Below the pieces are notes generated by a model. That model was given only the letters and a program-made list of their open reading frames with translations. It searched no databases and was not told where the DNA came from. The position numbers were made by a program, and so were the translations under genes. From Helicobacteraceae bacterium (GTDB lineage Bacteria; Campylobacterota; Campylobacteria; Campylobacterales; SZUA-545): DNA of 57,392 bases. The first letter of the stretch is position 1; the number at the start of each line of letters is the position of its first letter. The stretch is from NCBI GenBank assembly GCA_031268655.1, contig JAIRWX010000006.1, forward strand, positions 1 through 57,392, read 5' to 3'. Of the stretch, positions 1-57,392 are shown piece after piece.

Positions 1-234
1 GAAATGGAAAAATGTTCCGATGAAAAATTAAAGGAAATTATGGCAGAATATTATATATATCTTACAAAAGGATATATTGTAAAATTTGAACATAATAGAA
101 GGCAGATACATTTTAGAACAGGTTTTCGTGTGCTTGATTGTGAAATAAACGATGAAAAAGAATTACATGAATATATTTTAGAAAAATATAAAGACAATGA
201 AGATTTAAAGAAAATATATGATTTAAAAAATTAG
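1..234 (+). CDS. AT-rich hypothetical small protein (possibly cut by the window edge)
   Basis: I do not recognise this protein. An ATG at base 4 would give 76 residues, but the frame is open to base 1, so the true start may lie upstream. The product is charged and lysine/glutamate-rich, with no signal peptide or membrane segment. Its DNA is about 25% GC by eye, far below the downstream genes, and its codons are mostly A/T-ending. That suggests horizontally acquired DNA. Small AT-rich cargo ORFs of this sort are often immunity or toxin-island genes, but nothing here proves it. Confidence 0.5.
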   Translation, partial: EMEKCSDEKLKEIMAEYYIYLTKGYIVKFEHNRRQIHFRTGFRVLDCEINDEKELHEYILEKYKDNEDLKKIYDLKN

Positions 235-417
235 TAAAAAAATAATGGGATACGCCCGTACTGCACATAACAGGACTGTTTACGCTTCGCCGCCTTTGGC
301 GGCTCGGAGGGTTTCGTTCGCCTAGAGGGTTAAGAGCCAATGATACGAAGAGGACGTCGAGTCTGATAAGTTTAAGCTCGAAGGGACTAGTCTTTAGAAT
401 AAACGCCAGTCGCCCGT
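235..417. other. Unassigned boundary stretch between AT-rich DNA and leuD
   Basis: GC content rises abruptly here to the genome-like level. A short perfect inverted repeat (GCCGCC TTT GGCGGC) lies at about 289-303. One plus-strand frame from 244 reads with coding-like composition but is broken by TAG, TGA and TAG, so it cannot be a simple gene. It may be a degraded gene end or a repeated boundary sequence. No tRNA or terminator was recognised. Confidence 0.3.
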
Positions 418-915
418 TTATCCGACCCGCGCTAATTCGGCGATCTCTTTTTTGGCGTGTTCCATCAAGCCGCCCGCGTCGATCAGTTCTCGCATAAACG
501 GCGGAATAGGGCTAAAAGCGTAAGTTTCATTTTTGGTCAGGTTTTTCACAACGCCCGCCGCGTTATCGACCTCGATCTGATCGCCATTTGCTATGCGATC
601 GGCTTCGGCGACTTCGTAGATGTATAGTCCGGTATTAAAGGCGTTGCGATAAAAGATTCTCGCGTAGGATTTCGCTATCACGCCCGCTATGCCAAACGCT
701 TTAATCGCCACCGGCGCGTGCTCGCGGCTTGAACCGCACCCAAAATTATCCAGCGCGACAATATAATCGCCCTTTTTCGCCTTTTTCGTAAAATCCGCGT
801 CCGCGTCCTCGAACAGACGAGCGGCAAGCTCTTTTGGTTCTGAAGTGTTCAGATAACGCGCCGCGATGATCAGATCGGTATCGATATTGTTTCCAAAACG
901 CCAGACGTTAGCCAC
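418..915 (-). CDS. leuD: 3-isopropylmalate dehydratase small subunit LeuD
   Basis: LeuD pairs with LeuC to isomerise 2-isopropylmalate to 3-isopropylmalate in leucine synthesis (cytosol). The 165-residue product has the family hallmarks: an N-terminal NIDTD segment, the GCGSSREHAP substrate-binding loop near residue 65, and an FYRNAFNTG segment. I chose the GTG at 915 because it gives the usual VANVW-type N-terminus and has AAGGA six bases upstream. A TTG at 933 would only add residues overlapping that ribosome site. LeuC is not in the window. The upstream neighbour, 216 bases away on the same strand, is flgG, so co-transcription is doubtful. Confidence 0.95.
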   Translation of the reverse strand: MANVWRFGNNIDTDLIIAARYLNTSEPKELAARLFEDADADFTKKAKKGDYIVALDNFGCGSSREHAPVAIKAFGIAGVIAKSYARIFYRNAFNTGLYIYEVAEADRIANGDQIEVDNAAGVVKNLTKNETYAFSPIPPFMRELIDAGGLMEHAKKEIAELARVG

Positions 916-1010
916 TAGAAATCCTTCGCGCAAAATTAAAACGCGATTTTAGCAGAGTTACGCGATCGCCTTTGCGCGTAACGAGCGCGAGCGATCGGCG
1001 CTAAAGCCGC

Positions 1011-1028
1011 AAGCGCCAAACGGCGCTT
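1011..1028. terminator. Hairpin between flgG and leuD
   Basis: Seven-base perfect inverted repeat AAGCGCC / GGCGCTT with a four-base AAAC loop, about 100 bases beyond the flgG stop. No clear T-run follows on the minus strand, so it may be a weak terminator or only an RNA 3' structure. The surrounding 916-1131 gap holds no gene that I can see. Confidence 0.35.
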
Positions 1029-1131
1029 AACGATCGGTTGACTAGTTTACCCTCAATCGCCCGCTCTGAGCGTCGCCGCGCCCGCTTGCGGCTTTGCTTA
1101 GTTTCGCGCCGCGTTTGATAGGCGGCTCGCG

Positions 1132-1920
1132 CTATCGTTTTAGTCCGTTAACGGTACTTAACATCTCGTCGCTTGTGGATATAGCTTTGCTTCCCGCTTC
1201 GTATGCGCGTTGACCGGTAATCAGATCGGTCATCTCATCCACAAGTTGAACGTTTGAAAGCTCCAAGAAAAGCTGGCGCGTCTGCCCAAACCCGTTTAGT
1301 CCGGGTTGTCCCACCACCGCGTCGCCCGAAGCGGTCGTATTGACGTAGTTGTTGTCGCCCAGCGAGTGCAAGCCCGCGGGGTTGATAAAGTTCGCAAGCT
1401 CGAACTGCCCTATCTGCGCGCTTTGCGTTTGACCCGCTTGCATAACGCTTATCGTGCCGTCCGCTCCGATCGTAAGCTGCGTCGTATCGGCGGGTACAAT
1501 GACCTGCGGCAAAAGCGGATAACCGTCCGCGGTTACGATCGCGCCGTTTTCATTGAGCTTAAACGCGCCCGCTCTGGTGTATGCCGTCGTTCCGTCGGGC
1601 AGTTGGATTTGAAAAAAGCCGTCTCCGCTGATCGCCGCGTCGAGTTGATTGCCCGTCTCTTTATAATTGCCCTGCGAAAAGATTTTTTGAATCGCGGTCG
1701 GACGAACGCCCAGCCCCACCTCTATGCCCGTCGGACTGATCGTGGTCGCGCTGGTACTTGTGCCGGCATATTCCATCACCTGATACATCAAGTCGGCAAA
1801 TTCCGCGCGCTGTTTTTTGTAGCCGGTCGTATTGACGTTGGCGATGTTATTGGACACCGCGTCGATCGATAGTTGTTGCGCCTTCATTCCCGTAGCTGCG
1901 GCGTATAACGAGCGAATCAT
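1132..1920 (-). CDS. flgG: Flagellar distal rod protein FlgG
   Basis: FlgG builds the distal rod of the flagellar basal body, in the periplasm. The 262-residue length is typical. The N-terminus carries the rod/hook signature (SNNIANVNTTGYKK, about residues 24-37), and the C-terminus ends in the coiled segment typical of the FlgG/FlgE family (residues EAGSKAISTSDEM). The start is preceded by AAGGAGAC. It follows the FlgF-like gene flgG2 by 12 bases on the same strand, so both are probably read from the sigma-54 promoter at 2782-2797. Confidence 0.96.
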   Translation of the reverse strand: MIRSLYAAATGMKAQQLSIDAVSNNIANVNTTGYKKQRAEFADLMYQVMEYAGTSTSATTISPTGIEVGLGVRPTAIQKIFSQGNYKETGNQLDAAISGDGFFQIQLPDGTTAYTRAGAFKLNENGAIVTADGYPLLPQVIVPADTTQLTIGADGTISVMQAGQTQSAQIGQFELANFINPAGLHSLGDNNYVNTTASGDAVVGQPGLNGFGQTRQLFLELSNVQLVDEMTDLITGQRAYEAGSKAISTSDEMLSTVNGLKR

Positions 1921-1932
1921 ACTGTCTCCTTG

Positions 1933-2748
1933 TTAGACTTTAATTACGGCGAGCTTGTTGATCGCGTCGGCGTTAATCTCGTTCATATGAGTATCCATTA
2001 CCTTCTGGTACATACCGACAAGGCGATTTGTCTCAATCAGCGCGGTCATCTCGTTCACGGCGTTCACGTTGGATTTTTCCAGAAAACCCTGCGCCGTCAA
2101 AAACTGCCCTTCAGCCGCAATCGGCTCCGAATAGCCTTCCGCGTTTTTGAAATAGTTATGTCCCGTCTTTTCAAGCCATTTTGGATTGTCAAACTTGACG
2201 ACTTGCAACGCGGCAATCTCCTCCTGTTCAAGCAGATTTTCCACGTTTTGCGCATAAAAAGTTCCTTCGGAGTTCAGCGCTATTTTGCGATCTACGGGCA
2301 GTTGAATTGGCCCGCCGCCCGAACTTAGCGCTCTGAAACCCTCTTTGGCGATCAGATAACCCTCTTCGTCTAGCTTAAACGCTCCGTCGCGGGTATAGCG
2401 AACGCCGTTTGGCGTTTCTACGACAAAAAACAGATTCGGATTTTGCAGCGCTACGTCCAGCGGATTATCCGTTTGCAGCATAGTTCCTATATCGTGATTG
2501 GTATATTCCTCCACAATCTGCGGGACGCGAGTCATAGCGCGGTTTAGATGTTGCGATCCCTCTCGCGTGTGATTGCGAATAGGCAAAATATCGTGAGTCT
2601 CTTTGTATAGCCGCATAAAATCGCCGATCGCCACGTCGTCGCGCTTGTAGCCTGTGGTATTGATATTTGCCAGATTGTTTGAGATAACGTCGAGGCGGTT
2701 AAACTGAGTAACCATTCCGCCAGTAGCGCTATAAAATCCCGTTTGCAT
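1933..2748 (-). CDS. flgG2: Flagellar basal-body rod protein FlgG2 (FlgF-like)
   Basis: This is the proximal-rod FlgF counterpart, usually named FlgG2 in Campylobacterota. The 271-residue protein starts MQTGFYSATGGM and carries the SNNLANINTTGYKRDD rod signature. It also has the internal FlgFG motif (VRYTRDGAFKLDEEGYL) and a C-terminal helical segment (NEMTALIETNRL). It is exported by the flagellar type III system without a cleaved signal. AAGGAA precedes the ATG. It heads a two-gene transcript with flgG. The promoter upstream matches the -24/-12 sigma-54 consensus, as known for this gene pair in Campylobacter. Confidence 0.93.
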   Translation of the reverse strand: MQTGFYSATGGMVTQFNRLDVISNNLANINTTGYKRDDVAIGDFMRLYKETHDILPIRNHTREGSQHLNRAMTRVPQIVEEYTNHDIGTMLQTDNPLDVALQNPNLFFVVETPNGVRYTRDGAFKLDEEGYLIAKEGFRALSSGGGPIQLPVDRKIALNSEGTFYAQNVENLLEQEEIAALQVVKFDNPKWLEKTGHNYFKNAEGYSEPIAAEGQFLTAQGFLEKSNVNAVNEMTALIETNRLVGMYQKVMDTHMNEINADAINKLAVIKV

Positions 2749-2781
2749 TCTGCGCGTTCCTTTTAAGAGTAATCGCTAATG

Positions 2782-2797
2782 AGCAAATGCCGTTCCA
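2782..2797 (-). promoter_or_regulatory. Sigma-54 (RpoN) promoter of flgG2-flgG
   Basis: On the minus strand the sequence reads TGGAACG-N4-TTGCT, with GG at -24 and GC at -12 in the spacing sigma-54 requires. The predicted transcript starts about 12 bases further on, near 2771, leaving a leader of about 23 bases with an AAGGAA ribosome site before the ATG at 2748. The flagellar rod genes are known RpoN targets in Campylobacter and Helicobacter. Confidence 0.85.
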
Positions 2798-2866
2798 ATT
2801 TTACGATTATTTATCCCTTGTCGTCTGCCGTCGCTTGGCGCGGGCAGCGTTTATTTTGCGATAAAG

Positions 2867-4717
2867 TCAAACCTGTCGCGTGGTTTTCAGATAGCCGTTT
2901 TCGCTTAAATAGAGATAAAGTTCGGCAAGTACGTCTTGACGTTTATCTTCGGGAATAAGTTCCGAGCGCTCTATGCGCTTTTTCAGTTGCTTTTGCACGT
3001 CCGTAATATCATAGTCTATATCGTCAAGTATGTCCAGCAGGCTCGCCGACGGCTTAAGATCGCGTATATGGTAGCCTTCGTCGTCTATATCGACGACCGC
3101 CTCCGTAGGGTGCGAAAAGAGATTGTGGCGCATTCCCAGCGCCTCTTGATATGCGCCGACAAGAAAAAACGCCAAAAAGTAGTTGCGCTCAAACAGATCT
3201 ACGTCGTGCAAAAACAGCGGACGCTTGGTCTTAAAGGTGATCTCGCCGTCGCTGTCGCAAGTGATGTCCCACAAACTAGCCGATCGCGTTGGTTTAGCGC
3301 CAAGCCGATCGAGCGGCATAATGGGAAACTCCTGTCCAAGCCCCCAATAATCGGGCATGCTCTGAAACAAGCTGAAATTGACCAGATACTTCTCTTGAAT
3401 GCGCTGTTGGAGGCGATCTCGTTCGCTCAGATGCGCGGCGCTGTCCAGCGCCTTGCGGATAATCAGATGCACAAGCACTTCGCTGTTGGAGCGATCCTGC
3501 AGATCTATATAGCCCAGATCGAAAAGCGTTAGCAACGATTCCATATGATCAAGGCTGTCGTGCAGATATTCGGCGGCGTTTTTCTCGTTGATCGTCCGAT
3601 AAAGATCGTAAAGCTCGCTGACCAGCGGCGGGTTGCCCTTTTCCTTGAGGTTTAGCGCTTTTTCGGTGTACTCCTGCGTGAATAGCTCCAAAACGGGCGC
3701 GACCAAAACGGCGTGGCTCGCGGCGATCAAACGCCCCGATTCGGTAAAAATATCCGGCTCCTCGACGCCCTTATTTTCGCAGATCGATTTGAGCAAAAAT
3801 ACGACGTCGTTGGCGACTTCCTGAAGCGAGTAAGAGGCGCTTTTGTTTTGCGCGTCCTGAGAATATTCCACCGCCAAACCGCCGCCCAAGTTGATGGCTC
3901 GCAGGTTGATCGCGCCCATTTTTCTGAGTTCGGCGTAGATGTTGCCGGCCTCTCTTAAAGCGCGTTTGAGCGGCGCGATGTCCTCCATTTGACTGCCGAT
4001 ATGAAAGTGGATCATCGTCAATCTATTTAATTGCCCCGCTTTTTTCAGCGCTGAAACGGCGCGTATCAGTTCGGCGCTTGTCAGCCCGAATTTGGCGTTT
4101 ATGCCGCCGCTCTTGCCCCAGATACCCATTCCGGCGGTGTGAAGGCGAATGCGAATGCCGATTTTTGGCATAGGATCGCCCGTTTTTTGCTGCATATCTA
4201 AAATTGTTTCAAGTTCGCCGATCCCTTCGATCGTAAGCGTAACGTCGTGTCCCATCTCTTTGGCGATAAATCCGAGCGAGATCATCTCTTCGTCTTTGAA
4301 GCCGTTAACGGTGATCGGCGAATCTTCGCGGTTATACGCCATAGCCAGAATCAACTCCGCTTTACTGCCCGCTTCCAAGCCGTAGCCGTAATTTTCGCCT
4401 TTGTCTATTAAAATTTTTACAAAGCCCGGAAACTGGTTTACTTTAAGCGGAAAAACCGCCTGAAATCGCCCGCCGTATTTATACTCTTTTCGCGCCCTGT
4501 TAAACGCGCTGTACAATTTATGAATCTGCTTTTTTACAAGGTGCGGAAAGCGCAGCAGTAAAGGACCTCTGTAGCCGTCGGTGCGAATTTCGTTTACCAT
4601 ATCCAGTATAGACGGACGCGCCCCGCTATTAACGCATACTTTGCCGTTTTCAATGATAAAATTATCGCCGCCCCAGATGCTCAAGCCGTAATCGTTTAGC
4701 GCCTCTTTATACTTCAT
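2867..4717 (-). CDS. speA: Biosynthetic arginine decarboxylase SpeA
   Basis: SpeA is a PLP enzyme converting arginine to agmatine, the first step of the agmatine route to putrescine and spermidine. The 616-residue protein is slightly shorter than E. coli SpeA. It shows the fold-III N-terminal barrel with the PLP lysine in VFPLKVNQ (about residue 93), the HFHIGSQ and NLGGGLAVEY segments, and the late ESGR and CDSDGEI motifs of this family. AAGGAAA precedes the start. It lies 24 bases beyond the methyltransferase-fusion gene on the same strand, so it may be the last gene of the coaD-tmk-hisS transcript. Confidence 0.95.
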   Translation of the reverse strand: MKYKEALNDYGLSIWGGDNFIIENGKVCVNSGARPSILDMVNEIRTDGYRGPLLLRFPHLVKKQIHKLYSAFNRARKEYKYGGRFQAVFPLKVNQFPGFVKILIDKGENYGYGLEAGSKAELILAMAYNREDSPITVNGFKDEEMISLGFIAKEMGHDVTLTIEGIGELETILDMQQKTGDPMPKIGIRIRLHTAGMGIWGKSGGINAKFGLTSAELIRAVSALKKAGQLNRLTMIHFHIGSQMEDIAPLKRALREAGNIYAELRKMGAINLRAINLGGGLAVEYSQDAQNKSASYSLQEVANDVVFLLKSICENKGVEEPDIFTESGRLIAASHAVLVAPVLELFTQEYTEKALNLKEKGNPPLVSELYDLYRTINEKNAAEYLHDSLDHMESLLTLFDLGYIDLQDRSNSEVLVHLIIRKALDSAAHLSERDRLQQRIQEKYLVNFSLFQSMPDYWGLGQEFPIMPLDRLGAKPTRSASLWDITCDSDGEITFKTKRPLFLHDVDLFERNYFLAFFLVGAYQEALGMRHNLFSHPTEAVVDIDDEGYHIRDLKPSASLLDILDDIDYDITDVQKQLKKRIERSELIPEDKRQDVLAELYLYLSENGYLKTTRQV

Positions 4718-4741
4718 CGCCCGTTTCCTTTATCTTTCGCT

Positions 4742-7000
4742 TTACATCATTTGAAATGTTTGCAGACCTTTGCGCCCAAGCCGCCAAGAGCCGTCTTCAG
4801 CGCGAGCGGCAATATCTTCCAAAACGCTTAAAATCGTCTGTTCTTTAGGAGTAACCCCGTTTCTTAAAAGCGGCAGTATTTCCAAAACAATATCGTCAAA
4901 GCTCGCGTTTTTATTTTCTTTTTCTTTTCGGCGCAGATAACTGATTAAATAGTATTTTATCCGCAATTCGACGCTGATATGCGTCGTAAACTTACTATCT
5001 TTTTTAATATAAAATTTTTCGCTTTTATCGTCGTAATCAAAATTATCAATTAGCGCAGACGTTAAATCTGTATAATATTTTTTTAACAGATCAAGAAAGC
5101 CTAGTTCAAGTCCTTTAATAATCAATTCGTCGTTGATCTGCTCTAAAGTAGCGCCATTTTCCTTAGCGATTATGCCCTCTATCGTTTGCGTTACTATTTC
5201 AGTAATATTCATACCTAAGTTGGCTTTCATAAACGCTCTTGGGTTGCGTACCTTGCGAAAATTTATAATCAGTTGTCCCGAAAGCACGGTAAAAGGATTT
5301 TGCCGCTTTTTGAAGCTGGTTTGCCCATTTTTTTGCGAAATGGCGCCAATGTATTCAAATCCGCAACTTTCAGCGCTATTGATAATTAAATGCCAAAACT
5401 CTGGATCCTTATGAGCAAATACAAAAGAGAGCCAGCGGTCAAACTTCAATACGCGATACATCTCTTTAATGCTTTGTGAAATTAGTTCGTTGTATTCCTC
5501 TTTGCTCTTGTCGCGTTCCCCGCCCTCTATCGCTTCTTGAGCGTAATCTTCTTCAGTTACCTCTAAATCAAGCCAAGCGTTCCACATAACCGATAAATCC
5601 AGATACGGAATTTTTTTACCGTAAGGCGGATCGGTATAAATGTAATCGACGCTCTCGTTTCTTAAAAAACTTAAATCGGCGGCTGTTCCTTTAATAATTT
5701 GCGCGTTAGCAATAGCGTTTTCATTTATACGAACGCTTATCTCTCTTTTTGCTTCGCATACCTTTTTGTAACGCAATCTAAAGTATCGCATAATATCAAT
5801 ATCTTTTGGATCTGGCGCAATTCTATAACGATAATAACGCATTGCGCTTGCATCTCCCCCAAAACCAGTTCCCGCTTCTATAGCCGTACTTATATGGTAT
5901 GTTAGATTTGCCCTCGTTATGACACCGGAAAACGCTAATAACAATGAGGCTTTTATGTTTTCATTTTTTTGTTTCAAAATAATAGATTTCAGTAAACCAA
6001 GTTGCGCCATTTGCTTGTCGCTAAAAAGCTGGTCGGTCGTTTCCACATCGGAACCTTTTGCTAAAGGCAAAACTTTGGTCCTGTTGTATTTTTTCAACGC
6101 CTTGTTGATTTCTTCTTTAGTTTTCGGTTCATTTTTCAGATATTCTTCTTGTACTTCGATAAAAGCGGCGGCAAAATCAGCAAAATTGACAGGAGCGATC
6201 AAACTTGTTACCAAAAAGACCGCCATTGGATTAAGGTCGATATTTATGCCTTTTCGTCCTGCCATCAACGCTTCGATAACAGTAACTCCGCTTCCACCGA
6301 AAGGATCAAGTACCAAGTCGCCCGGACGGCTGTAATTTTTGATATATGCTTGAACGATGTTCCACGACTGGCGCGTAAAATATCCGTGAACGCCAAAATG
6401 CCGTTTCGCGGCGCGTTTTTTTACCGATATTTCTTCGAGTAAAGGGCGGTTGAGATAGTCAAATTGCGTTTTGATTGTTTCTGGAATATAAGTTATATTT
6501 TTTCCGCTTTGAAAACTGTTAGGCGATAAATACGTTGATAGCAATTTCCAATGCTTTTCAATATCGGCAATCTCAAAATATATAATGGGTATGTTTGTGC
6601 CTGAAGTTCTGAAAAGCGAAAATTCCGCGCCGTTGCATAGGGAAAAATAAACAGCGCGTATTTCGGGGTGCGTTGCATAGCTATAAACCTGCGCCACGTT
6701 TTCGTCGTTTACAATTTTTTTGTTTGGCGCTTTTGCGTCTAAAACGCAGGCGTAGCAGTCGCCAATTCTTAAAAGATAATCGGGGATTATCGTAATTGGT
6801 ATTTTTTTAGCGCTTCCGATCTTAAGGTACGAGTATCGCAATTGTTTACTGCGAATGATATTTTCCTGCGAATAGCCCAACTCTTTTAATATAGGCGCGA
6901 TTATGACTTCGCGAACGCTATCTTCCTTAAAATCGCCGTTATCCGCGATCGCGTTAAAATCTAAAGCGCCGAATAGTTTTTCTTTGATATTTTCACTCAT
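4742..7000 (-). CDS. Fusion of an HsdR_N-like nuclease domain with a DNA methyltransferase
   Basis: This is probably a single-polypeptide restriction-modification enzyme (type IIG-like) or a relative. Residues 1-160 resemble the type I HsdR N-terminal nuclease. An acidic helix (E31) precedes P73-D74 and a D88-A-K90 strand, which matches PD-(D/E)xK spacing. Residues 205-480 form an amino-methyltransferase with the SAM motif DPFGGSG (232-238) and the catalytic DPPY (457-460). About 270 further residues could hold target recognition. The ATG at 7000 overlaps the hisS stop (ATGA), so translation is probably coupled to hisS. An upstream start at 7018 would sit inside hisS without need. Target sequence and activity are unknown. 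Confidence 0.8.
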   Translation of the reverse strand: MSENIKEKLFGALDFNAIADNGDFKEDSVREVIIAPILKELGYSQENIIRSKQLRYSYLKIGSAKKIPITIIPDYLLRIGDCYACVLDAKAPNKKIVNDENVAQVYSYATHPEIRAVYFSLCNGAEFSLFRTSGTNIPIIYFEIADIEKHWKLLSTYLSPNSFQSGKNITYIPETIKTQFDYLNRPLLEEISVKKRAAKRHFGVHGYFTRQSWNIVQAYIKNYSRPGDLVLDPFGGSGVTVIEALMAGRKGINIDLNPMAVFLVTSLIAPVNFADFAAAFIEVQEEYLKNEPKTKEEINKALKKYNRTKVLPLAKGSDVETTDQLFSDKQMAQLGLLKSIILKQKNENIKASLLLAFSGVITRANLTYHISTAIEAGTGFGGDASAMRYYRYRIAPDPKDIDIMRYFRLRYKKVCEAKREISVRINENAIANAQIIKGTAADLSFLRNESVDYIYTDPPYGKKIPYLDLSVMWNAWLDLEVTEEDYAQEAIEGGERDKSKEEYNELISQSIKEMYRVLKFDRWLSFVFAHKDPEFWHLIINSAESCGFEYIGAISQKNGQTSFKKRQNPFTVLSGQLIINFRKVRNPRAFMKANLGMNITEIVTQTIEGIIAKENGATLEQINDELIIKGLELGFLDLLKKYYTDLTSALIDNFDYDDKSEKFYIKKDSKFTTHISVELRIKYYLISYLRRKEKENKNASFDDIVLEILPLLRNGVTPKEQTILSVLEDIAARAEDGSWRLGRKGLQTFQMM

Positions 7001-8217
7001 AAAAAACGCTCCAGCCAATCGTTTAGCCGCGGTTTATTCTCCGCGCCGTTTGACAGGTCTTTGATCCAGATCGCACCGCTTTTGCGCTCGTCCTCGCCTA
7101 TTACCGCGCATATTTCAGCGTTCAGACGATCGGCGTTTTTCAGGTGGGCGCCAAGTTTTTTTGGCTCGTATTCTACAAAAGTTTTAACCTTTTTGCGCAG
7201 CCTCGACGCATAGGAAAAAATATCGCCGATCGCCTCCTTGTCTATCGCGCCGATATAAACGCCTTCTCGTTTGTCGTGCGGCAAAGCAATCAGATCGTAT
7301 ATCCTCTGAACTCCAAGCGCGAAGCCGATCGCGTAGGTTGGTTTGCCGCCTAGTTGCTCGACTAGCTTATCGTATCTGCCGCCGCCCGCTATCGCGCTTT
7401 GCGATCCAATCTCGGCGCTGATAAACTCAAACGCGGTTTTATTGTAATAGTCAAGCCCGCGCACCAATTTTTTGTTATGCGAAAACAAAACTTTGTTTCG
7501 CGTTAAAATATCTTGCAACGCGCCAAAATCTTCTCTGCACTCTTTGCATAAAAAATCGGCGATCGGCGGCGCGTCAAGATATATCTTTTGGCAGGTTTCA
7601 TTTTTGCAGTCAAGCGTTCTGATAGGATTAACCTCTTTACGCTTTTTGCAGTCGTCGCATAGATCGTTTTGCCTATTCAGAAACGCGCTTAGTTTTTCAC
7701 GATAAAGAGGTATGCAGCGCTCGCAGCCAAGCGAGTTGATCTCCAGACGATACGTAACGTTAAGCTCGTCGAAAATATCGCGGGCAAGCAGGATAATCGC
7801 CGCGTCCTCGTAAACGCTTTTTTCGCCGAAACTCTCGACGCCGACTTGGTGAAATTGTCTCAATCTGCCCTTTTGCGGTCTTTCGTAGCGAAACATGGGT
7901 CCGCGATAAAAAAATCTATTAACGCCGTTTGCGCGATCTAGTTTTTTTTCTATAAAAGCGCGCGCCACGCCCGCTGTTCCTTCGGGACGTAAACAGACGT
8001 TCAGTCCGCCCTTATCGACAAACTCGTACATCTCCTTACCGACAATATCCGAACTCTCTCCAACCGATCGGCGAAACAACGCCGTTTCCTCTAAAATAGG
8101 CGAGTCGATCAGATTAAATCCGTGCCGTTTCGCGCAGGCGATCGCGGTATTTAATATATATTCGTATTTCGGCGCGTCGTCGATAATGTCTTTCATGCCT
8201 CTAAGCGCCGTAATCAT
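6997..8217 (-). CDS. hisS: Histidyl-tRNA synthetase
   Basis: Class II aminoacyl-tRNA synthetase charging tRNA-His. The 406-residue protein starts MITALRGMKDI. It contains class II motif 2 (FRYERPQKGRLRQFHQ), the histidine-specific LVRGLDYYNKTAFEF box near residue 255, and motif 3 (AIGFALGVQRI). A cysteine-rich insert of CxxC pairs (ERCIPL, CDDCKK, CKECRE) fits an insertion-domain zinc knuckle. Its start overlaps the tmk end by 17 bases, and its stop overlaps the start of the nuclease-methyltransferase gene. This places a possible restriction enzyme directly in a housekeeping transcript. Confidence 0.96.
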   Translation of the reverse strand: MITALRGMKDIIDDAPKYEYILNTAIACAKRHGFNLIDSPILEETALFRRSVGESSDIVGKEMYEFVDKGGLNVCLRPEGTAGVARAFIEKKLDRANGVNRFFYRGPMFRYERPQKGRLRQFHQVGVESFGEKSVYEDAAIILLARDIFDELNVTYRLEINSLGCERCIPLYREKLSAFLNRQNDLCDDCKKRKEVNPIRTLDCKNETCQKIYLDAPPIADFLCKECREDFGALQDILTRNKVLFSHNKKLVRGLDYYNKTAFEFISAEIGSQSAIAGGGRYDKLVEQLGGKPTYAIGFALGVQRIYDLIALPHDKREGVYIGAIDKEAIGDIFSYASRLRKKVKTFVEYEPKKLGAHLKNADRLNAEICAVIGEDERKSGAIWIKDLSNGAENKPRLNDWLERFL

Positions 8218-8776
8218 CGATCAACTCCTTGATATTTTCCGTGATTTTTTCGATCGGCAACACCGCGTCGATCGGCACGAGAGGAACGTTTAATAATTCC
8301 GCCGCGTCCTTGAGCCGCTCCTGAATGGCAAGGAGCGCGTCCGCGCCTTGTTTTTCGATCTCGTCGGGCTTTTGCCGCGCCATTCTGGTCTGCAACGTTT
8401 GCGCGTTAAGTTCCAGCAAGATCGCCAAATCGGGAACGATCTGGCGCGCCGCCAGCAAGTTCAAAGCCTTCAGATCCTCTTTCGGCGCGTAGTCCCAAGC
8501 GTACGCTACGCCCGAAATCAAGCTGCGATCGGAGACGATCAGTTTGCCTTCGTTTGCCGCTAAGACGCGCTCCGCGTGTTCGGCGCGATCGGCTAGGAAC
8601 AAAAACATTCTGCACAGCGCGCCCATTTTACCGCCTAGCGCTATGTCTCTGATCTTCTCGCCAACCTCCGTGCCGCCGGGTTCGCGCGTAAACGCCGCCT
8701 CTTTGTAAATTTTTTTCAGCTCGATAATCTGCGCGCTTTTGCCCGCGAAATCTACGCCCTCGATCGCCACAAACAT
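8201..8776 (-). CDS. tmk: Thymidylate kinase
   Basis: Phosphorylates dTMP to dTDP with ATP in the cytosol. The 191-residue protein has the P-loop GVDFAGKS (residues 7-14), the REPGGTEVGE substrate loop and the VSDRSLISG segment of the DRY/DRS-type motif. The ATG directly follows the coaD stop with no gap, and the gene overlaps hisS at its 3' end. The coaD-tmk-hisS order suggests one housekeeping operon. Confidence 0.95.
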   Translation of the reverse strand: MFVAIEGVDFAGKSAQIIELKKIYKEAAFTREPGGTEVGEKIRDIALGGKMGALCRMFLFLADRAEHAERVLAANEGKLIVSDRSLISGVAYAWDYAPKEDLKALNLLAARQIVPDLAILLELNAQTLQTRMARQKPDEIEKQGADALLAIQERLKDAAELLNVPLVPIDAVLPIEKITENIKELIDDYGA

Positions 8777-9256
8777 TCAGACGCTTTTCGTTTGAATATA
8801 TTTCGCCGCGCCGATCGGCACGAGATGATCAATCGGTCCCCCGTGTCGCATGATCGATCGCACCGCGGAGGCGCTGATAAAGGCGTATTTCAACGCGGGC
8901 ATCAGATATATGGTCTCGATATTTGGATCAAGGCTTTCATTGGCGTAGCCCATTTGCAACTCGTATTCAAAATCGCTCACGGCGCGAAGCCCGCGCACCA
9001 GCACGCGGACGTTCTGCTCTTTGGCAAAGCGCACCAAAAGCGTCTCAAAGGGCAAAACCCGTGCGTTTTTTACCTCGGCTACGGCTAAAGAGACCATAGC
9101 CACGCGATCGTCCAGAGAGAACGCGGGGCTTTTATCCGCGCTTTTCGAGACCGCGACAATCACCTCGTCAAACAGCGACGCGGCTCGGTGGATAACGTCC
9201 AGATGCCCGTTGGTAATCGGATCGAACGAACCCGGATATATAGCCCGTTTTTTCAA
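8777..9256 (-). CDS. coaD: Pantetheine-phosphate adenylyltransferase CoaD
   Basis: CoaD transfers AMP from ATP to 4'-phosphopantetheine, the penultimate step of coenzyme A synthesis. The nucleotidyltransferase signature PGSFDPITNGH with the TxGH motif sits at the N-terminus, and an ISASAVRSI segment lies near the C-terminus. I place the start at the TTG at 9256: GAAGG lies eight bases upstream and it gives 159 residues, the usual family length. A longer frame to 9298 adds residues atypical of CoaD. It is the first gene of the tmk-hisS run and is divergent from the envelope locus. Confidence 0.93.
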   Translation of the reverse strand: MKKRAIYPGSFDPITNGHLDVIHRAASLFDEVIVAVSKSADKSPAFSLDDRVAMVSLAVAEVKNARVLPFETLLVRFAKEQNVRVLVRGLRAVSDFEYELQMGYANESLDPNIETIYLMPALKYAFISASAVRSIMRHGGPIDHLVPIGAAKYIQTKSV

Positions 9257-9288
9257 TACAATCGCCTTCAAAGCGTAATAAAGGCGCG

Positions 9289-9294
9289 AGTATA
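9289..9294 (-). promoter_or_regulatory. Candidate -10 element for coaD-tmk-hisS
   Basis: TATACT on the minus strand, about 33 bases before the TTG start of coaD and within the divergent gap to the LtaS-like gene. Promoters in this phylum have a good -10 and a poorly conserved -35, so this is plausible, but it rests on one hexamer. Confidence 0.4.
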
Positions 9295-9390
9295 ACACAA
9301 AACTTTGGCGCGCGACTTGACGGGAGCGGCGCGCTTTCGCAAATCGCTTTTCGATAAACTTGCGCGATTATTTAATTCGGAAGGCGGCGT

Positions 9391-11310
9391 TTGCGCGGTT
9401 TGCTCTCTTTGCTAAAGCCCTTTGCGTTTTTCTGTCTGATTTTCTTTGCCCTTTTTGCGGGTTTAAGAGTCGCATTCGCGGTTTTTTACGCGCCTGAAGC
9501 GATAAACGTTAACGATCTTTGTACGGCGCTTTTGATCGGCGCGAGAATGGATTCTATTGTTATTTGCGCGTTGTCGCTGCCCGTCGTTGTATGGACTATT
9601 GCGTCTAACTGCAAGCCGCAAATCGTTAGCCGATTGTATTTTGCTTTTTGCGCATTTTTATTAACTTTTTTTGAGGTTATATCGGCAGGGTTTCTAGATC
9701 AATACGGCCTACGCCCAAATCATCTGTTTTTTGATTATCTGGATCACCCCAAAGAGATATTTTATATGCTGATTTTTGGCTATCCGATCTTGACGTTGAT
9801 CGGCATTTTATTAACCATATTAGCGGCGTTTACGGGTTATAAAATAGGCTCGATTAAAGCCCGCGCCGCGCCGCTTAAAATCCGCCTGATCGCAACGCCG
9901 ATCGCAATCGTCGTCTTGTCGATCGGCGCTCGCTCCAGTTTTGGCATATCGGCGGCAAATCTCGGCGTTACGATGTTTGGAGCTTCGCAAACGCTTAACG
10001 AGATCGCCTCCAACGGAACATACTCCGCGCTGTACTCGCTCTATCAGCTCGACAAAGAGGTTGATCTAAGCGAATATGGAGCGATGGACGACGAAGAGAT
10101 CTTAGCTCGGACGGGCTTTGGCGCTCGGACGTTTAGCGGCACAACGCCGTCCGATCCGCCAAATATCGTTATCGTCATTTGGGAGAGCATGGGCGCGGAA
10201 TTTATAGGCGCTTTGGGCGGTCTGCCGCTAACGCCGAATTTCGATAATCTTGCCAAAGAGGGTACGCTGTTAACCAATATGTACGCGACGGGAACGCGGA
10301 CGAGCCGAGGTATCGAGGCGATTTTGGCGGGGTTTCTGCCGATTGTCGGCGCGCCCGTTGTAAAACTGCCAAAATCGCAAAACGATTTCTGGACGATCGC
10401 AAACCACCTAAAACCGCTGGGCTACAACTGCGAGTTTTTATACGGCGGCGACGCTAACTTTGACAATATGAGCCGTTTTTTAGGCGGCAACGGCTTCGCG
10501 ATCCGCTCCTATTTCGCGCGCGGCGAAGGTTACGACGGCAGATGGGGCAGCGACGATCTGGCGGTTTTTATGGCGGCAAACCGCGAGTTCGCAAAAGCCG
10601 ACGCGCCGTTTTGCGCCGTTATTTTGACGCTCTCGTCTCATCTGCCGTTCGACTATCCAAACGGCGTTGTCGCGCCGTATAACTCCCCCGCCGCCACGCG
10701 GGAAAACGCGGCGTTGTTCGCGGATTACGCGCTTGGCGAGTTTTTCAAAGCGGCGAAACGAGAGCCGTATTATCAAAATTCGATTTTTTTGATCGTCGCC
10801 GATCACACTATTCAGGTGCGCGGCGGCGATCCCTTTGCGCCGCTTGAAAAATATCGTATCCCCGCGCTCTTTCTGGGCAGAGGGGTTAGCGCGGCGAAAA
10901 ACGAAACGATCGCCTCTCAGGTCGATCTGCCGCCCACGCTAATCGCGCTGATTGGCGACGATCGTCCGCGACCGCCGATCGGGCGCGATCTGTTTGCCGC
11001 CTCCGACGAAAAGGGCGAAGCCGTTATGCAGGCCGGCTCCGCTTTTGCCTATCTCGCGGGCGATACGATAACGATTTTGCGCAGGGGCGGTTTTGAGACG
11101 CAGGCGAGGGTTGACGAGAACGGATCGTACAGCCTAAGGAGGGACTTTGCGCTTGGCGAAGACGGCGAATACATCGGCGCTTTGGAGGACGCAAACGCGA
11201 CAGAGGGGCGAACAATCGACGACGAGCTTGCCCGCGACGCGCTGGCAAGGCTGTTGCTGTCCAATCTGCTTTACCAAAAGCGCCTTCACAGCGCGCGGAT
11301 CGTACAATAA
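9391..11310 (+). CDS. LTA synthase-like membrane sulfatase-fold transferase
   Basis: Probably transfers phosphoglycerol or a similar phospho-group to a surface glycan or lipid on the periplasmic side. About five membrane helices occupy residues 1-170. The periplasmic alkaline-phosphatase-superfamily domain starts at IVIVIWESMG (metal glutamate). It continues with TPNFDNLAKEG, a likely nucleophile threonine in TRTSRG, the SSHLPFDYP loop, and the VADH metal motif. The start is TTG with GGAAGG upstream. It heads a run of eleven co-directional envelope genes, with four bases to the next gene. The substrate cannot be read from sequence; a phosphoethanolamine donor is an alternative. Confidence 0.85.
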   Translation: MRGLLSLLKPFAFFCLIFFALFAGLRVAFAVFYAPEAINVNDLCTALLIGARMDSIVICALSLPVVVWTIASNCKPQIVSRLYFAFCAFLLTFFEVISAGFLDQYGLRPNHLFFDYLDHPKEIFYMLIFGYPILTLIGILLTILAAFTGYKIGSIKARAAPLKIRLIATPIAIVVLSIGARSSFGISAANLGVTMFGASQTLNEIASNGTYSALYSLYQLDKEVDLSEYGAMDDEEILARTGFGARTFSGTTPSDPPNIVIVIWESMGAEFIGALGGLPLTPNFDNLAKEGTLLTNMYATGTRTSRGIEAILAGFLPIVGAPVVKLPKSQNDFWTIANHLKPLGYNCEFLYGGDANFDNMSRFLGGNGFAIRSYFARGEGYDGRWGSDDLAVFMAANREFAKADAPFCAVILTLSSHLPFDYPNGVVAPYNSPAATRENAALFADYALGEFFKAAKREPYYQNSIFLIVADHTIQVRGGDPFAPLEKYRIPALFLGRGVSAAKNETIASQVDLPPTLIALIGDDRPRPPIGRDLFAASDEKGEAVMQAGSAFAYLAGDTITILRRGGFETQARVDENGSYSLRRDFALGEDGEYIGALEDANATEGRTIDDELARDALARLLLSNLLYQKRLHSARIVQ

Positions 11311-11314
11311 CGCT

Positions 11315-13132
11315 ATGAATGCCCGTCTAGCGCTGTTTGCAAAAGCCAACCTGGTTTTCATCTCGGTTCTATTTTGCGCGTTTTTACTGCTCGCAAACGG
11401 ATTTGACGCGGCTTCGCTGATCGTCTCGACGCTGGCGGCGCTATCGACGGCGCTGATGTTTTTTGTCGTACTATGGCTCGTTTGCGCGCTGTTCGGCGCG
11501 TTTCGCCGCGCGGGATTTATGATCGCCGCGACGCTGTTTGCGATCTTCGAGCTTTTGCTGATCGTAGATTTTTTTATATATCGTCTTTATTATACGCATA
11601 TCGACGCTATGATTTTGAACATAGTCTTTTCGCCCGCCGCGTTAAACAATATCGATCTGGGCGTTTATCCATATATCATATTTGCCGTTCTAGCGCTGTT
11701 GATCGCGGCTTTTCAATATCTTCTTTATTGCGTTATACCCTATGATAATAAAGCCAGAAAGATCAATAGACGGATCAATATATTTTTAATCCCGCTTTTT
11801 GTTTTGCTGATCGTTTCAGACAAGTTGATCGTTGGTTTTGCGGGTTTGTATTCGCGCACGGAGATTTTGGATAAGCTGCGCGTTATTCCTTACTATCAAC
11901 CGCTTAGTTTTACGAGGTTTGCTAACAAGTATTTTGGCGTGGAGCCGTCGCCAAGACCGATCGCTCTTATCGGGGAAAACGCAAACTCGCAGCTTGATTA
12001 TCCAAAAAATCCGTTGCGTTTTGACGAGAACTATGACGCGAGCAACATTATGGTTATTATGCTGGACGCGGTAAGATGGGATATGATCGACGAGGAGAGC
12101 GCGCCCGCTATAAACGCGCTAAAGCGAGAATCGATCGTTTTTAACAACCATTTCAGCGGCGGCAACGCGACGAGATTTGGCGTATTTTCGCTATTTTACG
12201 GACTTAACGCGCCCTATTGGTTTGCGTTTTTGAGTAGCCAGCGAAACAGCCTGTTGTTTGACGCTCTGGCATATCGCGGTTTTGATATTCGGATATTTGC
12301 CGCGAGCGATCTGAATTGGCCCGAGTTTCGCCGCACTGTTTTCGCCTCGATCAACGACAAAATCATAGACAATTTTGAAGGTCCTCCATATCAAAGGGAT
12401 TATCAGGCGAACGAAGAGGTTTTAAGGTGGCTTGATCAAAATCTTACCGAGCCGTTTTTTGCTTTTATTTTTTACGACGCGCCGCACCAATTTAGCTATC
12501 CGCAAACGCATAGCAAATTTAAGCCAGACGGCGAAGGCGATAAAAATTATCTCACGCTTGGCGCTAGCCAGCGCGATATACTATTTAATCAATATAAAAA
12601 CGCGATCTATTACGACGATTTTCTGATCGCGCAGATTATTGCAAGGCTAAAGACAAGCGGCGCGTTTGAGCGCACAAAAATTATTATCGCCGCCGATCAC
12701 GGCGAAGAGTTTTATGAAAGCGGCGGCTTCGGACATAATCACGCCTTTAGCGTTCAGCAGACAAAGCCTCTGTTTTTTATGCGCCTGCCTAATCAAGAGC
12801 CGCGAACGATTAACGATCTAACCAGCCACGTCGATTTTGTTCCTACCGCTATGCGTTGGCTGGGCGTTCAAAATTCGACGGACGATTACGCGAATGGCGA
12901 CGATCTGTTTCACCCAAAACAGCGGCGCGAATATGCGGTGATCGGCGCTTGGAATTTTAACGCTATCGTAGAAAATAATCAAACGCTTGTTTTCTCCGCG
13001 CACCCCGATCCTATAAACGGCGTTCGCGTTTTTGATACGGATAGCTACAAGCCGTTGCCAAATTCGGCGCTAGGCGATCACAGCCAAGGCGTTTTGCGCG
13101 TAATGAACGAAAACAGAAAGTTTTATAAGTAG
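11315..13132 (+). CDS. YejM/PbgA-like inner membrane sulfatase-fold protein
   Basis: Five or so N-terminal membrane helices (residues 1-195) carry a periplasmic sulfatase-fold domain. The features NIMVIMLDAVRWD, HFSGGNATRFGVFSLFYG and the IIAADHGEEFY metal loop resemble YejM/PbgA, an enterobacterial regulator of lipopolysaccharide synthesis. The threonine in GNATR sits at the nucleophile position, so catalysis is possible. I use the ATG at 11315 (605 residues), just after the previous stop, rather than an upstream start inside that gene. Its role here is inferred only from the envelope-locus context. The next gene starts directly after its stop. Confidence 0.8.
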   Translation: MNARLALFAKANLVFISVLFCAFLLLANGFDAASLIVSTLAALSTALMFFVVLWLVCALFGAFRRAGFMIAATLFAIFELLLIVDFFIYRLYYTHIDAMILNIVFSPAALNNIDLGVYPYIIFAVLALLIAAFQYLLYCVIPYDNKARKINRRINIFLIPLFVLLIVSDKLIVGFAGLYSRTEILDKLRVIPYYQPLSFTRFANKYFGVEPSPRPIALIGENANSQLDYPKNPLRFDENYDASNIMVIMLDAVRWDMIDEESAPAINALKRESIVFNNHFSGGNATRFGVFSLFYGLNAPYWFAFLSSQRNSLLFDALAYRGFDIRIFAASDLNWPEFRRTVFASINDKIIDNFEGPPYQRDYQANEEVLRWLDQNLTEPFFAFIFYDAPHQFSYPQTHSKFKPDGEGDKNYLTLGASQRDILFNQYKNAIYYDDFLIAQIIARLKTSGAFERTKIIIAADHGEEFYESGGFGHNHAFSVQQTKPLFFMRLPNQEPRTINDLTSHVDFVPTAMRWLGVQNSTDDYANGDDLFHPKQRREYAVIGAWNFNAIVENNQTLVFSAHPDPINGVRVFDTDSYKPLPNSALGDHSQGVLRVMNENRKFYK

Positions 13133-14164
13133 ATGAGATTTTTTCATCTTGTTAATGTACGTTGGTATAACGCGACGGCGTGGTATGCGTTAAATCTTTG
13201 CAGGTTGCTGCAAAAAGCCGGATTTGAAACGGTCGCGGGCGTGTTGCCCGACACAAAAACGGCGCAAACGGCTAGGGCGATGGGCATAAGAACCTACGAG
13301 GATAAGTTTAACGCCGTAAACCCGATCGGCGCGGCGATTCGTCTTAACGCTTTTTTGCGCGATTTCGCGCCCGACGTTGTAACGGCGCATAGAGGGGAGT
13401 TTTTCTGGTTTTTGGCGCTTAAGCGTTTTTTTGGCGCGCGCTGGAAACTTTTGCGCGTTCGTGGCGATCGGCGCGTAACAAAAGCAAGCGCTATTAACCG
13501 CTTTTTACACAACAGGTGCGCCGATCATATTATCGTAAGCGGCGAATGGATTAAAGCCAGTCTGATCGATCGCTTGAAAACGCAAAGCGACAAAATCAGC
13601 GTGATTTACGGCGGCGTGGATACGCAAAAATTTGCTTTTGATAAATCGGGCAGGGAGCGCGTAAGAAACGAGTTTGGCTTTGCAAAAGAGGATATAGTCG
13701 TCGGGCTGGTTGGACGATACGGCGAGGTTAAAGGGCATAAATACCTGATCGACGCGCTGGCTATATTGCGACAAAGCGACAAACGCTATAAACTGCTATT
13801 GGTTACCGATAGCGCCGATCTGAATATCGCCGATCTGCAAAGCTATATCGACGATCGCGGGTTGAAAGCGGCTGCTTTTATAACCGGTTTTCGCGCCGAT
13901 ATTACCGCCTGCGTTAGCGCTTTTGATATAGGCGCGATCGCTTCGTTAGGCAGCGAAGCTATATGCCGCGCCGCGTTTGAAATAATGGCGATTGGCGTTC
14001 CTCTTATCGCCACGGCGGTCGGAACGTTGCCGGAAATTATTTCAAGTCTTGCGCCGCCGAATAACGCGGCGGCGCTTGCCGATAAGATCAAAAACCGCGA
14101 CGGCGGTATCCGCATTTTTAGCGACGAAGCGTTTTTAAGCTCGTATTTGGAGATTGTTAAATGA
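13133..14164 (+). CDS. Glycosyltransferase family 4
   Basis: A cytosolic-face GT-B transferase adding a sugar to an envelope glycan. The 343-residue protein has an N-terminal Rossmann domain (FHLVNVRWYN) and a C-terminal donor-binding domain with GLVGRYGEVKGHKYLIDAL. The ExxxxxxxE motif lies in SEAICRAAFEIM, followed by ATAVGTLPEII, as in GT4. The start codon is immediately after the YejM-like stop. Its own stop overlaps the next start (ATGA). Donor and acceptor are unknown. Confidence 0.85.
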   Translation: MRFFHLVNVRWYNATAWYALNLCRLLQKAGFETVAGVLPDTKTAQTARAMGIRTYEDKFNAVNPIGAAIRLNAFLRDFAPDVVTAHRGEFFWFLALKRFFGARWKLLRVRGDRRVTKASAINRFLHNRCADHIIVSGEWIKASLIDRLKTQSDKISVIYGGVDTQKFAFDKSGRERVRNEFGFAKEDIVVGLVGRYGEVKGHKYLIDALAILRQSDKRYKLLLVTDSADLNIADLQSYIDDRGLKAAAFITGFRADITACVSAFDIGAIASLGSEAICRAAFEIMAIGVPLIATAVGTLPEIISSLAPPNNAAALADKIKNRDGGIRIFSDEAFLSSYLEIVK

Positions 14165-14985
14165 TTGAAAAAACGCTTTTGAGCGTCGCGGTTATTACCT
14201 TTAACGAGGAAGAAAATCTAGCGCGAACGCTAAAGGCGGTTAAACCTCTTGCGGACGAAATTATTGTAGTGGATTCGCATTCGACCGATCGCACAAGAGA
14301 GATCGCGTTGAATTATGGCGCGAAAGTTTTTGACGAGGATTGGAAGGGGCATATAGCGCAAAAAAACTCGGCGCTGGAAAAATGCGTAGGCAAATGGATA
14401 TTTTCAATCGATGCGGACGAGGTCTTAAGCGCCGAACTTGCTAAGGCTATCGCGCAAGCGATCGCTGGCGAAAACGCGGAAGGTTTTATAATAAGCCGCA
14501 AAAGCGTATATCTTGGCAAAACGTTAAATTATATGTGGCGACCCGATCGCCATTTACGGCTTGTAAAACGCGACGCAAAACCGCGCTGGAGCGGTTATAA
14601 TCCGCACGATATATTAACAATCGAGGGCAAAACGGCGCCGCTGAAAGGCGACCTGATTCACTATTCGTATAAAGACCTGAGCGATCATTGGCGTCGGTTA
14701 ATAGTATATGCGCGTTTAGCGGCTGAATCCTACGCGCAAAAAGGCAGACGCTTTTCGCTGTTTAGATTACTTTTTAATCCGCTTTGGGGTATAATAAAAA
14801 CTTATATTTTTCGCTTGGGTTTTCTCGATGGCATACAGGGTTTGTTAGCGGCTTTTAGCAAGGGGGTTTATATCTTTTTGAAATACGCCTTTTTGTTTGA
14901 ACTGCAACTTGCGAGCAAAAAAACGTCCGACAAGAATAAAGACGCAAAAAGATCGAATAATGGTTATCGTAAGGAGAGCGCTTGA
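14161..14985 (+). CDS. GT2 glycosyltransferase, WaaE/LgtF-like
   Basis: A GT-A fold family 2 enzyme of the lipopolysaccharide inner-core glucosyltransferase type (LgtF/WaaE). Motifs seen are VAVITFNEEENL at the N-terminus, IIVVDSHSTDRT, and the metal-binding SIDADEVLS (DxD). The RPDRHLRLVKR and HDILTIEG segments recall the same subfamily. The C-terminus is basic and could associate with the membrane. Its start overlaps the previous gene by four bases, and its stop overlaps a TTG start of the next. Beta-glucosyl or heptosyl acceptor activity is inference. Confidence 0.82.
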   Translation: MIEKTLLSVAVITFNEEENLARTLKAVKPLADEIIVVDSHSTDRTREIALNYGAKVFDEDWKGHIAQKNSALEKCVGKWIFSIDADEVLSAELAKAIAQAIAGENAEGFIISRKSVYLGKTLNYMWRPDRHLRLVKRDAKPRWSGYNPHDILTIEGKTAPLKGDLIHYSYKDLSDHWRRLIVYARLAAESYAQKGRRFSLFRLLFNPLWGIIKTYIFRLGFLDGIQGLLAAFSKGVYIFLKYAFLFELQLASKKTSDKNKDAKRSNNGYRKESA

Positions 14986-15824
14986 CGCTCGTTTCAATTA
15001 TAATTCCCACCTATAAGCGCCAGAATCTTTTGCAAAGAGCGATCAAATCGGCGTTAAGTCAAACATATAAAAATATTGAAGTTCTGGTATGCGACGACGA
15101 GAAAAGCGCCGCAACAAAAGCGATTGCAGAATCGATCGCAAAAAATGACAATCGCCTGCGTTACCTTGAGAACGTTAGAACAAAAGGGGTAAGCGGCGCT
15201 AGAAATACCGGAATTTACGCCGCCAAGGGGGAGTATTGCATCTTTTTGGACGACGACGACGAGATGCTATTCGACGCAATCGAAGCGCTCGCAAATAACG
15301 TTCCTGAAGAGGCTGCGTTTGGCTGCGGCTGGCGAAATTTCTGCGATCGAAACGGCAAAACAGAGATTCACAAACATATCGCCGAAATAGATTTTGATTT
15401 TTTGGTAAAGCGCGGATCGTGCGCGTCCGGTCCCGCTATGTTTGTTCAAACATCGCGCCTTAAGACGATCGGCGGTTTTGACGAAGCTGTCTCGGTAACC
15501 GAGGACTACGATTTGAGTCTGCGTTTGACTAAACGTTTCGGCGCGGCGATAGAGATCGAAAAAGTTACGATAAATTATTATATACACGACGGTGACAGAT
15601 TGAGCGCGAACGGACTTAAGCTCTATAAAGGCAAGCGATCTATCATTCTTAAACACGGTAAAGACTTCGGTAAGAGAGCAAGAGCGTTATACCTCTACCG
15701 AACGCGAAGAAACTACTATGGAATCAATCCGAGAAGAGCTTTTGCCTGGTTGCCGCTAGGCAAAGCTATCGACGAACTTCGCCGCTATATTAAACGCAAA
15801 TACTTCAGCCGCAAAAACAAATGA
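14982..15824 (+). CDS. GT2 glycosyltransferase, tandem copy 1
   Basis: A GT-A family 2 transferase: VSIIIPTYKRQNLL, ALSQTYKNIEVLVCDD, GARNTGIYAAKGEY, then the DxD-containing FLDDDDEML. The 280-residue protein starts with TTG overlapping the previous TGA, with AAGGAG upstream. The first 67 or so codons are nearly identical at the DNA level to the next gene, while the rest is only moderately similar. The shared part holds the nucleotide-sugar binding region. The divergent part includes the acceptor side, so the pair probably uses one donor class on different acceptors. Confidence 0.85.
   Translation: MTLVSIIIPTYKRQNLLQRAIKSALSQTYKNIEVLVCDDEKSAATKAIAESIAKNDNRLRYLENVRTKGVSGARNTGIYAAKGEYCIFLDDDDEMLFDAIEALANNVPEEAAFGCGWRNFCDRNGKTEIHKHIAEIDFDFLVKRGSCASGPAMFVQTSRLKTIGGFDEAVSVTEDYDLSLRLTKRFGAAIEIEKVTINYYIHDGDRLSANGLKLYKGKRSIILKHGKDFGKRARALYLYRTRRNYYGINPRRAFAWLPLGKAIDELRRYIKRKYFSRKNK
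14987..15187 (+). repeat. 201-bp near-identical direct repeat, copy A
   Basis: This segment matches 15835-16035 with four mismatches that I can count (three change an amino acid: I/V, V/I and T/I). Past the end, similarity falls sharply to the level of diverged paralogues. It spans the 5' end of the first tandem GT2 gene. Confidence 0.9.
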
Positions 15825-16669
15825 ACGACGCGCCGCTCGTTTCAATTATAATTCCCACCTATAAGCGCCAGAATCTTTTGCAAAGAGCGGTCAAATCGGC
15901 GTTAAGTCAAACATATAAAAATATTGAAGTTCTGATATGCGACGACGAGAAAAGCGCCGCAACAAAAGCGATTGCAGAATCGATCGCAAAAAATGACAAT
16001 CGCCTGCGTTACCTTGAAAACGTTAGAATAAAAGGCGCGTGCGGCGCCAGGAATACCGGAATTTATGCGGCGCAAGGAGAAATTGTCGCGCTGTTTGACG
16101 ATGACGACGAGATATTAAGCGGCGCGATAGAATCGTTTATAAATCTCGATCTGTACGGGCGCGCTTTTGCCTACGCTTGGCACAACAGAATCTACGAAAA
16201 CGGCAAAATAAAACTTTCTAATAATCCTTCTGATATTGATTATGAAAAATTGGCAAAAGCGGGACAAAATATCGCAAACTCTATGCTATGCGTCGCCAGA
16301 GGAAATCTTGTAGCGATCGGCGGCTTTGACGAAACGTTAAGCGCCTGCCAGGATTACGATCTCTGCCTTAGACTTACAAAGCGCTTTGGAAGCGCCGTTC
16401 TTGCGCCAAACGCGCTATTTAACTACTATTCGGCAAAAAGTTACGAGCGAATATCCAACAGCGCGGATAAAAAATATCGCGGCATGCGCAAGATCGCCTT
16501 AAAACACTCCCGCGAGTTTCCTAAACAATATCGCGCAAAATATCTGTACAAAGTCCGTAAATACCTCTACGGAGCTCATTTGGGACGCGCCTTTGCATGG
16601 TTGCCGCTAAAAGAGGCGCTAAAAGAGCTAAAACATTTCATTAAACACAAAATCAAAAGCGCCGTTTAA
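15821..16669 (+). CDS. GT2 glycosyltransferase, tandem copy 2
   Basis: Paralogue of the preceding gene (282 residues) with the same GT2 motifs: VSIIIPTYKRQNLL, GARNTGIYAAQGEI and the DxD in LFDDDDEIL. The C-terminal halves share the YDLCLRLTKRFG-type and AFAWLPL segments, so they are true duplicates that diverged. The first 201 bases of shared coding sequence are nearly identical, implying recent gene conversion or a recombined duplication. The ATGA overlaps the previous stop. The donor sugar is unknown. Recombination between copies would delete one gene and make a hybrid. Confidence 0.85.
   Translation: MNDAPLVSIIIPTYKRQNLLQRAVKSALSQTYKNIEVLICDDEKSAATKAIAESIAKNDNRLRYLENVRIKGACGARNTGIYAAQGEIVALFDDDDEILSGAIESFINLDLYGRAFAYAWHNRIYENGKIKLSNNPSDIDYEKLAKAGQNIANSMLCVARGNLVAIGGFDETLSACQDYDLCLRLTKRFGSAVLAPNALFNYYSAKSYERISNSADKKYRGMRKIALKHSREFPKQYRAKYLYKVRKYLYGAHLGRAFAWLPLKEALKELKHFIKHKIKSAV
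15835..16035 (+). repeat. 201-bp near-identical direct repeat, copy B
   Basis: Second copy of the repeat at 14987-15187, offset by 848 bases in the same orientation. Homologous recombination between the copies would excise 848 bases, fusing the 5' end of copy 1 to the body of copy 2. Because the segments align codon for codon, the fusion would stay in frame. Confidence 0.9.
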
Positions 16670-17796
16670 TGAACATTCTGTATATATCATGCAAAAAGAG
16701 TTGGGGCGGCGTAGCAAGCTGGATGGTAAAAACCGCTGAAGCTTTGGAACAAAGAGGACATAAAGTATTTATTCTCTCGGCGCGCCATTCGTTTTTTACG
16801 CAAAACGCGCCTAAAAGTTTGCGTTTGATCCCTTGGAATTTCGGCGTCGATTACAGCCTAGTTACAATTTTTTATATAATTTATTTAATAAAAAAACACC
16901 GCGTTAATATCGTGGTTACAAATATCGAAAAAGAGATCGCGTGCGGAGGAATCGCCGCAAAAATTTGCGACGTTCCAAACATTCGCCGCGTCGGGCGGCA
17001 CGATGATTTCAACGACGCTAAACCCAAAATCCGTTTCAGACACGAACGTTTCGTTACGACAAGCGTCGCCCCGTGCGGCGCCGTTTGGCGCGAGGCGCTT
17101 TCGCATTCGCCGTGGTTGAGCGATTACCCTTTTACTACGATCTACAACGGACGCGATCCCGTCCGATCTGATTCCAAATCCGTCGCCGCTTTGCGCGAGT
17201 CGTGGGGAATCGACAAGACGACGATTGCGATAGGAACGACCTCGCGGCTTAACGGCGAAAAAAGAATCGATCTGATCATCGGCGCGTATGTCGCCGCTTT
17301 GCCCAAAATTCGCGCCCCTTCGGCGCTTGTTATATGCGGAAGCGGCAAAATGGAGACGAGTCTAAAAGCGTTTTGCGCCTCTTTGGGCGCGGCAAATCAT
17401 ATTTATTTTGTCGGCTTTACGACAAATCCTCAGCTTGCGGCTTCGGCTTACGATATCGCTTTAAGCGCCGCGGATAATGAAGGTTTTCCTAACTCGGTAG
17501 TGGAGTATATGGCGCAGGGTTGCGCTACAATCGCCGTCGATACGGGAGGGGTAAAAGAGATTGTAATCGATCGCGAGAATGGTCTTCTGATAGACAAAGG
17601 GGATGAAAAAGCGTTGACGGATAAAATCATTATGCTTGCAAACGATGCGGCGCTGCGAAAAAAACTTGGTAAAGCGGCGCAAAAGCGCGTAATGGAAAGT
17701 TTTAGCGAGGCGACGATGATCGATCGGTTTGAAGCCTTTTATCAGGAAGCGGCTACGGCAAGCAGGAGTAAAAAATCTCCGCAAAAACGCGATTAA
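16669..17796 (+). CDS. Glycosyltransferase family 4
   Basis: A GT-B transferase of 375 residues. The N-terminal ISCKKSWGGVASWM segment resembles the glycine-rich acceptor-side loop of GT4 enzymes. The donor domain has GTTSRLNGEKRIDLI, GSGKMETSLK, and the ExxxxxxxE motif in EGFPNSVVEYMAQG, followed by VDTGGVKEIV. The ATG overlaps the preceding TAA by one base (TAATG). The tail is basic (SRSKKSPQKR), which may help membrane binding. Specificity is unknown. Confidence 0.85.
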   Translation: MNILYISCKKSWGGVASWMVKTAEALEQRGHKVFILSARHSFFTQNAPKSLRLIPWNFGVDYSLVTIFYIIYLIKKHRVNIVVTNIEKEIACGGIAAKICDVPNIRRVGRHDDFNDAKPKIRFRHERFVTTSVAPCGAVWREALSHSPWLSDYPFTTIYNGRDPVRSDSKSVAALRESWGIDKTTIAIGTTSRLNGEKRIDLIIGAYVAALPKIRAPSALVICGSGKMETSLKAFCASLGAANHIYFVGFTTNPQLAASAYDIALSAADNEGFPNSVVEYMAQGCATIAVDTGGVKEIVIDRENGLLIDKGDEKALTDKIIMLANDAALRKKLGKAAQKRVMESFSEATMIDRFEAFYQEAATASRSKKSPQKRD

Positions 17797-17817
17797 CATT
17801 CAGCAGGGAAATAGATA

Positions 17818-19335
17818 ATGACGATACAAAAACCGTCGCCAAAAAAATCGATTGAAATCGCCGCGATCGCTACGGCGACTACGATTTTTTGTATATTTCA
17901 AGCCGTAGGCGTAGGGCTGCCTATTATTGAACGAATTATCGCAAGCATAGCGTTAATATGGTTTGCAAGATATTATAAGATCGTCGCGATCGCGATCTTT
18001 ATTGTTTTTGTCGTTCCGCTGTTTTATCTTCCGGCGGGTTTTGAATACGGCGCGCCTACGTCCGGTTATATAGCGGCGGTTTTTGAAACCAATCCTAACG
18101 AAACCGCCGAGTTTTTATCCATCTTGCCGATTCGCAACTTTTTCTATCCGGCGGCGCTGCTCGCGGTTCTTGCTTACGCGCTCTTTTGGCGGCGGCTGTA
18201 CCCCCCCCCCCCCCCCCCCAACGGACAAGTAAGCGGGCATGCGAAAACAGCCGCGCTTATCGTAATAATTATCACGCTGTTTTTTAGCTCGATACCATAT
18301 AGGTTTTATCGGGCGATCTATAAAAGTTATGTCGCGTACGCCGATCTAATCGCCAAAGCCGAAGCTACCCCAATAAAAAAGTATGAAATCATAAAACGCG
18401 CCGACGCCGCAAATAAAGATATTCGCATCGTCGTTATAGGCGAAAGCGTTCGCAAGGATTATTTAAGCGTTTATGGTTATCCGCATCAAACCACGCCGTT
18501 TTTAGATAACGCCAACGGCGTATTTATCGACAAAATGATCGCCGCCGGTCCAAGCACAATGGCGTCGCTTTCGCGAATGCTTACCGCTAAAGAAAACGGA
18601 CAGATCGACTGGTCGCGTACAATCGTAACGCTTGGCTCTCAAATAGGGTATGAAACCTATTGGATTTCCAACTCAGGCTTTGCAGGTAAGACGGCTACCG
18701 CGGTTTCGCTGATCGCTTCGAGAAGCGATCGTTCGATATTTCTAAATACGGCGGGAAGCGTTAATTCAGGCGCGGTTGACGACTTTGCGGCGCTGGGAAA
18801 ATTCGACGAGATATTGCAAACGCCCGCACAAACTCCAAAGCTGGTATTTATACACATGGCGGGTTCACATTCGGAGGCTTGCAACAGGCTTTACGGCTTT
18901 CCAAACAGATTTAACTTACCATACGGCGAAGAGCATAACTGCTATCTCGCTACGATAGATAAACTAGATAGTTTTATTAAAGCCCTGATCGATCAAACAA
19001 AGCGGCAAAAATTAAGCTGGTCGCTTATCTACTTTTCCGATCACGGACAAGAACACTACGGCGATAAAAAACAAATTGGATTAAGACATGGCGGCAGGGC
19101 AAAACAGAGCTATGAAGTTCCCCTGTTTTTGCTGGACGACAACGCGACCGAGCATATAGTAATCAAACGGCAAATCAGCGGACTGCATCTAATCGATCTC
19201 GTAGCCTCGTGGCTTGGGGCGGAGACCGACAGAACAGATTCGCGTTATACCTTTACGGATTTCCTCGAGGATAGCGCTATCGATACCTCTAACGGCGCTT
19301 TTGACAATCTAAAGGACGATCCCGCGCTTTATTAG
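17818..19335 (+). CDS. EptA-like phosphoethanolamine transferase with a phase-variable C19 tract
   Basis: A membrane enzyme of the sulfatase superfamily that most likely transfers phosphoethanolamine to lipid A or core sugar. About five helices (residues 1-165) precede a periplasmic domain. That domain has IVVIGESVRKDYLSVYGYP, TTPFLDN, a likely nucleophile threonine in GPSTMASLSRML, HMAGSH, and FSDHGQEHYG. Codons 128-134 (Tyr then six Pro) hold 19 consecutive C bases. With 18 C the frame ends after 137 residues; with 20 C after 156. Both lose the catalytic domain, so the gene is in the ON frame here. AGGG precedes the ATG. The length (505) fits the family. Confidence 0.9.
   Translation: MTIQKPSPKKSIEIAAIATATTIFCIFQAVGVGLPIIERIIASIALIWFARYYKIVAIAIFIVFVVPLFYLPAGFEYGAPTSGYIAAVFETNPNETAEFLSILPIRNFFYPAALLAVLAYALFWRRLYPPPPPPNGQVSGHAKTAALIVIIITLFFSSIPYRFYRAIYKSYVAYADLIAKAEATPIKKYEIIKRADAANKDIRIVVIGESVRKDYLSVYGYPHQTTPFLDNANGVFIDKMIAAGPSTMASLSRMLTAKENGQIDWSRTIVTLGSQIGYETYWISNSGFAGKTATAVSLIASRSDRSIFLNTAGSVNSGAVDDFAALGKFDEILQTPAQTPKLVFIHMAGSHSEACNRLYGFPNRFNLPYGEEHNCYLATIDKLDSFIKALIDQTKRQKLSWSLIYFSDHGQEHYGDKKQIGLRHGGRAKQSYEVPLFLLDDNATEHIVIKRQISGLHLIDLVASWLGAETDRTDSRYTFTDFLEDSAIDTSNGAFDNLKDDPALY
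18201..18219 (+). repeat. C19 homopolymer, slipped-strand phase-variation tract
   Basis: Nineteen consecutive C (poly-G on the other strand) within the coding sequence of the EptA-like gene, between membrane segments and before the catalytic domain. Long G/C tracts of this kind switch surface genes in Campylobacter and Helicobacter by slipped-strand mispairing. No other homopolymer of comparable length was noticed in the window. Confidence 0.93.
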
Positions 19336-19343
19336 CTTACGGC

Positions 19344-19349
19344 TATAAT
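19344..19349 (+). promoter_or_regulatory. TATAAT -10 element just before the GT9 gene
   Basis: A perfect TATAAT ends six bases before the ATG at 19356, in the 20-base gap after the EptA-like stop. Transcription would begin at or next to the start codon, giving a leaderless message. No Shine-Dalgarno sequence is visible before this ATG, which fits that reading. Confidence 0.5.
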
Positions 19350-19355
19350 CCGTCG

Positions 19356-20321
19356 ATGAAAATTTTATGTATTCAACTTCGGCAGATGGGCGACGCGGTA
19401 ACGACCACGCCAGCCGTTAGACAACTGCGCGCGCTTTATCCGCAGGCGGAGATTGTTTTTATGAGCGAAAAGCTGGGCGCGAATGTTTATCAAAACAGTC
19501 CGCGTATATCGCGGCTGTGGATTGTCCCGCGCAAATTTTCCGCTTGGGCGTTTGTTAAGCTGCTTTGGCGGGTTTACCGCGAGCGTTTTGATATAACTAT
19601 CGATTTTTTTTCCAATTCAAAAAGCGCTCAGATTGCCTTTGCAAGCCGCGCTAAAAAGCGCATAGGCTTTGACTTTCGTTTTCGCCGCTACGCATATACG
19701 CGCCGCATAAATATTGACGGCGTAACGGAGTATGCGCCAAGATCGAAAAATCGCCTGATCGAATCGCTTGGCGGCGATATAAACGACGATAAAATCGAGT
19801 TTTTTATCGATCCCTCGGCGCAAAAAGCGGCGAAAGAGTTTACGGATAAATACGATTTTGGCGATAATACAATCGCCTTTTGCGTCGTATCGCGGCGCAA
19901 ATATAAACTGCTCGATCCAGCGTTCTGGGCGGAGGTTGGCGACGCGCTGATCGCGGCGGGATATAAGCTGTGGTTTGTTTACGGACCGAACGAGAAACCG
20001 ACGGCGAGCGCCGTTTTTGAGCGCTTAACAAGACAAGAGGGCGCGATAATCGATTACAATATGCTCAACGTTCAGGAGCTAAGAGCCATATTGGAGCGCT
20101 GCGCTCTCTACGCGGGCAACGACGGAGGAAGCAAGCATTTAAGCGTCGCGGCGGGGATCGCAAGCGTTACGGTTTTCTCGGTTGTTCGCGCCGAAGATTG
20201 GACGCAAACAGGCGACGTCGCTTTCCAAATTGAAGACGGCGTTCAGCCGCAAGCCGTGATCGCCGCTTGTTTATCTATTTTGCGCAAAAAGAGAGGACAA
20301 AATAGTGAAGGTCGAAGTTAG
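19356..20321 (+). CDS. GT9 heptosyltransferase-like protein
   Basis: A GT-B family 9 enzyme, the family of ADP-heptose:lipopolysaccharide heptosyltransferases, acting on the cytosolic face. Seen: IQLRQMGDAVTTTPAVRQLRALYP at the N-terminus (the positions of LGDxxxxTPxxxxL), PQAEIVFMS, and the donor site GNDGGSKHLSVAAGI with VTVFSV. At 321 residues it is of normal length. A second GT9 gene (waaF) lies at 22652, so this one may be a heptosyltransferase III or IV type. It overlaps the DUF6165 gene by 17 bases. Confidence 0.87.
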   Translation: MKILCIQLRQMGDAVTTTPAVRQLRALYPQAEIVFMSEKLGANVYQNSPRISRLWIVPRKFSAWAFVKLLWRVYRERFDITIDFFSNSKSAQIAFASRAKKRIGFDFRFRRYAYTRRINIDGVTEYAPRSKNRLIESLGGDINDDKIEFFIDPSAQKAAKEFTDKYDFGDNTIAFCVVSRRKYKLLDPAFWAEVGDALIAAGYKLWFVYGPNEKPTASAVFERLTRQEGAIIDYNMLNVQELRAILERCALYAGNDGGSKHLSVAAGIASVTVFSVVRAEDWTQTGDVAFQIEDGVQPQAVIAACLSILRKKRGQNSEGRS

Positions 20322-20676
20322 CAACGGCGAAATCATAGATAAATTAACCATTTTGGTTATCAAGTCCGAGCGCATAAAAGACGCAAATAAACGCGCAAAT
20401 ACGCAAAAAGAGTTAGCCCTATTAAAACAGGCGAGCGAAAATATTATTTCGCAAAACGATCCGCTCTATTTGGAGCTGTTAAGAATTAACGCCGAGCTTT
20501 GGGAGATTGAAGATCAGATACGCGAATGCGAGCGGCGAAAAGATTTTGGCGATCGTTTCATACAACTAGCGCGATCGGTCTATATAAAGAACGATCGCAG
20601 AGCCGAAGTGAAAAAGCTAATCAATTTGCAAACAAACTCCAATCTGATCGAGGAGAAAAGTTATGAAACCTATTAA
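20305..20676 (+). CDS. DUF6165 family protein
   Basis: A 123-residue soluble protein with the features of DUF6165, a family often found in lipopolysaccharide loci. Seen: SNGEIIDKLTILVIKSERIKD, then NAELWEIEDQIRECE, then an ARSVYIKNDRRAEVKKLIN block, ending EEKSY. It is mostly helical. The GTG start at 20305 is inside the previous gene and has GAGAGGA upstream. The function is unknown; position suggests a partner of the neighbouring heptosyltransferase. The stop shares bases with the oppositely oriented deacetylase stop (TTAA). Confidence 0.8.
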   Translation: MKVEVSNGEIIDKLTILVIKSERIKDANKRANTQKELALLKQASENIISQNDPLYLELLRINAELWEIEDQIRECERRKDFGDRFIQLARSVYIKNDRRAEVKKLINLQTNSNLIEEKSYETY

Positions 20677-21614
20677 CGCGTCGCTTGCGCGGCAAGCCGC
20701 CCCATAGTTACGCTTTGAAATCCGTATCTTTCATTAAGTTCTCGATAATAGCAACATAATTTTTCCAGCGCGCCGAGCTTTTCGTCCGTAAAGCGCCCAA
20801 ACTCGTGCGGGTGCCACCATATATGATAAATCAAGCCGTTTTTTGCGGCGTAAAGCATATGTTTTTTGATGCGCTCGATGCGCGCCAAAACGCCTATTGG
20901 CGCTCTTTGCGATTTTATATTCGGTCGCCAGTGTTCGCTACCCCAAACATTGATAATCAGATCGTCAAAAAGATCGCTTATCGGATATGCGCGGTCGTTA
21001 AAAAGCGGAATATATCGATCGATATTGCGCAACGTTTTACTACGCTTATAGCGATCCGCGCCGCGATAGCAGATAATATTAAACTCTTTGCAAACGCTCA
21101 GATAATCTCGATTGCATTGATTTCTGGGAAAAATTATCGTTCGAAACTCTATATGTTTTTCATTCGCGATCTTGATCGCCTCGCTTAGATCGGCGCGAAA
21201 ACTTTCTATCGTCTGTCCCTCCGCGAGCGCGTTATAGTGCGAAAGCGTATGCGTGGCGATCTCGTGATTATCTCTCTGCTTTATGTCGTTAATAATTTCG
21301 GGCGCGAAATGGTAGCGATTGTCGGTGAAATTGTTTATATTTTCTATGTAGCATCCGTAAGGAGAAATGTTTTGGTTTGCGTAATTTGGCGTAAACGCGG
21401 GAATATGAGACAACATTTCCTCTCTGTTTTTCAGAAACAAAAATCCTACAGCCGCTACCGTCGCGCCGATAGCGTATTTATCAAAAATATCAAGCGTTTT
21501 CGGCATAGCGCTATGCACGTCCAAAATAGCGTCGCCGTAGCTTTCGATTGTTCGGTTCTCCCGCACGCCCCACATCAGCTCGAAGTCAAGCGAAATAATA
21601 AAATGTCCGTTCAT
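20673..21614 (-). CDS. Polysaccharide deacetylase family protein (NodB-like)
   Basis: A carbohydrate esterase 4-type metal-dependent deacetylase. The ISLDFELMWG motif gives the catalytic/metal aspartate, EIATHTLSHY the HxxxH metal pair (about residue 118), and PRNQCN the next conserved loop. A late WWHPHEFG contributes the distal histidine. No signal peptide is seen, so it may act on a cytosolic or lipid-linked intermediate. It begins right after the neighbouring GT4 stop (no gap) and ends tail-to-tail with DUF6165, overlapping by four bases. N-deacetylation of an envelope glycan is inferred. Confidence 0.82.
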   Translation of the reverse strand: MNGHFIISLDFELMWGVRENRTIESYGDAILDVHSAMPKTLDIFDKYAIGATVAAVGFLFLKNREEMLSHIPAFTPNYANQNISPYGCYIENINNFTDNRYHFAPEIINDIKQRDNHEIATHTLSHYNALAEGQTIESFRADLSEAIKIANEKHIEFRTIIFPRNQCNRDYLSVCKEFNIICYRGADRYKRSKTLRNIDRYIPLFNDRAYPISDLFDDLIINVWGSEHWRPNIKSQRAPIGVLARIERIKKHMLYAAKNGLIYHIWWHPHEFGRFTDEKLGALEKLCCYYRELNERYGFQSVTMGRLAAQATR

Positions 21615-22652
21615 CTAAATTCCTTTATCGTTATTTATATCTTTTGCCGTTATCGAAAGATAAAGTTTCATATATTCGCTCGTCATATTTTCGGACGAAA
21701 ATAGATATGACTTTTCTTTTGCCGCCGACACGATAGCGCTTAAATCGGCTTTAAGCGCTTTTTCTATCGCCGTTTTTATCGCCCCAGCGTCTTTTGGCGG
21801 AACGAGAAAACCGGTTATATTATGCGCGATTAGATCGGGTATGCCGCCTACGTCGGAGGCGATAATGGGAACTTCCAAGCGCATCGCGTCGATAAGCGTC
21901 GAACCCAGCCCCTCTTGCAGGGAGGGAAAAACAAAAAGATCGAACGCCGCGATATAGTCGGCGACGTTGTTTTTGAAACCGAGAAAATATACGTTATTCA
22001 ATCCTTCCGCGCTTTGCTTTAATTTCGCTTCGTCCTCGCCCTCTCCGAGAAAAACGAACGCCAAATCATCGCGTTTTAGCATACGCGCCGCGTCGATAAG
22101 ATAGCGCTGTCCCTTATATTCCGCCAATGCGCCGATTGAGCCGATTATTGTTTTGCCCGCAAACGCTTTTCGTATCTCCTCGCATTTTTGCGAATTTGGC
22201 GCAACATCGCAGGCGGCGCTTAAAATTACCGATACGTTTAGCGATGGATCGTATGATAGTAAGATTTCTTTGATCGCCTTTGAGATTGCCGCGACGGCAC
22301 TCGCTTTTTTATATACGACTCTCGTTTTTGGCTTAAGCGCGTTTAACACGCGGCGCGTGATAATATACGGCGTTTTTCTCAATATATTTTCGATCCATGC
22401 CCAACGCGCCGCTTTTGCCTCGTGGGCGTGCAGCAGATCGCTTTTAATCGCGCCGATGTGTCCGCTGAAAAAATAGTTCGCGAAATACAATTCCAGCGAT
22501 TTTATATCTCTCAAACGCTCGATTAAAGGCGAATCTTTGCGGCAAACAAGCGTCTGTTTTATATCCATTTTTGCAAGCTCTCTGATTAGCAGTTCCGTTT
22601 GCCTTTCGCCGCCGCGAAATCCGCGAGCTAAATTGATATGTGCGATACGCAT
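21615..22652 (-). CDS. Glycosyltransferase family 4
   Basis: A GT-B transferase of 345 residues: INLARGFRGGERQTELLIREL at the N-terminus (glycine-rich acceptor loop), IGSIGALAEYKGQRYLID and FLGEGEDEAKL in the donor domain. EGLGSTLIDAM occupies the usual ExxxxxxxE position, with Asp in place of the second Glu, followed by SDVGGIPDLI. Its ATG overlaps the waaF stop by one base, so it is translationally coupled to waaF. Specificity is unknown; a core or O-chain sugar transferase is likely. Confidence 0.85.
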   Translation of the reverse strand: MRIAHINLARGFRGGERQTELLIRELAKMDIKQTLVCRKDSPLIERLRDIKSLELYFANYFFSGHIGAIKSDLLHAHEAKAARWAWIENILRKTPYIITRRVLNALKPKTRVVYKKASAVAAISKAIKEILLSYDPSLNVSVILSAACDVAPNSQKCEEIRKAFAGKTIIGSIGALAEYKGQRYLIDAARMLKRDDLAFVFLGEGEDEAKLKQSAEGLNNVYFLGFKNNVADYIAAFDLFVFPSLQEGLGSTLIDAMRLEVPIIASDVGGIPDLIAHNITGFLVPPKDAGAIKTAIEKALKADLSAIVSAAKEKSYLFSSENMTSEYMKLYLSITAKDINNDKGI

Positions 22653-23644
22653 TAGCCGTCCGTTAGTTTATATAACGCTTCCATTACCATTTGCGGCGTT
22701 ATATTATTAAGGCAGTTTGTATGCCCAAGCGGACAAACTCGCTCAAAGCATGGCGAGCAGGGCAGGTTGAGCGAAACAATCGTTTTTTTATCGGTCAGCG
22801 GCGGCGTGTAATCTGGAGTGGACGAGCCGTAAATTGCCGTTATTTTTACGCCCGTAGCCGCTCCGATATGCATAAGTCCGCTATCGTTGCAAATCGCCGT
22901 TTGCGCCAAAGATATTAAGTCGATCGCGTCGGTTAGCGTCGTTTTGCCGCATAGATCGACCGCTTGCGAAGCGATCGCGGTTATTTTCGCGCTTATCGCC
23001 CGATCGTTAGACGATCCGAATATCCAAACGGCGTAGTTATCCGCGATTAACCTATTGGCAAGATCGCCGAAGTTTTCCGCCGACCAGCGCTTTGCTTCGC
23101 CGTACTCCGCGCCGACAAACAGCGCCGCGATCGGCTTTGCCGCGTTTAGCTTAAGCTTTTTTAACAATTTTTCTCGGTTGTTTTGATCGACCGACAGCGC
23201 GGGAAATTGCGGCGCGGCGGTTATATCGTCTAGCGCCAGATATTTTTCTATCATCGTCGGCTTTTTGCTATGCGTTTTTTTTATATCGTTTATAACGCCA
23301 AAACGCATTTCTCCAAGCAGTCCGCTGCGAATTGGAATATGCGCGAAAAAGGGGATCAAAGCCGATTTGAACGTGGTCGGCATAACGATAGCGCGATCGT
23401 AACGTTCCGATCGCAGTTTTTTGCCCAACGTATAGCGTTTTTTAAGTCCAAACTCCCCATGTTTTATATCCAAAAGGATCGTCTTTCGTACCTCGCTCAT
23501 TCGCCCGCAAATATCCAGCGCCCATTTTGGCGCTACAACGTCGATGATCGCGCTAACGCCGTAGCGGGTTTGTAGCGCTTTGAACAGCGTTTGCGCTATT
23601 ACCATATCGCCGATCCAGCTCGGCGCGACGATCAAAAGTTTCAC
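22652..23644 (-). CDS. waaF: ADP-heptose:LPS heptosyltransferase II WaaF
   Basis: Adds the second L-glycero-D-manno-heptose to the inner core. The 330-residue GT9 protein has APSWIGDMVIAQTL (acceptor loop), VDVVAPKWALDI, and the AIVMPTTFKSALIPF segment typical of WaaF. GAEYGEAKRWSAENFGDLA and the donor site CNDSGLMHIGAATG follow, then the PCSPCFERVCPLGH cysteine cluster common in this subfamily. It overlaps pseI by four bases upstream. This links core assembly with pseudaminic acid synthesis on one transcript. Confidence 0.92.
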   Translation of the reverse strand: MKLLIVAPSWIGDMVIAQTLFKALQTRYGVSAIIDVVAPKWALDICGRMSEVRKTILLDIKHGEFGLKKRYTLGKKLRSERYDRAIVMPTTFKSALIPFFAHIPIRSGLLGEMRFGVINDIKKTHSKKPTMIEKYLALDDITAAPQFPALSVDQNNREKLLKKLKLNAAKPIAALFVGAEYGEAKRWSAENFGDLANRLIADNYAVWIFGSSNDRAISAKITAIASQAVDLCGKTTLTDAIDLISLAQTAICNDSGLMHIGAATGVKITAIYGSSTPDYTPPLTDKKTIVSLNLPCSPCFERVCPLGHTNCLNNITPQMVMEALYKLTDG

Positions 23645-24678
23645 GCGATTGACTTAGCCGTAATCGCTTCGCCGCGCGAAATATCTTTAGCGGCGAATGA
23701 ATGCAAAACGCGGGGCAGCTCTTTGGGCGCTAATCCGTATCCCGGGCGGATAACCCGCGTATTGTCGCGCATAAAAGGCTCGCCTTTTTTTATATCTTTG
23801 ATCGCGTAAATCGATCGACGGAAAATCCTGTTTCTCGTCTCGCCTTCGGCGCGTTTAATTCCTTCCGCGCCCAACGTTTTCCACGCCTCGATAGCCGCTC
23901 GTTTCAGATCGCTTAACGCCGACGGATCGATGGAAAACGCGCTATCGGGCGAAGCAAGACTGCGATCGGGCGTGAAATGTTTCTCAATCAACGTCGCGCC
24001 CAGCGCCACGCCGGTAACCGCCGCGCTCAAGCCAAGCGTATGATCCGATAGCCCAACTTCGGTATCGAAGCGTTTTTTAAGATAGGCGATTGTCCGCGTA
24101 TTCGCCGCCTCGATCGGCGCGGGATATTCGCTGACGCAGTGTAGGAGGGCGATCTGCGTCGCGCCGTTTGACCGCGCGATCTCCAACGCCTCGCCGATCT
24201 CCTCTTCGCTGGACGCTCCCGTAGAGATAATCAGCGGTTTTTTAGTTTTCGCAGCCGCCGCGATCAGCTCAAAATCGACTATCTCAAACGAGGCGATTTT
24301 ATAGGCGCTCGCGTTCAGGCTTTCAAGCAGATCGACGCAAGCGGCGTCAAACGGCGAGCTGAAAATGGTAACGCCGATCTCTTTGGCGCGTTCAAACAGC
24401 GCTTTGTGCCAGACAAACGGCGTATAGGCTTCCCTGTACAGATCGTAGAGCGTTCTGCCGTCCCATAAGCCGCCGCGGATCATAAAATCCTCTTTATCGC
24501 AATCGATCGTAAGCGTATCAGGCTCATAGGTTTGTATCTTTACCGCGTCCGCGCCCGCCGCCTTCGCCAGATCGATCGCCTTTAGCGCGTTTGCGAGCGA
24601 TCCCGCGTGATTTGCGCTCAGTTCGGCGACAATATACGGCGGGTTGTTTTCGTTGATTTCACGGCTGTCTATGATCAT
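23641..24678 (-). CDS. pseI: Pseudaminic acid synthase PseI
   Basis: Condenses phosphoenolpyruvate with 2,4-diacetamido-2,4,6-trideoxy-L-altrose to give pseudaminic acid. The NeuB-type barrel shows PYIVAELSANHAGSL, DAVKIQTYEPDT and the PseI-typical GLWDGRTLYDLY. FSSPFDAACVDLL, GLSDHTLGL and IEKHFTPDR follow. A C-terminal SAF (antifreeze-like) domain fills the last 60 residues. The ATG at 24678 gives 345 residues starting MIIDSREIN; further upstream codons would extend into pseG for no reason. It sits 23 bases after pseG. Confidence 0.93.
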   Translation of the reverse strand: MIIDSREINENNPPYIVAELSANHAGSLANALKAIDLAKAAGADAVKIQTYEPDTLTIDCDKEDFMIRGGLWDGRTLYDLYREAYTPFVWHKALFERAKEIGVTIFSSPFDAACVDLLESLNASAYKIASFEIVDFELIAAAAKTKKPLIISTGASSEEEIGEALEIARSNGATQIALLHCVSEYPAPIEAANTRTIAYLKKRFDTEVGLSDHTLGLSAAVTGVALGATLIEKHFTPDRSLASPDSAFSIDPSALSDLKRAAIEAWKTLGAEGIKRAEGETRNRIFRRSIYAIKDIKKGEPFMRDNTRVIRPGYGLAPKELPRVLHSFAAKDISRGEAITAKSIA

Positions 24679-24701
24679 CTGTATGCTCCGAATATGCGCA
24701 A

Positions 24702-25769
24702 TTATCGCAAAGCCGCGCTTTGTATTTCGTCGCAAATACGCGCCGCGCCCGTTCCGTCGCATATATTAAACGCCGCCTTTTCACGCGATCTCACCCGCGC
24801 CTCGTCGATGCGCGAAAGAGCGTCGCCGATTGTATTTTCGGCGAAGATCGCGCCCGCCGCGCCAAGTCGGGCTAGGTTTTCGCGCTGGTTGTCCGCCGCC
24901 GCCATAGTAACGGAGGCAAGCGCGAGGCAAGCGCGCTCGTAGCTGCCCACGCCAAGCGCGCCAACGCCTAGATCGGCTCGCAAAATCAGGAGCGGCATAT
25001 CTCTAGCGTCGAAACGCCAGTCGATTCGCAAACCAAGTTTTCGCCCCAGCTTTTCGTTCTCGGCTATATGCGGCGCGCGCGCGCTCAAAACCGCTACGAT
25101 CGCCGCGTCGTTAAAGGGGCTTGCCGCGAGCGCTTTGAGCGCTTCGCCGGTTAAATTTGCCAAATCGATCCCGCCCATAGAGAGTAAAACGACTCGCGGC
25201 GGAAAACGGCGCGGAAGCGCGAGCGCGCGGTAACGTCCGTAGTCCGGACTTAGCGGCGCGAAAGCCGAGCCGCACAAAAGCCTGCATTGTTTGGAAACCA
25301 GCGACAGATAGTCGTTTGTTTCGCGCATATAAGCGCCGTCGATCAGCAGATCGCAATCGTGAGCGCGATCGGCTAAATCGTCCAAAACGGCGATCTTACG
25401 CGCAAACGGACGCATAGCGCTTTCGTAGCGGCGATCAAGCGCGTAGGAATCGACCAGAAGCAGATCCGCGCCGCCAAGCTCTCTTAACGCCGCCTTGCTT
25501 TGTACAATCTCTTCCTCTAAAGATACGCCAAGCCAAGCCAAATGTTTGGGCTTTGCGGCGTTCGGCTTACAAGCGGTTTTCGGTCGCGGCAGCCTAATCG
25601 CGTCAAAATTTGCCGACGCGAGCCAGCTTAGTCCGTTTGATTCCAGATCGCGACAGATAAAAGTTATCCGCGATCCGCGCGATCGAAGCGCGGCGGCGAT
25701 ATTCATAGTTCTTGAAAGATGTCCAAAGCCAATCGCTAACGAGCTATCGACGCGGATCGCTATTCGCAA
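24702..25769 (-). CDS. pseG: UDP-2,4-diacetamido-2,4,6-trideoxy-altrose hydrolase PseG
   Basis: Releases UDP from the pseudaminic acid precursor, just before PseI. The 355-residue GT-B-like hydrolase has the N-terminal RVDSSLAIGFGHLSRTMNIA, including the catalytic-loop histidine in GFGH. LLVDSYALDRRYE and VLDDLADRAHDCDLLIDG follow, then LLSMGGIDLANLT. The C-terminal GVGALGVGSYERACLALASV recalls the family's GGSSxxE-type donor loop, but the sequence is altered there. It overlaps pseF by ten bases. Confidence 0.9.
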   Translation of the reverse strand: MRIAIRVDSSLAIGFGHLSRTMNIAAALRSRGSRITFICRDLESNGLSWLASANFDAIRLPRPKTACKPNAAKPKHLAWLGVSLEEEIVQSKAALRELGGADLLLVDSYALDRRYESAMRPFARKIAVLDDLADRAHDCDLLIDGAYMRETNDYLSLVSKQCRLLCGSAFAPLSPDYGRYRALALPRRFPPRVVLLSMGGIDLANLTGEALKALAASPFNDAAIVAVLSARAPHIAENEKLGRKLGLRIDWRFDARDMPLLILRADLGVGALGVGSYERACLALASVTMAAADNQRENLARLGAAGAIFAENTIGDALSRIDEARVRSREKAAFNICDGTGAARICDEIQSAALR

Positions 25770-26434
25770 GCGAGCGCCTTAAACATCGCTTCGGCGCGAA
25801 GCCAGTCGGAGGGCGAATCAATATCTTGCACCCGCCTTTTATCGATCAAACAGCCTATAGTTCTCGAGTTAAAGATCGACCTGCCCTCCAAAAAAGCGCC
25901 CGATCGCCCAAAGCAAAAATGCGCCGCGTCGTGAAACGCCTCCTCCAAATCCTGCGATCGCCTCTGCTCATATTCGCGCCAGATTGAGCTGACGCGCCCG
26001 TTTTCATCCATTTTCAAGGCGCGAAAGATCGGCGATTCATAAGCCGCGATCGACAGCGCGAAATCCGCGTCTTCGAGCGTTTGCGCGGCGTTCCTAAGAT
26101 CTTGCGGCGATACAAACGGCGCGGTGGCGTAGATCAAGCAGGCGCGATCCGCGCCGCCAACCGCTTTGATCGCGTGCGCGACGACGGGAACAACGCCGAC
26201 AAAATCGTCGCTAAGTTCCTCAGGGCGCATAAACGGGACGCTCGCGCCGCTCGATCTGGCGACGTTCGCGATCGTTTCGTCGTCCGTCGATACGATTATG
26301 TCGTCGAAAACGCCGCTTTGTATCGCCGCCTCGACGGAGTAGGCGATAATGGGTTTGCCGCAAAATGGACGGATATTTTTACGCTTGATACGTTTACTGC
26401 CGCCTCTGGCGGGAATCACGGCGATTGTTCTCAT
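25760..26434 (-). CDS. pseF: Pseudaminic acid cytidylyltransferase PseF
   Basis: Activates pseudaminic acid to CMP-Pse using CTP. The 224-residue nucleotidyltransferase begins AVIPARGGSKRIKRKNIRPFCGKPII, the classical CMP-sugar synthetase signature. VSTDDETIA and FMRPEELS follow, then a PseF-like ATAPFVSPQDL. It is the first gene of the minus-strand pse-waaF run. pseB, pseC and pseH are not in the window. CMP-Pse may feed flagellin glycosylation or a surface glycan; the neighbours favour a glycan, but this is inference. Confidence 0.93.
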   Translation of the reverse strand: MRTIAVIPARGGSKRIKRKNIRPFCGKPIIAYSVEAAIQSGVFDDIIVSTDDETIANVARSSGASVPFMRPEELSDDFVGVVPVVAHAIKAVGGADRACLIYATAPFVSPQDLRNAAQTLEDADFALSIAAYESPIFRALKMDENGRVSSIWREYEQRRSQDLEEAFHDAAHFCFGRSGAFLEGRSIFNSRTIGCLIDKRRVQDIDSPSDWLRAEAMFKALACE

Positions 26435-26469
26435 AGCGCGATCTTAGCCGTCGGACGGCGCGAGCGCGA

Positions 26470-26874
26470 TTAAACGCCGCTTAAACGTTTCGCGCGCGCA
26501 AAACCGTTTTTTGCCGCGACGGCGTTCTCGTTTTTTTCGTACGCTTCGCGGCATACGATGCAGTATCGCGCATGCGGCTTTACGAGCATTCGCTCTATGC
26601 CGATCGGCTCGCCGCACATCTCGCATACGCCGAAACCGCTTCCGCCTACTTTTGCGAGCGCGCGCTCGATCTCTCTAAGCTCCTGCGTCTGCTGCTTGCC
26701 GATCGCCGCGTCGGTTTGCGCGCCTAGATTTACCGTGGCTATATCAACCTCGTCGTTCATTTCAACCTGCGACGCGTTTGCGGTCTCGTTAAGGACCTCG
26801 TGAATGTTACGCTCGATTTGTTCTTTGCGTTTTAGCAGGATTTTAACCAATCTCTCAATCTGGCGCGTTCTCAT
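26470..26874 (-). CDS. DksA/TraR-type zinc-finger regulator
   Basis: A 134-residue DksA-like protein that would bind in the RNA polymerase secondary channel and work with ppGpp. An N-terminal coiled-coil helix pair (residues 5-75) carries an acidic NDEVDIAT tip. A C4 zinc finger follows (CEMCGEP, C84/C87; CIVC, C105/C108). The coil is shorter than in E. coli DksA, as usual in this phylum. A TACAAT-like -10 lies upstream (26915-26920). The gene is separated from pseF by 35 bases and may share its transcript. Confidence 0.88.
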   Translation of the reverse strand: MRTRQIERLVKILLKRKEQIERNIHEVLNETANASQVEMNDEVDIATVNLGAQTDAAIGKQQTQELREIERALAKVGGSGFGVCEMCGEPIGIERMLVKPHARYCIVCREAYEKNENAVAAKNGFARAKRLSGV

Positions 26875-26914
26875 GGAAATATACCCTTAGGTTGCCGCGG
26901 ACAAAGCCGACAAA

Positions 26915-26920
26915 AGTGGC
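26915..26920 (-). promoter_or_regulatory. Candidate -10 element of the DksA-like gene
   Basis: On the minus strand the leader reads GATACAAT, giving the hexamer TACAAT about 40 bases before the ATG at 26874. No clear -35 is seen, as is common in Campylobacterota. Support is this hexamer and its location only. Confidence 0.35.
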
Positions 26921-26952
26921 GCTAATTGTATCGCTTAAGTATAAAAATCACC

Positions 26953-28431
26953 TTAAGGAGTTTCTTTATCAGCTCTTTTAAGCGCCTCAAAATATAGCGC
27001 CTCGTATGTTTTCGCCGATTCGTCCCAGCCGTAATTTAATCTCATCGCGCGCTTTTGCATTGCGCGAAAATGATCCTGTCTGTTGTACCACGTATGAACC
27101 GCCCAGCCTACGGTATTGATCAAGTTTTTTGCGTTCAGCTCGTAAAACTTAAACCCCGTTCCCTCGCCGGTTTGCTCGTCGTAGTTCTCCACGCTGTCTT
27201 GCAACCCCCCCACGCCGTGAACGATAGGCAGCGTCGCGTAAAGCTGGCTGTACATCTGATTTAATCCGCACGGCTCGAAACGCGAGGGCATCAAAAACAG
27301 ATCCGCTCCCGCTTCGATCCTGTGCGAAAGCGCGCCGTCAAAGCCGATCTTGCAGGCGAATTTTTTCGGATAAAAACGCGCTATATCGCCGAAATAAAAG
27401 TGCGCCCACGCCTCGCCGTCGCCAAGCAAAACCATCTGAATATCCAGCGCCAGCAGATCGTGAATCGCCTCCGCGATCGCGTCGATTCCCTTTTGTTTAA
27501 CGAGTCGGCTCACGATCGCGATCAGCGGCGCTTCGCGGCGGGGCAGACCCATCTCTTTTTGAAGGGCGCGTTTAACCGCGAGCTTTTTATCGAGCGTCGT
27601 TTCGTCGTAGTTGGGAGCGATAAACCGATCGGTTTTGGGATTCCACTCGTCGGTATCCACGCCGTTTAATATCCCCCAAAGATCGTTTACCCGCGTTTGC
27701 ATGGTCGCTTCCAGCCCGCAGCCAAACTTCGAGGTTAGAATCTCTTCGGCGTACGTCGGACTGACCGCGTTAATCATCGTCGCGTGCGTTATGCCCGCTT
27801 TGAGCAGATTAACCTTGTCGTCCATTTCGATTTCGCGGAAGTTGAAATGTTCCCAGCCTACGTCCAGCACGTTCATCAGCCCGCCGTAGAACGCGCCCTG
27901 ATGTTGCATATTGTGGATTGTCAAAACCGACGCGCAATCTCTGAAATGATCGTCGTTCGCGTAGATCGTGGTTAAAAAGAGATTTGCCGCGCTTGTGTGC
28001 CAATCGTGCGCATGGAGGATATGCGGATGAAAATCAAGCGCTTTGCATAGCTGCATCGCGGCGCGAGAGAGCAGGACAAAGCGATTATCGTTGTCCATAA
28101 ATCCCGCGCCGTTTGCGTCGTTGTAAAGACTTTCGCGCCCAAAAAACAGCTCGTAATCGATAAAGTAGATCGGCACGTCGCTATTCGGCAGCCTTCCCTC
28201 GTATACGCCGCACCACATTTCGCCTATGATTCCCATTGGCACGCCAAGCGGTTCGGGCAGTTTTTTGAGATTCGTTCGATCGACGCCGTAATAGCGCGGC
28301 ATAACGACGCGCGCGTCGTGCCCCAGTTTTTTCAGGAATTTAGGCAGCGCGCCTACCACGTCGGCAAGCCCGCCGGTTTTGGCGAACGGGTGGCACTCGC
28401 TCGCCGCGAAAAGAACGTTTAGTTTAGACAT
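26953..28431 (-). CDS. glgA: Glycogen synthase GlgA (ADP-glucose)
   Basis: GT5 glucosyltransferase elongating alpha-1,4-glucan from ADP-glucose. The 492-residue protein has the N-terminal ADP-glucose loop AKTGGLADVVGALP (about residues 17-30) and the HAHDWHTSAA segment. IVSRLVKQKGID and the acidic donor motif PSRFEPCGLNQMYS (ExxxxxxxxS variant) follow. This suggests glycogen storage. Other glg genes are not in the window. It stands alone between the DksA-like gene and the large surface protein. Confidence 0.95.
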   Translation of the reverse strand: MSKLNVLFAASECHPFAKTGGLADVVGALPKFLKKLGHDARVVMPRYYGVDRTNLKKLPEPLGVPMGIIGEMWCGVYEGRLPNSDVPIYFIDYELFFGRESLYNDANGAGFMDNDNRFVLLSRAAMQLCKALDFHPHILHAHDWHTSAANLFLTTIYANDDHFRDCASVLTIHNMQHQGAFYGGLMNVLDVGWEHFNFREIEMDDKVNLLKAGITHATMINAVSPTYAEEILTSKFGCGLEATMQTRVNDLWGILNGVDTDEWNPKTDRFIAPNYDETTLDKKLAVKRALQKEMGLPRREAPLIAIVSRLVKQKGIDAIAEAIHDLLALDIQMVLLGDGEAWAHFYFGDIARFYPKKFACKIGFDGALSHRIEAGADLFLMPSRFEPCGLNQMYSQLYATLPIVHGVGGLQDSVENYDEQTGEGTGFKFYELNAKNLINTVGWAVHTWYNRQDHFRAMQKRAMRLNYGWDESAKTYEALYFEALKRADKETP

Positions 28432-28490
28432 AAAATTTTCCTTGCTTATTTGGTTTGCGGCAAACGCGATCGCAGATTAGGCGAACGCTC

Positions 28491-31400
28491 TTAATTAAGA
28501 CGTTCGCCCTTAAACGCCGCTCTTCTTTTGCCGAACGCGCAGACGGCGACGAAAAGAACCGCGCAGAAGGCGATCGGAAGCGAAAAAGGATACTTAATCG
28601 CATACGCGATCGGAGTTAATATAGATCTAGTTATCGCTCTTAGCGTTTCATGCTCTTTGATATATTCGGCGATCGGCGGGCTGACGCGATAGTAAAACGC
28701 CGTTAAGGTTTCGCCAAAGCGATTGCTTAACAGATAGCGATCTCGAAAATCGCGCAGGATTTTCACTTCGCTTGCGAGATACGATCCGTAAGCGGCGGTG
28801 GCGATAAAGCAGCGATCCTCGTCGCCCGACTTTCTCGAATCGCCGGCGATATAGTAGCCGCCGCCTCCGTTTTGTAAAACGTTGATCGTCGCCGCGGGGA
28901 TAGACGCGCTCTCGCCGTTGCTAGAGGTTGCCGTAAGGGTCGTCAGATAATAGCCGGCGACGTTAAAGGTATGCGTTTTTGTAAACGCGCCGGAAACGAT
29001 CGTATCGGTCTCGCTTGTTCCGTCGCCAAAATCCCATACAAGCGTCCAAGGCGCGCTTCCGCCCGCGATCGTACCAGAGTAACGCGCGACAAGCGGCGCG
29101 CCGCCCAGATTGGGCGAGGCGCTCGCGCTAACGCCCATAGCGGCGTTAAGCGTAACGTTGATTGTCCGCGTTACGCTCGATCCTTTCGCGTCGGTTACGC
29201 TGACGTTGATCTCTTTAGCGCCGATCGAGCCGAAGGTATGCGCGGGATTTTTAGCCGAGCTCGCGCCGCCGCCCGAAAAGGTCCACAGATAGCTATAAGG
29301 CGTATCGCCGCCCGAAGCGTCCGCGTCAAAACTTACCGTCAGCCCCGAAATCGTCGCGGAGTAATTTACGATCGTTAGCGACGCGCTTGGATTAGCGTCC
29401 GCGTAAATCGTCAAGTTGCTCTCTTGCGGACGCAGAGGATCAAGGGAGCTAACCGAGATATTGGTCTCATATACGCCGATCGAAGGCGGCGTAAAGACTA
29501 CGCGAAAATAGCAATCGCCGCCGATCGCGACGGGCGAGCCGCAGGTCGAATCGACAATCGAGAAATAAGCCTGATCCGCGCCGTTCGCGGCGATCGGCGT
29601 AACCGCGACCCCAAGCGCGCCGTAACCCGCGTTATGCACGCGAAGCAGACCGCTGCCGAAACTTCCAAGCGAGGTCGCGCTGATTATCGTAAGCAAACTA
29701 TTGCCGCTCAAATCGATAACGCCGTACGGTTCGGGCGTTCCCGCTCCGTTTAGACCGATCGAGCGCGACGGCGCGTGATTTGCCGCCGCGTCGTTTATAG
29801 TTAGCGCGCCGCCGATCGCGCCCGTCGTCTTCGGCGCGAAAACGATCGAGGCGTTGCATTCGGCTTGCGAGGCGAGCGAGGGGGCGCAGCCGTTAAATCC
29901 GCCCAGGCTGAAGTTCAGATCGGCTATCGGCGCGAAAGTTATCGACGCGGGGGTCGCATACATATTTTTGATCGTGATGTTGCGTTCCGCGCTCAAAGAG
30001 ACGGCGATCGAGCCAAAATCAAGCGGGCTTGGCGTTACGATCAACCCGCTTCCGCCGATACCTTTTAGTTTTAGCGATCGAAGCGGCGCGTTGAGGTCGC
30101 TTGAGGAGATATTTAGATCGGCTTCGTAGTTAATCCCGCCGTTTGAGCCTTCGCTCGGCGTAAATCTCAAGACGATATCGCAGGAATCTCCGTAGTTCAT
30201 AGGAACGCCGTACAAGCAGGCGTTGGAGACAATCGTAAAGTTTGCGTCGCTAATCGCGATTGAATAGACGATCGCGGGGGGCGTTCCGATATTTTTCAGC
30301 GTCAGTTTGACCGCGCTTGAAGCGCCGCCTTCGGGCGCGTCGCCAAAATCCCATTCGCGGTTTTGCGAAAGGTTATCGTCGAAATAACTTGCCAGCGTCG
30401 CGTCGGACTGAGCGATCGAAGTGCCGTTAATTTCAACGCTTGCCGTCCCTACGCCAGAGTCGATCGTAAGATTTGTCGTCAAAGCGCCAAACCCCGATTG
30501 CGGCGCGAAGGTTAACGTCGCGGAGCAGTTTTGGCGCGGCGCGAGAGTCGTTACTCCGACGCACGAGCCGATATTCAGCGCGAAGTCGGCGAGGGCGCCG
30601 CCGCTCAAAGCGATTCCCAGCAGCGATAAATCGTCCGATCCGCCGTTTGCGATCGTAATCGTTTGAGGCGCGCCGATCTCCCCGAAACCCCTATTGCCGA
30701 AGTTCGCGCCCGCGGGATTAACGGCGATCCGCGCGTAATTGGCTGCCAGATCGCTCGTAAATTTAGCTATAAAACCTTCGGCTAAAGCGCCGCTTATTCG
30801 CGCCGCGGCGTTTACCTTGCTCTGGCTTAAATCGGGCGTAGAGGCTTCGCCCGCCGCGTAGATCTCGCCGCCAAGCGCCGCGATCGCGTTGATCGAATCA
30901 GAGCCGCTTCCGCCATAGTAGGTGATCCTGTCCAGATTCATAGAGGCGATCGAGGCTCTGGCGACAAAACCGTCCAGAACGCCCGCTTTCGAGGCTTGAT
31001 ACGGCGTTGCGGGCATATATGGAAACGCGCTGTCGGAGTTACCGGCGACAAAGAGCGACGAGTTGTCGTCGTTAAACGCCAGCGCCGTTACGCGATCGTC
31101 GCCAGCGCCGCCGCCGTAACATGCCTTCGTATGCGCGAACGAGGCGATCTCGATCGCCGCGATAAACGCGTCTTTGCCGCCAATGTATTGGCAGGGATCG
31201 CCCGTAGTTCCGACGGGTACGCCCGCTATGCCCGCGCTAGCGCTTTGTCCTCCGACAAAAATATGAGTCGCGTTGGTCTCTATGGCAAATATCTCCGTTT
31301 TCGCGCCCAGACCGATCGCGTTAAAGGTATGCGCCGTATTTGCCGTCAGATCGGACTGGAACTTGACGATATAGGCTTGATTGTCGCTGTCGCCGACGGC

Positions 31401-32636
31401 GACGATACTGGTTCCGACGGCTTTGATCGCGTTAAATTTATCAACCTCGTTCGTTCCGACGATAACGGCGCTCGCCATTAGCAGATCGGGCGTAAACCTA
31501 GCGACAAAGGCGTTATAGTTTGCCAATGCGCTTGAAGCGTTTAAGAGAGAGCTTGAGGCGCTGTAACCCGCGACGTAAATATGACCGCCCTCAAAGATAA
31601 CGGAGCCGATATGATCCTTGTTGCCGCCGCCGACATATCTGACGACGGAGGGCAGATCCGCGCTCAGATCGGCTTTGATCCTGACGATAAACCCGTCGCT
31701 GTCGCCAAAAGGCGCGCCGCCCAGATCGGTAGAGTTGGTTTCGCCGACGGCGTAGAGATATTTTACGCCTCCAACCTGCGCGATCGCCAAGCCGTACACG
31801 CGATCCGCGCCGTTGCCGCCAATATAGGTCAAAGCCTTAAGCGTCGTAAGGTTTTCGTCGTATTCGGCGATAAACCCGTCGGGCTGATAGCCGACCGAGT
31901 CGTCGTACGCGCCCGTCGTAGCTATGTTTGGCGAATCGGTAACGCCCGCGACATAGACCGATTTTGTGTCGGAATCGATAAGTATCGCGTCTATGCCGTC
32001 TCGCGCCGCGCCGCCCGAATATGTCGCCGCCATCAGCGGATCGATCTCGACGGGATAGCGCCGATCGTACTTTCCAAGCTTGAATCCGTAGCGGCGATCA
32101 TTGATCGCGTATTCGGCGTCCACCAATCGTTTTTCGCCCTCTATAAGCTGATATGCGATAGGTTTAGTAAAGCCGACCTTGCCTTTTTTTGTCGTAACGA
32201 TCAGTTCGCCCGCCCCGTTCACGGCGATCTTTTTCGCGCCTTCGACGGCAATTTGCAGATTGCTTGGTCGCGCTCCCTTTTCAAGCGTGAACAGTTTCTC
32301 GACGTTGCCGTTTTTCGCCTCCAGCCGCAAAGAGATATTTGGCGCGATCGTTCCCGTATCCAGCGCCGCGTAAGCGCGCGGCGTTCGATCGCTATTAACA
32401 AAACCGATGCGCGTAGGCTGCGGCTCTTTAGGTTCGATCCTCTTATAGCCGACGACTTCGCTGAAAGTCGCGATTCCGTCCGGCGCGTAAACTCGGTGAA
32501 CAATCTTTCCGTTTTTTGTAGCGATCAGCGCGCCTGAAAAGGTTTTCGCCCCAAACCCGTCGCCGTCTTCCACAAAAGACGTTTCGATTGCTAGCAGAGA
32601 GATCGTTAAAATCGTCGTCAATAGAATAAACCGCAT
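28491..32636 (-). CDS. Giant secreted surface protein: SBBP propeller, choice-of-anchor D, PKD, CFI-box C-terminus
   Basis: A 1381-residue exported protein. A signal peptide ([20 protein letters not shown]) starts at the ATG at 32636, which has GAGGAG before it; longer starts would run into the divergent promoter region. Residues about 200-640 are SBBP-type propeller repeats recurring as YxGGxGxDR and VAGxTxS units. About 650-1060 hold several choice-of-anchor D (ASH) beta-sandwiches ([28 protein letters not shown]). About 1090-1270 hold two PKD domains ([18 protein letters not shown]). From about 1276 comes a CFI-box ([29 protein letters not shown]), with a hydrophobic helix and a basic tail. 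Likely surface-anchored and possibly adhesive. Confidence 0.88.
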
Positions 32637-32657
32637 TGGCAGTCTCCTCGTTACGTT

Positions 32658-32675
32658 AAGCGTATATTGTTCCAA
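32658..32675 (-). promoter_or_regulatory. Weak sigma-54-like promoter for the giant surface protein
   Basis: The minus strand reads TTGGAAC, then nine bases, then CT after a -12 GC. The -24 half is perfect, but the -12 is ACGC rather than TTGC. GG-to-GC spacing is right. The leader would be only about 13 bases and the ribosome site would touch its 5' end, which weakens the case. Confidence 0.4.
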
Positions 32676-32679
32676 CAAG

Positions 32680-32696
32680 TGGAATCGCGTTTGCTT
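32680..32696 (+). promoter_or_regulatory. Sigma-54-like promoter for the outer membrane protein gene
   Basis: The plus strand reads TGGAATC-N4-TTGCTT with the same GG/GC spacing as the flgG2 promoter. It would start a transcript near 32706, 68 bases before the ATG at 32774. An alternative sigma-70 -10 (TACAAT at about 32748-32753) lies between. Sequence fit is good but control is unproven. Confidence 0.6.
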
Positions 32697-32773
32697 GATT
32701 GTATACGAAACGCTCCGAAAAGTCCATATTCGCAAGCGCGAAACGATACAATAACCTAATCAAAGCGATAAAG

Positions 32774-33517
32774 ATGATTAGAGCGCTCCTGTTTATTTCG
32801 CTATTAGCCCCCGCGATCGCCTCCGACGCGCCTCGCGTATTGAAGCGAACCTATATCAGCGCCGAACCGCCTTCGGCGAGCGACAAGCCCGCGGACGAAA
32901 ACTTCCGCGTGATCAGACGGGTTTACCGCAGAATCGATCAAAACGAAAGCGTAACGATCGCGCCAAAAAACGACTATTTCTTCTTCGCGGGCGCGAGCGT
33001 CGATTATTTTTCGCGTAATCGCAAGATCGAGATCAAAACTAAGAATAACGGCGACGTCGTAAAAGTCGGCTCGCGCTATGTAAGAGCCGACGGCTCAAAT
33101 TACTCTATGGACAAGCGATCGGACGACGGCGCCGCGAACGCCGAATTTGGTTTTTTGAGCGCCGAGACAATCTACTACGGCGCGAAGCTGGGTCTGCTTG
33201 ACGACTTCGCCGAGCTTTCGGCGTTTGCGGGCGTTCCTTTTGAAAGCGCCGCGATCGCCGACTTTGTTCCCTTCGCGCAGATTTCGATCGGAGCGGGTTA
33301 CGACGATTTTGACGACGGAATTAAGCCCGACAACCTTTCGCTATCGGCGGGCGCGGGCGCGGAGAGGGCGCTAATCGGCGATCGTCTGCATTTGCGCGTA
33401 CTGGTCTTTTATCGCTATCGTTTTTGGCGGACGCTCGAGAAACATTACGGCGACGAATACTGGCGAGACGGCGAAACGGGCGCGAGCGTCGGTTTGCGCT
33501 ACAAGTTTTACAGATGA
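32774..33517 (+). CDS. Predicted outer membrane beta-barrel protein
   Basis: I do not recognise the family. A signal peptide (MIRALLFISLLAPAIASDA) is followed by an acidic, periplasmic-type linker. From about residue 75 come alternating aromatic strands (FFFAGASVDYF, AEFGFLSAETIYYGAKLGL, ISIGAGYDDF), ending in a Phe/Tyr-rich strand (VGLRYKFYR). That layout fits a small barrel of about eight to ten strands. I use the ATG at 32774 (247 residues), the first start that gives the signal peptide. It is divergent from the giant surface protein, and its stop overlaps the ThiS-like start (ATGA). Confidence 0.7.
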   Translation: MIRALLFISLLAPAIASDAPRVLKRTYISAEPPSASDKPADENFRVIRRVYRRIDQNESVTIAPKNDYFFFAGASVDYFSRNRKIEIKTKNNGDVVKVGSRYVRADGSNYSMDKRSDDGAANAEFGFLSAETIYYGAKLGLLDDFAELSAFAGVPFESAAIADFVPFAQISIGAGYDDFDDGIKPDNLSLSAGAGAERALIGDRLHLRVLVFYRYRFWRTLEKHYGDEYWRDGETGASVGLRYKFYR

Positions 33518-33726
33518 AGATAGAGATCAACGGAGAAAAGCGCGAGATCAACGAGAACGCCACCGTCGCAAGCGTCGTAACAGAGTTAAACGCGAGCGAA
33601 AAGATAGCCGCCTGCGCGCTGAACGCGCGGATCGTCAAACGGGAGTTTTGGGCTTCAACGACGCTTAAAGAGGGCGATCGCTTGGAACTGCTGGCTTTTG
33701 TCGGCGGCGGCGCATGCGCGTTTTGA
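33514..33726 (+). CDS. thiS: ThiS-like sulfur carrier with a C-terminal extension
   Basis: A 70-residue beta-grasp sulfur carrier, normally used for thiazole synthesis in thiamine formation. MKIEINGEKREI, ACALNARIVKREFW and LKEGDRLELLAFVGGG match ThiS. The family usually ends at GG, which is thiocarboxylated. Here four more residues (ACAF) follow the glycines, so the carrier would need trimming to work in the usual way. The ATG overlaps the previous stop by four bases. thiF/thiG are not seen. A MoaD-like or other carrier role is possible. Confidence 0.8.
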   Translation: MKIEINGEKREINENATVASVVTELNASEKIAACALNARIVKREFWASTTLKEGDRLELLAFVGGGACAF

Positions 33727-33732
33727 TATAAT
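33727..33732 (+). promoter_or_regulatory. TATAAT -10 element before the Mrr-like gene
   Basis: A perfect TATAAT directly follows the ThiS-like stop codon (TGA at 33724-33726), 49 bases before the next ATG. It probably starts a separate transcript for the gene at 33782. No -35 match was found, as is common in this phylum. Confidence 0.55.
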
Positions 33733-33781
33733 CTAGGGCTGTTTCAGGCATTTGCAGGCTAAGCGCGAATAAAGGATTTTT

Positions 33782-34477
33782 ATGGGAAGCGCCAACAGTC
33801 CCGACAAAGGCGAAAGTTTTAGAACCTTTTTCTTAGGAGTCGTCGTCGCCATACTTGTTTTTGGCTTTATCGCCGAAAAAGCCGATATTATCAAAAACGG
33901 CGTCGAATATGCGATATACGCGATTCTGATCTATACCGTAGTTACCTTTTTTCTGCGTCGCAAGGCGCAAATTGAAAAGGCGCGTCTCGAGGAGGAGATG
34001 CGAAAGGTCTTGGAGCGCAGGCGTCTGGAAGAGGAGCGAAAAAGGCTCAAAACTCAAAGCCTGCTGGACGAAGAGGAGCGCAAAAAAAAAGCCGAGGCGG
34101 CGGGCGAGACGCAAGCCGAAACGATCAAAGGTAAGCATTACGCGAAAATAGTGGGCGCCGCGTTTATCAGGCTTGGCTACGACGTCGTCTACCGCGATAT
34201 CGATATCGACGAGGACAACGCGGTGCATCTTATAGCCACCCGAGCCAACGAGTTGTGCTTGATTCACTGCTCCCAAAATCAGATCGTAGTCGAAATGGCG
34301 GAGATCGAGGTTTTTATTCTGGACTGCGCGACCTTTATAGAGCACAACAAGTTCTGGCAGGACGACGTGAAGTATATATACGTGTTTATGAGCGCGATCA
34401 GCGACGAGGCGATCGACTACATTAACGAAGAGCGCAAAAACAGAACGCCGATCGAATACCGCGTTATAACCGCCTAA
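33782..34477 (+). CDS. Membrane protein with coiled coil and degenerate Mrr-like domain
   Basis: 231 residues: two membrane helices (about 15-30 and 41-58), a highly charged coiled coil (60-110), then a domain with the layout of Mrr-type PD-(D/E)xK nucleases. That domain has a helix EAIxxxGY-like region (GAAFIRLGYDVVYRD) and a strand where Mrr has GIDLIA and VQCKR. Here the strand reads AVHLIA and IHCSQ: the catalytic Asp is His149 and the Lys is Ser164. So it is probably a non-catalytic DNA or protein-binding domain at the membrane. AAAGGA precedes the ATG. Function unknown. Confidence 0.7.
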   Translation: MGSANSPDKGESFRTFFLGVVVAILVFGFIAEKADIIKNGVEYAIYAILIYTVVTFFLRRKAQIEKARLEEEMRKVLERRRLEEERKRLKTQSLLDEEERKKKAEAAGETQAETIKGKHYAKIVGAAFIRLGYDVVYRDIDIDEDNAVHLIATRANELCLIHCSQNQIVVEMAEIEVFILDCATFIEHNKFWQDDVKYIYVFMSAISDEAIDYINEERKNRTPIEYRVITA

Positions 34478-34580
34478 CGGAAATTCGCGCGCGGGCGCTT
34501 AAAAATTCATCGCAAACTCGCCGCAAGTTTAAAGTAATTATGTTAGTATTCCGTTTATCTTAATGAGAAAGGTTTTCACT

Positions 34581-35699
34581 ATGAAGACAATAAGCGTGGC
34601 GGCGGCGTTTGCGCTATTCAGCGTTACCGCTTTTGCGGCGAGCGAAATCTCCGTAGAGGGGGTCGTGTACGGCGATCTGACCAACTACTCGGAAAAGGCG
34701 ACGGGGGGCGGCGAAAAGCAGCATCTGTTCCTGAACGGTTCCGTTAATCTCGGCTTCTCTTCGGGCGAGGTCTATAACGGACTTGGCTTCAATCTGGGCG
34801 CGCGCGGTAATCGCAAACTCTTTGAAAAAGAGAAGGGCGACTGGGGCGACGCGAACTTTGATTCGACCATTTTCCATACGGCAAATCTGACCTACTCCAA
34901 CGATCTGCTCACAGTCGTGGCTGGTCGTCAGGAGATCAATCTTGAATGGTTGAGCGATTATCACGAGGCGGTTGTCGGCATTGTTACTCCATCCGAACGG
35001 CTTACCATTATCGCGGGTTTCACGGGTAAATATACCGAAAGCGACTATGACGGCTACTACGGCGGCTTTGAAGACGTTATACCCAACGGAAAGCAGGGCG
35101 CTTACGTGGTGGATCTGATTGTCGCTCCGGTCGAGGGCTTGACGATCGAGCCTTGGTACTACCTTGTACCAGACGCGGCGAACTGGTTCGGCGGCAAACT
35201 GGCGTTTGAAAACGATCTGTTTAACGTAAGCGCGGCTTATACCGCTTCGCAGCTTGACGAGAAGTACACCAAAGGCTTTGAAGACGGCAGCGTTTTACAC
35301 GCGCAGGCGGGCGTAACTCCGATAGAGGGGTTGAGCGTCGGCGTTGGCTACGCGGCTACGGACGAGGACGGCGGAAGTGGTTTGCTGGGCGCTTTGGTGG
35401 GCGATAACGTTAATCCGTTCGAGGACGGCGACTACTTCTTTGCGGACGATACCTCAACCATCTATATCGGCGCGGCTTACGAAGCGGACGCGCTTGGCTT
35501 AAGCGCGGCGCTCGGCGTATTCGATACGGGCGATAAGGGCGGCAAAGGCTCTATAAACGAGCTTGATCTGATCGCGGAATACGGGTTTACCGACTGGTTT
35601 GCGCTTAAAGGGATTCTCGTCAACGTCTTTGGCGGCGACAAAGCCTACAAAAACGAAGACTATGTTTCGCTTCGCGTAGCGGGCATATTTAGCTACTAA
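34581..35699 (+). CDS. Opr-family-like outer membrane porin
   Basis: 372 residues with a signal peptide (MKTISVAAAFALFSVTAFAA). The mature N-terminus (SEISVEGVVYGDLTNYSE) and repeated aromatic-glycine strands (GLGFNLGARGN, LTVVAGRQEINLEWLSDY, IEPWYYLVPDA) resemble the major Campylobacterota porin family (Opr). It ends VSLRVAGIFSY with a terminal aromatic residue, as outer membrane barrels do. I chose the second ATG (34581) because AAGG lies eight bases upstream and it gives the clean signal peptide; the ATG at 34563 adds only six residues. A strong hairpin follows the stop. Confidence 0.85.
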   Translation: MKTISVAAAFALFSVTAFAASEISVEGVVYGDLTNYSEKATGGGEKQHLFLNGSVNLGFSSGEVYNGLGFNLGARGNRKLFEKEKGDWGDANFDSTIFHTANLTYSNDLLTVVAGRQEINLEWLSDYHEAVVGIVTPSERLTIIAGFTGKYTESDYDGYYGGFEDVIPNGKQGAYVVDLIVAPVEGLTIEPWYYLVPDAANWFGGKLAFENDLFNVSAAYTASQLDEKYTKGFEDGSVLHAQAGVTPIEGLSVGVGYAATDEDGGSGLLGALVGDNVNPFEDGDYFFADDTSTIYIGAAYEADALGLSAALGVFDTGDKGGKGSINELDLIAEYGFTDWFALKGILVNVFGGDKAYKNEDYVSLRVAGIFSY

Positions 35700-35708
35700 A
35701 TGTCCGCT

Positions 35709-35740
35709 TCCCTCTATAGCTCTACGCGGCTGTAGAGGGA
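35709..35740 (+). terminator. Strong hairpin after the porin gene
   Basis: A 12-base-pair stem (TCCCTCTATAGC with GCTGTAGAGGGA, one T-G wobble) and an eight-base loop, starting nine bases after the porin stop. There is no long T-run, so it may stop transcription or protect the 3' end of an abundant mRNA. Confidence 0.65.
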
Positions 35741-35780
35741 TGTTCTCCTAAAGCGTAGGTTTTGGTTTTGCTTTCAGATT

Positions 35781-35800
35781 TCCCGCGTTTAGGCGCGGGA
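35781..35800. terminator. Second hairpin between porin and rodA
   Basis: Perfect seven-base inverted repeat TCCCGCG / CGCGGGA with a six-base loop. It lies 40 bases beyond the first hairpin in the 215-base gap before rodA. No T-run follows it, and the rest of the gap holds no gene that I can see. Confidence 0.45.
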
Positions 35801-35914
35801 ACTCTCTTTGATCTTTCCAATACGATCGGCTTTGATTCGGTTTCGCGTCGCTAAGGCGCGTATATAATCGTTTTTTTGCGACAATGACGACAAAAATCGA
35901 CATAGAAACGTTAA

Positions 35915-37045
35915 ATGAAATTCTCCATTTTCAATCGTAGGACGTTTGCCCACTTTGACTGGGCGCTGATCCTGATGATTTTGCCTATTATGGCTATGTC
36001 GTTTTTCCTGATACGCGAAATAAATATCAATCTGGCTTATAAACAAGGCGGCTATATAGCGGTAGCTTTTTGCCTGTTTATTATCGCGTTTTTGCTGCCG
36101 ATCCGCAGGCTGTACTGGGCGATTCCATTTGCCTATTGGTTTGGCGTGGGTTTGCTGGCGCTTGTCGATATTGTCGGCGTTACGCGCATGGGCGCGCAAA
36201 GGTGGCTCGAACTGCCGTTTTTTGGGCTGACCTTTCAGCCGTCCGAGATTTTCAAGCCCTGTTTTATCCTTATGCTCGCCTATTTGATTCGCGAATCGCC
36301 GCCGTCAAAAGGCGGATACGAGTGGAGAACGTTTTTTAAGCTGCTGTTTTATATCGCAGTTCCGTTCGCGCTGATTATGAAAGAGCCGGATCTCGGCACG
36401 GCGTTTTTGCTGGCGCTGATCGGCGGCGGCGTGATGATCGCGGTCGGTTTGCAACGCAAGATATGGGTTACGTTCGCGCTCGTTCTATCGCTTAGCGGCG
36501 GATTTTTCTACTTCGTCGGCTACGATATGCTGCCCGATTACCAAAAAAAGCGAATCGAGGACTTTCTCTCCGAAAACGACAGCTACCATGCGCGCCAATC
36601 GCTTATCGCAATCGGCAACGGCGGCATAAGCGGCAAACAGCCGGAGGAGGCGACGCAAACGCAGTTACGCTTTCTGCCGATCGCCGCGAGTGATTTTATC
36701 TTCGCCTATTTTGCGGAACGTTTTGGATTTGCGGGCGCGTTGCTGCTGATCGCGCTGTACGCGATGATCGTTTTGCATCTCTTTAGTCTGAACTCGAAGG
36801 CGCGGGGCGATTATTTCACTATGGTTACCATTACCGCGACGGCGATAATGATATTTCTATATATGGCGGTAAATATCGCTATGACGACGAGGCTTGCCCC
36901 CGTCGTGGGCGTGCCTTTGCCGCTTTTTAGCCACGGCGGAAGCTCGTTTGTAAATTTCATCGTTATGTTTGCGATCATCGAAAATCTGCTTGCTTTTAGA
37001 TTTGATTTTTTATATACTTCCGCCCCTCGTTCGTTGGATAGATAG
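35915..37045 (+). CDS. rodA: Rod-shape-determining SEDS glycosyltransferase RodA
   Basis: A lipid-II polymerase of the SEDS family acting with PBP2 in sidewall synthesis. 376 residues, about ten membrane helices. Diagnostic motifs are LPFFGLTFQPSEI, the KEPDLGTA loop, ARQSLIAIGNGGISG and the periplasmic SDFIFAYFAERFGFAG. The C-terminal PLFSHGGSSF box also fits. The shorter, RodA-like layout without FtsW insertions supports RodA, though FtsW cannot be fully excluded. Its TAG stop is only two bases before a tRNA gene. Confidence 0.92.
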   Translation: MKFSIFNRRTFAHFDWALILMILPIMAMSFFLIREININLAYKQGGYIAVAFCLFIIAFLLPIRRLYWAIPFAYWFGVGLLALVDIVGVTRMGAQRWLELPFFGLTFQPSEIFKPCFILMLAYLIRESPPSKGGYEWRTFFKLLFYIAVPFALIMKEPDLGTAFLLALIGGGVMIAVGLQRKIWVTFALVLSLSGGFFYFVGYDMLPDYQKKRIEDFLSENDSYHARQSLIAIGNGGISGKQPEEATQTQLRFLPIAASDFIFAYFAERFGFAGALLLIALYAMIVLHLFSLNSKARGDYFTMVTITATAIMIFLYMAVNIAMTTRLAPVVGVPLPLFSHGGSSFVNFIVMFAIIENLLAFRFDFLYTSAPRSLDR

Positions 37046-37047
37046 CG

Positions 37048-37124
37048 GGGTTCTTAGCTCAGTTGGTTAGAGCCGCCCGCTCATAACGGGCTGGTCGCAG
37101 GTTCGAATCCTGCAGAACCCACCA
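37048..37124 (+). tRNA. tRNA with CAT anticodon (Met elongator or lysidine-type Ile2)
   Basis: A full cloverleaf can be drawn by hand: acceptor GGGTTCT/AGAACCC, D-stem GCTC/GAGC, anticodon stem GCCCG/CGGGC with loop CTCATAA, variable TGGTC, and T-stem GCAGG/CCTGC with TTCGAAT. An encoded CCA ends at 37124. It has a G1-C72 pair and lacks the GGG/CCC anticodon-stem triplet, so it is not the initiator. CAT could be elongator Met or the Ile2 tRNA modified by TilS; sequence alone does not decide. It begins two bases after rodA. Confidence 0.95.
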
Positions 37125-37130
37125 AAGTTT

Positions 37131-37147
37131 GGGCGAGCGGATCGCCC
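37131..37147 (+). terminator. Hairpin after the tRNA
   Basis: GGGCGA / TCGCCC stem of six pairs with a five-base loop, seven bases after the CCA end. No T-run follows. It may stop the rodA-tRNA transcript or act as a 3' processing site. Confidence 0.4.
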
Positions 37148-37225
37148 GCAATCGCGGTTTATATAGAAGCGCCGCCGCGAGGCTTCAGACGCTAAAGATT
37201 TAGTCAATCGGCTAAACGCTTAAAC

Positions 37226-37254
37226 TTGACAAACAATAACGGTCGGGATTATTT
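37226..37254 (+). promoter_or_regulatory. Candidate sigma-70 promoter upstream of flgS
   Basis: A perfect TTGACA (37226-37231) followed 17 bases later by TTATTT, a poor -10. It sits about 155 bases before flgS, in the 285-base gap after the tRNA, where I see no gene. The -35 may be coincidental. Confidence 0.3.
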
Positions 37255-37409
37255 CTGTATTAAACGAAGCGGCGAACTCAAAGCGATAAATGATTTGAGA
37301 TATGAATTCGCGGAAAAAACAAACTTGATCGCAAGGCGATAAAGCGCGATTAACCTCAAAGCCGTTTGCCTTTTGTCGCAAGGGCAATATATGTTACGCT
37401 ACGAAGTAA

Positions 37410-38411
37410 ATGGCGCAGAGAGATAAGCGGCAAGAGTACAGCCCCGAAACAAACGAGCTGGCGGGTCAACTTGACGATCTGATTCGTCGGATCGACGAAT
37501 TTGAGCAAAATCTTGCGGAGCAGCGCGCCCTATTAAAAGAGGTTGTGGAGGTTCAGCCAACGGCGCTTTGGGTTTTGAGCGCCGACGGTTCGACCTATGT
37601 GAATAACGAAAAGGCGAGGCAGACGCGGATCGATCCAAAAGCGATCGGCGCGGAGCAAAGCGACGCGGAGATCGAAATAGACGATCGCTCTTATCTTTTG
37701 CAGGTATTAAAGCGCAACGGCAAAACCATTATTACCGCGACGGATAACACAAAAAACAAACGAAACGAGAGATTGATCGCTATGGGTCAGATGGCGGCGC
37801 ATTTGGCGCACGAGATACGCAATCCCGTCGGCGCGGCGGCGATCTTAACTTCCGCGCTGTTTGACAGGGTTGATATGCGCGCCAAATCGATTGTGCTTGA
37901 AATTAAAAAATCAATCTGGCGCGTGGAGCGAATCGTCAAAGCCACTCTGCTGTTCTCCAAAGGCTTTACGCTAAATCCCAGCAGATTTTCTTTGCGCGAT
38001 CTGAGCGCCGAGCTTAACGACGCGATCGCAAATTACTCATATTCCAAACCGATCGATTTTAATTTTAATCTGCCAAACGAAACGATAAACGCGGATTTTG
38101 ATCTTTTCGGGCTTTCGCTGCAAAATATGATCTTCAACGCGATCGACGCGATTGAAGAGCATGATATAGACAGCGGCGCGATTACGATCAATCATCGCAA
38201 AGAGGGCGAGGTTCGCATATTGGAAATTGTGGATAACGGCAAGCCTTTTGAACGAACGGATCGGCTGTTTGAGGCTTTTTACACCAGCAAAACCAAAGGA
38301 CACGGACTCGGACTCGTTTTAACCCGTCAGATTATAGAGTCGCACGGCGGATCAATCGAGCTATTAGAGAACAAAAAAGGCTTTTTAATACGTTTTATCG
38401 GCGCTAAATAA
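37410..38411 (+). CDS. flgS: Flagellar two-component sensor kinase FlgS
   Basis: A cytosolic histidine kinase that in Campylobacterota phosphorylates FlgR to activate sigma-54-dependent flagellar genes. 333 residues: N-terminal coiled coil (10-50), then a short PAS-like region with the FlgS-typical VEVQPTALWVLSADGS. The H-box AHLAHEIRNPVGA follows, and an HATPase with NAIDAIEE (N-box), VDNGKP (G1) and GHGLGL (G2). No membrane helix. FlgR and rpoN are not in the window, but a sigma-54 promoter for flgG2 is. Confidence 0.9.
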   Translation: MAQRDKRQEYSPETNELAGQLDDLIRRIDEFEQNLAEQRALLKEVVEVQPTALWVLSADGSTYVNNEKARQTRIDPKAIGAEQSDAEIEIDDRSYLLQVLKRNGKTIITATDNTKNKRNERLIAMGQMAAHLAHEIRNPVGAAAILTSALFDRVDMRAKSIVLEIKKSIWRVERIVKATLLFSKGFTLNPSRFSLRDLSAELNDAIANYSYSKPIDFNFNLPNETINADFDLFGLSLQNMIFNAIDAIEEHDIDSGAITINHRKEGEVRILEIVDNGKPFERTDRLFEAFYTSKTKGHGLGLVLTRQIIESHGGSIELLENKKGFLIRFIGAK

Positions 38412-38431
38412 ATTAAGCGATCCGTAAGGCT

Positions 38432-38461
38432 AAAACGCGACCGATCGGACAGCCGCGTTTT
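38432..38461 (+). terminator. Hairpin after flgS
   Basis: Eight-base perfect stem AAAACGCG / CGCGTTTT with a 14-base loop, starting about 20 bases after the flgS stop and 26 bases before the DUF1538 start. The four T of the right arm are part of the stem, so the structure is only terminator-like. Confidence 0.4.
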
Positions 38462-38486
38462 GGCGTTGTTGTGTTAAACTGCCGTT

Positions 38487-39983
38487 ATGCGCGAATTTTT
38501 GGCATCGATTTTAAACGCCTGCAAAAATCTATTGCCGATTATCGGCGTGGTCATTTTTTTTCAACTCGCGGTTTTTGGCGGCGTTCCCGAAAATCTTAGC
38601 TCCATCGCTATCGGAATGGTTATCGTGGTGATTGGAATCGCGTTGCTGTTGCAGGGACTGGAACTTGGCGTGTTTCCGATCGGCGCGAATTTATCGAACG
38701 AATTGACGCGCAAGGGCAATCTGTTTGTATTGTTGCTGTTTGGTTTCTGCCTAGGTTTTGCGGCGGTGATCGCCGAACCGGCGCTGATCGCGGTAGCCGA
38801 TCAAGCGGAGGGTATCAGCGCGGGGCGCATAAATGCTCTGACGCTTCGCGTCGTTATAGCGATTTCGGTTGGAATTGTAATGATGATCGGCATTTTGCGC
38901 ATCGCGTTCGGTCATCTATTATCATGGTATATGCTTGGCGGTTACGCGATTGTCTCGATCGTCAGTTTTTGCGCTCCCGACGAGATTTTAGCGCTCGCTT
39001 ACGACAGCGGCGCGGTAACCACAAACGTGGTAACCGTTCCGCTGATCGCCGCGTTTGGCGTGGGGCTTGCGGGCGCGATCAAAGGGCGCGACACTTTAAC
39101 CGACGGATTTGGCTTGGTGGCTATGGCGTTGCTTGCGCCGACGATCAGCCTCTTGTTTTACGGGATTGCCGTCTATAGCGATTCCGTCGCGGCGATCGAG
39201 ATCGCGACAGACGCGGCGGCGGTTGTGCCGCAAGAGGGCGAAGTCGCCGTTTTTGCCTTGAACGCGGCGATTTTTGAGCTGCTTGAGATGTTTCGAGACG
39301 TGCTGCCAATTATCGTCGTCGTTCTGTTTTTTCAGTTTATCGTTCTGCGTCGCCCGCTAGCCAGAGCGCACCACGTGGCGGGCGGTTTTTTTATGGTTAT
39401 CTGCGGGCTTTACGCCTTTACGGTCGGTCTGAAGCTGGGGCTTTTTCCGATCGGAACGGCGATGGCAAATCAGCTGATTTTAAGCGGCGTAAGCGTCGCT
39501 TTCGTCTATCTGTTCGCCTTCGCGCTGGGCTTTGCGGCGGCTATGGCGGAACCGGCGCTGATCGCGGTGGGCAAACAAGCCGAGGAAGCGGCCAAAGGAC
39601 GGATAAAAGCGAGTATTATTAGATTGATGGTTGCGCTGGGAGTCGCTTTTGGAATCGCGATCGGAGCGCACCGAATACTAAGCGGCGAGTCTATGAGGGC
39701 GTTTGTGATCGTAGGCTTCGCGGTAGCCGCGTCGCTGTCGGCGATATCGCCGCGATATATCGTCGCGCTCGCGTTCGATATGGGCGGCGTGGCTTCCAGC
39801 GTAATCAGCGTGCCGTTGATCACCGCGCTCGGCTTGGGGCTTGCGGAGAATATAGAAGGACGCAGTGCGCTGATCGACGGTTTTGGGCTGCTTATTTTCG
39901 CTTCGTTTTGCCCCGCGATCACCATTATGTGTTACGCGCTGGCGGTAGAATGGAAAACAAAACGTATAAAGGAGGAAAAATGA
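38487..39983 (+). CDS. DUF1538 family membrane protein (internally duplicated)
   Basis: A polytopic inner membrane protein of 498 residues with two homologous halves. LGVFPIGANLSNELTRKGN and AVIAEPALIAVADQAEG recur as LGLFPIGTAMANQLI and AAMAEPALIAVGKQAEE. The GAVTTNVVTVPLIAAFG segment of half 1 matches GGVASSVISVPLITALG in half 2. This fits DUF1538, which is thought to be a transporter of unknown substrate. Stop and next start overlap (ATGA). A PII-like and a CBS protein follow, suggesting metabolite-sensing control of transport. Substrate unknown. Confidence 0.85.
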   Translation: MREFLASILNACKNLLPIIGVVIFFQLAVFGGVPENLSSIAIGMVIVVIGIALLLQGLELGVFPIGANLSNELTRKGNLFVLLLFGFCLGFAAVIAEPALIAVADQAEGISAGRINALTLRVVIAISVGIVMMIGILRIAFGHLLSWYMLGGYAIVSIVSFCAPDEILALAYDSGAVTTNVVTVPLIAAFGVGLAGAIKGRDTLTDGFGLVAMALLAPTISLLFYGIAVYSDSVAAIEIATDAAAVVPQEGEVAVFALNAAIFELLEMFRDVLPIIVVVLFFQFIVLRRPLARAHHVAGGFFMVICGLYAFTVGLKLGLFPIGTAMANQLILSGVSVAFVYLFAFALGFAAAMAEPALIAVGKQAEEAAKGRIKASIIRLMVALGVAFGIAIGAHRILSGESMRAFVIVGFAVAASLSAISPRYIVALAFDMGGVASSVISVPLITALGLGLAENIEGRSALIDGFGLLIFASFCPAITIMCYALAVEWKTKRIKEEK

Positions 39984-40327
39984 AATTTTCCGCGTTAGTG
40001 GCGATTTTAGCCGACGAGGTTGAGGAGCGGGCGATCAAAATCGCCAAAGAGGCGGGCGCGGAAGGCGTTACTATCGTCTCCGCGCGCGGCATTGGCGCGG
40101 TCGAAAAGAAGATTTTTTTCGGACTGACGCACGAGGGAAGCCAATCTATGCTGATCTTTGTTTTGGAGCGCAAACTTTCCGTCGCGGTGCTGAAAAGTCT
40201 GTCCAAAGAGCTGGGACTTGGCGAGCATTCTAACGGAGTCGTTTTTACCCTGCCGCTTGAGCATATTGCCGGCATCGATCATATACAGATTCAGCGTTTT
40301 GAACAACGCATAAAGGACGAACTATGA
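39980..40327 (+). CDS. PII-like nitrogen-regulator family protein
   Basis: A 115-residue ferredoxin-like protein resembling GlnB/GlnK relatives: FSALVAILADEVEERAIKIAKEAGA at the start and a TIVSARGIG strand-loop. It ends with a QRFEQRIKDEL helix. The canonical T-loop and uridylylation tyrosine are not obvious, so it is PII-like rather than GlnK. AAAGGAGG precedes the ATG, the strongest ribosome site here. It sits between DUF1538 and the CBS gene and overlaps both, so it probably binds a nucleotide or metabolite and controls the transporter. Confidence 0.8.
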   Translation: MKFSALVAILADEVEERAIKIAKEAGAEGVTIVSARGIGAVEKKIFFGLTHEGSQSMLIFVLERKLSVAVLKSLSKELGLGEHSNGVVFTLPLEHIAGIDHIQIQRFEQRIKDEL

Positions 40328-40731
40328 AAGAGACAAGTCTGCTTGTGAAAGATATTATGATACGCGACGTAATGATGGTTTCGCCGTTTGCGACATTGCG
40401 CGAGGCAATGGCGCTTATCAACAAGCACAAAGTCAAGGCGCTTGTGATGGAAAAGCGCCACGAACACGACGCGTACGGCATTTTGACCTTCACGACGCTT
40501 TTGCGCTGCATCGTCGCGGAGGAGGGCGATATCGATCTGATCAACGTGTACGACGTAGCCGCCAAACCCGCGCTGACCGTCAGCCGAGAGCTTGAGATTA
40601 AGCACGTCGCAAGATTGATGGTAAATCAGGGTATAAGACGAATTGTCGTAACGTTGAACAACAAAATCGAGGGCGTGATCACGATGGACGACATTGTCGG
40701 CGTTATCTTAAAATCGGTCGAAGAGGAATAG
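40324..40731 (+). CDS. Two-CBS-domain protein
   Basis: 135 residues comprising a CBS pair: MIRDVMMVSPFATLREAMALINKHKVKALVM, then VYDVAAKPALTVSRELEIKHVARLMVNQGIRR with ITMDDIVGVI. CBS pairs bind adenosine nucleotides such as AMP, ATP or SAM. No catalytic domain is attached. Its ATGA overlaps the PII-like stop. It is probably the energy or nucleotide sensor of the DUF1538 operon. The stop is followed by a 13-base repeat. Confidence 0.88.
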   Translation: MKETSLLVKDIMIRDVMMVSPFATLREAMALINKHKVKALVMEKRHEHDAYGILTFTTLLRCIVAEEGDIDLINVYDVAAKPALTVSRELEIKHVARLMVNQGIRRIVVTLNNKIEGVITMDDIVGVILKSVEEE

Positions 40732-40778
40732 CGCGGCGGTTTGCCGTTTAACGCCTTGAGCGATCGCGCGGCGGTTTG
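40731..40778 (+). repeat. Two 13-bp direct repeats, 35 bp apart
   Basis: GCGCGGCGGTTTG occurs at 40731-40743 and again at 40766-40778. The first copy overlaps the last base of the CBS stop. It may reflect a small local duplication or the trace of slippage. Confidence 0.5.
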
Positions 40779-40866
40779 GACAGGTTCGTCGGCGCGCGAG
40801 GCTAAAATTCTTGCGGATTATCTCGCGGTATCGCTCAAAGAGGTAGTTCAAAATGGTTCAATTTGA
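40756..40866 (+). CDS. Doubtful short ORF, 36 residues
   Basis: From a TTG at 40756 a 36-residue frame reads with coding-like, helix-forming composition (ends DYLAVSLKEVVQNGS). There is no convincing ribosome site, and no known family. It overlaps the second copy of the 13-bp repeat. It may be a gene remnant or chance. The rest of the gap to 41020 holds no gene; a GAAGCG/CGCTTC pair followed by five T at 40964-40999 could end transcription. Confidence 0.2.
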   Translation: MSDRAAVWTGSSAREAKILADYLAVSLKEVVQNGSI

Positions 40867-41020
40867 GGCGATTAGGTTTATACGGGGACGGGGGCTGTTT
40901 TTAATGTCGTTTCGCGTTTTAACGCCCGAAGGCTATTGAGAACGCTAGCGCCGAACGTGAATTGAAGCGCAAACGAAAGCGCCCGAACCGCTTCTTTTTG
41001 CGATCGATCGCTTTGCGGCG

Positions 41021-42019
41021 CTAATTGCAGATCAATGCATCTTCTTGATACAAAGCGCTTTCAATCGACGCGACGACAACCCCTTTTGGCAGATCCTCGA
41101 CGACAAAGATCGGCGTAATATCGCGCGCGGACAGCCCCAGAGCCTCGCGCGCGTCGTTTTTGTCGGCAAACGAGCGCCGAGTTACGAAGCCGGCGGATTT
41201 TTCAAATCGCGCCGCGTATTCGCTGAGCGCAATCAGCCGCGTTTTTACGTTCGCGCTTGCAGAGTAGGGGGCTATGTCGCAGGCGATCGGCGACCCGCCT
41301 TCGTCGATAAGCGATCCGCTTAACAGCCGCCACTCCATAATTTTTGTTTTATATAGGCGGGCTGTTTCGCCCGCGTTTTCGCGCCGCGCCCGCTCGCTAA
41401 TCGCTTCCAGACGCAGATCGCAAGCGGTTTTCGCGCCGTCGATCGGGCATATCAGTTCCGCCGCAAAACGTCCTTGCGCGGCGCGCTGTTTGATCAACGC
41501 CCACGCGCAACCGCAGTAGTTTTGAAAGTACGCCTCTTTTTCGCGGGCAAGCGCAAACGCGGCTTGCGTACCGCCGTTTTTGCGAAAGTCCTCGAAAACA
41601 AACTCGAGATCGTATCTCTTTGCGATCCGTTGCGCGGCGGCTTTCAGTTGAATAAGATCCTTCTTTGGACTTATAAGCAGCGTCGAGCTGAAACTTTTTT
41701 CGCCCAGCCTCGTTCCCTCTCGCGCCGTTCGCTCAAGACGCAGATCGAAACACCTAGCGCACCTCGCGCCTTTTTCGGGCTCGTTTTCCAGTCCCCGCGC
41801 CGCCAACAAGAAGCTATCCGTATCGTACTCGCCCTCGATAAACGCGATTTTGAGCCGATCGCAGCGCCGTTTCGCGTCGATCAACCTAGACATATATTCG
41901 TTTCGCGGGCAGATATTGGGATTGTAAAAAAAGCCCGTAATCATTTCAGAGGGACGTTTTTCTCTTAACTTGGCGAGAAAATACCAACTATCCACGCTAC
42001 AGCAGATATGGACAATCAT
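41021..42019 (-). CDS. queH: Epoxyqueuosine reductase QueH
   Basis: Converts epoxyqueuosine to queuosine in tRNA, the last step of queuosine synthesis, with an iron-sulfur cluster. The 332-residue protein has IVHICCSVDS at the N-terminus, the paired cysteines CARCFDLRLERTA and a third pair in NYCGCAW, plus SSTLLISPKKD. The first 200 residues are the catalytic unit. About 130 more residues form a C-terminal extension that seems common in this phylum. It is downstream of rsmE on the same strand, 39 bases away. Confidence 0.9.
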   Translation of the reverse strand: MIVHICCSVDSWYFLAKLREKRPSEMITGFFYNPNICPRNEYMSRLIDAKRRCDRLKIAFIEGEYDTDSFLLAARGLENEPEKGARCARCFDLRLERTAREGTRLGEKSFSSTLLISPKKDLIQLKAAAQRIAKRYDLEFVFEDFRKNGGTQAAFALAREKEAYFQNYCGCAWALIKQRAAQGRFAAELICPIDGAKTACDLRLEAISERARRENAGETARLYKTKIMEWRLLSGSLIDEGGSPIACDIAPYSASANVKTRLIALSEYAARFEKSAGFVTRRSFADKNDAREALGLSARDITPIFVVEDLPKGVVVASIESALYQEDALICN

Positions 42020-42058
42020 ATTGGTTCGCTTTTTTTCATAGAGAGATTATAGGGATTT

Positions 42059-42739
42059 TTAACGGCGGGGCGAACAGGCGGCGGCTAAAGAGGCGATTAA
42101 CAAGATCGCCGTTTCGCTTCGCAGCGTCAAAGGAGTATCGACGCTGAAACGCGGCGGATTTTTGAGCGTTTCATAATCTCCGTCGCCAAAACCGCCCTCG
42201 GGACCCACGATCACAACGTAGTCGCGCATAGACTCATGGGTTAGTTTCGCGCCGCCGAAATCCAAAACCGCCGCGTTTGCATTTTCGCTCGCAAATACAG
42301 AAAGCTCTTTAATCTCGATAGTCATCTTGCGCGATCGTCCGCACTGCTCGCACGAGCCTATGATAATCCGATCAAAACGATCGAGGTTCAGATGAAAATC
42401 GCGCTGGCTTTTCTCGCTCCAGATCAGAGTCAATTTACCCGCGCCCATTTCGTTTAGGGCGGGCAGGGTTTTATCGATCGTTTTGGGATCGACGACGCAC
42501 CACGCGACGGCAATATCGCGGGCGGGCAAAACGGGCGCCAGCGCGGCTTTTGTCAGCGACAGAATCGCTTTGGATTTGCCTAAATCCCGTACCGAGTAAT
42601 CGTAGAGGTTGTCGTCTTGCAGATTGCGAATTTTGACGGTTTCGCCGACGCGAACGCGCCTGACTTTCAAACGAGCGAACCGATCGCCCGACAGCGCCAG
42701 ATCGTCTTCTCCCGCGTTTTCGCTGTACAAGAAACGCAT
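42059..42739 (-). CDS. rsmE: 16S rRNA (uracil-1498-N3) methyltransferase RsmE
   Basis: SPOUT-class SAM-dependent enzyme methylating U1498 of 16S rRNA. 226 residues with a PUA-like N-terminus (RFLYSENAG, KVRRVRVGETV). The knotted C-terminal domain has IVGPEGGFGDGDY and TLRSETAILL. It is six bases downstream of the M23 peptidase gene, in one minus-strand run with queH. Confidence 0.93.
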   Translation of the reverse strand: MRFLYSENAGEDDLALSGDRFARLKVRRVRVGETVKIRNLQDDNLYDYSVRDLGKSKAILSLTKAALAPVLPARDIAVAWCVVDPKTIDKTLPALNEMGAGKLTLIWSEKSQRDFHLNLDRFDRIIIGSCEQCGRSRKMTIEIKELSVFASENANAAVLDFGGAKLTHESMRDYVVIVGPEGGFGDGDYETLKNPPRFSVDTPLTLRSETAILLIASLAAACSPRR

Positions 42740-42745
42740 TTGGCT

Positions 42746-43942
42746 TTAGTTTGCGCCGCCGCTTTCGGGCAACTTCGCGGAGCTAACGCGGGTTACGCTG
42801 TTTTCGCCTATGTCCGCCAAATAGTCGAGCTCCGATCTTAGCCGCTTCGCTTCCGTTAGAAATTTTTCCAGCTTTGCGCCGTTAAGTCCGTTTTGGCGTA
42901 CGTTGCGTAACGCCAGCGGATTTGTGTTCTGCCCGCCTTTACGTACCTCAAAGTGCAGATGCGATCCCGTAGCCACGCCCGTTTTTCCCACGTAGCCGAT
43001 GGTTTGCCCCTGTTTAACGCGCCCGCCCGCCGCCAGCGCCGGGGCAAAACCGCTCAAATGCGCGTAACGGCTCTCCCAGCCGTTTTTGTGTTCGATAATC
43101 ACAAGTTTGCCATAGCCTTTATCGCACTCCTTTTGACAGCCGCGAAAACGTACCGCGCCGTCGGCGACGCTGATCACGGAAGTTCCCTGCAACGCGGCAA
43201 AATCGACGCCAAGATGCGGACGCATAACGCCCAATATCGGATGAACGCGACCGTTCGGCTGGTATTTGCTGGTGATTTCGATGAACTGCACGGGATATTT
43301 CAAAAAGAGACTTGCCAACGTATTGCCGGTTTCGTCGTAGTAGCTTTCGTCCTCGTCGCGGTAAAAGGCGTAAAGGCGGCTCTTTCGCATTTCGATAAAC
43401 GCGGATTTCACAACCACCGCGCCCCAGGTTTTGCCGAGCCTGATCTTGCGATCGTAGATTGCGCTTACGCGATCCTCTTTTTGCAGATCGCGCCTGAAAT
43501 CAACCCTAACGCCATAAATAGAGGAGAGCTCCGTCGATAGCTTGCTGTTGCCCGTAATCTGCAGCAGATCGTGCTGCAACGAGTTTTTCATCTTGGCGTT
43601 GAGCGTTTCGGTTACGACAAAATAGCGCACGGGGATAATCTCTATGCGGTATTTATCGCTGTCGAGATAGAGCGAAATCTGCCGATCGTCGCTTATGGGG
43701 ATAAGCGCGTGCAGCAGTTTGCCGCTCTCCTCGTCGCGGTGTTCGTAATAGTAGGTTTTGGCGAGAATCATCTTGAGCGAGCCAAAGGTTTCGTCGTCAA
43801 GATCGGAAAGAATCGAGGCGTCGATTCCGTTGCCGGCCAGATAGTCGTAAAAAACGAGATTGACAGCCCAGCTTCTTTCGGCTACGGGGTTTGACAAAAG
43901 CGTCGTCCAACAGCATATGATAAAGAAAAGAAATCGTCTCAA
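42746..43942 (-). CDS. M23 metallopeptidase, Csd3/Pgp3-like
   Basis: A periplasmic peptidoglycan endopeptidase/carboxypeptidase. In Helicobacter (Csd3) and Campylobacter (Pgp3) it is needed for helical cell shape. The 398-residue protein has a signal peptide (RRFLFFIICCWTTLLSNP) and an N-terminal autoinhibitory-type region (30-240). The lysostaphin-like zinc site is PHLGVDF plus HLHFEVRKG, with NPILxxx-type ends. Length and neighbours fit Csd3. Shape control is known for the family, not shown here. Confidence 0.88.
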   Translation of the reverse strand: MRRFLFFIICCWTTLLSNPVAERSWAVNLVFYDYLAGNGIDASILSDLDDETFGSLKMILAKTYYYEHRDEESGKLLHALIPISDDRQISLYLDSDKYRIEIIPVRYFVVTETLNAKMKNSLQHDLLQITGNSKLSTELSSIYGVRVDFRRDLQKEDRVSAIYDRKIRLGKTWGAVVVKSAFIEMRKSRLYAFYRDEDESYYDETGNTLASLFLKYPVQFIEITSKYQPNGRVHPILGVMRPHLGVDFAALQGTSVISVADGAVRFRGCQKECDKGYGKLVIIEHKNGWESRYAHLSGFAPALAAGGRVKQGQTIGYVGKTGVATGSHLHFEVRKGGQNTNPLALRNVRQNGLNGAKLEKFLTEAKRLRSELDYLADIGENSVTRVSSAKLPESGGAN

Positions 43943-44051
43943 TCGCGTCCTCCTGCCCCGACTTTAGCGCGCGATCCTACACAAACATCGGTTAATTTTG
44001 AAACCAAATCGCCGTTTTTTTAGTCTCTTTTTAATAAGATCGGCTGTAAAT

Positions 44052-44489
44052 ATGAGATCAGCGGCGGTTTTTTGTTCTATCTTTCCGTTTTTGGCGCTAA
44101 TGTCGTTTGGGTGCGCTCCCACGATCAGGGCGGTTGATACGGTCAAATCGTGCGACGCGTTTTTATACGAAAGCGATTCGATCGATTTTCAACTTGCGCG
44201 GGGCGCGAACGCCGCTAAAGAGGCGAAAGATAAAGACGTGCCGTTACATATTTTCGCGGTCGGCGTGGGAGCGATGTTCAGTCTCGCCCCGCTGATTGCG
44301 CCGACGGCGAGCGCGATAACCGTAAGCGGCGGCTCGGCGTATATTATGCCGACGCTGACGGTTGGTTACTACAACCGCTTCGTCGCGCCTAAGGAGATCA
44401 TCGATCGCTACGACTACCTAGAGGAGCGGCGCGCAATTTTGGATCGGTTATTAGAGGAAAACGAATGCAAAAAGAGAACGGAACGTTAG
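44052..44489 (+). CDS. Predicted lipoprotein of unknown function
   Basis: 145 residues with a lipoprotein signal: hydrophobic h-region FPFLALMSF followed by GC (lipobox MSFGC at about residue 20-24). The mature part has a hydrophobic, alanine-rich segment (IFAVGVGAMFSLAPLIAPTASAI) that may be a membrane helix or a barrel strand, then a charged C-terminus. An upstream ATG (43998) would add residues before the signal, so I use 44052. It overlaps the AAA gene by 25 bases. Not a family I recognise. Confidence 0.6.
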   Translation: MRSAAVFCSIFPFLALMSFGCAPTIRAVDTVKSCDAFLYESDSIDFQLARGANAAKEAKDKDVPLHIFAVGVGAMFSLAPLIAPTASAITVSGGSAYIMPTLTVGYYNRFVAPKEIIDRYDYLEERRAILDRLLEENECKKRTER

Positions 44490-44938
44490 ATCTGCTGCTT
44501 GATTTTATTAAGACGCGATCGGTAAAAGAGAGCGCGATTTTTCCGCAGTTAAAGTGCGGCGAAGCCGAAGCGGGGCTATTAAGATCGCTTACTCGCGCCT
44601 ATTTGGACGGCGCGGTCGAACTCAGCGTTTTCAGTCTGTTAAGCGGCGTGTACAAGAAAGAGCGCGCCGATTATATCGTCCGCATTGGCGAGATAAGAAA
44701 CCTGATCGATCTGGGCTGGATCGCGCTTGGCGGATTTCACCACGGGCGGGTGAACGAGATCGCCTCGCTTGAGTTGCTGCATCAATCGGTTTCGCTCTCG
44801 ACGACTTTTATGAAGCTGATCGAGGACGGCGGGCTTGATGCGCCGTTGCCGGAAGTAAAGCCGTACGACGATCATTCAAGACGAATTTTTGCGCGTCGAA
44901 CTTTATCAAAAACTCGCGCTTATGCGTCAGAGCTATGA
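44465..44938 (+). CDS. N-terminal part of a split AAA+ ATPase gene
   Basis: 157 residues: a helical N-terminal domain (LLLDFIKTRSVKESAIFPQL, RIGEIRNLIDLGWIAL) without the ATPase motifs. The frame fails after KPYDDH, just where the next frame continues with IIQDEFLRVELYQKLA. That text fits a continuous AAA+ protein of about 580 residues, a conserved Campylobacterota family. So this is more likely the 5' portion of one gene broken by a single-base shift near 44865-44890 than an independent gene. The overlap with the next frame is 50 bases. Confidence 0.7.
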   Translation: MQKENGTLDLLLDFIKTRSVKESAIFPQLKCGEAEAGLLRSLTRAYLDGAVELSVFSLLSGVYKKERADYIVRIGEIRNLIDLGWIALGGFHHGRVNEIASLELLHQSVSLSTTFMKLIEDGGLDAPLPEVKPYDDHSRRIFARRTLSKTRAYASEL

Positions 44939-46205
44939 TCCTTCCGCCCCGGGTTTCAAACGGGTTAAAGGGCGGATCGCAACGCTTGAAAGTCAGATCA
45001 AAGCGCGGGTTTCAACATCGAAAGAGTCGCCGAAGCTGGTTAAGTATTTCAAAGATCGGCGCTTTGACGAAAAGGAGCGCCTGATTTTTTTGGCGTTACT
45101 CAAAGAGGAATACGGCGGCAACGACGACAGCCTGCGCGATATGAACGCGCTGATAGAGATTGTCAGTTTTGACGACTACGACAAGATCAAAAATCGGGGA
45201 CTGCTAGAGGAAAACGCTCCGTTAATCTCGAAAGGCGCTATAGATTACGACGAAACGCTAACGCCGTTTGGCGGCATAAGCAGATCGTTTTATATAGCCG
45301 ACGAAGCGCTAAAGGAGATCATTCACCCCAACAAGCAAAAACGACCGAAGGCGAAGCTGGACGCTATTATTAAAGAGCAGGAGATATTCGAACTAATCGA
45401 CCCTAAAACTTCGCTGGACGACGTAGTGTTAAGCGATCAGACGCGGCAGACCTTAAATTCCGTGCTGAAGCAGATGGACGCTCGAGTCGTTCAGCGATTG
45501 AAAGATTGGGGAATCAAAGACAAAAAAAGCTCTATCGCGGCGAAAATTATTCTATACGGCTTTCCCGGCACGGGCAAAACCATGACCGCTTTGAGCATTG
45601 CGAAAACCTTAAAAAAACAGATTATCAGCTTTGACTGCTCAAAGATATTGTCGATGTATGTGGGCGAGAGCGAAAAGAATGCGCGCAAAATCTTTGATTC
45701 ATACAAAGAAGTCGCAGCAAAGAGCAGAACCGAACCGATTTTACTGCTCAACGAAGCCGATCAGTTTCTCTCGGGGCGCGTCGCAAGCGCGGGAGGCGGA
45801 GCGGAAAAGATGCACAATCAGATGCAAAATATCTTTCTGGAGCAGATCGAGCGTTTTGAGGGAATACTGATCGCCGCGACCAATCTGCTTGAGAATATCG
45901 ATCCCGCGTTTTCGCGCCGCTTTGACTACAAAATAAAGTTTGAAAAGCCTACGGAAAAACAGCGGCTGGAAATTTGGACAAAGCTGATGCCCAAAAAAGC
46001 GCCCGTCGATAAAAACCTCGATCTGAACGCGCTTGCGAAGTATCCGCTTACGGGCGCGCAGATAGCGCTGGCGATCAAAAACGCCGCGACGATCGCCGCG
46101 CAGGAGAGCGCGCCGCTGTTTACCAACAAGCTTTTCGATAGCGCGATCAAAAAAGAGTTAAGCGGCGCGTTCGACGATGAAAAAACGTTGGGATTTTTAG
46201 CATAA
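44889..46205 (+). CDS. AAA+ ATPase (C-terminal part of a split gene)
   Basis: 438 residues containing a full AAA+ module: Walker A GFPGTGKT (about 229-236), Walker B-like ILLLNEADQF (Asn at the usual DE Asp position), sensor-1 ATN and arginine-finger FSRRFD. The Asn in LLNEAD is the FtsH/ClpX-subfamily style substitution. The TTG start is weak, and the frame is open only from 44859, so it probably continues the preceding frame. Its TAA overlaps the next ATG by one base. The partner substrate is unknown. Confidence 0.8.
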   Translation: MRVELYQKLALMRQSYDPSAPGFKRVKGRIATLESQIKARVSTSKESPKLVKYFKDRRFDEKERLIFLALLKEEYGGNDDSLRDMNALIEIVSFDDYDKIKNRGLLEENAPLISKGAIDYDETLTPFGGISRSFYIADEALKEIIHPNKQKRPKAKLDAIIKEQEIFELIDPKTSLDDVVLSDQTRQTLNSVLKQMDARVVQRLKDWGIKDKKSSIAAKIILYGFPGTGKTMTALSIAKTLKKQIISFDCSKILSMYVGESEKNARKIFDSYKEVAAKSRTEPILLLNEADQFLSGRVASAGGGAEKMHNQMQNIFLEQIERFEGILIAATNLLENIDPAFSRRFDYKIKFEKPTEKQRLEIWTKLMPKKAPVDKNLDLNALAKYPLTGAQIALAIKNAATIAAQESAPLFTNKLFDSAIKKELSGAFDDEKTLGFLA

Positions 46206-47191
46206 TGCTTAATTTAGGCGCTACCAGTCAAGGCAGAGTTCAAAACGTAGGACTACGAGATAGTTTTTTCGTTCAAGAGACCTTCGCAAAAGAGAGGTTT
46301 CTGAATAACTTAAAAAGCGCTAACGGGTATTACAAACGCTATTGTAAGTCGCCATTGCGTTATCCTGGCGGAAAAAGCCTTGCCGTAGGTCTGATCGTAG
46401 AGCGCTTGCCAAACGACATAGAGCGGGTTATATCCCCCTTCTTCGGCGGCGGAAGCATTGAAATAGCAATTGCAAACGAACTCGATATTCAGATAATCGG
46501 TTACGACGTTTTCGATATCTTAGTCAATTTTTGGCAACAAGCGATTTGCAATAACGCCGCGCTGTGCGAAGCGTTATCGATGCTTAAACCTACGCAAAAA
46601 AATTATGATTCCGTTAAAAAAGAGTTGACAAGACATTGGAAAAAAGAGACGGCGCTAGAACCTTTAGTTTTAGCAAGAGACTACTACTTTAATTTTAATC
46701 TCTCATACGGACCTGGCTTTTTAGGTTGGATGAGTAAAATCTATCAAGACGCGGATCGTTATGCGACGATGCTAAATAAGTTGAGATTATTTAACGCAAA
46801 CAAGATAAGCGTCGAATGCGCAAGTTTTGAAAGCGTGATTCCAAGTTATAAGAACGACTTTTTGTATCTAGACCCCCCATATTACTTAGGCGGCGATTCT
46901 AAGATGTTTAGAGGCGTCTATCCTCAAAGAAACTTTCCTATTCACCACAATGGATTTGATCATAAAACGCTCAACAATATATTGAAATTCCATAAAGGCG
47001 GATTTATCCTTTCTTACAACGATTGCGCCTACATTAGAGAGGCTTACAAAGAATATGAAATTTTAGAACCTAGTTGGCAATACACGATGGGGCAAGGAGA
47101 AACCAGAATAGGCAAAAATCGTATTGAGCGCGGCGACGACGACAATATAAAAAAAAGTCATGAACTGTTGATCATAGGAGAAAGAAAATAA
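46205..47191 (+). CDS. D12-class adenine DNA methyltransferase
   Basis: A Dam/D12-class N6-adenine methyltransferase. Motif X is SPLRYPGGKS (about residue 49), motif I is SPFFGGGSIE, and the catalytic motif IV is YLDPPYYLG. The first 45 residues precede the core and look like an extension. 328 residues, a normal length. It starts with TAATG on the AAA+ stop and ends the same way on the next gene, so the three are translationally coupled. The DNA is more AT-rich than its neighbours, suggesting acquisition. The target is unknown; GATC is one candidate. Confidence 0.9.
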   Translation: MLNLGATSQGRVQNVGLRDSFFVQETFAKERFLNNLKSANGYYKRYCKSPLRYPGGKSLAVGLIVERLPNDIERVISPFFGGGSIEIAIANELDIQIIGYDVFDILVNFWQQAICNNAALCEALSMLKPTQKNYDSVKKELTRHWKKETALEPLVLARDYYFNFNLSYGPGFLGWMSKIYQDADRYATMLNKLRLFNANKISVECASFESVIPSYKNDFLYLDPPYYLGGDSKMFRGVYPQRNFPIHHNGFDHKTLNNILKFHKGGFILSYNDCAYIREAYKEYEILEPSWQYTMGQGETRIGKNRIERGDDDNIKKSHELLIIGERK

Positions 47192-47979
47192 TGGCGAGAA
47201 GACGCGCTATGAGTAGCGATCGAGCGCGAGAAGTTCGCGCAAGAGGACATAAAGACGCTATGGAGTTTGCCCTGCTAATCGGGCTCCCGCGCGACTACAA
47301 GAACAATCCTCAAGCAAAAAAGGACGTTATCGATCATAACGGCGATGCGCATAGCGTCAAGAGCGGCTCCGAATGGCGGCAAATTTTTTTATATTCGCCA
47401 AACCGCATCAAAAATGACTACGCTTTCGCCGCTATGAACGGCGTTGGGCAGCTTATTGAGGAATGTCTAAATTGTTTTCCGCTAGACCGATCGGTTTATT
47501 TAGCCGATAAGCCAATCTACAAGCGCAAACTTGAAAAACCTATGAAAGAAATCTGCGACAAGCTACAAGACAAACCTCGTCTAGCGGCTTTTCTTGCAAC
47601 ATCCTTTTTTAACGGAGAAGAAGCGCGATTTCTAACCATCAAGCACGACGATATATATCATATTTTCTACCACAAAAACGTTATCGATACGCTCCGCGCG
47701 CATTTTACTATCGCTAACTCTGTCGCAATGCGATCGGGCGAATTTGATAACCAAAAAGTTTTGTTTAAACTCAACGGCAAGAACGCTGGAGAGCTCGAAG
47801 TAAGAAACGATAGCGACGTTCATTATAGAGAAATTAAGTTCCGTTTAAATAAACTTAAAATACTAAATCTGCTGCAACTAAGAATAACGCTTAAAGACGA
47901 ACCGTCTTTAGTCAACGGAGCAAAAGTAGCTGGCAAGATTGTTCGATATGGCGCGGCGATCAAAAAATTTAAGGAATAG
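47191..47979 (+). CDS. Putative type II restriction endonuclease
   Basis: 262 residues of no named family that I recognise. After a basic N-terminus a segment reads NPQAKKDVIDHNGDAHSVKSGSEW. Asp45/Asp48 followed by a V56-K57 strand resemble a PD-(D/E)xK active site. Position directly behind a D12 methyltransferase (one-base TAATG overlap) fits the cognate nuclease of a type II restriction-modification system. A hydrophobic LNKLKILNLLQLRITLKD segment near the C-terminus may be the specificity side. Function is inferred from context and one motif. Confidence 0.6.
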   Translation: MARRRAMSSDRAREVRARGHKDAMEFALLIGLPRDYKNNPQAKKDVIDHNGDAHSVKSGSEWRQIFLYSPNRIKNDYAFAAMNGVGQLIEECLNCFPLDRSVYLADKPIYKRKLEKPMKEICDKLQDKPRLAAFLATSFFNGEEARFLTIKHDDIYHIFYHKNVIDTLRAHFTIANSVAMRSGEFDNQKVLFKLNGKNAGELEVRNDSDVHYREIKFRLNKLKILNLLQLRITLKDEPSLVNGAKVAGKIVRYGAAIKKFKE

Positions 47980-47982
47980 CAA

Positions 47983-48603
47983 ATGTTAGGCGAGATCGTT
48001 AATTTTATCGTCGATCTGGTAGCCGATATGGGTTATCTTGGCATCGTCTTTATGATGTTTTTGGAGAGCAGTTTTTTTCCGTTTCCAAGCGAAGTGGCGA
48101 TGATACCGGCGGGTTATCTGGCGAGCAAAGGCGAGATGAATCTTTACGCGGCGATCGCCTGCGGAATCGCGGGCAGTTTACTGGGCGCGCTGTTTAACTA
48201 CTATCTGGCGATCACTCTGGGGCGTAAAGCGCTTTTGCGTTTTGGGCGATATGCGCTTTTCACCGAAGAGTCTATGCGGAAGGTGGAGAACTATTTCAAA
48301 GCGCACGGACACATCTCCACTTTCAGCGGACGATTGATTCCCGTCGTGCGGCAGTATATATCGCTTCCCGCGGGACTGGCGCGAATGCCTTTGGCGACTT
48401 TCAGCGCGTTTACCGCTCTGGGCGCGGGGCTTTGGGTTGCCGTTTTAACGCTTCTGGGCTACTTTATCGGCGCAAACGAGGAGGCGATCAAACCCTATCT
48501 GAACGGAGCGATTATCGCGTCGCTCGTTTTTATCGCGATTTTGACGACGGGTTATATCGCATTGCATAAACGGCGAAAGCGGCATGAGCGTAAAGATCAA
48601 TAA
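47983..48603 (+). CDS. DedA family membrane protein
   Basis: 206 residues with about five membrane helices. The DedA/SNARE-associated (VTT) signatures are seen: FLESSFFPFPSEVAMIPAGYLA near residue 27, and GRLIPVVRQYISLPAG near residue 115. The family includes undecaprenyl-phosphate flippases needed for envelope recycling, consistent with the PBP1A gene two genes on, but the exact substrate is unknown. It starts three bases after the endonuclease stop. The basic tail overlaps the next gene by 20 bases. Confidence 0.88.
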   Translation: MLGEIVNFIVDLVADMGYLGIVFMMFLESSFFPFPSEVAMIPAGYLASKGEMNLYAAIACGIAGSLLGALFNYYLAITLGRKALLRFGRYALFTEESMRKVENYFKAHGHISTFSGRLIPVVRQYISLPAGLARMPLATFSAFTALGAGLWVAVLTLLGYFIGANEEAIKPYLNGAIIASLVFIAILTTGYIALHKRRKRHERKDQ

Positions 48604-49276
48604 GCTGAAAATAACATTGGGCGAAAAGACGCTGGCGGATATTTCGTTGCGCGTCGAGTCCGCGTTGGGGCTTGTCGGCGCGAGCGGAAGCGGCAAAACC
48701 CTGACGCTGAAGGCGTTGCTGGATCTTCTGCCGCGCTCGATGAGCGTCGAAAAGGATATTGACGCGTCCTTTGCGTTCGAACGGGGAAAAAGCGTCGCGT
48801 TTATTCCGCAAAATCCATTTACCGCTCTTAGCCCGATGAGCAAAATTAAAGATCAGTTTTACGTAAAAAAAAATCGAGCCGCCGATCTTTTGGAGCAAAC
48901 CGGGCTTGGCGCTTGGGCGTTGGATCGCTTTCCGTCGGAACTTAGCGGCGGGCAGCTTCAACGGGTTATCTGCGCGATCGCCTTAGCGAGCGAGCCTAAA
49001 CTGCTGCTGTTAGACGAGCCGACTACGGCGTTGGACAAAGAGAGCAAGGATATGATTCTAGCGCTCTTTGTCGCGATCAGACAAAGCGGCGTAGAGCTGC
49101 TGTTTGTTTCGCACGATTTCGCAAGCGTCGCGGCGGTTAGCGACGCGATCGCGGTTATTGATCAAGGTAGAATTATAGAGTTTGGTTCTACGCGAGAGAT
49201 TTTAAGCGCTCCAAAAACCGAGCAAACTAAAAAGCTAATAGAATCGGGCTTTGAAAATAGGGAGTTCAGACAATGA
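48584..49276 (+). CDS. ABC transporter ATP-binding protein
   Basis: 230 residues: Walker A GASGSGKT (about 33-40), Q-loop IPQNPFTALSP, signature LSGGQLQRV, Walker B LLLLDEPTTALD, and H-loop SHD. The QNPFTALSPM pattern resembles the peptide/nickel-uptake ATPase subfamily. No permease gene is near, so its partner is unknown. The ATG lies within the dedA end, and its TGA overlaps the PBP1A start (ATGA). Confidence 0.88.
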   Translation: MSVKINKLKITLGEKTLADISLRVESALGLVGASGSGKTLTLKALLDLLPRSMSVEKDIDASFAFERGKSVAFIPQNPFTALSPMSKIKDQFYVKKNRAADLLEQTGLGAWALDRFPSELSGGQLQRVICAIALASEPKLLLLDEPTTALDKESKDMILALFVAIRQSGVELLFVSHDFASVAAVSDAIAVIDQGRIIEFGSTREILSAPKTEQTKKLIESGFENREFRQ

Positions 49277-51438
49277 CGAAGGCAAGAAAGATATTTTTAA
49301 CGCTGTGGATATCGGCGCTTGTGGGCGCGATAGCGGCGATTATCGTCGGTTCAATATATCTCGCGCGCGGCTTAAGCGTCAATATCGATCCGCTGGTTTA
49401 CTACAACCCGCAGCTTACGACGCAGATTTTCGATCGCAATGGCGAGCTGATCGCCAATCTGTTCGCCGACGAGCATAGAATCTACGTTCCGTTCGACAAG
49501 ATTCCGTCGAGACTCGTCGAGGCGATCGTGGCGATTGAGGACACAAGTTTTTTTGAGCATTACGGCGTTAATCCCGAGGCGATTATGCGAGCCGGCTACA
49601 AGATGGCGCGGGCTGGACGCGCGGTAGAGGGCGCGAGCACCATCACGCAGCAACTTGTCAAAAATATACTGCTAACGCGAGAAAAGACGGTTGATCGCAA
49701 GCTGATCGAGGCAATTCTAGCCGCGAGAATCGAGTGGGCGCTAAGTAAAGAGCAGATTTTAGAGCGCTATATCAACGCCGTTTTTTTCGGACACGGTTAC
49801 TACGGGGCTAGAACCGCCTCTTTGGGGTATTTTCGCAAAGAGATCGAGGAGTTAAGCTTAAAAGAGATCGCTATTTTGGCGGGCATTCCGCAGTCGCCAA
49901 GCAACTACGATCCCACGAAAAAATTCTACGCGGCTCTCGCCCGCGCGAATATAGTGATCGAGCGTATGAAGGCGCTAGGCTGGATAAGCGACGACGAATA
50001 TCGGGCGGCTATTATGGAGATTCCAAAGGTGTACGACGACACGCTTACAAAAAATCGCGCTCCGTACGCGACCGACGCGATTGTCGCCGCGCTTCGCGCG
50101 GACTACCCCGATATAAAAAGCGGCGGTTATATGGTGTATTCCACCCTGGATATGCAGATGCAGGCGGCGGCGGAGGCGGCGTTACAAAGAGGTTATCAAG
50201 CAAACTTGGGTCGGATTGAGAGCTATTATCGCTCGGAACTGAGGCGTTACAACGCGCTTTTGAAAACCCGCTCCGCGCGCGACGTAAACCGCACCGCGGA
50301 TGAAGCGGCGAGGCTAAACGACGAGATCGCCAAGGTCGCTAAAGATCAATCGGCGCTGATGGCAAAAATAACGCCGAGCGTAGAGAACAACTATTCAAAT
50401 TGGGAGTTGAATGAAACCGCCGCGAGCGCGAAATACGCGCAGCTAAACGGCGCGCTCGTAACAATCGAGCCGCAGACGGGCGACGTGTTGGCGCTTGTGG
50501 GCGGCGTGGATTATCAAAAGAGCGTGTTCAACCGCGCTTTTCAGGCAAGGAGGCAGCTTGGCAGCTCGTTCAAGCCGTTTATTTATCTCGCTGCGTTCGA
50601 TTTAGGTTATTCGCCCGCGAGCCAGATCGCCGATATATCGAGAACTTATCGATACTCGTCGGGCATAGACGAGGAAAAAATTTGGCGTCCGACAAACTAC
50701 GAGGATAATCTTGTGGGTTTAATGACGGCGCGCGAAGCGGTGGTCAGATCGCGCAATCTTGCCACTATCAATCTTATAGACACGATCGGTATGACGCAGA
50801 TTTTCGACAAACTGCTCTCGTACCTGCCAAAACCCTTGCCTTACGATATGACGATAGCGCTCGGCGCGCACAGCCTGAATCTGCTCGAGTTTTCGGAATA
50901 TTACACGATCATCTCTAACTATGGCGAAAGAGTATCGGCGCGCGCCGTAAGAGAGGTTGTCGATCGCTTTGGCGAAAGCAGAGAGTTTGAGATCAACGCG
51001 ACGGCGGTTACGAAGCCAGAGCAAGCGTATTTGATGATCAACGTTTTGCAGGACGCGGTAAGACGCGGTACGGGCATGCGCGCAAGAGTGGCGGACATAG
51101 AGATTGCGGGCAAAACCGGCACCACCAACGATTCGCGCGACGCATGGTTTGTCGGCATTACGCCCGACACGCAGACGATTATATGGTTTGGCAACGACGA
51201 CGACTCCCCTATGGGAGCGTTAGCTACGGGCGGCGGTTTTAGCGCGCCCGTTTTTGCGGACTACTATTCGGAGCTAACTAAAGCGCGCCCGGAGCGCAAA
51301 CGCCGTTTCGACAGACCTGAAGGCGTGCGCGAGATGACGTTAAGCGATAAGCGCAAGGAGATTTTCACCGACGTAAGCAAGCCGCCCAGAGAGATTAGGG
51401 AAAACCGCGCGACTATTAACGAGGAGATTTTGTTTTAG
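49273..51438 (+). CDS. Penicillin-binding protein 1A (class A)
   Basis: A bifunctional peptidoglycan synthase: one N-terminal membrane helix (about 8-32), then a GT51 glycosyltransferase (EDTSFFEHYGV near residue 90, EGASTITQQL). The transpeptidase has SSFKP (active Ser near 431), SRN near 491 and KTGTT near 613. 721 residues, a normal length. ATGA overlap with the ABC gene suggests coupling. It ends before a convergent metY with two hairpins between. Confidence 0.94.
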   Translation: MTKARKIFLTLWISALVGAIAAIIVGSIYLARGLSVNIDPLVYYNPQLTTQIFDRNGELIANLFADEHRIYVPFDKIPSRLVEAIVAIEDTSFFEHYGVNPEAIMRAGYKMARAGRAVEGASTITQQLVKNILLTREKTVDRKLIEAILAARIEWALSKEQILERYINAVFFGHGYYGARTASLGYFRKEIEELSLKEIAILAGIPQSPSNYDPTKKFYAALARANIVIERMKALGWISDDEYRAAIMEIPKVYDDTLTKNRAPYATDAIVAALRADYPDIKSGGYMVYSTLDMQMQAAAEAALQRGYQANLGRIESYYRSELRRYNALLKTRSARDVNRTADEAARLNDEIAKVAKDQSALMAKITPSVENNYSNWELNETAASAKYAQLNGALVTIEPQTGDVLALVGGVDYQKSVFNRAFQARRQLGSSFKPFIYLAAFDLGYSPASQIADISRTYRYSSGIDEEKIWRPTNYEDNLVGLMTAREAVVRSRNLATINLIDTIGMTQIFDKLLSYLPKPLPYDMTIALGAHSLNLLEFSEYYTIISNYGERVSARAVREVVDRFGESREFEINATAVTKPEQAYLMINVLQDAVRRGTGMRARVADIEIAGKTGTTNDSRDAWFVGITPDTQTIIWFGNDDDSPMGALATGGGFSAPVFADYYSELTKARPERKRRFDRPEGVREMTLSDKRKEIFTDVSKPPREIRENRATINEEILF

Positions 51439-51443
51439 ATTGA

Positions 51444-51510
51444 TCGCCGCCGCGAGCGTTTTGGCGGCGATTAACGTAAGCGCCGCCGCCTTCTCCCGCG
51501 CTCGCGGGAG
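51444..51510. terminator. Two hairpins between convergent PBP1A and metY
   Basis: First stem TCGCCGCC / GGCGGCGA (51444-51470, 11-base loop). The second is CTCCCGC / GCGGGAG with a four-base loop (51493-51510). Both are symmetric, so they could stop transcripts from either side. T-runs are lacking. Confidence 0.55.
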
Positions 51511-51521
51511 GAAGGAAACCT

Positions 51522-52796
51522 TTAGGCGTTTAGCGCCTGCTCCAGATCGGCTATTAGATCTTCGAGCGCTTCCAAACCGATCGACAGCCGCACAAGTCCG
51601 GGCGTGATTCCGCAATCGGCTTGCTCCTTTTCGGTCAATTGCTGATGCGTCGTGCTGGCGCTGTGCGTGACGATCGATTTGCTGTCGCCGATGTTAACCA
51701 CGCGGCTGAAGATTTTCGTCGAGTTTAGAATGCGTTTCGCAAATTCCAATTCTCCTACGTCGAAACTTAACAGTCCGCTCGCGTAGCCTTCAAGATACTT
51801 TTTCGCGTAAACGTAGTTCTTGTCGCCTTCAAGCAGCGGGTAATTGACCGACTTGACTCTTTTCTGGGTCGTCAGCCATTTGGCGATCGCAAGCGCGCTT
51901 TCGCTGTGGCGCTTAATGCGCAGATTTAACGTCTCCAGCCCCTGCAAGAACAACCACGCCGCGAACGGCTGCGCGATCGCGCCGATATCCCGCGCCAGAC
52001 TCAGGCGCGCCCTAAGCGTAAAGAGCGGAAACGGCAGCTGCGCATAGACCAGCCCGTGATAGCTGTAATCCGGCTCGTTGAAGTGCTTGTAACGTTCGTT
52101 GCCAATCAGCAGCTCGTTCAGATTGTTGCGCTCCGCGATAATGCCGCCGATCCCAAGTCCCTGTCCGGTTACGTATTTGCTAAGACTATGGACGCTAACG
52201 TCCACGCCCCAGTCAAACGGGCGGAACAGATATGGCGCTACGGTATTGTCCACGATGGTAACAATCTTATGCTTTTTGGCGATCGCGACGATCGGCTCAA
52301 CGTCGGCTATGTCGATAGACGGGTTGCTGATCGATTCAAAGATGATCGCCCGCGTTTTATCGTCGATAAGCGGTTCGATTGTCTCCGGTTTTTGCGGGTC
52401 GTAGATTCGCGTCTCAATTCCAAAGCGTTTGATCGTGTATTGCGCCAGACTGAGCGTACCGCCGTAGATCTTATTTGCCAGCAGGATATTTTCGCCCGCC
52501 GCCGCAAGATTGACGATCGAGTAAAAAACCGCCGCCGCGCCGCTGGAGGTCGCCAAAGCCGCCGCGCCGCCCTCTACTTCGGCGAAACGTCCCTCCAATA
52601 CGCCGACGGTCGGATTATTCAGGCGCGTGTAGATGTTGCCCAGCTCTTTAAGAGCGAAACGGTTCGCCGCCGTTTCCGCGCTGCCAAACTCGTAAGCGGT
52701 CGTCTGGTAGATTGGCACCGCCATTGTACCTTCGCCGCTTCTCTTGTCGTATGCCGCGTGAATAGCGGCGGTCTCGGGTTTCCACTTCCCGCTCAT
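51522..52796 (-). CDS. metY: O-acetylhomoserine sulfhydrylase (aminocarboxypropyltransferase)
   Basis: PLP enzyme making homocysteine from O-acetylhomoserine and sulfide for methionine synthesis. A gamma-class fold-I protein: TTAYEFGSAETAANRF, YTRLNNPT, SGAAAVFYSI, DNTVAPYLFRPFDWG, and the PLP lysine in HSLSKYVTGQG. The ATG at 52796 (MSGKWKPETA; AAAGGA upstream) gives 424 residues, usual for MetY. A start at 52829 would reach the rdgB gene edge. Confidence 0.92.
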   Translation of the reverse strand: MSGKWKPETAAIHAAYDKRSGEGTMAVPIYQTTAYEFGSAETAANRFALKELGNIYTRLNNPTVGVLEGRFAEVEGGAAALATSSGAAAVFYSIVNLAAAGENILLANKIYGGTLSLAQYTIKRFGIETRIYDPQKPETIEPLIDDKTRAIIFESISNPSIDIADVEPIVAIAKKHKIVTIVDNTVAPYLFRPFDWGVDVSVHSLSKYVTGQGLGIGGIIAERNNLNELLIGNERYKHFNEPDYSYHGLVYAQLPFPLFTLRARLSLARDIGAIAQPFAAWLFLQGLETLNLRIKRHSESALAIAKWLTTQKRVKSVNYPLLEGDKNYVYAKKYLEGYASGLLSFDVGELEFAKRILNSTKIFSRVVNIGDSKSIVTHSASTTHQQLTEKEQADCGITPGLVRLSIGLEALEDLIADLEQALNA

Positions 52797-52833
52797 TATG
52801 TATCCTTTGTTGATAGATATACTAGACAAAATG

Positions 52834-53430
52834 TTAGCGTATCAAACCTGAAATGAACGGTCTGATCGTTTCGATCGCCTTTGCGCGGTGGCTGATCGCG
52901 GCTTTAGTTTCGACGCTTAACTCGCCAAGCGTGCGATCAAAGCCTTCGGGGATAAAGATTGGATCGTAGCCAAATCCGTTGCGTCCTCTTGGCGCGACGA
53001 CAATCTCGCCGCGTAGTATGCCGCTTGCCGTTTGCTCGCCTTTGGCGCTTTTCAGCGCAATCGCGGCTTCGTAATACGCCTTTGTCCGCTTTAAGCCTCT
53101 TGATTTAACCTCGCCGATCAGCTTATTAAGGTTGTCCAGATCGCCCGCGTTTTCGCCCGCGTATCTGGCGCTGTAAACGCCTGGAACGCCGTCGCCCAGA
53201 ATTGGCGCGATAATGCCGCTGTCGTCGCCGATCACAAGCGCCGACGGATCGTTCAAAGCGTCGAAAACCGCCCGCGTTTTAATCAGCGCGTTGTCCTCGA
53301 AACTCGCGCCGTTTTCCTCTATGGCTATAGGCGCGATCAGATCCGAATACGCCGTTACTTCGTAAGCCGTCAGCAAATTGGCGATCTCTATCGTTTTGCG
53401 TTTGTTGCTCGAGGCAAAAATAAGTCGCAT
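52834..53430 (-). CDS. rdgB: XTP/dITP diphosphatase RdgB (HAM1)
   Basis: Hydrolyses non-canonical purine triphosphates (dITP, XTP) to the monophosphate. 198 residues: LIFASSNKRKTIEI at the N-terminus, IGDDSGIIAPIL (metal-binding), GRNGFGYDPIFIPEG and the late SHRAKAI. These match the family in order. It is just upstream of metY on the same strand; the link is positional only. Confidence 0.95.
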   Translation of the reverse strand: MRLIFASSNKRKTIEIANLLTAYEVTAYSDLIAPIAIEENGASFEDNALIKTRAVFDALNDPSALVIGDDSGIIAPILGDGVPGVYSARYAGENAGDLDNLNKLIGEVKSRGLKRTKAYYEAAIALKSAKGEQTASGILRGEIVVAPRGRNGFGYDPIFIPEGFDRTLGELSVETKAAISHRAKAIETIRPFISGLIR

Positions 53431-53587
53431 AATCGTCGATCATATAGGATAGCGCCTTCTATAACGGCAAACGAAAAGCTAAAATCTATATCGCGCCGCT
53501 AGGCGAGCTTGCCGCAAAACCTGGCGACAAGTTTGTTCTCGTTAATATGTCGCCTTCTATTCGTATTTCGTTTGTAAAGGATGCGCG

Positions 53588-54901
53588 ATAAAGCCGATTT
53601 TATATCTGTGCGCGGTGTTGGGACTAAGATTTTTCGGTCTTTTTCTTGTAATGCCCGTGCTTGCGATCGGCGCGGTAAACTTAGAGGGAGGCGCTCCTTT
53701 TCTGGCGGGGCTGGCGATTGGCGGCTACGCGCTGATGCAGATGCTGTTTCAGTACCCGTTCGGCGCGTTAAGCGATCGTTTTGGGCGCAAAAAAATGATT
53801 GCGATCGGCATGTGTATTTTCGCCGTCGGTTCGGCGATATGCGCCTTAGCCGACAGCGTAATGATTTTGATAGCGGGTCGTTTTATTCAGGGCGCGGGCG
53901 CGGTGAGCGCCGTTATAACCGCCACGATAGGCGATCTTACCGACGAGGAGAACCGCTCGAAAGCGATGGCTATGATGGGCATGTCTATCGCCTGCAGTTT
54001 TATCGTCGCTCTGCTCGTAGGTCCGCTCGCGGCGGCGAAATTCGGCGTAAGCTCTCTGTTTTGGGTTAGTTTCGCGCTTGTGCCGCCCGCTCTGCTCATT
54101 TTAAGAGCCGTCCCAAATCCGCCGAAAATTACGCCGATCGATCCCTTAGAATCTAACAAAATACGCAGGATATTCGCCAATCGAAACCTACGACGGCTCA
54201 ATATCGCTATGTTTTTGCACAGTTTCATAATGACCGCCTCGTTCTTTATGATTCCTATGGTTTTAACTCAGGAAAAGGGCTACGAGATGGATACGCTCTG
54301 GCGCGTCTATCTGCCCGCGCTTTTTTGCGGCGTTCTGGCTATGGCGCTGGGCGTGGCGATCGGCGAAAAGTTGGGAGCGGTCAAACAAGTGATGCTTGTC
54401 GGCGTCGCGCTTTTGGCGACGACCTTCGCGTTAATAGCCGCGATCCCGCAAAGTTTCGTTTTCTGGGTTATGGCTATGTTTGTAGGGATTAACAGCCTCG
54501 AGCCGCTGATGCAGTCGAGCGCCACGAAATTCGCGCGGGCGGACGAGAGAGGATCGGCGCTTGGGATTTTCAACGCCTGTCAGTTCAGCGGCGTTTTTAT
54601 CGGCGGCGCGAGCGCGGGCGCTATTTACGGCGATTACGGGTCGGCGGCGTTGTCGATTTTGCTCTGCTGTTTGTGCGCCGTCTGGCTTCTGCTCGCCTTT
54701 GGCATAGATAATCCTCGCAAAACAAAGACGATCGCGATCGAGCTTTCGCGTCTGCCGCAACAAGCGGTCATTGAAAAATATCGAGGCGTGGTGGAGTGTT
54801 ATCGCGCTGAAAAGCTGTTTGTTCGCTATGATCCTGCCTTAATTTCAAGCGATACTTTGCTAGATTATCTGCAAAAGGAAGACGATGATTATCGACGATA
54901 A
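53588..54901 (+). CDS. MFS transporter, YajR-like, with possible ATA start
   Basis: A drug/metabolite proton antiporter of the major facilitator superfamily. About twelve helices: LGLRFFGLFLVMPVLAIG, DRFGRKKMIAIG (motif A), GRFIQGAGAVSAV (motif B) and a second 6-helix half. A C-terminal domain of about 60 residues (IELSRLPQQAVIEKY, LLDYLQ) resembles the YajR YAM domain. The expected N-terminus KPILYLCAVLGLRFF has no ATG/GTG/TTG in frame before GTG at 53612. ATA at 53588 lies six bases after AAAGGA, so it may be the start. A later start at 53612 or 53615 is the alternative. Confidence 0.85.
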   Translation: MKPILYLCAVLGLRFFGLFLVMPVLAIGAVNLEGGAPFLAGLAIGGYALMQMLFQYPFGALSDRFGRKKMIAIGMCIFAVGSAICALADSVMILIAGRFIQGAGAVSAVITATIGDLTDEENRSKAMAMMGMSIACSFIVALLVGPLAAAKFGVSSLFWVSFALVPPALLILRAVPNPPKITPIDPLESNKIRRIFANRNLRRLNIAMFLHSFIMTASFFMIPMVLTQEKGYEMDTLWRVYLPALFCGVLAMALGVAIGEKLGAVKQVMLVGVALLATTFALIAAIPQSFVFWVMAMFVGINSLEPLMQSSATKFARADERGSALGIFNACQFSGVFIGGASAGAIYGDYGSAALSILLCCLCAVWLLLAFGIDNPRKTKTIAIELSRLPQQAVIEKYRGVVECYRAEKLFVRYDPALISSDTLLDYLQKEDDDYRR

Positions 54902-55175
54902 TCTGTTAGATCGTTTAGAGACGCTTTCTCAACTGACGATCGCGTCGGACAAACGCGAAGCTACAAAGCAAAGCCTAAGCGAAATTCTGGGTTTCGTGGA
55001 GAAGCTAAACGAGTTGGACACTAGTCAGGCGGACGCGATTTCGACGCTTTTTGACGCGCGGGCGAGACTTCGATCCGACGAGCCAAAAGAGGATCGCGCC
55101 GTTTTCGAGGATATTATCAAGCGCGCCGCCAAAGCCGACGAGCGTTGTTTCATCACGCCTAGAATTGTGGGTTAA
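54885..55175 (+). CDS. gatC: Glutamyl-tRNA(Gln)/aspartyl-tRNA(Asn) amidotransferase subunit C
   Basis: 96 residues of the GatC subunit of GatCAB, which converts Glu-tRNA-Gln and/or Asp-tRNA-Asn to the amidated tRNA. Helical N-terminus LLDRLETLSQLTIA, then EILGFVEKLNELDT, the TLFDARARLRSDEPKED strand and the PRIVG tail are typical. It overlaps the MFS gene by 17 bases. GatA/GatB are not in the window. Probably co-transcribed with pilT, 22 bases further. Confidence 0.9.
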   Translation: MIIDDNLLDRLETLSQLTIASDKREATKQSLSEILGFVEKLNELDTSQADAISTLFDARARLRSDEPKEDRAVFEDIIKRAAKADERCFITPRIVG

Positions 55176-55197
55176 ATCCAAAAAAGGAGCATTAAGC

Positions 55198-56289
55198 ATG
55201 GATTTGAGCGAATTGAGCCTCGATCAGCTCTTAAAAACGGTTGTCGCGCACGAAGCGAGCGACTTACACTTGATCGTCGGCGCCGAACCGCAGGTGCGCA
55301 TTAACGCCGTAATGACGCCGCTTGATTTGCCGAAGCTCGATCGTAATACTGTTCAGACGCTCTGCTACGCGGTTCTGACCGATTCGCAGAAGAAGAAGTT
55401 TGAAGAGGCGAAAGAGCTTGATTTCGCTCTCGATCTGCCTACGATCGGACGCTTCCGCGTTAATTACTATTACGAACGTCATAATATGGCGGCTTCGTTT
55501 CGCGTTATTCCGTCGAGTATCCCTTCGATCGACAGCTTAAAACTGCCCGTGATGCTTAAAGATCTGATCAAGCGGCAAAAGGGGCTGATTCTCGTTACGG
55601 GTCCTACGGGAAGCGGCAAAACTACTACGCTCGCCGCGATAGTTCACGAGTTGAACGCGACGGAAAAGGGACACATCATAACGATTGAGGACCCCGTGGA
55701 GTTTATTCACCCCCACGGAACCTGCATTATTTCGCATAGAAGTTTGGGCGAAGACACCCATAGTTTTGCCGACGCGATTAAGTACTCTATGCGTCAGGAT
55801 CCGGACATTATTCTGGTGGGCGAAATGCGCGACGTGCAGACGATACGAACCGCGCTTACAGCCGCCGAAACGGGACACTTGGTGATGGGAACGCTTCACA
55901 CCAACTCCGCGCCGCAGACCATCAGCCGTATTATCAACGTTTTTCCTACCGACGAACAGGCGCTGATTCGCACGCAGCTTTCGATGGGGCTTTTGGGCGT
56001 GATTTCGCAGGTGCTTATGCCAAAAACGAGCGGCGGGCGAACGGCGGTTTTTGAGGTGATGGTTAATACCCCCGCGATCGCAAACCTGATCCGCGACGAT
56101 AAACTGCACCAAATCTACGCCTCGATGCAGATCGGTCAACAGCAAACCAAGATGCAGACGCAGACGCAGGAGCTGATTAAGGCTTTCCGCGCGGGCGAGA
56201 TTACCAGAGAAAGCGCGCTTAAATACGCCTCGAATCTTGATGAGATTAAAAAAGCGCTTGGCGCCGGCGAGAAAGAGGTAACGGCTTAG
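55198..56289 (+). CDS. pilT: Type IV pilus retraction ATPase PilT
   Basis: Hexameric retraction motor of twitching-type pili. 363 residues: N-terminal PAS-like region (HEASDLHLIVGAEPQVRI), Walker A GPTGSGKTT (about 134-142), ASP box TIEDPVEFIH, Walker B DPDIILVGEMRD and HIS box ETGHLVMGTLHT. The C-terminus has IANLIRDDKLHQIYAS, typical of PilT. AAAAGGAG precedes the ATG at 55198. Few Campylobacterota carry pil genes. Other pil genes are not in view. Confidence 0.94.
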   Translation: MDLSELSLDQLLKTVVAHEASDLHLIVGAEPQVRINAVMTPLDLPKLDRNTVQTLCYAVLTDSQKKKFEEAKELDFALDLPTIGRFRVNYYYERHNMAASFRVIPSSIPSIDSLKLPVMLKDLIKRQKGLILVTGPTGSGKTTTLAAIVHELNATEKGHIITIEDPVEFIHPHGTCIISHRSLGEDTHSFADAIKYSMRQDPDIILVGEMRDVQTIRTALTAAETGHLVMGTLHTNSAPQTISRIINVFPTDEQALIRTQLSMGLLGVISQVLMPKTSGGRTAVFEVMVNTPAIANLIRDDKLHQIYASMQIGQQQTKMQTQTQELIKAFRAGEITRESALKYASNLDEIKKALGAGEKEVTA

Positions 56290-56418
56290 GCTAACGCGCG
56301 GTAGCTAATTCTCTCGCGGCGGTTAAAAGGGGTGGGCGCGTCGCTTTTCGCTAACGCGGCGGTCGAATAACGCGAAACAAAGCCGCCGCGCAACAATCAA
56401 CGTCAAAAGGATCGGTAT

Positions 56419-57081
56419 ATGATACGAAGGGTTGTAGTTTTGCTATCGCTTTGCGTCGGCGCGCTATTTGCGGATAGCGTCGCGCAGTTGGACAGATTTG
56501 TCGTTAGTTCCGTCTTGCAGCCAGAGGGCGCGACGCTGGAAATATATCATAAAGACGGCGAAATGTTTCAGGAAATTGTTTACGATAGCGACGGTTATTG
56601 CGATGCGGATTTTCTGTTCAACAACGTTGAAGGCGAAGAACGCAGCGACAGCATAGGCTTTATATGCGAAAGTCAATATTCCGCAGTCGAGTACAGCTAC
56701 GATCCCAAAGAGAAGCAATACGTTTACGCCGGTCCGATCGAGCATATTTCACTCGACGAAATCGCGGAGCTAAAAGATTTTTATATTCTGCTTAGTTTTG
56801 ATTATATGAAAGCCGACAAACCCGAATACGGCAACGTCATTGTATTCCAAAAGCCTTCAAACAGAATAGCTCAAACGATCGGCTTGGACTATAAGGGCGC
56901 GGCGCAGATCTGCGAAGGAATGTGTTTAGCGGTCAACGACTATAACTCTGACGGATTTAGCGACTTTTCGCTTTTTGCGGGCGACTACGAACATGAAAAC
57001 AGAGTTTACTTTTCGTACGATCCAAAGAAAGGCGGGTTTTTCTTAAGCGAAATCGAAGAGCGCGATCTGGAATCCGAGTAG
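56419..57081 (+). CDS. Secreted protein with a calcium-loop motif
   Basis: 220 residues, no family that I recognise. A signal peptide (RRVVVLLSLCVGALFADS) leads into an acidic mature protein with many aromatic residues. Near residue 175 NDYNSDGFSDFSLF fits a DxNxDGxxDF calcium-binding loop of FG-GAP or EF-hand type. AAAGGA precedes the ATG. It is followed after nine bases by an AT-rich ORF with a strong ribosome site (AGGAGG overlapping its stop), so the two may be translated together. Periplasmic or extracellular. Confidence 0.65.
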   Translation: MIRRVVVLLSLCVGALFADSVAQLDRFVVSSVLQPEGATLEIYHKDGEMFQEIVYDSDGYCDADFLFNNVEGEERSDSIGFICESQYSAVEYSYDPKEKQYVYAGPIEHISLDEIAELKDFYILLSFDYMKADKPEYGNVIVFQKPSNRIAQTIGLDYKGAAQICEGMCLAVNDYNSDGFSDFSLFAGDYEHENRVYFSYDPKKGGFFLSEIEERDLESE

Positions 57082-57090
57082 GAGGATATT

Positions 57091-57303
57091 ATGGATATAA
57101 ATGAGTTTAAGGCAAATTCGGGCTTAATGGAATTACCGGCGGAACTGGAAAATTTAATACATTTTCAAAATAATCAATCCGATAATGAAGAATATTCGGA
57201 TGGGTTTGGTATTCGTATTGATAAAAAACATGGGTTAAAAACTTGGAGTAAAAACATTGACATAAATATAGAAAATAGTATAAAATACAAAAACAATGGA
57301 TAA
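57091..57303 (+). CDS. AT-rich hypothetical small protein, SMI1-like at best
   Basis: 70 residues: MDINEFKANSGLMELPAELENLIHF then YSDGFGIRIDKKHGLKTWSKN. The LPxEL and DGFG-type elements vaguely recall SMI1/KNR4-like immunity proteins, but this is weak. The DNA drops abruptly to about 20% GC by eye right after the previous gene, as at the left edge. TAGGAGGA overlaps the previous stop as ribosome site. It could be an immunity or cargo gene, or the 5' part of a longer protein broken at 57301. Confidence 0.5.
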   Translation: MDINEFKANSGLMELPAELENLIHFQNNQSDNEEYSDGFGIRIDKKHGLKTWSKNIDINIENSIKYKNNG

Positions 57304-57392
57304 AAATATTTTTAATATAGACACAATAGAATATATTTTTAAAACGTCTATAAATGAAAAAGAAAATCAAAAAGTTATATTATCTGCTAAAG
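57296..57392 (+). CDS. AT-rich ORF, 3' end cut by the window
   Basis: From ATG at 57296 a frame runs to the window end (32 residues, MDKNIFNIDTIEYIF and on). It overlaps the previous ORF by eight bases in another frame. No known family. It may be a separate gene or a frameshifted continuation of the preceding small ORF. Confidence 0.4.
   Translation, partial: MDKNIFNIDTIEYIFKTSINEKENQKVILSAK

Follow-up and report, generated by a model that had tools for sequence, protein, structure and literature searches.

How can two neighbouring glycosyltransferase genes be almost identical over a 201-bp block at their 5′ ends and clearly diverged thereafter? The question was raised by an earlier note on the window, the whole stretch of 57,392 nucleotides analysed here (contig JAIRWX010000006.1 of a Helicobacteraceae bacterium), which proposed recent conversion or recombination at the 5′ ends and, through the exchange of donor and acceptor modules, a change in glycan structure. 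To answer it, we compared the genome of this window (G000) with 6 other genomes of the genus, among which G002, G003 and G006 carry one or both of the genes.

The gene pair and its locus

The two genes, called A and B here, stand in a run of surface-sugar genes, of which the following bear on the argument (window coordinates):

14161..14985, + strand: upstream GT2 gene of the cluster (PF00535), without a copy of the block and outside the pair proposed to convert
14982..15824, + strand: GT2 gene A, an open reading frame of 280 aa (PF00535, E=1.1e-33)
15821..16669, + strand: GT2 gene B, an open reading frame of 282 aa (PF00535, E=2.2e-29)
16669..17796, + strand: downstream GT4-type glycosyltransferase (PF00534/PF13439)
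17818..19335, + strand: phosphoethanolamine-transferase-like enzyme with sulfatase fold (PF00884), CptA/EptA-like below the curated cut-offs
22652..23644, − strand: heptosyltransferase II, waaF (TIGR02195, 399 bits against a cut-off of 134.6)

Gene A starts at a TTG codon that overlaps the stop of the upstream GT2 gene, and its 3′ end overlaps gene B through ATGA. Both products are members of the GT2 family, which has the GT-A fold: A scored 116.9 bits and B 103 bits against PF00535, whose curated cut-off is 23.3, and they were matched by GT2 models only, with no match to the GT25 family. A Rossmann-like GT-A fold was predicted for A (model pLDDT 90.7), with the DxD motif present as DDDD at residues 90-93 (D90-D93). 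The solved structures nearest to this model are those of the GT-A enzymes chondroitin polymerase K4CP, CgT and the fucosyltransferase WrtF.

Further neighbours of the pair are GT4 enzymes, a GT9 protein and PseI, PseG and PseF of the pseudaminic acid pathway. The presence of waaF marks the locus as one for the LPS/LOS core, and its type is that of the outer core (lipooligosaccharide-type). Gene content upstream of A varies among the four genomes with the locus (window 11000-16700; L023, L024, L025), and the GT4 gene downstream of the pair differs in G006. The glycosyltransferase locus is thus a variable surface-glycan locus.

The 5′ block in this genome

Direct comparison confirmed two blocks with four differences, followed by divergence, as had been described. 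Along A and B the following parts can be told apart:

14987..15187, + strand: the 5′ block as found in A (A residues 3-68), which matches its B counterpart at 98%
15188..15279, + strand: transition zone in A, with the GARN helix and the DDDD (DxD) motif; identity to B falls from ~85% to 62%
15280..15821, + strand: diverged 3′ part of A, orthologous to the A 3′ part in G002 and G006
15835..16035, + strand: 5′ block, copy in B, offset by 848 from the copy in A
16128..16666, + strand: diverged 3′ part of B, orthologous to the B 3′ part in G002, G006 and G003

The copies differ at 4 of 201 positions, namely 15042 (A/G, I/V), 15087 (G/A, V/I), 15170 (G/A, silent) and 15181 (C/T, T/I), and three of the four differences change a residue. 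Before 14987 the two sequences are no more alike than expected by chance, and 3′ of the block identity drops over ~50 bp to 40-60% in the remainder of A and B, so that divergence along the two genes is uneven. The silent positions follow the same boundary. Where A and B have the same residue, the codons are identical at 58 of 58 sites inside the block compared with 46% outside it (0 of 10,000 permutations), and the NG86 dS between the genes is 0.024 in the block and ~3 (saturated) in the 3′ part.

The block corresponds to strands 1-3 and helices 1-2 in the nucleotide-binding half of the GT-A fold and ends just before the GARN helix, ~20 residues short of the DDDD motif. The claim that the nucleotide-sugar half is shared and the acceptor half is not overstates the shared portion, which is limited to these strands and helices.

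A repeat finder also picked out this pair, with the match lengthened to 247 nt (94%), and nothing else in the window came close to it as a direct repeat. The search for a third donor was likewise negative: no third block copy is present in the 1.63-Mb genome, and this candidate was rejected. No unrelated GT2 gene was found to carry the block at the same low distance. Homopolymer phase variation was also rejected, as the pair contains no long homopolymer tract (no A/T run ≥7 and no C/G run ≥6 in 14982-16669). A plain tandem duplication of whole genes, such as the evenly similar one in G027 (90% over 2.1 kb), does not fit the pattern either.

Elsewhere in the window, two 76-bp stretches (38736-38811 and 39510-39585), 774 bp apart and 78% identical, code for similar peptides; they may stem from a duplication, internal or in tandem, affecting a membrane protein.

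Conversion tracts in related species

The A-B pair is available from three species only (G000, G002 and G006), all known from draft assemblies, with one genome per species. G002 and G006 have the same tandem pair in the same order, A then B, and G003 has B only. The orthologues of A are 65% (G002) and 64% (G006) identical to it, and those of B 75% (G002), 71% (G006) and 69% (G003).

Trees were computed from a codon alignment, the 3′ part being taken from column 105 to the end. In the 5′ tree, the two genes of each genome grouped together, that is G0A with G0B, G2A with G2B (bootstrap 95) and G6A with G6B (bootstrap 97), and the orthology topology was rejected for this part (delta lnL 67, AU p=5e-5). 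The 3′ tree separated an A clade from a B clade with support of 100, and every species-wise grouping of the paralogues was rejected (delta lnL 126-178, AU p≤6.4e-5). Clustering of paralogues by species in the tract region and by gene outside it is the pattern by which gene conversion is recognized. Within the B clade, the G003 gene lies outside the other B genes, which shows that the duplication is older than the split of the G003 lineage; A was most likely lost in G003.

Within-genome comparison of A with B gave sharp-edged tracts of silent-site identity on a diverged background, a second mark of gene conversion. Silent codons were identical at 58/58 sites in the G000 tract and 37/40 in the G002 tract (p<1e-4 for each), and the G006 tract (16/16, p=0.0135) is moderately significant on its own; 0 of 18 between-genome comparisons reached significance at 0.05. 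The tracts occupy codon columns 6-69 in G000, ~45-93 in G002, and 25-58 and 80-98 in G006, and these differing positions indicate separate events. Those of G002 and G006 run up to or just past DDDD. None of the tracts in the three species enters the acceptor half, and the 3′ halves of A and B are distinct in every species. The proposal of recent conversion at the 5′ ends is thus strongly supported, and the relatives add that it recurs.

The direction of copying is visible in G006. Within codons ~80-98 (L024), its B protein reads EYCVFLDDDDE, as do all A proteins, whereas the B proteins of G000, G002 and G003 have a sequence of the (I/F)(V/I)(A/S)LF type at this site. The donor was therefore A and the recipient B. 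G006 B is a natural in-frame graft with A-type sequence as far as the DxD motif, and domain grafting between A and B has occurred in the genus. For G000 and G002, the direction is not distinguishable from the sequences.

The G002 contig that carries the pair also has, within a gene, a direct repeat of 91% over 94 bp (L023:1754-1847 and 1905-1996).

Recombination machinery of the genus

The DNA-uptake gene ComEC was found in 6 of the 7 genomes of the genus, and RuvB in most of them. The sole MutS-type ATPase found is ~730 aa long, and its C-terminal Smr-like sequence in G000 suggests a MutS2. With this as the only such protein, recombination between diverged copies may be less strongly blocked than is usual.

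No full match to recA was obtained in G000, G002, G003 and G006, four of the seven genomes of the genus, one of them rated 99% complete; recA is present in the 3 others. The genomes without recA are all four that carry A and/or B, and they do not group as one clade. In most of the recA-bearing members of the family, the gene appears near a contig end, which makes a gap in assembly or binning the probable cause, and the absence may reflect such a gap rather than loss. If the clade were truly RecA-less, conversion would need a RecA-independent route.

A putative mechanism

Overall, the data are very probably explained by gene conversion that recurs in an anciently duplicated GT2 pair and is limited to its 5′ part. 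In our model, A and B go back to an old tandem duplication of a GT2 glycosyltransferase gene and belong to an LPS/LOS outer-core locus; their 3′ halves have diverged and have been kept distinct, presumably for different acceptors. The 5′ parts would still pair, as direct repeats ~850 bp apart, and would be overwritten again and again by non-reciprocal homologous recombination. Each event would homogenise a tract of ~50-200 bp, and the tracts would stop near the DxD motif, where the homology ends. The 5′ parts have thus been converted in no fewer than three species, in each of them separately, and G000 shows the latest case.

We infer that the exchange occurred inside a single genome and not between sister strains. 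The likely functional meaning is a shared fold and donor-binding core with separate acceptors. Most simply, the tracts are confined because the 3′ halves have become too unlike each other for pairing, although selection against the loss of one acceptor specificity would predict the same picture.

Alternative explanations

The explanation that survives best next to recurrent conversion is the one put forward in the earlier note, in which recent recombination swaps modules, creating new donor/acceptor combinations and variable surface glycans. Part of it stands: simulated fusions at the block are in frame both ways, G006 B is a graft of this kind, and in Helicobacter pylori the n and c modules of jhp0562/0563 recombine, with true hybrids occurring, most of them inactive (PMC6892558). 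A simulated deletion of 848 bp left an open frame whose product matches B exactly beyond the block, and the reciprocal junction was also open. However, the G000 copies differ by only three residues, so that hybrids equal their parents and recombination inside the blocks gives no new donor/acceptor combination. All that such recombination could do in G000 is make the copies more alike or remove one of the genes, and the 848-bp deletion would leave essentially B. Additionally, the tracts stop before the acceptor half, and in every species the two 3′ halves have stayed distinct. We therefore regard module swapping as unlikely.

A more elaborate proposal is that selection itself keeps conversion in the 5′ part. 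The two genes would then evolve jointly in a common donor-binding core that serves two acceptor ends; a donor specificity newly arisen in one gene would be copied into the other (in G006, from A into B), with the acceptor ends protected. If recA is truly missing from the genomes in which no match was obtained, the process would be RecA-free. We consider this proposal rather improbable.

It is less probable still that the 5′ parts of both genes were replaced by DNA from other strains or species, without exchange between A and B. The distribution of ComEC makes import possible. However, the same sequence would have had to enter both copies in three species, always matching the partner gene and never another species, which is unparsimonious, and no outside donor was found. 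Import into one copy followed by conversion between A and B is possible.

An assembly artefact, with a collapsed or chimeric repeat, is hardly credible. The genome is a draft of 76 contigs, and a 201-bp repeat is probably longer than a typical short read; on the other hand, the copies differ at four positions, and the same pair and gene order recur in two independent assemblies, each with its own different tracts. Least credible of all is stronger purifying selection on the nucleotide-binding 5′ part after one old duplication, without conversion: the 5′ part is better conserved at the protein level in all GT2 comparisons, but its silent positions are also identical between A and B, orthologues keep only ~37-72% of third positions there, and the silent-site identity together with the species-wise 5′ tree refutes this account. 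Constraint at the nucleotide level was excluded as well, with the block only ~65-83% identical between species.

Known parallels and significance

The closest known case is the H. pylori jhp0562/jhp0563 (beta-1,3-galT) pair. These adjacent paralogous LPS glycosyltransferase genes undergo intragenomic conversion, which has been seen in vivo during human challenge infection (PMC7448279); across strains, their N and C modules recombine, cognate partners are usually kept, and in-frame hybrids are rare (PMC6892558). The likeness to A and B lies in adjacent LPS glycosyltransferase paralogues that convert each other, in the same bacterial order. However, jhp0562/jhp0563 are reported to be GT25-related (PMC6892558) and linked to Lewis antigen synthesis, whereas A and B belong to GT2. 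The H. pylori genes also have a phase-variable homopolymer at the n3/c3 junction that A and B lack, and in A and B the shared part is always the 5′ part.

The tandem alleles of H. pylori HP1105 resemble A and B in being LPS glycosyltransferases told apart by their carboxy-terminal half (PMC6892558), and one N/C fusion is known, in strain B8 (PMC6892558). HP1105 is a different glycosyltransferase gene and is known from many strains, in contrast to one genome per species for A and B. Cj1421/cj1422 of Campylobacter jejuni was set aside as a precedent, as a published study of it does not mention shared N-termini.

A further tandem GT2 pair, from a different family of the order (G041, L114:7225-8433 and 8449-9642), has a shared start followed by abrupt divergence in an even more marked form: 263 of 263 silent codons are identical over residues 2-274, and the C-terminal thirds are diverged. 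This pair is not orthologous to A and B, and its shared part is longer, spanning ~two thirds of the gene with the DxD region inside it. It was the clear exception among the other tandem GT2 pairs surveyed in the order, most of which show plain domain similarity of 57-65% without tracts; the pattern is therefore not general to GT2 neighbours.

A and B provide a clean case, read from DNA alone, of half a gene in concerted evolution while the other half evolves separately, three times in parallel. Phylogenies, orthology calls and substrate predictions that are based on the N-terminal part will mislead for such GT2 pairs. For the order, the finding suggests that conversion between LPS glycosyltransferase genes of the H. 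pylori type also takes place in uncultured relatives, in another glycosyltransferase family.

Follow-up and report, generated by a model that had tools for sequence, protein, structure and literature searches.

The closest described switches of this kind are found in Neisseria, where eptA (lptA), which encodes a phosphoethanolamine transferase, is phase-variable by a homopolymer in both N. meningitidis and N. gonorrhoeae (PMC10525099; Kandler et al. 2014, as cited in PMC5084427). Switching of a phosphoethanolamine transferase with the sulfatase fold is thus already known. The nearest characterised group by type of enzyme comprises Lpt6 of Haemophilus and Neisseria and EptC of Proteus mirabilis, which likewise have an N-terminus with several transmembrane (TM) helices and a sulfatase domain. 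Haemophilus Lpt6 and Proteus EptC place phosphoethanolamine on O-6 of inner-core heptose II (PMC4013655). Poly-G/C contingency loci are, in turn, a regular feature of Campylobacter and Helicobacter (PMC6321876, PMC2823697), as the initial annotation of our locus had noted, although phosphoethanolamine is not mentioned in the main text of the paper on the Campylobacter phasome.

We analysed a window of 57,392 nucleotides, contig JAIRWX010000006.1 of assembly GCA_031268655.1 ('Helicobacteraceae bacterium', phylum Campylobacterota; genome G000 below). On its plus strand, an intact 505-codon open reading frame (17818-19335) contains 19 consecutive C nucleotides at 18201-18219, within codons 128-134. 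Codon 128 (Y, TAC) takes its third base from the first C, and the remaining 18 C make up the codons for P129-P134. At the dinucleotide frequencies of the window, a genome would be expected to contain 4e-8 runs of at least 19 and 0.006 runs of at least 12. The length is thus far above chance expectation, and the tract is the only such long homopolymer in the window. It exceeds the length at which switching occurs, lies inside a reading frame and has a unit that is not a multiple of three, and a change of frame at the tract truncates the protein: 18 C lead to a stop after 137 residues and 20 C to a stop after 156. Neither product extends beyond the TM5 region, and both are without the sulfatase-fold domain (residues 204-467), which lies downstream of both stops. 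The position and open frame of the tract, the two stops and the loss of the periplasmic catalytic domain had all been stated in the initial annotation, and our own reading of the frames reproduces them exactly. The assembly is a fragmented one, and the length of exactly 19, and hence the assignment of the gene as ON, may be wrong by one or two bases.

The encoded protein has the features of a phosphoethanolamine transferase, that is, TM helices followed by a periplasmic sulfatase domain with a threonine nucleophile and metal ligands. Residues 204-467 (18427-19218, plus strand) match the Pfam Sulfatase family (PF00884) at 4e-37. E209, T247, D408 and H409 are invariant in an alignment of 33 homologues, their roles as nucleophile (Thr) and metal ligands being assigned by analogy. 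The AlphaFold model (pLDDT 84) matches N. meningitidis EptA and MCR-1 over their full length, as well as the domain of E. coli EptC, which is the nearest solved structure. The Pfam and structural matches agree with the sulfatase fold named in the initial annotation, which saw the target as an enzyme that decorates lipids or glycans. According to hydropathy and the AlphaFold model, the tract sits in the loop between TM4 (residues about 105-123, 18130-18186, immediately 5′) and TM5 (residues 140-155, 18235-18282, immediately 3′), so that both TM5 and the catalytic domain are absent when the gene is OFF. The loop is gapped and variable in length among the 33 homologues, and by analogy with EptA it is predicted to be cytoplasmic.

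The initial annotation had called the enzyme EptA-like, a label that we reject on profile, score and tree evidence. The top NCBIfam model is CptA/EptC (8.5e-35), well above the EptA and MCR models. None of the NCBIfam models reaches its curated cut-off with this protein; the CptA model PRK10649 does best (120 of 404 bits), compared with 56 of 561 and 43 of 660 bits for the EptA models PRK09598 and PRK11598. In pairwise scores, a Snodgrassella protein (261 bits) and homologues from Pasteurellaceae and Morganella (186-241 bits) are followed by E. coli EptC (86 bits) and by E. coli EptA and EptB (28 bits each). By score, Lpt6-like homologues (185-261 bits) are the nearest relatives outside the family. 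A grouping with the Lpt6-type proteins of Haemophilus and Morganella, and not with EptA, EptB and EptC, is tentative, as some backbone branches of the tree are weak. The H. influenzae match is one that we take, by family and not by accession, to be HI0275. In a tree of the catalytic region in which several backbone branches are weak, the family's genes group with Snodgrassella (99/98), outside the EptA clade, and the three E. coli enzymes EptA, EptB and EptC make up a clade of their own. These comparisons support a closer relationship to the Lpt6-type proteins and E. coli EptC than to EptA. The distance from the characterised Lpt6/P. mirabilis EptC group is nevertheless considerable (about 30% identity), and most of its members that we examined have no repeat of switching length.

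Based on this family relationship, the target is more likely to be an inner-core heptose than lipid A. The better guess of an inner-core substrate draws both on the Lpt6/EptC grouping and on the downstream neighbour, a GT9 gene of the heptosyltransferase family (19356-20321, plus strand). That the tract instead switches the charge of lipid A through an EptA-like activity, an alternative concerning the substrate and not the switching, is unlikely: the fold is shared, the structural matches to N. meningitidis EptA and MCR-1 extend over the full length, and EptC of C. jejuni modifies several targets including lipid A (PMC10525099), but EptA and MCR score far below EptC and Lpt6, and the tree sets the E. 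coli enzymes apart. With an enzyme of the Lpt6/EptC type, therefore, the proposed consequences for lipid A, polymyxin and immunity do not follow.

The gene belongs to a co-directional run on the plus strand that also includes a GT4 glycosyltransferase gene directly upstream (16669-17796), the GT9 gene directly downstream and, as its last member, a DUF6165 gene (20305-20676), all three assigned by profile matches (Pfam/NCBIfam for GT9). The GT4 gene keeps its place in the sister species G002, and the GT9 gene does so in G002 and G003. Elsewhere in the same glycan cluster, 11147-13132 encodes a YejM/PbgA/LapC-like inner-membrane protein (NCBIfam 4e-48, below the cut-off); proteins of this type regulate LPS synthesis in gammaproteobacteria. 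On the minus strand, 23641-26434 contains the pseudaminic acid genes pseI, pseG and pseF, each above its curated NCBIfam cut-off.

We compared homologues within the same bacterial family, with one genome per species; in the scan of the genome collection, a single-protein query gave no match, while an alignment query did. Long repeats are present in the same loop in four other genes, and they are not all of one kind: C17 in G002:C218 (genome and contig), (TC)13 in G002:C75, (AACGGGC)13 in G013:C15, and C15 in a second copy of the gene in the window's own genome, G000:C22. In the first three, two long open frames overlap solely across the repeat, and the gene is otherwise unbroken. Judged by this signature of a single discontinuity in the sequence, these genes are OFF copies. 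The second own copy has decayed, with additional stops and frame shifts; a homologue on G006:C8 is likewise degraded. Repeat-free intact homologues occur on G001:C85 and on G002:C162. The latter is orthologous and syntenic to the window gene, with the same GT4, GT9 and DUF6165 neighbours and 70% identity; since it is intact, the repeat is dispensable for function. Thus, both states are represented, the window gene being ON and the copies with C17, (TC)13 and (AACGGGC)13 being OFF, though these are homologues and not alleles of one species. The comparison with related genomes, which the initial annotation had put forward as a check on the switch, accordingly yielded other repeat types in the same loop and three copies that are OFF at the repeat.

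Two further observations on these copies were set aside. In G003, two contigs share the gene between them, and each of them stops in a G/C run at this site. The runs are poly-G at one end and poly-C at the other in the sense of the gene, which suggests a read artefact, and we regard them as consistent with a tract and no more. Additionally, dN/dS of the OFF copy on G002:C218 is low (dN 0.17, dS 0.92) but does not discriminate as a test of recent function, because the eroded copy on G000:C22 gives a similar value.

Long repeats are also plentiful in the genus as a whole. C/G runs of at least 12 occur in all seven genomes of the genus (19-41 in each) and in all three of the sister genus, and none was found in five further genera of the family. 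CT arrays divide the genera in nearly the same way. The window's own genome has about 30 such C/G runs, of which 14 are internal to contigs and about 17 are no more than about 150 bases from a contig end; the latter are to be discounted, as each may stem from a read artefact or mark a real tract at which the assembly broke. Genes that contain an internal tract or are split by one include an acyltransferase-3/SGNH gene, a GT2 gene, a gene for a subtilase lipoprotein and two TonB receptor genes.

Taken as a whole, these sequence comparisons are best explained by the hypothesis that the C19 tract switches an Lpt6/EptC-like enzyme by translational phase variation, which we consider very probable. 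The on/off interpretation given to the tract at the outset thus finds support in the different repeats at the same site, the copies that are OFF at the repeat, the repeat-rich genus and the lack of a MutL match in the window's own genome. Some of the same facts could also be accommodated by a neutral tract, in which a slippage-prone genome lets homopolymers grow in a permissive loop without selection for switching, and the OFF copies are early pseudogenes. The loop varies in length throughout the family, MutL is not found, and both the second own copy and the homologue on G006:C8 are degraded. However, neutral growth does not readily lead to three types of repeat at one site, each of switching length, to three copies broken solely at the repeat, or to repeats that fall in surface glycan, acyl, receptor and protease genes, and we regard it as distinctly improbable. 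Regarding MutL itself, the protein is also missing or below the cut-off in repeat-poor genera of the family. Because its absence is common, or nearly so, to those genera, we rejected MutL loss as the cause of the repeats; the absence permits the repeats but does not explain them.

An assembly or sequencing artefact, such as the poly-G artefact of two-colour reads or a wrong tract length, would draw on the many G/C runs near contig ends in this genome and on the two G003 contigs that end in such runs at this very gene. The C19 tract, by contrast, is internal to a 57 kb contig and its two flanks encode one homologous protein in one frame, while independent assemblies carry repeats at the same site that are not homopolymers (TC, AACGGGC); an artefact is thus extremely unlikely. 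Hardly more probable is the idea that the repeat tunes expression through transcriptional slippage or ribosomal frameshifting, such that some full-length protein is made at every length. RNA polymerase can slip at long homopolymers, and a partial rescue of OFF alleles would be compatible with the data, but heptamer and TC repeats are atypical signals for RNA slippage, whereas slippage during replication accounts for all of the repeat types.

Under the phase-variation hypothesis, slipped-strand mispairing by DNA polymerase in living cells would add C nucleotides to the tract or remove them. One length class modulo 3, which includes 19, would keep TM1-4 in one frame with TM5 and the periplasmic catalytic domain, while the remaining lengths would yield a membrane stub of 137 or 156 residues. 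As the TM4-TM5 loop is predicted to be cytoplasmic and is variable in length across the family, the number of prolines should not matter to the function of ON variants, and many ON lengths would be equivalent. The enzyme would most likely add phosphoethanolamine to the inner core of LPS or LOS (to heptose, like Lpt6) or to another envelope glycan. The population would then be a mixture of decorated and undecorated cells, from which it presumably benefits.

As in Neisseria eptA, a sulfatase-fold phosphoethanolamine transferase would be switched as a homopolymer within its reading frame grows and shrinks. Unlike Neisseria eptA, which encodes a lipid A enzyme, the present gene belongs to another subfamily and another phylum and carries its poly-C tract in the TM4-TM5 loop, a place that holds dinucleotide or heptamer repeats in relatives of the gene. 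That a single site in one family of enzymes should hold three types of repeat is the less usual part of our findings. The loop could be a switch site that evolves repeatedly, with poly-C, TC and 7-base repeats having arisen separately in paralogous transferases of two related genera; some species would hence have more than one independently switching copy, and possibly a combinatorial surface code. We put this forward tentatively, as a suggestion with somewhat less than even chances. Since the three repeat types occupy one protein position and have the same ON/OFF outcome, they offer a clean natural comparison for the question of whether switching itself is selected. In the Pasteurellaceae, the Lpt6-like Actinobacillus homologues L167 and L181 carry AAAC x16 and AGTC x13 near their 5′ ends and are likely tetranucleotide-switched phosphoethanolamine transferases. 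In view of these repeats, switching of this enzyme type probably arose more than once.

The locus resembles the contingency loci of Campylobacter and Helicobacter in phylum and in the location of G/C tracts within surface-modifying genes, and, as in Campylobacter, homology groups mix repeat-bearing and repeat-free members. In contrast to those loci, the host lineage is uncultured and apparently insect-associated. The sister 'Helicobacteraceae bacterium' metagenome-assembled genomes JAISMA, JAISOU and JAITEA fall inside the accession range of termite-gut genomes (PMC11257099), and from these we infer a termite-gut origin for the window's own genome. Together with the rejection of an EptA-like enzyme, this setting leaves the suggested effect on polymyxin and immune sensitivity unsupported. 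Among papers that join phase variation and the termite gut, the titles and abstracts contain no report of phase variation in this lineage. Our analysis would thus carry the biology of contingency loci into a lineage of Campylobacterota that is uncultured and apparently lives in the termite gut.

Several other repeats in the window's own genome deserve mention. Contigs C1, C4, C13, C15, C17, C23, C33, C44, C51, C54, C59 and C68 have ends near long G/C runs, some of them mixed G and C, which are either real tracts that broke the assembly or two-colour poly-G read artefacts. On contig C48 (L085:3954-5913), the acyltransferase-3 half and the SGNH half of a gene are in different frames, with the break exactly at a G17 run, making this gene a candidate OFF O-acetyltransferase. 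Finally, at least four near-identical lipoprotein-type genes (L218, L220, L222 and L223, on contigs C14, C28, C51 and C52), with the signal peptide ...LISFLFAFTLIGC, each have a (CT)n array at the 5′ end. Their frames differ and three of them are at contig ends. They look like a multi-copy family of CT-switched lipoproteins, in a layout that would resemble that of H. pylori oipA.
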